Below, one piece after another: positions 1 through 24,134 of a stretch of 24,134 nt of DNA (positions are counted from its first letter, which is position 1; every line of letters begins with the position of its first letter). The notes beneath the pieces were generated by a model. The model made no database searches, was not told the DNA's origin, and saw nothing but the letters and a program-made list of their open reading frames with translations. This DNA comes from a virus: IMG/VR virus record IMGVR_UViG_3300043773_000094, positions 1 through 24,134 of that record. One strand, written 5' to 3'. The position numbers and the translations under genes are program-made.

Positions 1-222
1 ACTTGGCCTGCTGGCCCCCAAGGTGTGATGGTTTGGTCTGACCAATCCTGCTATGTGTTGGTTGGGGAAGGCGTTACTGCTACAACAGCCAGCACACCAG
101 TTCCTCCGTTTACGCCGATTCCGTTTAAAGTGCCGACTAATGTAAGCGGCCCCTGGCGAGTAAGCGCAATCCAGATTTCTACTGGTGGCACGATTTTCTG
201 CAAACCGATTAATATGCAATGA
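1..222 (+). CDS. 3' end of a small tail-region phage protein (partial)
   Basis: The reading frame is open from the first base and stops at 220-222, so only the last 73 residues are seen and the true start lies upstream. The visible part is rich in T, V and P (GVTATTASTPVPPFTP) and ends with PWRVSAIQISTGGTIFCKP, a pattern I recall from small conserved proteins in phage tail-fibre regions; it reads as a beta-rich, probably structural protein. No catalytic motif is visible. Its stop overlaps the ATG of the next small gene (ATGA at 219-222), which supports this frame and suggests coupled translation. An internal GTG/ATG at 25-30 could be mistaken for the start, but the open frame upstream argues against it. 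Function is inferred from position only. Confidence 0.6.
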   Translation, partial: TWPAGPQGVMVWSDQSCYVLVGEGVTATTASTPVPPFTPIPFKVPTNVSGPWRVSAIQISTGGTIFCKPINMQ

Positions 223-383
223 GTTTTTTTGGAATGTCCACCCGCAACGGGGTCGCAATTGGCCTTGGAAGCGTTATTTCGTTTTTGTCGGGATATGCAA
301 AAGCGACTGTGCAAAACAATCTTTTGACTGAAATTAGCGACAACCTCGTTCAAGAGGACGGCGGCTTGATCTTGCTGGAGTAA
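219..383 (+). CDS. 54-aa hypothetical small protein ending in an EDGGxxLLE motif
   Basis: This short ORF fills the gap between the previous gene and the tailspike. It starts at an ATG that overlaps the preceding stop (ATGA) and ends three bases before the tailspike ATG. The product begins MSFFGMSTRNGVAIGLGSVI, with an aliphatic/glycine stretch at residues 12-25, then a polar part, and ends NLVQEDGGLILLE. I do not recognise a function. The tail resembles that of the 53-aa protein at 3228-3389 (LLENGGFLLQ), so the two may belong to one family of tiny tail-module proteins. The overlap and the absence of any other gene in the gap support it being real. Confidence 0.55.
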   Translation: MSFFGMSTRNGVAIGLGSVISFLSGYAKATVQNNLLTEISDNLVQEDGGLILLE

Positions 384-386
384 TGT

Positions 387-2108
387 ATGCCTGCTGTTTC
401 TATATCTACTACGCCCAAACTGCAATTCTTTGATGCTAACGGCGCACCGCTGGCTGGTGGGTTGCTGTATACCTACGAAGCAGGCACAACCACACCGTTA
501 GCCACCTACACCGACAGCACTGGCGTTAGCGCCAATATCAACCCCATCGTTCTGGACAGCCGTGGCGAGGCCAATGTGTGGCTAAGTTCTGCCAGCTATA
601 AGTTGGCTCTTTACAGCGCAACAAATGTGTTGATTTGGACGGTAGACAATTTAAATGGCCCTGACCAAGCCACCCTCGCAGCTTTAGCTGCGTCAGGCGG
701 TTCTGCTTTGATAGGCTATATCGCCGCAGGCACCGGAGCCGTCCCGACCACCGTTCAGGCCAAACTGCGTGAGTCTGTGAGTGTGTTGGATTTTGGGGCT
801 AGTCCTAGTGCTTCTGCGTTAATAAACAATGCCGCTTTTGCTGCGGCTTTTGCGGCATCAAGCCATGTCAAAGTACCAGCGGGAAATTACTCATTATCTG
901 CAACTCTCACACTGGACGGAAGTAACGGATTTATACTTGAAGGTGATGGGGCAGCATTAGCAAATCATGGCGTTCGATATGCAGGCAATACCATTTTCAA
1001 TTTTGACAGCACAACAGCAGGCAGTAATGGTCTTGTATTTACCAACTTTGTCGGGCTTACGCTAAAAAATTTCCTAGTATCTTTGGATCATGGGGGGGCT
1101 GGTGCAGGGGTAGGAATTCTTTTATCGGGTGGGCATGATTACAGTATAGAAAGTGTGTGTGTAGATTCTCAGACTGCGAGTACAGGCAATGCTATTGTCC
1201 TTGGCGAAGGGACTGGAGCAACAAGCACATTCCAAGGCAACGTCAAGAACTGCAAGGTTCTTGTTGATGGTGGTTATGCTATTGTAAGCGCAGCAACAAA
1301 CACAAGTATAACTCTTGAAAGTTGCTATTCTATTGGTGGGGGATACTTATTCAATGGAACTACTTATAGTAGCGCAATTAGCTGTGCAGTCGATAATGCA
1401 GGTGGGCAAGGAAATGGGTTTGTTCTTACCGAATGCAATGCACTATCTTTTATTTCGTGTGGTTGTGAGTTTGCGCAGCGGTCTATGTTTTACATGGATA
1501 CAGATACTACCAATATAACTATAGTTTCACCGAGGGGGGCCAATAATAATACGTCTGCAAATGTGAATATTGGTGACTTGGTTCACATGGATAGCTCTGT
1601 GGGCGCCGTTCGTGGGATCACCATCATTAACCCTGGATCAACACCATCCAATGCAGCAACAACTAGCAATATTGCAGGTACAGCTAATACGGGCATTGTT
1701 GATGTTTATGGGATCATTCCAATTTATCTACCATTGGGTTTTGGGGGCGATGCAACATGGCAACTAGCTAACTTGACTCGTCACGGCGAGGGGGAAAATA
1801 TCTCATTTGCGCCAACGCTTAACGCGAATTGGACTTATGTGGGGACTCCCACCATAGCAGGCACGTATAATAAGAAAGGTAAGCAGATTTACTTTTCTAT
1901 AACCATTACACCCGCAACCAGCATCAAGGCAAACGCTGGTGCTCAAATCATTTTGCCTTGGACTGCTGCATACCCGTCTGGTGCATTAGTTTATGACGGC
2001 AACTCTTTATCATACTCAACCGGGATAGTCAACGGAACAATTATTTACATACCCACGACAGCGGTGTTAACTGTAGAGTTGGTAATTAGCGGCACTATGC
2101 TGATATGA
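387..2108 (+). CDS. Tailspike / tail fibre with beta-helix (pectate-lyase-like) domain
   Basis: The 573-aa product is probably the main receptor-binding or polysaccharide-degrading appendage. Residues 1-95 carry the widespread phage N-terminal module (FFDANGAPLAGG..YTYEAGTTTPLATYTD..G, then a VLDSRGEANVWL strand), likely the virion-attachment part. A linker at about 118-137 (TVQAKLRESVSVLDFGA) leads into a right-handed beta-helix-like region, about 140-450, opening with VKVPAGNYSLSATLTL, typical of pectate-lyase/RHGA-type tailspikes. The last roughly 120 residues look like a separate beta-rich trimerisation or receptor-binding domain. Catalytic residues cannot be assigned by eye. The DNA from about 800 to 2100 is visibly more AT-rich than the capsid genes and contains a G7 run (1092-1098) and a G6 run (1534-1539). 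Unlike P22, where the tailspike lies at the far end of the late genes, it sits before the scaffold here. Confidence 0.85.
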   Translation: MPAVSISTTPKLQFFDANGAPLAGGLLYTYEAGTTTPLATYTDSTGVSANINPIVLDSRGEANVWLSSASYKLALYSATNVLIWTVDNLNGPDQATLAALAASGGSALIGYIAAGTGAVPTTVQAKLRESVSVLDFGASPSASALINNAAFAAAFAASSHVKVPAGNYSLSATLTLDGSNGFILEGDGAALANHGVRYAGNTIFNFDSTTAGSNGLVFTNFVGLTLKNFLVSLDHGGAGAGVGILLSGGHDYSIESVCVDSQTASTGNAIVLGEGTGATSTFQGNVKNCKVLVDGGYAIVSAATNTSITLESCYSIGGGYLFNGTTYSSAISCAVDNAGGQGNGFVLTECNALSFISCGCEFAQRSMFYMDTDTTNITIVSPRGANNNTSANVNIGDLVHMDSSVGAVRGITIINPGSTPSNAATTSNIAGTANTGIVDVYGIIPIYLPLGFGGDATWQLANLTRHGEGENISFAPTLNANWTYVGTPTIAGTYNKKGKQIYFSITITPATSIKANAGAQIILPWTAAYPSGALVYDGNSLSYSTGIVNGTIIYIPTTAVLTVELVISGTMLI

Positions 2109-2167
2109 CTAATAAAAACATTAGCGGCTTAACTGCTGCGTTAATCTTGTCTCCAAAGGAATAAATC

Positions 2168-2821
2168 ATGGCTGATTTAAAAATTTCTGCTCTACCATCA
2201 TCAACAGTTCCTCTTGCCGGTACTGAGGTACTCCCCATCGTTCAATCAAGCGCGACCAAACAAGTCACCGTTGCTAACTTGACGGCGGGACGGGCTGTAT
2301 CGGCATTAAGCTATACAAGCACCACGGATGCAACTTTTGCCACCAGCAGTGGCAATGTGGGAGTGGGTATTGCTTTGCCCACAACAAAGTTGCACGTATC
2401 GGGCACCAGCACCACTGCTGAAATCCGTGTTCAAAGCGGTTCGACAGTTCCCGCACTTTCCTTTTATGCTGATAGCGCCAATGCGGCTACACGCAATTGG
2501 GCCATTGCAGGTTCGTTTAATGCTTTTGGTGATTTGGCTTTTCAGCAATCAAACGTATTAGGCGGCAATCCAATTACTGCTGGTACTACTCGAATGATGT
2601 TCAGTGCCAGTGGGAATTTGGGCATTGGAACTACTTCGCCCTCAGCATCAGCCATCTTAGACGCACAAAGCACCACTAAAGGTGTGCGTATGCCTAATAT
2701 GACCACAACGCAAAAAGATGCAATTGCTAGTCCCGCAGCAGGATTGATGGTGTTTGATACAACTCTTGCAAAACTCTGTGTTTATTCCGGCGCTGCTTGG
2801 CAGACCGTCACCTCTGTCTAA
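2168..2821 (+). CDS. Second tail-fibre-like structural protein
   Basis: The 217-aa protein starts MADLKISALPSSTVPLAGTE and continues VLPIVQSSATKQVTVANL. This N-terminal module is common on phage fibre and decoration proteins and recurs in the protein at 7043-7642. Two VGxGxxxPxxKL/LGIGTTSP elements (about 64-75 and 150-160) resemble the repeats that precede S74-type chaperone domains in fibres, but no S74 Ser-Lys dyad is visible. The C-terminus (KGVRMPNMTTTQKDAI..AAGLMVFDTTLAKLCVYSGAAW) is a conserved beta-rich tip seen in many phage tail proteins. An AAGGA ribosome site at 2156-2160 fits the ATG at 2168. A role beside the tailspike as a fibre or adaptor is inferred from context. Confidence 0.72.
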   Translation: MADLKISALPSSTVPLAGTEVLPIVQSSATKQVTVANLTAGRAVSALSYTSTTDATFATSSGNVGVGIALPTTKLHVSGTSTTAEIRVQSGSTVPALSFYADSANAATRNWAIAGSFNAFGDLAFQQSNVLGGNPITAGTTRMMFSASGNLGIGTTSPSASAILDAQSTTKGVRMPNMTTTQKDAIASPAAGLMVFDTTLAKLCVYSGAAWQTVTSV

Positions 2822-2830
2822 GAAATTATT

Positions 2831-3136
2831 ATGACCACCTACCTCTGGGCAATTAACCAATTAGATCGCCTCACCTCTGACGGCTTTGTTGTCACCGTGC
2901 ATTACAACGTGGATGGTGTGGAAGACAAGTTCAGTGCAAACACCTATGGGGCCATCAACTACACGCAGACACCTGGCGAGACTTACATCCCTTACGATGA
3001 CCTGACGCAGGCCGTTGTGGTGGGTTGGGTGCAAGAAGCCTTGGGTAAAGACACCGTGGAAGCCAGCCTGCAAAGCCAGATCGACGCGCAGAAGAACCCC
3101 GTGCAAGAATCCGGCCTGCCTTGGGTAACAGCATGA
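2831..3136 (+). CDS. Conserved tail-module protein (~100 aa)
   Basis: The 101-aa product (start MTTYLWAINQLDRLTSDGFV) has the layout of a family common just after phage tail-fibre genes: an N-terminal W-x-I-xx-L strand, a VTVHYNVDG hairpin, a GETYIPYDDLTQAVVVGWVQ helix, and an acidic C-terminal helix ending in GLPW. I recall this family as an uncharacterised DUF found with tail-fibre genes; the exact family number is not claimed. It is acidic and soluble, with no signal peptide. Its stop overlaps the ATG of the next ORF (ATGA at 3133-3136). A virion or fibre-assembly role is inferred from the neighbourhood. Confidence 0.7.
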   Translation: MTTYLWAINQLDRLTSDGFVVTVHYNVDGVEDKFSANTYGAINYTQTPGETYIPYDDLTQAVVVGWVQEALGKDTVEASLQSQIDAQKNPVQESGLPWVTA

Positions 3137-3219
3137 ATGCCATCATTCAGCGTTTTAAGTCTAAAAATTATTGGGTTGCCCTGCGTGAGATGACCACATC
3201 TGCACTGGCTGACAAATAA
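3133..3219 (+). CDS. 28-aa hypothetical mini-protein
   Basis: The ATG overlaps the stop of the preceding gene in an ATGA junction, and the stop at 3217-3219 lies inside the ribosome site of the next small gene (TAAGGA). The product, starting MNAIIQRFKSKNYWVALREM, is basic and soluble-looking. I recognise no function. The only support is its tight packing between two other genes and the absence of any other gene in the gap, so it is a tentative call. Confidence 0.35.
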   Translation: MNAIIQRFKSKNYWVALREMTTSALADK

Positions 3220-3227
3220 GGACAATC

Positions 3228-3389
3228 ATGTTAAAAGCAGTCAGAGCATCTATAACAAGTGGTGTGTTAAGCTATATTAATTCACGCCCCAAAGTTGTTC
3301 CGTTGTCAAGTCAATATGTAACACAAAATGTTCTTTTGCTTGAAAATGGTGGTTTTTTGCTACAAAAAAATAACGACGAAATTTTTTAG
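3228..3389 (+). CDS. 53-aa hypothetical small protein with LLENGGFLLQ motif
   Basis: This ORF has a good AAGGA site (3218-3222) six bases before its ATG. It encodes a protein beginning MLKAVRASITSGVLSYINSR, followed by a polar linker and VLLLENGGFLLQKNNDEIF. The N-terminal part can form a basic amphipathic helix. The C-terminal motif parallels the end of the 54-aa protein at 219-383, so the tail module carries two similarly built mini-proteins. The local DNA is AT-rich with A and T runs, unlike the scaffold and coat genes that follow. No known function is recognised. Confidence 0.5.
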   Translation: MLKAVRASITSGVLSYINSRPKVVPLSSQYVTQNVLLLENGGFLLQKNNDEIF

Positions 3390-3408
3390 AATAATTTAAC
3401 CATTAACC

Positions 3409-3666
3409 ATGATACGCACCGCCAAAGGCCCAATCCTGCTCTACATGAATCTTTGCGGGTTCAAGGGCTGGACTAGCTTTTGGAATATGATTTACATGGT
3501 TCCAGGCTACGAGCAACACGAAGCCCTGATACGGCATGAGCGCAAGCACCTAGAGCAGATGGAGCGTGATGGCAAGCTGGTGTATTTGTTCAAGTACAGC
3601 TACTGGCTGTTGCGTTACGGGTATTGGAATAACCCGTATGAAGTTGAGGCACGTGCAGCAAAATAA
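3409..3666 (+). CDS. Small HExxH zincin-like metallopeptidase
   Basis: The 85-aa protein has a clear zinc-protease signature, H43-E44-R-K-H47, within IRHERKHLEQMERDG. It is followed about 30 residues later by NNPYEVEA (E78/E80), the usual place for a third, glutamate ligand. The stretch YLFKYSYWLLRYGYW (59-73) is aromatic and may pack on the active-site helix or touch membrane. This is close to a minimal zincin, with no signal peptide or propeptide. It lies directly before the scaffold and coat genes, where many phages keep a head-maturation protease, but P22-type phages normally do not cut their scaffold, so a role in head assembly is only a possibility. No convincing Shine-Dalgarno precedes the ATG. 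Confidence 0.7.
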   Translation: MIRTAKGPILLYMNLCGFKGWTSFWNMIYMVPGYEQHEALIRHERKHLEQMERDGKLVYLFKYSYWLLRYGYWNNPYEVEARAAK

Positions 3667-3671
3667 TTTTT

Positions 3672-3680
3672 TGGTATGAT
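3672..3680 (+). promoter_or_regulatory. Candidate extended -10 promoter before the scaffold gene
   Basis: TGGTATGAT matches the extended -10 consensus (TGnTATAAT) with one mismatch and lies in one of the few intergenic gaps of the late region. No good -35 box is seen 16-18 bp upstream, which extended -10 promoters can tolerate. Transcription would start near 3686 and serve the scaffold and coat genes. The same TGnTATGAT form occurs in the promoter-like site at 22124-22132. Confidence 0.4.
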
Positions 3681-3689
3681 AGCCCCGTA

Positions 3690-3706
3690 CTGGTTCGGCA
3701 AACCAG
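3690..3706 (+). promoter_or_regulatory. Hairpin in the 5' leader of the scaffold gene
   Basis: CTGGTT and AACCAG form a perfect 6-bp stem with a CGGCA loop. No T-run follows, so it is not a standard terminator. It would sit near the 5' end of an RNA begun at the candidate promoter at 3672-3680 and could stabilise or process the capsid-operon message. This is inference from the sequence only. Confidence 0.35.
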
Positions 3707-3725
3707 GGAATCTTAGGATTCAAAA

Positions 3726-4463
3726 ATGTCAGAAGTAGAGCAAGTAGCGGAATTAGCCCCCGCGCCGGAACTGGAAACCACGGCGGTTACTCCAGAACCT
3801 GTAGTTGAAACGCCGGAAGTAGCAGCTAAGACCTTCTCGCAAGAGGAACTTGACGCCGCTATTGGTAAACGCCTCGCAAGAGAGCAGCGAAAGTGGGAAC
3901 GAGAGCGACAGCCTGCGCCAGCAGTGGCAGTGGACTTACCTCCGCAAGATCAGTTTGAGTCGGTTGATGCTTACGCAGAGGCCAAGGCTTACAAACTGAT
4001 TGAGCAGCGGGAACTCCAGAAACAGCAAGCTGAGATTCTTGATGGGTATCACGAGCGTGAAGAAACGGCTAGGGCTAAGTACAGCGACTTTGAACAAGTT
4101 GCCTACAACCCCAGCCTGAAGATTACAACCGTGATGGCACAGACGATTCAATCGTCGGACATTGGGCCTGACTTGGTTTATCACCTTGGCTCAAATCCGA
4201 AAGAGGCAGATCGTATTTCTCGACTAGCGCCTATTTTGCAGGCCAAAGAGATTGGACGGCTTGAGGCTAGGTTAGCCGAGAACCCCGTCCAAAAGCGCAC
4301 TTCTGGTGCGCCTGAACCGATTTCACCAGTCACCGCCCGAGGGGTGGGTTCTGGGTCTTTTGACACAACTGACCCACGGTCTATCAAGACCATGACGACC
4401 AGCCAGTGGATTGAGGCCGACAGAGCGCGACAAATGAAAGCGTTGCAGGCGCGAAAGTTTTAA
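3726..4463 (+). CDS. Head scaffolding protein
   Basis: The 245-aa protein would guide coat assembly into the procapsid and then leave. It has an acidic, Pro/Glu-rich N-terminus (1-35), then FSQEELDAAIGKRLAREQRKWERER (about 37-61), a highly charged helix typical of scaffold proteins of this phage group, and more predicted coil to about residue 115. The C-terminus is basic (RARQMKALQARKF), as expected for the coat-binding tail of P22-type scaffolds. It lies directly upstream of the coat gene, the classic order. The gene follows a candidate promoter and a leader hairpin. A TTAGGA ribosome site at 3714-3719 precedes the ATG. P22 scaffold is about 300 aa, so this one is shorter. Confidence 0.85.
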   Translation: MSEVEQVAELAPAPELETTAVTPEPVVETPEVAAKTFSQEELDAAIGKRLAREQRKWERERQPAPAVAVDLPPQDQFESVDAYAEAKAYKLIEQRELQKQQAEILDGYHEREETARAKYSDFEQVAYNPSLKITTVMAQTIQSSDIGPDLVYHLGSNPKEADRISRLAPILQAKEIGRLEARLAENPVQKRTSGAPEPISPVTARGVGSGSFDTTDPRSIKTMTTSQWIEADRARQMKALQARKF

Positions 4464-4484
4464 TTTATTTTCTAAGGAAAAATC

Positions 4485-5696
4485 GTGGCTAACAGTATTC
4501 TTACCATTGACATGATTACTCGGAAGGCTCTTGAGATTCTTGAGAACAACCTAGTAATCACCCGCAACGTAAACCGACAGTACGATGACAGCTTTGCTGT
4601 TAGTGGTGCAAAAATCGGCTCTACCCTGCGTATTCGCCTGCCTGATCGGGCGCTGGTGACTGACGGTGCAGCCCTGCAAGTGCAGGACGATGCCGAGCAA
4701 AGCACCACGCTGACGGTTTCTACCCAAAAGCACATTGGTGTGAACTTCACCACCGCTGAGTTGACTTTGTCGTTGGATGACTTTGCAGACCGGGTTCTCA
4801 AGCCCCGTATCTCTCAGTTGGCCTCCAGCATCGACGCTGACGTTGCTAATGCCTACAAAGCCATTTTCAACACCGTAGGCACTCCCGGCACTTCTCCCGC
4901 TACCGCTTTGGTTCTGTTGCAAGCGCAGCAGAAACTCAACGAATCGGCTGCTGGTATGGCTCCTCGCTACGCTACCGTCAACCCTGCTGCTAACGCTGGC
5001 TTGGTCAACGGCCTGTCTGGTTTCTTTAATCCTACCGACACCATCAGCAAGCAGTTTAAGAACGGCATGATGGGTACTGGCGTGTTGGGCTTTGACGAAA
5101 TCAACATGAGCCAGTCCATCAAGGTTCATACCACCGGCTCCCGTGCTGGTACGATTTTGGTTAACGGTGCTGTTAGCACCCAAGGCCAATCGACCATCAG
5201 CATTGACGGCCTGACTGGTGCGACTGACACGGTGACTGTTGGTGATGTGTTTACGATTGCAAACGTGTTTGCAGTTAACCCACAGACCCGTGAGTCAACT
5301 GGTTCGCTACAGCAATTTGTTGTGACCGCCGCACAAACTGGCGTTAGCAATGCTTTGGCAAACATGGCAATCAGCCCACCAATCTACACCAGCACAAGCG
5401 CCTTGGCTACCGTTAACAGCTTTCCCGCTGACAACGCTGCCGTGACCTTTGTTGGTACGGCGTCTACTGCCTATCCGCAAAACATGATCTACCACAAGGA
5501 CGCCATCACGTTTGCTACTGCTGACCTCGTTATGCCCCAGGGCGTTGACATGGCTGCTCGTGCAAACCACAACGGCATCAGTATGCGTGTGGTTCGTGCT
5601 TACGACATCAACAACGACCGTATGCCTTGCCGTATTGACGTACTGTACGGTTTCAGCACTATTCGTCCCCAGATGGCTTGCCGTCTGTGGGGTTGA
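4485..5696 (+). CDS. Major capsid (coat) protein, P22 gp5-like
   Basis: The 403-aa product is the main shell protein with the P22-coat variant of the HK97 fold. Recognisable parts are the N-terminal ILTIDMITRKALEILENNL helix, TLRIRLPDRALVTDG (about 47-61), the helical spine LSLDDFADRVLKPRISQLASSIDADV (about 95-120), an inserted beta domain at about 215-325 including VGDVFTIANVFAVNPQTRESTG, and the closing segment IDVLYGFSTIRPQMACRLWG. Length is close to P22 gp5 (430 aa). The start is GTG, supported by an AAGGA site at 4474-4478 and by the MANSILT N-terminus; no nearer ATG fits. It directly follows the scaffold gene. Confidence 0.92.
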   Translation: MANSILTIDMITRKALEILENNLVITRNVNRQYDDSFAVSGAKIGSTLRIRLPDRALVTDGAALQVQDDAEQSTTLTVSTQKHIGVNFTTAELTLSLDDFADRVLKPRISQLASSIDADVANAYKAIFNTVGTPGTSPATALVLLQAQQKLNESAAGMAPRYATVNPAANAGLVNGLSGFFNPTDTISKQFKNGMMGTGVLGFDEINMSQSIKVHTTGSRAGTILVNGAVSTQGQSTISIDGLTGATDTVTVGDVFTIANVFAVNPQTRESTGSLQQFVVTAAQTGVSNALANMAISPPIYTSTSALATVNSFPADNAAVTFVGTASTAYPQNMIYHKDAITFATADLVMPQGVDMAARANHNGISMRVVRAYDINNDRMPCRIDVLYGFSTIRPQMACRLWG

Positions 5697-5722
5697 TCTA
5701 ACTCATTTGAAAGGAAATTATC

Positions 5723-6130
5723 ATGGCTCTCCCTAATGGTGCAGGCGGTCAACAACTTGGTGACGGCAACCTACTTGAAGCAGTAATGGGGGTTCAAACC
5801 ATCCCAACTACTTTGACCGGCGACACAACTTTGACTGCGGATCAAGTGGCAGTTGGTTTGGTTGTTTGCAAAAAAGCCTCGGATGCTACGTTGACTGTAA
5901 CGCTGCCCACCGCAGCGTTGCTTGACGCAGCTATCACAAGCGCAAAAGTTGGTTCGTCTTTTGAACTGACCATTTGCAACGACAACAACTCTGGTGCTTC
6001 TTCTACTGTTCCGGTCACAACCGGCACAGGTATCACGGTCTTTGGTTCGGTAACAATTGCCCGTCATGGCGCACACACTTACCGTTTCGTAAAAACTGGC
6101 GATGCTGCTTACTCGGCCTTTTTGAAGTAA
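5723..6130 (+). CDS. Probable capsid decoration / head-associated protein
   Basis: The 135-aa protein (MALPNGAGGQQLGDGNLLEA) is Thr/Val/Ala-rich and looks all-beta. It contains TLTADQVAVGLVV, a SSFELTICNDN strand and a closing RFVKTGDAAYSAFL strand. This arrangement matches small proteins I recall directly after P22-like coat genes, which probably decorate or trimerise on the capsid. No enzyme motif or signal peptide is present. An AAAGGAAA site precedes the ATG. The exact role is inferred from gene order. Confidence 0.6.
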   Translation: MALPNGAGGQQLGDGNLLEAVMGVQTIPTTLTGDTTLTADQVAVGLVVCKKASDATLTVTLPTAALLDAAITSAKVGSSFELTICNDNNSGASSTVPVTTGTGITVFGSVTIARHGAHTYRFVKTGDAAYSAFLK

Positions 6131-6135
6131 GCTAG

Positions 6136-6324
6136 ATGGCAGTCATTTACTTACGTCACCCCGTGCATGGGACAAAAGTTGCGTGTATGGAAGCAGAAGC
6201 CGTTTATGACGAAAAGAACGGCTGGGTGAGGTTTGATGTAGATGCAGAGCCTGTCACGGTGAACGAAATGAAACGTCCCCGTGGCAGGCCACCCCGAGTT
6301 GAGGTTGTTGACGTAGGAGCATAG
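6136..6324 (+). CDS. Small conserved head-region protein with AT-hook-like C-terminus
   Basis: The 62-aa product opens with MAVIYLRHPVHGTKVACMEA and a YDEKNGWVRFDV strand, a conserved pattern in small proteins between coat and tail-accessory genes of this phage group. Near the C-terminus is KRPRGRPPR (46-54), which contains the P-RGRP core of an AT-hook, a minor-groove DNA-binding motif. That suggests contact with packaged or entering DNA, but one short basic motif is weak evidence. The gene is packed tightly, ending two bases before the next ATG. No strong Shine-Dalgarno is seen. Confidence 0.6.
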   Translation: MAVIYLRHPVHGTKVACMEAEAVYDEKNGWVRFDVDAEPVTVNEMKRPRGRPPRVEVVDVGA

Positions 6325-6326
6325 GT

Positions 6327-7040
6327 ATGACCACATCTGCTGGCGACCAGATAAACGGGGCGTTACGCCTGATTGGGATGTTGGCAGAGGCGGAGACACC
6401 TTCAGCCGCTACCTCTGCTGACGCACTGTCGGCGCTCAACCAGATGATCGACTCATGGAACACTGAGCGTTTGTCGGTGTTCACCACGCAAGACCAAGTG
6501 TTCACTTGGCCTGTAAATCAAGCTACACGCACGTTAGGCCCGACAGGTAACTTTGTTGGCAATCGGCCTGTTTTGGTTAACGATGCCACCTACTTCAAAG
6601 ATACCTCAAACGGTACTTCGTATGGCATTAAGATAATCAACGAGCAGCAGTACAACGGCATTGCTGTCAAGAATACAACCAGCACCTACCCGCAGGTGCT
6701 GTACGTCAACATGGGCTACCCCGACATTACGATGACGGTGTACCCTGTGCCTACTGCGCCACTGGAATGGCACATCGTGTCGGTAGAGGAATTGACGCAG
6801 CCAGCAGTGCTGGCGACTACGCTGTCTTTCCCTCCAGGCTACCTACGATGTTTTAGGTTCAATCTAGCCTGTGAGATTGCCGCTGAGTTTGGCGTCGAGC
6901 CAAGCCCCCAAGTCTCGCGCATTGCCATGACCTCCAAGCGCAACATCAAGCGCATCAACAACCCTGACGATGTGATGGCAATGCCCTACGGCATTGTTGC
7001 CAATCGTCAACGCTACAACATCTACGCTGGGAACTTTTAA
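6327..7040 (+). CDS. Tail accessory factor / head completion protein, P22 gp4-like
   Basis: The 237-aa protein carries the hallmark start of this family: INGALRLIGMLAEAETPSAATSADALSALNQMIDSWNTERL (about 9-48), an alpha-helical bundle that binds under the portal ring. It is followed by QDQVFTWPVNQATRTLGPTGNF. The C-terminal half includes VYPVPTAPLEWHIVSVEELT and a helical LACEIAAEFGV segment. In P22, gp4 is added after packaging and forms the platform for gp10 and the tail needle; the gp10-like gene follows after one intervening gene. It is longer than P22 gp4 (166 aa). A TAGGAG site (6316-6321) precedes the ATG. Confidence 0.88.
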   Translation: MTTSAGDQINGALRLIGMLAEAETPSAATSADALSALNQMIDSWNTERLSVFTTQDQVFTWPVNQATRTLGPTGNFVGNRPVLVNDATYFKDTSNGTSYGIKIINEQQYNGIAVKNTTSTYPQVLYVNMGYPDITMTVYPVPTAPLEWHIVSVEELTQPAVLATTLSFPPGYLRCFRFNLACEIAAEFGVEPSPQVSRIAMTSKRNIKRINNPDDVMAMPYGIVANRQRYNIYAGNF

Positions 7041-7042
7041 TC

Positions 7043-7642
7043 ATGACTACCGTTGCCATCTCCGGTCTGCCCGTTGCTACCGTCATCAACGCTGCTGACA
7101 TTGTTCCGTTTGTCCAATCTGGCACAACCAAGAGCATCAGCAAGACCCTGCTGTTTACCAGCCCTGCATTGGTGACGCCTGCGTTGGGGACGGTTGCCAG
7201 TGGCGTCATTTCGGCCTGCACATCGACCAGCATGGTCATGGTGACACCAGTAATTGGTGCAGCCACCGGAACGAGTTTGGCAGCAACGGGCGCAATTACA
7301 TCCTCTGGCACGGCAGGCGTTGGCTACGCAACAGGCGCAGGCGGTACTGTTACCCAAGCAACCAGCCGCACCACAGGTGTAACGCTGAACAAAACCACAG
7401 GCGCAATCACCTTATTTAGCGCAGCAGGAACAACGACTGCGGCAACCTTTACCGTGACCAACAGCACTGTAGCGGCAACAGATGTCATCATCTTGAACCA
7501 AAAGTCAGGAACGGATCTGTACGACCTGATGGTTACGGCAGTGGCAGCAGGGAGTTTTAACCTGACATTCCGCACCACTGGCGGCACTACTACTGAAACG
7601 CCGGTCTTTAACTTTGCCGTTATCAAGGCTGTAGCTGCGTAA
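7043..7642 (+). CDS. Fibre-like virion structural protein
   Basis: The 199-aa product begins MTTVAISGLPVATVINAADI and continues VPFVQSGTTKSISKTLLF, the same N-terminal module as the fibre-like protein at 2168-2821. A Thr/Ala/Gly-rich spacer follows, and then a beta-rich C-terminal domain (about 95-199) beginning GYATGAGGTVTQATSRTTGVTLN, which I recall from phage fibre-like proteins. No enzyme motif is seen. It lies between the gp4-like and gp10-like genes, so it is probably part of the head-tail vertex or a short fibre attached there. Its stop overlaps the next start (TAATG). Confidence 0.65.
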   Translation: MTTVAISGLPVATVINAADIVPFVQSGTTKSISKTLLFTSPALVTPALGTVASGVISACTSTSMVMVTPVIGAATGTSLAATGAITSSGTAGVGYATGAGGTVTQATSRTTGVTLNKTTGAITLFSAAGTTTAATFTVTNSTVAATDVIILNQKSGTDLYDLMVTAVAAGSFNLTFRTTGGTTTETPVFNFAVIKAVAA

Positions 7643-9288
7643 TGAAAACGCCTATATTGGGCAGCGCCTATGTTGCCCGTAGCGTTAATGCTGCGGATAA
7701 CAGGATGGTCAACCTTTTCCCAGAAGTCGTCCCAGACGGAGGAGAGACAGGCGGGTTTCTAAACCGGGCGCCTGGGCTTGACTTGCTGGCAACGGTTGGG
7801 ACAGGGCCAATACGGGGCTTGTGGACGTTTAACGGCGTTGCCTATGTGGTTAGTGGCACGGAACTCTACAGCCTCACCACGGCCTATGTAGCCACCTTGC
7901 GCGGCACGGTAGCAGGCACTGGCCCGGTCAGCATGAGCGACAACGGCACTCAGTTGTTCATTGCAGCCAATGGGCCGGGTTACATCTACAACAGCAGCAC
8001 GGCAGTCTTTGCCCAGATCACTGACGTTGACTTTGCTGGCGCGTTGGTAGTTGGCTACCTAGACGGATACTTTGTCTTCATCCAACCAAACAGCCAGGTA
8101 TTCTGGGTAACGCAACTGCTGGACGGATCCTCCGTTGACCCGCTTGACTTCGCCAGCGCCGAGGGTTCGCCTGACGGTTTGGTCAGTATGATCATTGACC
8201 ACGGGCAGATTTGGCTGTTTGGCACTAACTCAGTCGAGGTCTGGTACGACTCTGGCGCCGCCGACTTCCCTATGACTCGGATCCAGGGTGCGTTCAATGA
8301 GATTGGCTGCGCTGCAACCTTCTCTGTTGCCAAGCTGGACAACGGCATCTTCTGGCTAGGCGCAGATGCGCGAGGCCAAGGCATCGTTTACCGGGCCAAT
8401 GGCTACACCGGCACTCGGGTCAGCACCCATGCCATTGAGTTTGCCATTGCCCAGTACGGCGACATTTCTGACGCAATTGCCTACACCTACCAGCAAGAAG
8501 GCCATGCTTTTTATGTGCTGACATTCCCCACTGGCAATGCTACTTGGGTCTACGATGTGTCTACGCAGGCATGGCACGAACGTGCTGGGTTTGACAATGG
8601 CTTGTTTATGCGCCACAGGTCAAACTGCCAGATAGCGTTCAACAGCCAAATTGTGGTTGGTGACTACGTTAACGGCAACATCTACGCTTTTGACTTGGAT
8701 GTGTACGCTGACAACGGCGGCATCCAAAAGTGGCTGCGCTCATGGAGGGCGCTGCCGTCAGGCCAGAACAACCTAAAACGCACAGCCCACCACACCTTGC
8801 AACTTGACGCTGAAACAGGCGTAGGGCTGGGCGTTACACCAGAGCAAACGGCTGACGGCATCCTTACTGAGTCGGCAAACGTCCCACCAGCAGGGCCAAG
8901 CTACCAACTGATTGCTGAGTTTGATTGGGAATATCTGGCAACCGAGTCGGGCCTTGAGATTACTACCGAAGCTGGCGATGGTTTTGAATCGTTAGTAACC
9001 TTTGCTTATTCTGGGCCTGATACGGCTGGCGCTGAAATTGTTACTGAGCAATTCCCAGCCACACCAGGCTATGACCCGCAGGTCATGCTGCGTTGGAGCG
9101 ACGATAGCGGTCACACTTGGTCAAGTGAGCATTGGACTAGCATGGGCAAGATCGGTGAGTACGGCTACCGCACGTTTTGGCGGCGGCTTGGTTCGTCCAG
9201 GGATCGGGTCTACGAGGTCAGCGGCACTGACCCGGTAAAGATTGCCATCATGGGCGCTGAGTTGGTGCTGAGTCCAACGTCAAGTTGA
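7642..9288 (+). CDS. Packaged-DNA stabilisation protein, P22 gp10-like
   Basis: The 548-aa protein matches the gp10 family, the hexameric beta-propeller hub that closes the portal and stops packaged DNA leaking out. The start is characteristic (GSAYVARSVNAADNRMVNLFPEV, then GGFLNRAPGLDLLATVGTGPIRGLW). It continues with repeated propeller-blade strands (GVAYVVSGTELYSL, TQLFIAANGPGYIYN, GQIWLFGTNSVEVWYD, THAIEFAIAQYGDISDA, WVYDVSTQAWHER) and ends with a beta domain containing MLRWSDDSGHTWSSEHW and YRTFWRRLGSSRDRVYEV. P22 gp10 is 472 aa, so this is a somewhat longer homologue. It follows the gp4-like gene as in P22, with one gene inserted between them. Confidence 0.9.
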   Translation: MKTPILGSAYVARSVNAADNRMVNLFPEVVPDGGETGGFLNRAPGLDLLATVGTGPIRGLWTFNGVAYVVSGTELYSLTTAYVATLRGTVAGTGPVSMSDNGTQLFIAANGPGYIYNSSTAVFAQITDVDFAGALVVGYLDGYFVFIQPNSQVFWVTQLLDGSSVDPLDFASAEGSPDGLVSMIIDHGQIWLFGTNSVEVWYDSGAADFPMTRIQGAFNEIGCAATFSVAKLDNGIFWLGADARGQGIVYRANGYTGTRVSTHAIEFAIAQYGDISDAIAYTYQQEGHAFYVLTFPTGNATWVYDVSTQAWHERAGFDNGLFMRHRSNCQIAFNSQIVVGDYVNGNIYAFDLDVYADNGGIQKWLRSWRALPSGQNNLKRTAHHTLQLDAETGVGLGVTPEQTADGILTESANVPPAGPSYQLIAEFDWEYLATESGLEITTEAGDGFESLVTFAYSGPDTAGAEIVTEQFPATPGYDPQVMLRWSDDSGHTWSSEHWTSMGKIGEYGYRTFWRRLGSSRDRVYEVSGTDPVKIAIMGAELVLSPTSS

Positions 9289-9289
9289 T

Positions 9290-9994
9290 ATGGCAGACAT
9301 CACCCAAATCCCTGCGCCTCGGGTTGCTTTTACCCAAGACGGGCAGATCACGACCCAATGGTTTCGTTGGCTGAACAACGTCTACACCATCACCGGCTCT
9401 GGCCTCGGCATCACGCCAGTAATCAACGGCGGCACGGGGCTGGGCACAATTCCGACCAACGGCAAACTGCTAATCGGCAACGGCACGGGCTACACGCTCA
9501 ACACCTTGACGGCTGGCTCTGGCATCACCGTGACCAACGGCGCTGGGACGATAACCGTGGCATCCAGCGGCCTGTTAAGTTTCAGCGCAGGAACAACTGG
9601 GTTTACGCCCAGCAGCCCAACAACTGGTGCGGTGGTGCTGGCAGGCACATTGGTAATAGCCAACGGCGGCACTGGCGCTACAACAGCCGCAGCAGCCCGA
9701 GCCAACCTAGGTGCTGGCACAGTGACCAGCGTAGGCGGTACTGGCACGGTCAATGGCATCACGCTGACAGGCACAGTCACCACAGCAGGCAACTTGACCC
9801 TTGGTGGTACGCTGAGTGGGGTGAGTCTGACTACGCAAGTCAGTGGTATCCTGCCCATAGCCAACGGTGGGACAGGTACTTCTACCGCTGGCGTTAGCGC
9901 CACAATTGTGACTGCTAAACTGACTGCACTCGGCGCAGACGGCAGCATGACTTTTACAAACGGTTTGCTTACAGCGCAAACTCCTGCGACTTAG
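9290..9994 (+). CDS. GGTG-repeat tail fibre / tail-needle-position protein
   Basis: The 234-aa product starts MADITQIPAPRVAFTQDGQI with TQWFRWLNNVYTITG, a conserved phage N-terminal segment. It then has low-complexity Gly/Thr repeats including INGGTG (about 45), IANGGTGATTAAAARANLGAG (about 122-142) and IANGGTG (about 193), which typically form trimeric beta structures in fibres. It directly follows the gp10-like gene, the place of the gp26 tail needle in P22, but lacks the long heptad coiled coil of gp26. It is therefore either a different plug/needle type or a short fibre. Its repetitive, GC-rich DNA produces long spurious ORFs in other frames. Confidence 0.65.
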   Translation: MADITQIPAPRVAFTQDGQITTQWFRWLNNVYTITGSGLGITPVINGGTGLGTIPTNGKLLIGNGTGYTLNTLTAGSGITVTNGAGTITVASSGLLSFSAGTTGFTPSSPTTGAVVLAGTLVIANGGTGATTAAAARANLGAGTVTSVGGTGTVNGITLTGTVTTAGNLTLGGTLSGVSLTTQVSGILPIANGGTGTSTAGVSATIVTAKLTALGADGSMTFTNGLLTAQTPAT

Positions 9995-10017
9995 GTTGGG
10001 TAACAAGGAGAACGATT

Positions 10018-10824
10018 ATGGGTTGGGGTCAACTATTAGGCGCTGCGGCGGGATATTATTTTGGTGGTGCATCAGGCGCTGCTGCGGGTGCTGCACTTGG
10101 TGGCGGTCTTGAAGAAGCCACAGGCGGTGGGGCAACGGGTGCTATTCAACAAGCTACCAATGCAGCCAACGCTCAATCTTCCGAAGCATTGGCACTGCAA
10201 AGGCGGATGTACGAGGAAGGCGTTGCTAGACAACAACCAAGATTGGCAGCAGGCACCAACGCACTAGCTCAAATGCAGAGTGGCGCGTTTGCACAACCAG
10301 CGGCGTTTAGGTTTGGCGCAAGTGACTACCAAGCTGACCCAGGCTATGCGTTTAGGCTTGCAGAAGGCCAAAGGGCAATTGACCGACAAGCAGCAGCCCG
10401 TGGCGGCCTGATCTCTGGCGGTGCTTTACGAGCAGCTACGCGCTATGGGCAGGACATGGGAGCGCAAGAATACGGCAACGCCTACAACCGCGCTTTAACA
10501 GGCTACAACGCTGACGTAGCGCGTTCCAACACTGGCTACAACCGTTTGGCGGGGCTTGCTGATGTAGGCCAAACAGCAGGCACTCAAATCGGCACTGCCG
10601 GTCAAAACTACGCGACTAACGCTGGGAATTTAATGACCAACCAAGGCTATAACACTGGCAACGCTATGCTAGCTGGCGAACGCGCTAGGCAGTCGGCTTA
10701 CGGCGACATTGGAAAAGCCTTTGGGTCTGGTGGTTTTAACAGCCTAGTCAGTGGTTTTTACGGCCCCGGCCAATACAACCAAAGAATGGGTGTTAACTTT
10801 ATCGACCCATATAACTACGGTTAA
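10018..10824 (+). CDS. DNA transfer / ejection protein (P22 gp7-position)
   Basis: The 268-aa protein has a Gly/Ala-rich hydrophobic N-terminus (about 5-45, LLGAAAGYYFGGASGAAAGAALGGG) that could enter membranes. A helical Gln/Ala region and the conserved block DYQADPGYAFRLAEGQRAID plus RQAAARGGLISGGALRAATRYGQD (about 103-145) follow, a signature I associate with phage DNA-transfer proteins. The C-terminal part is Asn/Tyr/Gly-rich. It is the first of three adjacent candidate ejection genes, matching the gp7-gp20-gp16 cluster after the tail genes in P22. An AAGGAG site at 10003-10008 supports the ATG. Confidence 0.75.
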   Translation: MGWGQLLGAAAGYYFGGASGAAAGAALGGGLEEATGGGATGAIQQATNAANAQSSEALALQRRMYEEGVARQQPRLAAGTNALAQMQSGAFAQPAAFRFGASDYQADPGYAFRLAEGQRAIDRQAAARGGLISGGALRAATRYGQDMGAQEYGNAYNRALTGYNADVARSNTGYNRLAGLADVGQTAGTQIGTAGQNYATNAGNLMTNQGYNTGNAMLAGERARQSAYGDIGKAFGSGGFNSLVSGFYGPGQYNQRMGVNFIDPYNYG

Positions 10825-10833
10825 GGACATATC

Positions 10834-12267
10834 ATGGCACTTAATTTTGGAGTTCTTGACCAAGGTGGCCCGACAAATTTCTTTGAGGGCTACTCGCAAG
10901 GCCAAGAGAAAATGCAGGCCAATGCAATGGCCCAGCAGAGAGCAGCGCAGGCCCAGCAAGAGTTTGGTATGCGCCAGCAGGAGTTTGCCGCTGGTCAGGC
11001 TGATAAAAAGCGAGCGGCTGATGCGGCGATGGTCACACAACGAACACTGGCTTCCCGTGATGCGCTGCTCCGCGCTCGTACTCCAGACGAGGCCCGTGCC
11101 ATTGTCCGGGCGCGACATAACGACCCGTATCTGGGACGGATTAGTCAACAGTTTGGCAGCGTAGAAGCAGACTTGGCTGAAGTTCCTGACGAGCCTACTG
11201 CTTTTCAGGCTTACTTGCTAAGAGAAGCCAAAGGCGCTGACAAGTTTATTGAAAGCCAAGCGTCTGAAAAAGGGTTTCAAAACCTTTTGGCAAGAGTTAA
11301 GGGTGGCCCATCTGGCATGGCTGCTGCGCCTGCCGGTTTACAACCTAGTGGCGCGGTAACATCTCCAGTGCGCTCTAACCAAATGATGCCAAACCAGAAT
11401 CAAGCTAACGCAATGGTTGCGCCTGCAATTGGTGGTAGAACACCTCAAGAAATAGCTTTTGAAATTGACACTCTTAGCGAGTCATCTGACCCCCGCGCGA
11501 AAGCAATGGTAACCCGGTTGTCAAAAGAGTATGAAGCATCTCTAAAAGTTGCCAACCCTACGATGTCAGATCGTTTTGTGCCTGTAGGACGGCTAGTGTT
11601 TGACCGTCAGACGCAACAATATATTTCGCCATCACAAGCGCAGTTGGCGCAATCGCAAGAACGCTCTGCTGGCCCAGCGGCACCGGCAGCACAACCCAAG
11701 CCGCTAACTGCCGCGCAAGAAACCAAGCGTCGAGACACGCTTGGAAAAGAATTTAAGAATGCTCAAGGTGCTTTGCAAACAACTCAAGATGTTCTTGATT
11801 CCATACTGTTTGTAAAATCTGAGCCTGGCTTGTCTCGCGCAACTGGCTTTTCAGGCCAGTTACCATCTTTTTCTGAAGGCGCAGCCGCATCTGCCGACGT
11901 AAGATTAGCCAACTTAAAAGGCAAAGTTACCGCGCTTGGTAAAGCGGCGGCGGCGGCTAGCGGCGCTATTGGATCAATTGCTACCGTAGAATGGAAAATT
12001 CTCTCTGATCAAATTGCAAATATTGATCCTGTAAAAGGTACGGGGCCACTTTTAAATCAATTAGATTTAGTTGAATTGCAAGCAAAAGGTGCGATGGAAC
12101 GCATTCAAGATGGGTATCAACGACAATTTGGTGAAGATTTTGAAAGGTTCCCTCAGTTTTCTAATCTTCCCCCGCCAAAATCAGCAATTAAGACCAAGAC
12201 GCCTGCGGCTGCGGCGGCCCCACAAGGCACTAGCGGGTTCAAATATCTTGGTAAAGAAAGCAAATAA
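10834..12267 (+). CDS. Probable internal virion / ejection protein (P22 gp20-position)
   Basis: The 477-aa product is almost entirely helical. Residues about 20-75 are a Gln/Ala-rich coiled coil (AQQRAAQAQQEFGMRQQEF), followed by a charged region with a RARTPDEARAIVRARHNDPYLGR segment, a Pro/Ala/Gln-rich linker (about 165-300), and a helical C-terminal domain. That domain includes FKNAQGALQTTQDVLDSI and the small-residue stretch GKAAAAASGAIGSIATVEW (about 370-388). Such proteins are ejected into the host envelope with the DNA in podoviruses. No catalytic motif is seen. It is the second gene of the ejection cluster, and its stop overlaps the next start (TAATG). Assignment rests on position and composition. 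Confidence 0.65.
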   Translation: MALNFGVLDQGGPTNFFEGYSQGQEKMQANAMAQQRAAQAQQEFGMRQQEFAAGQADKKRAADAAMVTQRTLASRDALLRARTPDEARAIVRARHNDPYLGRISQQFGSVEADLAEVPDEPTAFQAYLLREAKGADKFIESQASEKGFQNLLARVKGGPSGMAAAPAGLQPSGAVTSPVRSNQMMPNQNQANAMVAPAIGGRTPQEIAFEIDTLSESSDPRAKAMVTRLSKEYEASLKVANPTMSDRFVPVGRLVFDRQTQQYISPSQAQLAQSQERSAGPAAPAAQPKPLTAAQETKRRDTLGKEFKNAQGALQTTQDVLDSILFVKSEPGLSRATGFSGQLPSFSEGAAASADVRLANLKGKVTALGKAAAAASGAIGSIATVEWKILSDQIANIDPVKGTGPLLNQLDLVELQAKGAMERIQDGYQRQFGEDFERFPQFSNLPPPKSAIKTKTPAAAAAPQGTSGFKYLGKESK

Positions 12268-14507
12268 TGGCTACTAAATACCGTGTTCAAGGCCCGGATG
12301 GCGCGGTTCATGTGTTTGAAGGGCCAGATGATGCAACGCCTGCTCAAATTGAATCGTTTGCTGCTCAGACATTTGGCGCTGCGCCTGCACAACCTAAATC
12401 TCTAGTAGAACAAATACCGGGCTATGGCGGGCCAGTTCCTGCGGCCACGGCTCGGCAAAACTCTGCACCAACCCGCAGGCAAGCAATTGCGGAATTTATA
12501 GCGCCTACTGTTGAAGCCTTGGGCACTGTTGGCGGCGGGGCATTAGGCATACCCGCTGGCCCGGCGGGCATGGTGCTTGGGTCTGGCGCTGGTTACGCAG
12601 GCGCTAAAGAACTTATGCGTCTGGCCGCAGGCAACGCTGCGCCAGAAACGCTGTCTGAATCCGCTGTTCGTCAAGCAAAAAATGTACTCGTGGGTGCATC
12701 TGAAGAAGCTGCGGGGCGAGGCCTTATTGCGCCTGCGGTTGGCAAAGCTATGGAATACGGCAGCAAGTTGGGTAACATCAAGTTGGATACTTACCTTAAA
12801 GCCATTGGCAACAAAGGCGACGACATTGTTAACGCTCTAAGGGGCCGACCTTCAGCCGTTCCTGGCGCTGCCCCAACAGCAGGTGAAGTTGCATCGCCAG
12901 CAGGCAGCACGGGGTTTTCTACGCTACAAGCCAAAGCGTTAGAAGTTCCTGCCATGACCGACACTTATGCCGATATGGCGGCGCAAACAAATCAAGCACG
13001 ATTGGCTCAACAAACTCGCGCTGAAGCAAAGTTCAAATCTTCCGCAGATAGGATCAAACAGCAAATTGACAGAGGCTTAACTTCGGTAAGCCAACGTGAT
13101 GCAGGGCAAACTTTGCTTAATGCGGCCAAGGCTGAACAACAAACGGCTAAAGCAACAATTACCGAACCTGCGTACAACCGAGCGTTTGCGGCGGCTGGCG
13201 ATGCCAAGATTAACGTCACAAACGTGATCGACGAGGCCGAATCTATTCTTGGTCGTAAGCTGTCAACGTTTGACCCAAGCACCGCGCCATCAACAGTCTC
13301 TAAGCTGCTTTCTTTACAGCCCTCCGCGCCTGTAGCAAAACCTATTGGTTCTGGTTTAGTGGCGTCCCGCATAAAAACAGCTACGCCTTCAAAGCCTGCG
13401 CCTGAAGTTACATTGGCAGAACTTGATGACGTTCGCAAAGCCATTAACGCTGATATTGCGTCCGCAGCTAGGTCTAGTGACCCTTCAGCAGCCGTTACGC
13501 TCCGAAATTTAGGCAAACTACATAAAGCAATTGACGATGCTGTTAATGGTAGTTCTACCTTGCCTGCGGATGCAAAAACACTGTACAAAGAGGCGCTTGA
13601 CACATACCGCACAGAGTACGCGCCTAAGTTTAAAACTGGCGTTAACGCAAACCTATTCAAGCAAACATCACTTAACGAACCTCGGCTTAATCCTGACGAC
13701 GTAATCAAGACTTATTTCCAGCCTAAAGGTGAACGGGAAGCCCAGCAGTTTGTGACGATGTTTGGTAAAAACGCCGACGCAACTCGCGTAGCACGGGCAG
13801 GCATTGAAGATTTGTACCGCAGAGAGGTTACTGACGCAGCAGGCCGGGTAACACCAGACGCACACGCTAAATTTTTAAAGAAATACGCTGACCCAATTCG
13901 CATTTTGGATGGTGCGGGCATGAGCCTTAGCCCACGACTAGATGCAGTGGCTAAAGATGCAGCCCGTTTAGCAAAAATTGAATTGCTTGCAGCGTCTAGC
14001 CAAAACAAACTTGCGCCGCCACTGCCCCCCGGCTCAAATGCTCTGGCAATTGAAAAACGAATTTCTGAGTTGACTAAAGGGTTTACACCTCAACAACTGT
14101 CGCACGTAAACTCGGTTCGTGATGACTTGTTGCGCGAAGGCAATTATCAGCGTCTTGTTGACGCAGGCGCAAAAACTGACATAAAAGTGCGCGGGTTGGG
14201 AACTGAAACAGGCCGCGAAATAGGCTTGCCATTGCCTAATTTTTTATCTGTCCCAATCACAATTTTTAACAATACGTTTAAAAAACTTGCGCTTAGGATG
14301 GACGACAAAATTGCAATGGAAATTGCCCGCGAAATGACCAGTCCGGCCAAGGCCGCTGATATGGTAGAGTCTGCCATGCTTTTGCGTCGGGGGCGCGAAA
14401 TGAATCAAATGCCTGAGTTTTATGGCCGTGCTGCGGCGCAATTAGGCAATGAAATGTCACGCCGCGCCGAACCTATGCCGCAGAACCAAAACGCCATGAC
14501 GCAGTAG
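12267..14507 (+). CDS. Large internal virion / ejection protein (P22 gp16-position)
   Basis: The 746-aa protein is the largest in the window. It opens with a small conserved module (KYRVQGPDGAVHVFEGPDD, ATPAQIESFAAQTFG) that I recall from the N-termini of phage internal virion proteins. A long Gly/Ala-rich hydrophobic stretch (about 80-120, VGGGALGIPAGPAGMVLGSGAGYAG) could span or enter the membrane. The rest is mainly helical and charged, with a Ser/Ala/Pro section near 340-385. No lytic transglycosylase or other catalytic signature was found by eye. Third in the ejection cluster and the same relative place as gp16 in P22, it may be part of the DNA-translocation channel. The next start follows a TAGGAA site that overlaps this stop. 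Confidence 0.65.
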   Translation: MATKYRVQGPDGAVHVFEGPDDATPAQIESFAAQTFGAAPAQPKSLVEQIPGYGGPVPAATARQNSAPTRRQAIAEFIAPTVEALGTVGGGALGIPAGPAGMVLGSGAGYAGAKELMRLAAGNAAPETLSESAVRQAKNVLVGASEEAAGRGLIAPAVGKAMEYGSKLGNIKLDTYLKAIGNKGDDIVNALRGRPSAVPGAAPTAGEVASPAGSTGFSTLQAKALEVPAMTDTYADMAAQTNQARLAQQTRAEAKFKSSADRIKQQIDRGLTSVSQRDAGQTLLNAAKAEQQTAKATITEPAYNRAFAAAGDAKINVTNVIDEAESILGRKLSTFDPSTAPSTVSKLLSLQPSAPVAKPIGSGLVASRIKTATPSKPAPEVTLAELDDVRKAINADIASAARSSDPSAAVTLRNLGKLHKAIDDAVNGSSTLPADAKTLYKEALDTYRTEYAPKFKTGVNANLFKQTSLNEPRLNPDDVIKTYFQPKGEREAQQFVTMFGKNADATRVARAGIEDLYRREVTDAAGRVTPDAHAKFLKKYADPIRILDGAGMSLSPRLDAVAKDAARLAKIELLAASSQNKLAPPLPPGSNALAIEKRISELTKGFTPQQLSHVNSVRDDLLREGNYQRLVDAGAKTDIKVRGLGTETGREIGLPLPNFLSVPITIFNNTFKKLALRMDDKIAMEIAREMTSPAKAADMVESAMLLRRGREMNQMPEFYGRAAAQLGNEMSRRAEPMPQNQNAMTQ

Positions 14508-14515
14508 GAACACAT

Positions 14516-15313
14516 ATGTACTACCTCAATGCTTTCAACGAGATGCTGCGTAAGCGTCAGCGGCAGAACATGATGGGTGGCGAGGGCTATCAAGGTGTTG
14601 GTAACACCCCGCCATCTGGCCCAATGGGGCTAGGCCCCGCGCAAGATAGGTCTAGCTTTCGGGATTTCTATAACAATATGTCGCCAGGGGCGCGTTTTGG
14701 TCTTAGCATGGTTCCCGGTGTTGGTAAGGCGCTTAATATTGGAAATTTAGCCAGCTACGCCATGTCTCAGTATGACAAGTCTCAGCTTGCGCCTGCGAAT
14801 GCGGCGATGGATGTGGCTAGGCAGGGGTTTCAGGCTAGTGAGAAAGGCTTGTACGATGCTCCAACCGTTGATAATTACGTTGATGACAGCGGCGACAGGC
14901 TAGGCTTTAGTGGCCCTACCGTTGGTGGCCCAATGGAGCAACCAAGCATTACTGGGACGGGTTTGGCCCCTATGGCTTATGAAGCTATGAGTTCACCAGT
15001 GTCGCAGCCATCTGTTACCGGAACGGCTTTGGACACTTTTGGCGGCGGATTTGGTGGCAGTCCTGCTGGCGCTGGTGGCGGTTTTGGTGGCGGCGTTGGC
15101 ACTGGTGAATTTGGCGGCAGTCCTGAATCTGCTTCTGATCTGGGTTACAACCAAGGCGGCATGGTTACGCCCGACCGTCTGATGGGCCGTGCGCCTGCTC
15201 CAGATGACGGCTACGGGGCGTTACAGGGCGGTGAGTACGTCATCACCAAGGCGGCGGTGGAGAAGTACGGCAAGCGTCTGTTGGACGCTATCAACAACGG
15301 GACATTCAGATGA
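14516..15313 (+). CDS. Gly-rich virion-associated hypothetical protein
   Basis: The 265-aa protein starts with a basic helix (NEMLRKRQRQNMMGG) and has a middle part with PGARFGLSMVPGVGKALNIGNLASYA (about 55-82). A Gly/Pro-rich disordered stretch with GGFGG and FGGSP repeats (about 178-210) follows. It ends with DDGYGALQGGEYVITKAAVEKYGKRLLDAINNG, a C-terminal module found on several phage internal or tape-measure-like proteins. Function is unknown; the place after the ejection proteins and before the lysis genes suggests a virion or ejection role. Its stop overlaps the next ATG (ATGA at 15310-15313). Confidence 0.6.
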   Translation: MYYLNAFNEMLRKRQRQNMMGGEGYQGVGNTPPSGPMGLGPAQDRSSFRDFYNNMSPGARFGLSMVPGVGKALNIGNLASYAMSQYDKSQLAPANAAMDVARQGFQASEKGLYDAPTVDNYVDDSGDRLGFSGPTVGGPMEQPSITGTGLAPMAYEAMSSPVSQPSVTGTALDTFGGGFGGSPAGAGGGFGGGVGTGEFGGSPESASDLGYNQGGMVTPDRLMGRAPAPDDGYGALQGGEYVITKAAVEKYGKRLLDAINNGTFR

Positions 15314-15564
15314 CTGACGATGACTTCCGTCGCCTTGAAAGCAAAGTTGACAAGCTGACCGACGCTGTGGGCAAGCTGATCTTGATTGAAGAACGGCAAG
15401 CTAACCAAGGTGTCCGTATCGGTGCTGTTGAAGCGCAGCTAAGTGTGCAAGATGCCATGTTGCAGCGCGTTGACCGCAAAGTCGATCAGTGGGTTAACCG
15501 TGGCGTCGGCATATGGGCGGCGGTTGCGGTGGTGTTCTCGCTTGTACAGTTTTGGAAGAAATGA
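15310..15564 (+). CDS. Coiled-coil membrane protein, XhlA-like lysis accessory
   Basis: The 84-aa product has a long charged coiled coil (about 5-60, FRRLESKVDKLTDAVGKLIL to LQRVDRKVDQWVNR) followed by one transmembrane segment at about 66-81 (VGIWAAVAVVFSLVQF) and a KK end. That is the layout of the haemolysin XhlA family and similar holin-associated proteins. It is the first gene of a four-gene lysis cassette linked by ATGA/TAATG overlaps, so a role in holin function or membrane disruption is likely. It is too short to be a classical holin with several membrane spans. Confidence 0.65.
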   Translation: MTDDDFRRLESKVDKLTDAVGKLILIEERQANQGVRIGAVEAQLSVQDAMLQRVDRKVDQWVNRGVGIWAAVAVVFSLVQFWKK

Positions 15565-16016
15565 TTGACGTCACCAAGGCCATTGGAGCAGTCGCGGCCA
15601 GCATTGCAGCCATTGGCGGCGGTTACACCTTGGCAGACAAGTTTGGCTGGTTTGACCGGGCTATATTGGAGTGGGCGCCAGAGCATTTTAAGATTACAGC
15701 AGCCGCTGGACAGCCCATCAACGTCACAGTGGCCCGAATCAAAAAGCGTGATGATTGCTCAGTGGAGAGTTTTACGCCAAGCATCCGAGATGCCGCTGGG
15801 ATGGTGCATGAAGCAACGACAACAGCAAGCAAATTCAGCGGCCCAGCAGGGCCACAGATTGATACGTTTACCTACCAGTTAACGATGGTGCGAAAAGAGA
15901 AGATTGCGCCTGGAGCAGCAACTTTGTTGGCAACGATCAAGTACAAATGCCCAGAGGGTGAGCGAGTGGTGCAGTATCCTCGCCATGCAAACTTGTCATT
16001 TTTATTGGAGAAATAA
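15561..16016 (+). CDS. Membrane-anchored lysis-cassette protein of unknown function
   Basis: I place the start at the ATG that overlaps the preceding stop (ATGA), giving 151 aa; the frame stays open upstream to 15513, but that would overlap the previous gene heavily. Residues 8-25 (IGAVAASIAAIGGGYTLA) form an N-terminal anchor or signal-like helix. The rest looks beta-rich and probably extracytoplasmic, with two cysteines (C66, C130) that could form a disulfide. No lipobox or coiled coil is present, so it is not an obvious Rz or Rz1 spanin. It lies between the XhlA-like protein and the holin, which points to a role in lysis or envelope interaction. Confidence 0.6.
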   Translation: MIDVTKAIGAVAASIAAIGGGYTLADKFGWFDRAILEWAPEHFKITAAAGQPINVTVARIKKRDDCSVESFTPSIRDAAGMVHEATTTASKFSGPAGPQIDTFTYQLTMVRKEKIAPGAATLLATIKYKCPEGERVVQYPRHANLSFLLEK

Positions 16017-16501
16017 TGGACTGGCTTAAACAGATTGCACCAACGATTGCCACGGCGCTTGGTGGCCCCCTGGCTGGCATGGCTGTGTCTGCTATCTCCA
16101 AGGCGATTGGCGTGGATGAAGCAAAGGTAGGTGACCTAATCAGCAACAACAAGCTAACCGCCGACCAGATCGCGCAAGTCAAGCTGGCTGAGATTGAACT
16201 CCAAAAGCAGGCGCAAGAACTTGGCTTGAACTTTGAAAAGCTAGAGGTTGAAGACCGCAAGAGCGCAAGAGATATGCAGGCCACGACTCGCTCAATGATG
16301 CCGCCATTGCTTGCTGGCGCTGTCACCATTGGATTCTTTAGCATCATGGTGATGATGTTCTTCAACAAGATTGACAGCGCCAACCCAGCTATCCTGATGA
16401 TGTTGGGCAGTCTTGGTACAGCCTGGACGGGCATCATTGCTTACTACTTTGGTTCCTCTGCTGGCAGCCAAGCCAAAACTGATTTGTTGAGCAAAAAATG
16501 A
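16016..16501 (+). CDS. Holin, 3TM (GTA-holin-like) family
   Basis: The 161-aa protein matches the three-membrane-segment holin pattern. It has an N-terminal hydrophobic/glycine segment (about 8-32, APTIATALGGPLAGMAVSAI), a charged helical section with LTADQIAQVKLAEIELQKQAQELG (about 47-70), and two strong transmembrane helices at about 97-116 and 123-146. The C-terminus is short and ends in basic residues. Holins form lesions in the inner membrane that release or activate the endolysin. Both neighbours fit: its start overlaps the upstream stop (TAATG) and its stop overlaps the endolysin start (ATGA at 16498-16501). Confidence 0.82.
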   Translation: MDWLKQIAPTIATALGGPLAGMAVSAISKAIGVDEAKVGDLISNNKLTADQIAQVKLAEIELQKQAQELGLNFEKLEVEDRKSARDMQATTRSMMPPLLAGAVTIGFFSIMVMMFFNKIDSANPAILMMLGSLGTAWTGIIAYYFGSSAGSQAKTDLLSKK

Positions 16502-16908
16502 CCCCGCATTTCACACTTGCAGAGTTAACGCACACTGATCACCGCAGTCTAGACAACACCCCCAACGCGCAGGAACTGGCAAACCTTCAGAGATTGGCTG
16601 AGTTTCTGGAGACTGTCAAAACTACACTGGGCGGCAAGCCCATAATGATCAACTCAGCCTTTCGCAGCAAGGCCGTAAATGACGCTGTAGGCAGCAAAGA
16701 TACCTCCCAGCATAGGCAAGGACTAGCCTGTGATTTCCGAGTGCCTGGGATGGCTCCTGATGCCGTTGTGAGGACGATCATCGCAGCCAAGTTGCCGTTT
16801 GATCAGATCATCCGCGAGTATGACGCCTGGACGCACATCAGCATCAGCGACAAGCCTCGGCTCCAAGCGTTAGTTATCGACCGACAGGGAACTCGGGTTT
16901 TTGCGTAG
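16498..16908 (+). CDS. Endolysin, peptidase M15 (D-Ala-D-Ala/L-Ala-D-Glu type)
   Basis: The 136-aa protein is a single-domain M15_3 family zinc peptidase that cuts peptidoglycan cross-links or stems. It begins with the family's FTLAELTHTDHR element. The pocket motif INSAFRSKAVNDAVG (51-65) is followed by the zinc-ligand block SQHRQGLACDF (H72, D79) and, near the end, an IREYDAWTHIS block (E107, H113) giving the catalytic acid and third ligand. There is no signal sequence, so export would depend on the adjacent holin. It is the last + strand gene before the opposing operon, and its final 39 bp overlap the end of the convergent gene at 16870-17046. Confidence 0.9.
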   Translation: MTPHFTLAELTHTDHRSLDNTPNAQELANLQRLAEFLETVKTTLGGKPIMINSAFRSKAVNDAVGSKDTSQHRQGLACDFRVPGMAPDAVVRTIIAAKLPFDQIIREYDAWTHISISDKPRLQALVIDRQGTRVFA

Positions 16909-17046
16909 CAAGTTCATGGCATCCCGCAAGTCTTGGCGTAGCTGCTCAAGTGCTTCCTGCTGCTGCTGAAGTCTCAGGTAAGCGTCCAGGGCGAACCTGT
17001 CCAGCGTCTGACGCTCCCAGGCCGAGAAGTTAGGCAGATCGTTCAA
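16870..17046 (-). CDS. 58-aa coiled-coil hypothetical protein, TTG start
   Basis: Read on the - strand, an ORF begins at TTG (17046-17044), six bases after an AAGGA site, and runs to TAA at 16872-16870. The product (LNDLPNFSAWERQTLDRFAL..) is a short charged helix with a QQQQEALEQLRQDLRDAM coiled-coil segment (27-44), similar in layout to tiny phage proteins in replication-proximal operons. It overlaps the end of the upstream gene by 17 bp and the convergent endolysin gene by 39 bp. The good ribosome site inside the upstream gene and the conserved-looking LPNFSAWERQTLDRFA start support it. It is the last gene of the leftward operon. Function unknown. Confidence 0.55.
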   Translation of the reverse strand: MNDLPNFSAWERQTLDRFALDAYLRLQQQQEALEQLRQDLRDAMNLLRKNPSSLSVDN

Positions 17047-17209
17047 TCTGATTCCTTATCCACTGCGGCCCACCTAGTTGTAGTAGCTTGATGCGCTGGC
17101 TTTTGGTCAGCCTCAATGAGTAGACCACCATAAGTTCGGCGTCAGCTTTCTCTTTCCGCCACTTGATCTCGCGCTCGATGCGCCTGAATTCATCGTCTTC
17201 AGTGATCAT
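17030..17209 (-). CDS. 59-aa small basic protein, possible DNA-binding
   Basis: The start at 17209 is chosen because its ATG overlaps the upstream stop (ATGA) and has AGGAG eight bases before it. A longer in-frame reading would run into the upstream gene. The product has an acidic/basic helical first half (EDDEFRRIEREIKWRKEKADAEL), then RLTKSQRIKLLQLGGPQWIRNQIER. That second part resembles the short helix-turn-helix- or ribbon-helix-helix-like ends of tiny phage proteins. DNA binding is a guess from charge and pattern. Confidence 0.6.
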   Translation of the reverse strand: MITEDDEFRRIEREIKWRKEKADAELMVVYSLRLTKSQRIKLLQLGGPQWIRNQIERSA

Positions 17210-17222
17210 GTGTTGCGCTCCT
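17206..17222 (-). repeat. Stop/start coupling junction repeat, copy 1
   Basis: On the - strand this 17-bp unit reads AGGAGCGCAACACATGA: a Shine-Dalgarno, an 8-nt spacer, then an overlapping start and stop. It also encodes the final ERNT of the 92-aa protein. It is identical to 17481-17497. Confidence 0.75.
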
Positions 17223-17484
17223 TCAGTCTCGCCGCTGCCCATGCAGCGCCTTGTATAAACGTGTCCTGTGATGTGCCATTCGTGTTGTCAATATGATCCC
17301 AATCCTCCTCCGTCAGCCCCTGCCACGGGCGCTGTGCTGCGGGTGTGGTGTCAAGAATTTTCAGCGAATCAATTGCTTGGCAGATACCTTCGTTTTGAGT
17401 TAACCAAGAATCAAAATGTGATTCTTGCCCTCTGGCGTCATCCATCGTTACGCGCAGTTGTTGAATAATCTCTTTGATGCTCAT
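17206..17484 (-). CDS. 92-aa accessory protein with PAAQRPW module
   Basis: The product starts MSIKEIIQQLRVTMDDARGQ, has a helical first half, then the linker and module TTPAAQRPWQGLTEEDWDHI (46-65), and a C-terminal GAAWAAARLKERNT helix. The RPWxGLTxED block and the final ERNT are shared with the upstream 172-aa protein, so the two genes carry a duplicated 3' module. Such modules occur in accessory genes of betaproteobacterial phages, generally without known function. Both ends sit in ATGA overlaps with AGGAG ribosome sites, indicating coupled translation. Confidence 0.62.
   Translation of the reverse strand: MSIKEIIQQLRVTMDDARGQESHFDSWLTQNEGICQAIDSLKILDTTPAAQRPWQGLTEEDWDHIDNTNGTSQDTFIQGAAWAAARLKERNT
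17323..17345 (-). repeat. PAAQ-linker DNA repeat, copy 1
   Basis: These 23 bp are identical to 17601-17623 and part of a longer, roughly 40-bp similar stretch (17311-17350 versus 17589-17628). They encode the TPAAQRPW linker-module of the 92-aa protein. Confidence 0.7.
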
Positions 17485-17497
17485 GTGTTGCGCTCCT
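17481..17497 (-). repeat. Stop/start coupling junction repeat, copy 2
   Basis: Identical 17 bp to 17206-17222. Here it ends the 172-aa gene (QERNT) and starts the 92-aa gene. The repeat implies duplication of a gene end together with its translational-coupling signal. Confidence 0.75.
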
Positions 17498-17999
17498 GTA
17501 GAATCTTTTGGGCTACATACATCCCAGCGTGAAATGCCAGCTTCATTTGTGAAGTAATCGGGGCAGACTCTCGGTTTACATCCTCATCCGTCAGCCCTAC
17601 CCACGGGCGCTGTGCTGCGGGTGGGGTGGTGAAATACTCAACCCGATCAAACCCGCCAGCGCCCATGCAGTCGCAGCTTGTTGGATGCACTTGCTCATAC
17701 GCATGACCGCAACCATTACAACGATAGAACACCACCGGCTCCTGCACAGGTGCAGCTTGTGCTGCGGGTGGGGTGGTTTTGCGCCTAAAACTTGGCAAAC
17801 ACTCGCTGGTGCCGCAGGCTCCGTCAGCGTGTCCGGCTTCTCCGCAGTCAGGTATCGCCACCGGCTCCTGCTCTGGCTGCTCCAGTGCGGTGCGGAGGGC
17901 ATCTCCCGCTGCTAAGAACGCATTCTCGCAGTGTTCATTTCCTTGGTACAAATCAATAGCCGAAAGCGCCAGCATTGCGGCTTGTCTTAGGTCAGTCAT
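17481..17999 (-). CDS. 172-aa accessory protein with Cys cluster and PAAQ repeats
   Basis: I choose the ATG at 17999 because it overlaps the upstream stop (ATGA); the longer reading from 18023 would enter the upstream gene. The first 40 residues form a helix (TDLRQAAMLALSAIDLYQG) typical of Ead/Ea22-like phage accessory proteins. Residues 75-81 and 124-130 are TTPPAAQ linkers. Between them FYRCNGCGH (C94, C97) and SCDCMG (C109, C111) form a four-cysteine cluster that could bind zinc. The end repeats RPWVGLTDED and QERNT as in the next gene. Mosaic growth by duplication of linker-module units is likely. Function unknown. Confidence 0.62.
   Translation of the reverse strand: MTDLRQAAMLALSAIDLYQGNEHCENAFLAAGDALRTALEQPEQEPVAIPDCGEAGHADGACGTSECLPSFRRKTTPPAAQAAPVQEPVVFYRCNGCGHAYEQVHPTSCDCMGAGGFDRVEYFTTPPAAQRPWVGLTDEDVNRESAPITSQMKLAFHAGMYVAQKILQERNT
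17601..17630 (-). repeat. PAAQ-linker DNA repeat, copy 2
   Basis: The central unit matches copy 1 over 17601-17623 and copy 3 over 17611-17630. It encodes TPPAAQRPW near the end of the 172-aa protein. Confidence 0.7.
17758..17777 (-). repeat. PAAQ-linker DNA repeat, copy 3
   Basis: These 20 bp are identical to 17611-17630 and encode the first TTPPAAQ linker of the 172-aa protein, just before its cysteine cluster. Three copies within about 450 bp suggest growth by unequal recombination or slippage. Confidence 0.7.
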
Positions 18000-18127
18000 G
18001 TCAAGTACCCCACAAGGAAACAAAAAGCAGCAAGTGAGATCGTGGTGATCGCTACCGCAAGACTGAGTGCAAGCCAGTCGGGTTTGTAGAGGTCTTCGAT
18101 CTCGTCGTCTTGGTTGTGGTCGTTCAT
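17996..18127 (-). CDS. 43-aa single-pass membrane mini-protein
   Basis: This ORF fills the gap between two longer genes exactly, with ATGA overlaps at both ends (18124-18127 and 17996-17999). The product begins MNDHNQDDEIEDLYKPDW, an acidic N-terminal tail, followed by one hydrophobic helix (about 18-42, WLALSLAVAITTISLAAFCF..). Charge placement suggests a small inner-membrane protein. A GAGGGA ribosome site precedes the ATG. Function unknown; candidates include a membrane-acting early protein or superinfection factor, purely by layout. Confidence 0.6.
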   Translation of the reverse strand: MNDHNQDDEIEDLYKPDWLALSLAVAITTISLAAFCFLVGYLT

Positions 18128-18306
18128 GCTTCCCTCGCTTTCAGCATGGCGTCTGCCATTGCGTAGGCTTCTTCAGCCGCCCGCGTATGGGTGGAGCAAA
18201 CCTCAAGGAATTGGACTATCACCTTGGCCGCGAAGTAATCGCGCAGGGTCATGCCTGTGCCGGTGTGCCTCGTAGGAAACGCCGGACCACCTGTGTTTGG
18301 TGTCAT
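18124..18306 (-). CDS. 60-aa conserved small phage protein (GMTLRDYFAAK family)
   Basis: The product starts MTPNTGGPAFPTRHTGTGMT and continues LRDYFAAKVIVQFLEVC, ending AYAMADAMLKAREA. This is a very common tiny protein in phages of proteobacteria, recognised by the GGPAFP start, the GMTLRDYFAAK block and the closing A-x-A-M-L-x-ARE helix. Its role is unknown. The start is fixed by the ATGA overlap with the upstream gene and a GGGGGA ribosome site, and its stop overlaps the 43-aa membrane protein gene. Confidence 0.75.
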   Translation of the reverse strand: MTPNTGGPAFPTRHTGTGMTLRDYFAAKVIVQFLEVCSTHTRAAEEAYAMADAMLKAREA

Positions 18307-18566
18307 GTCCGATTCCCCCGGCTCGGCAAGCTGAACGCCCTCAAGCTACCCTCGCGTGGCACCTGTGCGGTGTAGTCGCCGTCACCCGTTTTGTACTGGC
18401 CGCGCTGCCACAGGTCGTTCTCTGCTGCTTTGACTTCACCAGCCAGCTTCTTGCGCTCGGTGTACTTACCCATGCTTTGCCGAGCTTCCCGGCTCAAGGT
18501 GAGGCTCGGGGTACGCACCATGTGAGTCGGTGTGCGATTGACTTTGATCTCTTCCAAAATACTCAT
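18303..18566 (-). CDS. 87-aa hypothetical protein
   Basis: The protein opens MSILEEIKVNRTPTHMVRTP and is basic in its central part (REARQSMGKYTERKKLAGEV), with a WQRGQYKTGDGDYTAQV strand and a Ser/Arg-rich tail. I do not recognise the family. It is soluble, with no Cys cluster or membrane span. Both ends lie in ATGA overlaps, and GAGAG precedes the start, so it is a solid member of the coupled operon. Confidence 0.6.
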   Translation of the reverse strand: MSILEEIKVNRTPTHMVRTPSLTLSREARQSMGKYTERKKLAGEVKAAENDLWQRGQYKTGDGDYTAQVPREGSLRAFSLPSRGNRT

Positions 18567-18658
18567 AGCGGACTCTCTTCATGGTTTGCAGGGTTGAAAG
18601 GCATTGGCGGTACAGGCCGGTTAGGCGGTAGTTCAGTTGGGAAGGGCCAGATGCTCAT
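18563..18658 (-). CDS. 31-aa proline-rich mini-protein
   Basis: This tiny ORF bridges two neighbours with exact ATGA overlaps at both ends (18655-18658 and 18563-18566). The product begins MSIWPFPTELPPNRPVPPMP and has about ten prolines in 31 residues, giving an extended, probably unfolded chain. Prolines in clusters such as PP-N-RPVPP can dock on partner domains. The ribosome site GGAGAAGG lies in the end of the upstream gene. It may be a real peptide or mainly a translational bridge. Confidence 0.45.
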   Translation of the reverse strand: MSIWPFPTELPPNRPVPPMPFNPANHEESPL

Positions 18659-18855
18659 ACTGCCTTCTCCGCGTCTGCTAAGAACTTCCTCAATCGCTTG
18701 ATACGCGCGTCTTCGTAGGACACCACACTGCTGGCGTATTCCATAGCACTGTGAGCTTCCAGGCGGTGCAGTTCAGCCTCTGCAAGTTCAGTAGCCGCCA
18801 TCTCAACTGGCGTCAAGCGACGGGTCATCCTCTTAAATTGTTGCATTAGGGTCAT
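18655..18855 (-). CDS. 66-aa conserved small helical protein
   Basis: The product is a single charged helix or helical hairpin starting MTLMQQFKRMTRRLTPVEMA, followed by ATELAEAELHRLEAHSAMEYASSVV and a basic YEDARIKRLRKFL end. The pattern T-P-x-EMAA-x-ELAEAEL..LEA recurs in small phage proteins I recall from the same type of operon. No function is known. An AAGGAA site and an ATGA overlap (18852-18855) fix its start. Confidence 0.68.
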   Translation of the reverse strand: MTLMQQFKRMTRRLTPVEMAATELAEAELHRLEAHSAMEYASSVVSYEDARIKRLRKFLADAEKAV

Positions 18856-19040
18856 GGTCGTTTTCCTTCTTTCAAAATCTCCAACCGTTCCCGATTGGCT
18901 CTCATGGTGCAGTAGCGTTGGTGGATACGCTCCAGCATAGTCACTCTACGGTGCTTCAATCGTTCCTCATCCAGCAAAGCCAACAAGTCAGCCTCGCTGT
19001 AGTTGGGCAGGTTACTTTGAAATTTTCTCCAGGTCAGCAA
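18852..19040 (-). CDS. 62-aa hypothetical protein, TTG start
   Basis: The ORF is open from a TTG at 19040-19038 with GGAG seven bases upstream; no ATG or GTG in frame fits, so TTG is preferred. The product contains LPNYSEADLLALLDEERLKHRR and ERIHQRYCTMRANRERLEIL, a helical pattern I recall from tiny phage proteins. It overlaps the upstream gene's end by 29 bp, and its own stop overlaps the next start as ATGA. Function unknown. A later start near LPNY cannot be excluded. Confidence 0.58.
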   Translation of the reverse strand: MLTWRKFQSNLPNYSEADLLALLDEERLKHRRVTMLERIHQRYCTMRANRERLEILKEGKRP

Positions 19041-19176
19041 TGCGTTTCTCCAGTTCGGTGATATGGGCAGTCACCTTGTTGTAAGCCCGACTCGCACTGT
19101 TGTGCGTCCGGGTGCGGATTGCAAGTTCGGCCTGTGCAGCCCTCAACTTAGCTTTGAGTTGGGTTAGTCTATTCAT
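19012..19176 (-). CDS. 54-aa coiled-coil protein
   Basis: I start it at the ATG 19176-19174, after the primase/helicase gene ends; the frame is open further upstream but would overlap that gene. The product is one long coiled coil: MNRLTQLKAKLRAAQAELAI then a TELEKRIADLEKISK heptad end. The region just before the start lacks a clear Shine-Dalgarno and contains the 8-bp sequence TAGCACAG (19188-19195, + strand), also found in the operator-like palindrome at 22111. It is the first gene of the tiny-gene operon. Function unknown. Confidence 0.55.
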   Translation of the reverse strand: MNRLTQLKAKLRAAQAELAIRTRTHNSASRAYNKVTAHITELEKRIADLEKISK

Positions 19177-19187
19177 GTCAAGAAGTT

Positions 19188-19195
19188 TAGCACAG
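19188..19195. promoter_or_regulatory. Possible operator half-site before the mini-gene operon
   Basis: TAGCACAG on the + strand (CTGTGCTA on the - strand) is identical to one arm of the palindrome at 22111-22128. It lies in the 26-bp gap between the primase/helicase stop and the start of the first tiny gene. On the - strand it sits between weak -35-like (TTCAAC) and -10-like (TAAACT) hexamers spaced 17 bp apart. An 8-mer match can be chance. Confidence 0.25.
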
Positions 19196-19202
19196 TTAAT
19201 TG

Positions 19203-21227
19203 TTATGTTGAATCTTTCTTCAACATCATTCCTGATGCTGTACCGGGATCGATCACAATCCAACCGTTCTCATGAACTTCAATCAACTTGGCGTCCAACA
19301 GATTGATGATGTACCGGGCGTTCTTGCCATCGATCAGGTTTCGGCGGGAACCGGCTGCCATTGCCCCGGCAAATGTTGAAATGCCATTGGCAACCGCATA
19401 CTCGCGCATCACTGACTTGGTGAGGTAGGGTGCGCCGCCTCGCTCTTCTGCGCCTGAAGACCACCAGGCTTTCTCAAAGTCGGCAAACCCCAGCGACTTA
19501 TCTTTCTGCTTAGTTTCCGGCACTTCACCCTTAATCACCACCGCGCTGGAAACGGCCTCGCCATCCTCATCAAACCAGCCGGGTATTGCCACCGACTCCA
19601 GGTCAACATAGACCGGCGCTGCCATCTCGGCGTCTTTGCTCTTGCGCTGGACGATCTCAATGGACTTGTCGCCCTTGGCGGGTATGACGCTAATTTCAAT
19701 GTCCAAGGCTCCACGCCATGCAGATGAGCCTCGCGCCCGATGTTGGGCTTCCTCGCTGACGCCTGTATGGTGAACAAGAATGACAGTGCAGCCAAACTCT
19801 TGCATGAGGGCCGCGCAGGCGTCCAGCATAGTCTTGGCATCTTGAGCGCTGTTCTCATCACCGGCCATGAAGCGGTGCAAGGTGTCTACCGTAATCACAT
19901 CAGGCTTGATCTTGAGCGCCCGTATAGCCTCCACCACTTTCAGGTAGCCCTCGGCAGTGTTGAGGTCTACGCCCGACTTGCTGACCCACATATTCAGGTT
20001 ACTGACGTTGTTCTTATGCTTCCAGGCTGCAATACGTGAACGCAAGCCGTGATGGCCCTCGCCAGCAAGATAAACCATATTGCCAGGCCTAACCTTGTGA
20101 CCAAACCAAGTGGCTTTGCCTGATGCAATGTGCAGCATCCAGTCCAGCGTTACGAAAGTCTTACCGCCACCGCTGGGGCCATGCACCATGACCAAAGCCT
20201 TGTCCTGTATCCAGTGCTTCACAAGCCACGAAATAGGCGCAGGCTGCGCTGAAAAGCCGTCGGCATGGATTAGGTAGTCTGTCACTGGTGCAGGCGGCTT
20301 GAGCAACAGAGCCAGGTCATGCCCCGCTTGGACGTAATCATTGGCGTCACCAAGGACGGGCGGTGTTGTCATGCGTACCCCATACTTGGCGCTGGCCTGT
20401 TCGGCGTAGCGTTGCCCCACTCCACTTGCGTCATGGTCAGCCACGATGCAAATGTCCAGCGTCGGGTGGCCTTCTTTCAGAATGCCCGTCACCGGCACCA
20501 AGTTGCTGGCGCTGTAAGCCACCGCGCAGGGCTGGCCTGTCACTTCTGCAATGGTGGCGGCTGTCGCAAATCCTTCGGCAATGTAGAGCGTGGTGGCGTC
20601 ATCCATGCTGCCGACCAACCAATACATTGAGCCGGTCTGTCCACCAGGGTGATACAGCTTGCCGCCTTGATGGTCAATGTACTGGATACTGGAGAGTTCG
20701 CCGTCTGAGTTGTACAACGGCACCATTAGCCTGCCGTCACCCGTTATTCTTGCGCCATGCGTCTTGATGCCTTTGCGTTGCAAGTACGGATGCTCTGGGC
20801 TTGCTGCCCCTGCCTGCGACCAGATAAGATCGACGGTGTTGGCCGCTACCTCACGCGCCTTTTTCACCTCGGCGTCCCGCTGGGTCTTGGCCTCCGCCAG
20901 TCGCCGGGACTGCGCCATCTCCTCCACCGGCGTCAGGCTGCGGCCAATGTCTGCTTTCCAACTGGATTCAAACCCAGAGCGCCAGCAGCCAAAGCGCCCT
21001 GCCGGTACGCCATCACTAAAGACTACGTACCAACCCGGCTTGTCGTGGCCCTTTTCGCCCTTGGTGCCACTATTGAAGCGGTGCAGTTTGCCGTCCAGAT
21101 AGATCACATCTGGTGGCTTTAGCCCTGCGCCAAGCATGGCGTCTTTGAGTTGAATGTCAGGTGCATCAACGTGCTTTTGAGGGGGTGGCGACCAAGGGCC
21201 ACCGAGAATATTTGAGAGGTCTGCCAT
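19203..21227 (-). CDS. Primase/helicase: Toprim domain fused to RecA-like ATPase
   Basis: The 674-aa protein probably primes and unwinds DNA at phage replication forks. The N-terminal part (about 30-205) includes PGWYVVFSDGVPAGRFGCW and a charged coil. A Toprim domain follows with IAEGFATA (216-223, catalytic Glu) and VADHDASG (262-269, DxD). After a linker comes a RepA/AAA_25-type ATPase with Walker A GPSGGGKTF (350-358), a strand ending in GEGHHGLRSR, Walker B DVITVDTLHRF (443-453) and the LVHHTG sensor (484-489). The last about 90 residues look like a winged-helix end. No Cys-rich zinc-binding primase domain is visible in the N-terminal part. A GGAG site ten bases upstream supports the ATG. 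It lies just after the PP-loop enzyme gene on the same strand. Confidence 0.86.
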   Translation of the reverse strand: MADLSNILGGPWSPPPQKHVDAPDIQLKDAMLGAGLKPPDVIYLDGKLHRFNSGTKGEKGHDKPGWYVVFSDGVPAGRFGCWRSGFESSWKADIGRSLTPVEEMAQSRRLAEAKTQRDAEVKKAREVAANTVDLIWSQAGAASPEHPYLQRKGIKTHGARITGDGRLMVPLYNSDGELSSIQYIDHQGGKLYHPGGQTGSMYWLVGSMDDATTLYIAEGFATAATIAEVTGQPCAVAYSASNLVPVTGILKEGHPTLDICIVADHDASGVGQRYAEQASAKYGVRMTTPPVLGDANDYVQAGHDLALLLKPPAPVTDYLIHADGFSAQPAPISWLVKHWIQDKALVMVHGPSGGGKTFVTLDWMLHIASGKATWFGHKVRPGNMVYLAGEGHHGLRSRIAAWKHKNNVSNLNMWVSKSGVDLNTAEGYLKVVEAIRALKIKPDVITVDTLHRFMAGDENSAQDAKTMLDACAALMQEFGCTVILVHHTGVSEEAQHRARGSSAWRGALDIEISVIPAKGDKSIEIVQRKSKDAEMAAPVYVDLESVAIPGWFDEDGEAVSSAVVIKGEVPETKQKDKSLGFADFEKAWWSSGAEERGGAPYLTKSVMREYAVANGISTFAGAMAAGSRRNLIDGKNARYIINLLDAKLIEVHENGWIVIDPGTASGMMLKKDST

Positions 21228-21232
21228 GAAAA

Positions 21233-22075
21233 TTAATCTCCACAGAAGCAGGCTATGGCTTCTTCGTTAGGGTCAAACATATCCCGCTGCTCTTGTGAGA
21301 ACTTGAGCATTTGTGCGTAGGATGGGCGATCTGTGCGAAAGTGCGCCCCGCTTGGCTTGGACGCCAACGCCAACGCCTCAATTTTCGCCCACCATACTGC
21401 ACGTTCTGGCTTTTCTGCAATTAGTGAAAGTATTTGTGCGCCACCTTTAAGAAAGCACAGATCACAGTTGCCATGCATGGTCACGCCGTTGTTGTTTGGC
21501 AGGCCCAAGTCAAATGGCTGGCTTCGCCAAAATGCGCCAACATCCTCTTTTGTGATGCCTGCGCTTCCCAATGGGGCCTGCTTTTCTTCATGCTTTCCGT
21601 AGTCCTGATTACCAATCTTGGCAAGCCGACGCTGTTCGTCTGCCCTGATGCCAAGCATTGAATCCCACTCCGTCCAGCCAATAGACTTTAAGTACCTGTG
21701 GATGGTGCGGACTTTTAGTTCCACAGTACAAAATCGCGCCACCGGGTTTGGAACATAGCCGCGCTTGCGAATCAACGCCTCAAACGGCTCGCCATCACGG
21801 CTGGCTGTTTCAAACGTAACTTCCTTAAAGCGTGGTTCGTCATCGGTGTAGGCCAAATACTCCAGCCAAACAATCGGCACCCCCCAATTCACCGCGCAGT
21901 CCCGCACGAACCGCAAGGTTGCCTCGTCCTCTTTGCCGGTGTTGGCAAAGCACACAACGGCCTCTGCCGGTAGCCCTCCATTGCTCTGTAAAACACGCCA
22001 AAGCATATAGGCGCTTGTCCTGCCGCCACTGAAGCTGATGCAGGTTGGTTCGTTGATTTTGAAGGGGTCACTCAT
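21233..22075 (-). CDS. PAPS/APS-reductase-like PP-loop enzyme
   Basis: I place the start at ATG 22075 (280 aa), preceded by a GGAAA; GTG at 22108 or ATG at 22084 would add 11 or 3 residues. The PP-loop ATP/adenylyl-sulfate site is clear: ISFSGGRTSAY (13-23). Then come CFANTGKEDE (42-51), ARFCTVELKVRTIHRYLK (113-130, C116), a CDLCFLKGG pair (C204, C207) and a C-terminal ACFCGD (C276, C278). Apart from one Cys replacing the usual Cys-Cys pair, this resembles assimilatory APS reductases with a [4Fe-4S] cluster. Phage members of the superfamily may act in sulfur or DNA/tRNA thiolation chemistry rather than sulfate assimilation. It is the first gene of the leftward block, next to the primase/helicase. 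Confidence 0.8.
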   Translation of the reverse strand: MSDPFKINEPTCISFSGGRTSAYMLWRVLQSNGGLPAEAVVCFANTGKEDEATLRFVRDCAVNWGVPIVWLEYLAYTDDEPRFKEVTFETASRDGEPFEALIRKRGYVPNPVARFCTVELKVRTIHRYLKSIGWTEWDSMLGIRADEQRRLAKIGNQDYGKHEEKQAPLGSAGITKEDVGAFWRSQPFDLGLPNNNGVTMHGNCDLCFLKGGAQILSLIAEKPERAVWWAKIEALALASKPSGAHFRTDRPSYAQMLKFSQEQRDMFDPNEEAIACFCGD

Positions 22076-22101
22076 CTTTTCCATCTTTCGTAATAAAGTT
22101 G

Positions 22102-22132
22102 TTGACACTGTAGCACAGAACTATGCTATGAT
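22102..22132 (+). promoter_or_regulatory. Promoter for the rightward recombination operon
   Basis: A perfect TTGACA (22102-22107) is followed after 19 bp by TATGAT (22127-22132), which is preceded by TGC, forming an extended -10 (TGnTATGAT). The spacing is slightly long, offset by the extended -10. Transcription would start near 22139, about 48 bp before the first gene at 22187. It lies in the 111-bp gap between divergent operons. Confidence 0.65.
22111..22128. promoter_or_regulatory. 18-bp imperfect palindrome, probable operator
   Basis: TAGCACAGAACTATGCTA has 8-bp arms (TAGCACAG / CTATGCTA) that are inverted repeats with one mismatch around a 2-bp centre. It fills the -35/-10 spacer and covers the first bases of the -10 box of the rightward promoter, so a bound protein would block RNA polymerase. 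It could also control leftward transcription of the PP-loop enzyme and primase. One arm recurs at 19188-19195. Confidence 0.5.
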
Positions 22133-22139
22133 CTAGCCA

Positions 22140-22168
22140 CGCTTCGAACTGAGTTACAGACGGAAGCG
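22140..22168 (+). promoter_or_regulatory. Hairpin in the leader of the rightward operon
   Basis: CGCTTC (22140-22145) and GAAGCG (22163-22168) can pair as a 6-bp stem with a 17-nt loop at the very start of the predicted transcript, ending just before the AGGAGA ribosome site (22175-22180). It may protect the 5' end of the message. This is a weak structural prediction. Confidence 0.25.
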
Positions 22169-22186
22169 CAAACTAGGAGAGCCAAC

Positions 22187-22852
22187 ATGGCTATTTTGTT
22201 GAAACGCACCGGCGGCCTTGCAGCCAACGGTGTCAAGCTGCTTGTCTACGGGCAAGCAGGGGCTGGCAAGACCAGCTTGATCAAGACTTTACCGCATCCC
22301 GTGGTACTGTCAGCAGAGGGTGGGTTGCTGTCTATCCAAGACGCTGATTTGCCGTATCTTGAAATCACCAGCATGGACGATCTGCGCGAGGCTTACGCCT
22401 GGGTTGCGGATTCTGACCACAAGTCAGTGGCGCTAGACAGCATCTCGGAGATTGCGGAGGTCTGTTTGAACCATGAGAAAAAGGTCAACAAAGACCCAAG
22501 GGCTGCCTATGGCGCAATGCAGGAACAGATGGCCGACATCATTCGGGCCTTCCGTGACCTGCCTGGACGCCATGTTCTGATGACAGCCAAGCTGGAGAAG
22601 ACTCAGGATGAAATGGGCCGGGTGCTGTATTCGCCTTCCATGCCGGGTATTAAGACCGGGCAGGCACTGCCTTACTTTTTCGACGAGGTGCTTGCGCTGC
22701 GGGTTGAGAAGGATGCCGAGGGCAACACTCAACGCGCACTGATGTGCGACAGCGACGGCCTGTGGCTAGCGAAGGATCGTAGCGGCAAGCTGGGTGGCTG
22801 GGAAGCGCCTGACCTGGGCGAGATCATCAACAAGATTGGCGGCGTGGCATGA
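22187..22852 (+). CDS. Sak4-like RecA-fold ATPase (single-strand annealing/recombination)
   Basis: The 221-aa product is an AAA_24-type ATPase of the Sak4 class, thought to act in phage recombination with a DNA-binding partner. Walker A is GQAGAGKTS (22-30) after a short N-terminal strand (GVKLLVYG), followed by VVLSAEGGLLSI (39-50). Walker B is SVALDSISE (80-88, D84), and then comes the helix EKKVNKDPRAAYGAMQEQMADII and a sensor strand RHVLMTAKLEK. The C-terminal half has VLYSPSMPGIKTGQALPYFFDEVLAL, typical of the family. It is first in the rightward operon behind a promoter/operator and a strong AGGAG site. The downstream DUF669 gene is a frequent companion. Confidence 0.85.
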   Translation: MAILLKRTGGLAANGVKLLVYGQAGAGKTSLIKTLPHPVVLSAEGGLLSIQDADLPYLEITSMDDLREAYAWVADSDHKSVALDSISEIAEVCLNHEKKVNKDPRAAYGAMQEQMADIIRAFRDLPGRHVLMTAKLEKTQDEMGRVLYSPSMPGIKTGQALPYFFDEVLALRVEKDAEGNTQRALMCDSDGLWLAKDRSGKLGGWEAPDLGEIINKIGGVA

Positions 22853-23130
22853 AAAAGATCGTCCGGATGTACGTGTACTTTTCTAAGTACTCATTTGAGA
22901 CTACAGGCAGTTGGACAGCTTTCAGTTTTCGCACTGCTGACACTGAATCAATGACGTTTGTTTGCGAACAGGATGTTGAGTTTGACATACCTGAAAACTA
23001 CGATCCCACCGCGCAAAAGATTGCGGCACTGCAGGTCGAAAAAGAAAAGGCGCAAGAAGCGTTCCACAAATCAATCCACCAGATCAACGAAAAGATCAGC
23101 AAACTGCAAGCACTGGAGTACACCCAATGA
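22849..23130 (+). CDS. Conserved hypothetical protein with C-terminal coiled coil
   Basis: The 93-aa product has a beta-rich first half (YVYFSKYSFETTGSWTAFSF, then TFVCEQDVEFDIPENYDPTA) and a coiled-coil second half (about 55-90, AALQVEKEKAQEAFHKSIHQ..LQALE). The pattern is one I recall between Sak4-like and DUF669 genes in related phages; function unknown. Start and stop are fixed by ATGA overlaps with both neighbours, so the operon is translationally coupled. Confidence 0.7.
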   Translation: MKKIVRMYVYFSKYSFETTGSWTAFSFRTADTESMTFVCEQDVEFDIPENYDPTAQKIAALQVEKEKAQEAFHKSIHQINEKISKLQALEYTQ

Positions 23131-23501
23131 ACACTTTATATCAACGTTGGCTTGACGCCAAAAAATTAGAAGCCACGGCAGTTGCCGAGCGCCGGGAACT
23201 AGAAGACCTGATGGTTGAAACCTTTGCCATCCCTAAAGACTTGGATGGCACTGTCAAACACGCCATTGACGGTTACGTCATCAAGACCGAGGGCCGAATC
23301 AACAAGAAGATCGACGCTGACAAACTCCAGATGTTGGCTGCTGAAGCCGGTCTGAGCGAACACCTGTCCAGCCTCTTTCGCTGGAAACCCGAGATCAATG
23401 CAAAGGCTTGGGGCGCGGCTGCTGACGCTGTGACCGGGCCGCTGCTTGGTGCTATTACGTCCACCCCTGGACGCCCCACTTTCACTATCACTAAGGATTA
23501 A
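23127..23501 (+). CDS. Conserved phage protein of the recombination operon
   Basis: The 124-aa product begins with a helix (YQRWLDAKKLEATAVAERRELEDLM), then an IKTEGRINKKIDADKLQMLAAEAGLSEHL block, an LFRWKPEINAKAW block, and ends PLLGAITSTPGRPTFTI. This is a common companion of Sak4/DUF669 genes and often carries a DUF name; it may help recombination or contact nuclease partners, but no catalytic motif is evident. Coupled to the upstream gene by an ATGA overlap. The next gene follows after two bases. Confidence 0.68.
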   Translation: MNTLYQRWLDAKKLEATAVAERRELEDLMVETFAIPKDLDGTVKHAIDGYVIKTEGRINKKIDADKLQMLAAEAGLSEHLSSLFRWKPEINAKAWGAAADAVTGPLLGAITSTPGRPTFTITKD

Positions 23502-23503
23502 TC

Positions 23504-24040
23504 ATGGCTTTTCTTGACGAAGAATTTACCCTCGACACTTTGCCGAAAGGCAACACTAGCAACTTTGAGCCACTGCCCGAAGGTTGGTATAACGCCAGCA
23601 TTACGGGCGCTGAGATTAAGTCTACCAAGGCAGGCGACGGCAAGTACATTGCCTGCAAGTACACCATCACCGGGCCGTCGCATCAGGGGCGCGTGGTGTT
23701 CGGCAACTTGAACATCAAGAACGCCAGCACCAAGGCCGAGGAGATCGGACGCCAGCAGTTGGGCGAGATCATGCGAGCCATTGGCTTGGCAAAGGTGACC
23801 GACACCGACCAACTGATTGGCGGCAACCTGGGCATCAAGCTGGTGGTCAAGACTGGTGAGTACGCCGGGAATGAGATCAAGGGTTACAAATCTTTTGGCG
23901 GCGTGACACCGGCTGCGGTTGCACCGTTTAAGCCTGTTGGGCCTGCTTCCTTTGCAGCTCACATTCCATTAGGAGAAAAAAACGCGACGGTAATGCAGGT
24001 TGCACCGGCTAAGTCTGCGCCACCGTGGGCTAAGAAGTAA
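23504..24040 (+). CDS. DUF669 protein, probable ssDNA-binding partner
   Basis: The 178-aa protein has the DUF669 signature: FEPLPEGWYNASITGAEIKS, TKAGDGKYIACKYTITGP, GRVVFGNLNIKNASTKAEEIGR, and QQLGEIMRAIGLAKVTDTDQLIGG, in an OB-like beta fold. DUF669 proteins are usually found with Sak-type annealing proteins and are thought to act as phage single-strand DNA-binding proteins. The C-terminal third is Pro/Ala-rich (VTPAAVAPFKPVGPASF..) and ends PPWAKK, a basic tip rather than the acidic tip of bacterial SSB. A hairpin follows the stop. Confidence 0.8.
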   Translation: MAFLDEEFTLDTLPKGNTSNFEPLPEGWYNASITGAEIKSTKAGDGKYIACKYTITGPSHQGRVVFGNLNIKNASTKAEEIGRQQLGEIMRAIGLAKVTDTDQLIGGNLGIKLVVKTGEYAGNEIKGYKSFGGVTPAAVAPFKPVGPASFAAHIPLGEKNATVMQVAPAKSAPPWAKK

Positions 24041-24042
24041 GC

Positions 24043-24073
24043 AAAAAAAGACCCCGCTTGTGACGGCGGGGTC
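24043..24073 (-). terminator. Intrinsic terminator oriented for leftward transcription
   Basis: GACCCCGC (24050-24057) and GCGGGGTC (24066-24073) form an 8-bp GC-rich stem with an 8-nt loop. The T-run lies on the - strand (A7 at 24043-24049 on the + strand), so the canonical order, stem then U-run, holds only for RNA made leftward. On the + strand the bases after the stem (AATGTAAG) have no T-run, so rightward termination should be weak. It would block leftward transcripts entering from beyond the window. Confidence 0.7.
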
Positions 24074-24105
24074 AATGTAAGCAACAACTAACAGGAGAAA
24101 ACACC

Positions 24106-24134
24106 GTGCAAATACCTGAACCAGAGATTACCAT
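24106..24134 (+). CDS. 5' end of a further recombination-operon gene (partial)
   Basis: An AGGAG site (24093-24097) precedes a GTG at 24106 by eight bases. The frame reads MQIPEPEIT to the window end without a stop. Only nine residues are seen, so no family can be named. It continues the rightward operon past the hairpin at 24050-24073. Confidence 0.5.

Follow-up and report, generated by a model that had tools for sequence, protein, structure and literature searches.

The DNA analysed here, a virus record of 24,134 bases, is called the window. An open reading frame on its minus strand, with an ATG at 22075 and a stop at 21233, encodes a 280-residue PP-loop protein, P0001. The gene, its motifs and its neighbors are listed below in window coordinates.

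19203-21227, minus strand: primase-helicase (AAA_25, 5.1e-39; Toprim_3, 3e-9), the next gene downstream, across a 5-nt gap
21233-22075, minus strand: NinC-family (PHROG 424) PP-loop protein P0001, 280 aa (open reading frame call, PHROG profile match, tree)
21236-21250, minus strand: C-terminal CFCGD (residues 276-280), with C276 and C278 as a putative sulfur-relay pair (C-terminal Cys pair in 209/210 members)
21455-21466, minus strand: CDLC (residues 204-207), with C204 and C207 as predicted cluster ligands (both Cys in 210/210 members)
21635-21652, minus strand: GIRADE motif, residues 142-147 (motif comparison with SspD and APS reductase)
21728-21730, minus strand: C116 in FCTVELKV, a predicted cluster ligand; one Cys, then Thr (T117) (Cys in 210/210 members)
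22013-22036, minus strand: PP-loop SFSGGRTS, residues 14-21 (sequence; loop conservation over 210 members)
22187-22852, plus strand: Sak4-like ssDNA annealing ATPase (AAA_24), the divergent neighbor (Pfam, PHROG)
23127-23501, plus strand: DUF7173 protein of the replication module (Pfam)
23504-24040, plus strand: DUF669 protein, which also matches PHROG 6015 (single strand DNA binding protein) (Pfam, PHROG)

Elsewhere in the window, at 3409-3666, an 85-aa open reading frame with an HExxH-like RHERKHLEQ stretch lies between tail-side and capsid genes.

The SFSGGRTS, C116, CDLC and CFCGD motifs that an earlier note had picked out are all present at the residues listed above, and its remark on a single Cys is correct as well: P0001 has C116-T117 where the APS reductases used here have CC. 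The Cys residues of P0001 are at positions 12, 42, 60, 116, 204, 207, 276 and 278. The model of the protein has a pLDDT of 90.5, falling below 50 at tail residues 271-277, and the C-terminal tail is probably flexible. Selection on the gene is strongly purifying, with a dN/dS of 0.112/2.085 against the relative at locus L005 by a Nei-Gojobori count in which synonymous sites are near or beyond saturation (6/6 pairs tried). This ratio, the PHROG 424 match described below and the number of viral relatives together show that the gene is real, beyond chance.

The primase-helicase gene starts at 21227, on the same strand and 5 nt past the stop of the P0001 gene. Within window positions 21228-21250, the CFCGD codons (TGC TTC TGT GGA GAT) contain a GGAG positioned like the ribosome site of the primase-helicase gene, which suggests translational coupling between the two. 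The idea that CFCGD is kept solely as the ribosome site of the next gene was rejected; relatives with other neighbors and other tail spacings retain the Cys pair. The earlier view of a PP-loop, Fe-S-type protein tied to DNA replication genes is supported, with the cluster itself a prediction. For the family at large we counted neighbors at 297 loci, 34 of which had no called family gene; removal of duplicates left 225. With names resting on one representative per cluster, the neighbors within five genes were primase-helicase (42), RusA (20), a PDDEXK_15 nuclease (17), Sak4 (15) and NinB (12). One or more of these five replication or recombination clusters lies within five genes at 87 of the 225 unique loci and none of them at 138, the primase-helicase being the next downstream gene in 23. 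The downstream neighbor is on the same strand at 168 loci, with a median gap of 0. The early-region position of NinC-family genes may reflect the modular order of phage genomes alone.

The strongest named match of P0001 is PHROG 424, annotated as phosphoadenosine phosphosulfate reductase (4.8e-50). This profile match and a shared clade with lambda NinC (99/99 in a 63-row tree; 95/96 in a 59-row tree) place P0001, as judged by sequence, in the PHROG-424/NinC family, which occurs in phages, islands and plasmids and includes lambda NinC. Within this family, which is widespread among phages and other mobile elements, the gene is unremarkable. Viral contigs hold at least 597 relatives (597 of 599 peptide-pattern matches, among the matches listed, encode one), and bacterial genomes yielded 153 candidate stretches, of which the best 80 were taken. 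The family occurs in 400 of 50,697 phage records and in 223 of 72,556 plasmid records, 139 of the latter predicted to be conjugative; lambda ninC DNA turns up in 382 of 5,426 E. coli genomes, 147 of which contain 80% or more of its length. The family gene is not only phage-borne, since in several bacterial genomes (L149, L157, L161, L182 and similar genome loci) it is close to DUF3577, DUF3275 or DUF3085 proteins and belongs to clusters without a viral locus. These loci presumably resemble integrative conjugative elements.

Conservation was scored over 210 full-length proteins of 240-360 aa, drawn from the 225 unique loci and the window. C116, C204 and C207 are Cys in all 210, and the C-terminal Cys pair is retained in 209, the exception being a protein at locus L088 that branches with SspD. 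The loop positions are nearly as constant (S16 in 208, G17 in 206, G18 in 209, S21 in 209), and Cys 12, 42 and 60 are variable. The L088 protein (4977-5753), a PP-loop protein from a gut phage, carries SGGKDS and CT..LK, and its gene is flanked by those for terminase and portal. A second PAPS-reductase annotation in Klebsiella phage N98 (L085, 917-1627) was dropped, having neither a PP-loop nor a cluster motif.

For the placement of the family, reference SspD, DndC, APS/PAPS reductase, TilS and TtcA sequences were picked from genomes via family models; the TilS and TtcA labels are our own assumption from motifs, and reductases under the APS-reductase cut-off were divided into APS and PAPS types by their Cys motifs. 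The 63-row tree holds 30 of 52 family representatives, with L309, L310 and L314 excluded and L331, L337 and L317 not taken as references. In this tree the NinC family forms one group (29 rows, including the window and lambda NinC), which joins SspD and L088 with support of 97/95; the reductases (100/99) and DndC (98/97) lie elsewhere. TtcA is far from the family, beside TilS. A second tree with the longest branches removed, from which TilS, TtcA, L088, L313 and L316 were also excluded, recovers the NinC family with SspD at 95/88. The 59-row tree, which includes the phage protein PptA discussed below and excludes TilS, TtcA, the rows classed as other and the second L085 protein, groups NinC with PptA (81/88) and both with SspD and L088 (91/83). 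No clear grouping with sulfate-assimilation CysH, which would have told against the earlier note, emerged; the best trees separate the NinC family from the APS/PAPS reductases, although the AU test did not reject their union (p = 0.298, lnL difference 2.03).

Profile comparisons point in the same direction as the trees. Aligned with hhalign, the family profile scores 191.5 against SspD (210 columns), 129.4 against PptA (198), 106.1 against DndC (157) and 68.9 against APS/PAPS reductases (153), and SspD is the sole PADLOC match for P0001 (1.7e-13). Pfam PAPS_reduct reaches 14.9 bits, under its cut-off of 22.5 bits. An NCBIfam search gave two weak matches only, far under cut-off, with no match to TIGR02055 (APS reductase) and, at E up to 1, none to TIGR03183 (DndC). 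Structure comparison recovers the PP-loop superfamily, within which the families are not separable and there is no clear winner: the top Foldseek match of the P0001 model is LarE, and the top VIA-align match is the APS reductase 2goy (Z 13.7), followed closely by PAPS reductase, LarE and GMP synthase. NcsA (6scy) and TtuA (5gha) are also among the fold matches, and PptA is absent among the Foldseek and VIA-align matches listed (library to April 2026). By tree and profile comparison, the NinC family appears to be a neighbor of SspD, the enzyme that handles sulfur in Ssp DNA phosphorothioation, and P0001 is probably not an APS/PAPS reductase. The motifs agree with this placement, comprising a complete SGGxxS loop, a lone Cys with Thr or Ser after it, GIRxDE, CxxC and a C-terminal Cys pair. 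The APS-reductase layout with which the protein had previously been described gives way to that of SspD, which the full SGGxxS, C-T for C-C, IRADE and C-terminal Cys pair fit motif by motif, and profile scores descend from SspD through PptA and DndC to the reductases.

A possible link to sulfur supply comes from the PDB. A phmmer search of P0001 gave no PDB match and a profile of close members only apparent chance matches; the wider family profile matched 21fy chain C, PptA, at 1.6e-7. One segment of chain C recurs unchanged in a protein of Vibrio phage vB_VhaP_VH-5, and this protein in full length matches the chain across all of its 250 residues. Entry 21fy lists E. coli IscS together with PptA, and its depositors evidently work on PptA; it is from the co-listed sequences only that we infer a contact between the two. 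In the phage genome, PptA (L465, 6989-7741) is a hypothetical protein beside the RNA polymerase gene. PptA and five relatives (6/6) keep the same five Cys as the NinC family, in CT..[LM]K, CxxC and a C-terminal CxxxC like that of lambda NinC, the first of these being C-T-x-x-L-K in PptA. PptA differs from the family in its degenerate PP-loop (FSCGAPSA), in lacking GIRxDE and in forming a separate group (100/100). Because its loop is degenerate, the IscS entry of PptA need not carry over to the NinC family. A PptA-type protein of Pseudomonas phage LESphi4 (L470, 3480-4256), encoded between a DNA-binding protein and terminase, is annotated as FAD synthetase-related NinC.

Partner genes were sought in 42 phage records that carry a NinC-family gene, which are possibly fragments and do not include the window record. 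DUF4007, which we take to be SspB-type, and Aminotran_5, the marker used for SspA/IscS-type desulfurases, were found in 0 of the 42, and both are present in 4/4 Ssp genomes used as controls. DndD and the sulfite reductase domain NIR_SIR were likewise found in 0 of these 42 records, with positive bacterial controls. The NinC-family gene therefore travels without Ssp/Dnd or sulfite-reductase partners in these records, and the absence of DUF4007, Aminotran_5 and DndD leaves it with no known DNA-presenting partner there.

We consider it marginally probable, by analogy, that P0001 is a phage ATP-using [4Fe-4S] sulfurtransferase on the SspD side of the PP-loop superfamily, fed by host IscS and acting on nucleic acid. 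For P0001 itself, we infer the cluster, the use of ATP, the binding of IscS and the acceptor. C116, C204 and C207 would hold a [4Fe-4S] cluster with one open iron, and the mobile C276/C278 pair would accept persulfide sulfur from IscS, the host cysteine desulfurase with Cys328 as its catalytic Cys (PMC7188994), with the cluster acting as the sulfur carrier. The SGGRTS loop would use ATP to activate an acceptor oxygen as an adenylate, for which sulfur would then substitute. The acceptor would most likely be nucleic acid, and in the first place phage DNA on which the co-encoded replication and recombination proteins act; DNA is favored by the gene context and by the position of the family on the SspD side of the tree. 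The sulfurtransferase reading is drawn from analogy with the DndC cluster and the IscS-using Ssp system. In excerpts of two papers, the DndC cluster uses three Cys common to APS reductase, prediction having suggested a fourth ligand, and receives sulfur from DndA/IscS (PMC12193691; PMC10853773); in an excerpt of a third, IscS supplies an E. coli Ssp system without sspA (PMC13251355). The earlier suggestion of nucleic-acid sulfur chemistry, or of a tie to host sulfur supply, gains in plausibility from the SspD-side placement and the PDB entry of IscS with PptA, as a proposed role. We regard as rather unlikely the broader proposal that the NinC family, lambda NinC included, carries out IscS-fed thiolation of the element's own DNA (phosphorothioate) or of a recombination intermediate, with no Dnd/Ssp partner and with DNA presented by the element's replication and recombination proteins. 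If true, lambda DNA would carry an overlooked sulfur mark.

The same sulfur chemistry might instead be directed at host tRNA or the nucleotide pool, as in NcsA/TtuA and TtcA, which we think improbable. P0001 matches the sulfur transferases LarE, NcsA and TtuA in fold and shares with them, in kind, three cluster-type Cys and a PP-loop; TtcA, however, is distant in the tree, and the checked neighbors are DNA replication and recombination genes. Slightly less probable still is that the protein binds IscS so as to divert or block it, starving host sulfur trafficking or an IscS-fed DNA-thiolation defense, with sulfur transfer secondary or lost. Such a role would suit the pairing of IscS in 21fy with a phage relative that has a degenerate PP-loop, as well as the presence of the gene on many mobile elements, but the NinC family keeps both the loop, at the frequencies given above, and the five Cys, and a pure blocker needs neither. 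A true APS/PAPS reductase, serving as an auxiliary sulfate-assimilation gene, is highly improbable: the customary annotation of such genes, a review that in excerpt counts phage cysH as assimilatory, not validated (PMC12713726), the AU result and the first rank of 2goy in VIA-align speak for it, and the sub-threshold Pfam score, the missing TIGR02055 match, SGGRTS, C-T and CFCGD in place of SFSGAED, CC and KECGLH, the lowest profile score among the four families and the lack of NIR_SIR in 42/42 phage records speak against it. The placement of the family, its five-Cys design and a relative deposited with IscS make P0001 a candidate, testable sulfurtransferase rather than the product of a sulfate-assimilation gene.

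By routine annotation, NinC-type phage genes are PAPS reductase or cysH, and they have been tallied under sulfur assimilation. Should they encode IscS-fed sulfurtransferases, the assimilation reading is wrong for a family in 400 of 50,697 phage and 223 of 72,556 plasmid records. Part of one paper flags the PAPS-reductase homologues that mobile elements, among them lambda, carry as deserving study (PMC11437467). In excerpts of two others, lambda ninC is non-essential once Q is supplied, in agreement with older work (PMC10695390), and NinC is among the poorly understood proteins without found interactions (PMC3224144). Within the literature searched, mostly open-access and with bioRxiv outside it, we found no report of the NinC family as IscS-fed sulfurtransferases, of NinC biochemistry or of PptA in such a role. 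The role of lambda NinC becomes directly testable, through IscS binding and through the change in sulfur of DNA or tRNA upon its loss.

Among known systems, the APS reductase 2goy has its fold and CxxC in common with P0001. The APS reductases used here differ in their SFSGAED loop (ISFSAED in L336), CC pair, GQRRxQS or similar motif and single C-terminal Cys in KECGLH, and P0001 has neither the CC pair, the degenerate loop nor KECGLH. DndC is like P0001 in its PP-loop (SGGKDS), RWCT (mostly)..MK and CxxC; it differs in being longer, in an additional Cys just before CxxC and in its lower profile score, and the single DndC row compared (L326) is without a matching C-terminal pair. SspD resembles P0001 most closely by profile score, with SGGxxS, RWCT..LK (one Cys, CT), IRADE ([AG]IR.DE), CxxC and a C-terminal Cys pair, which in 8 of 9 references takes the form of CxxC plus two residues at the end (the remaining reference, L321, is a shorter frame and lacks the CxxC end). 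P0001 is nonetheless not inside the SspD clade (100/99), which is sister to the NinC family; its SspD score is 48.9 bits, where the nine matches that we count as true SspD reach 307-465, its loop is SGGRTS where SspD and DndC have SGG[KR]DS, and SspD sits in genomes with SspA/SspB-type genes. Lambda NinC (Nin290) differs in a tail that extends past a CxxxC and in its neighbors, NinB and NinD instead of a primase-helicase. It is 32% identical to P0001, has the same five-Cys set and loop, and is encoded in the early region beside the recombination gene ninB.
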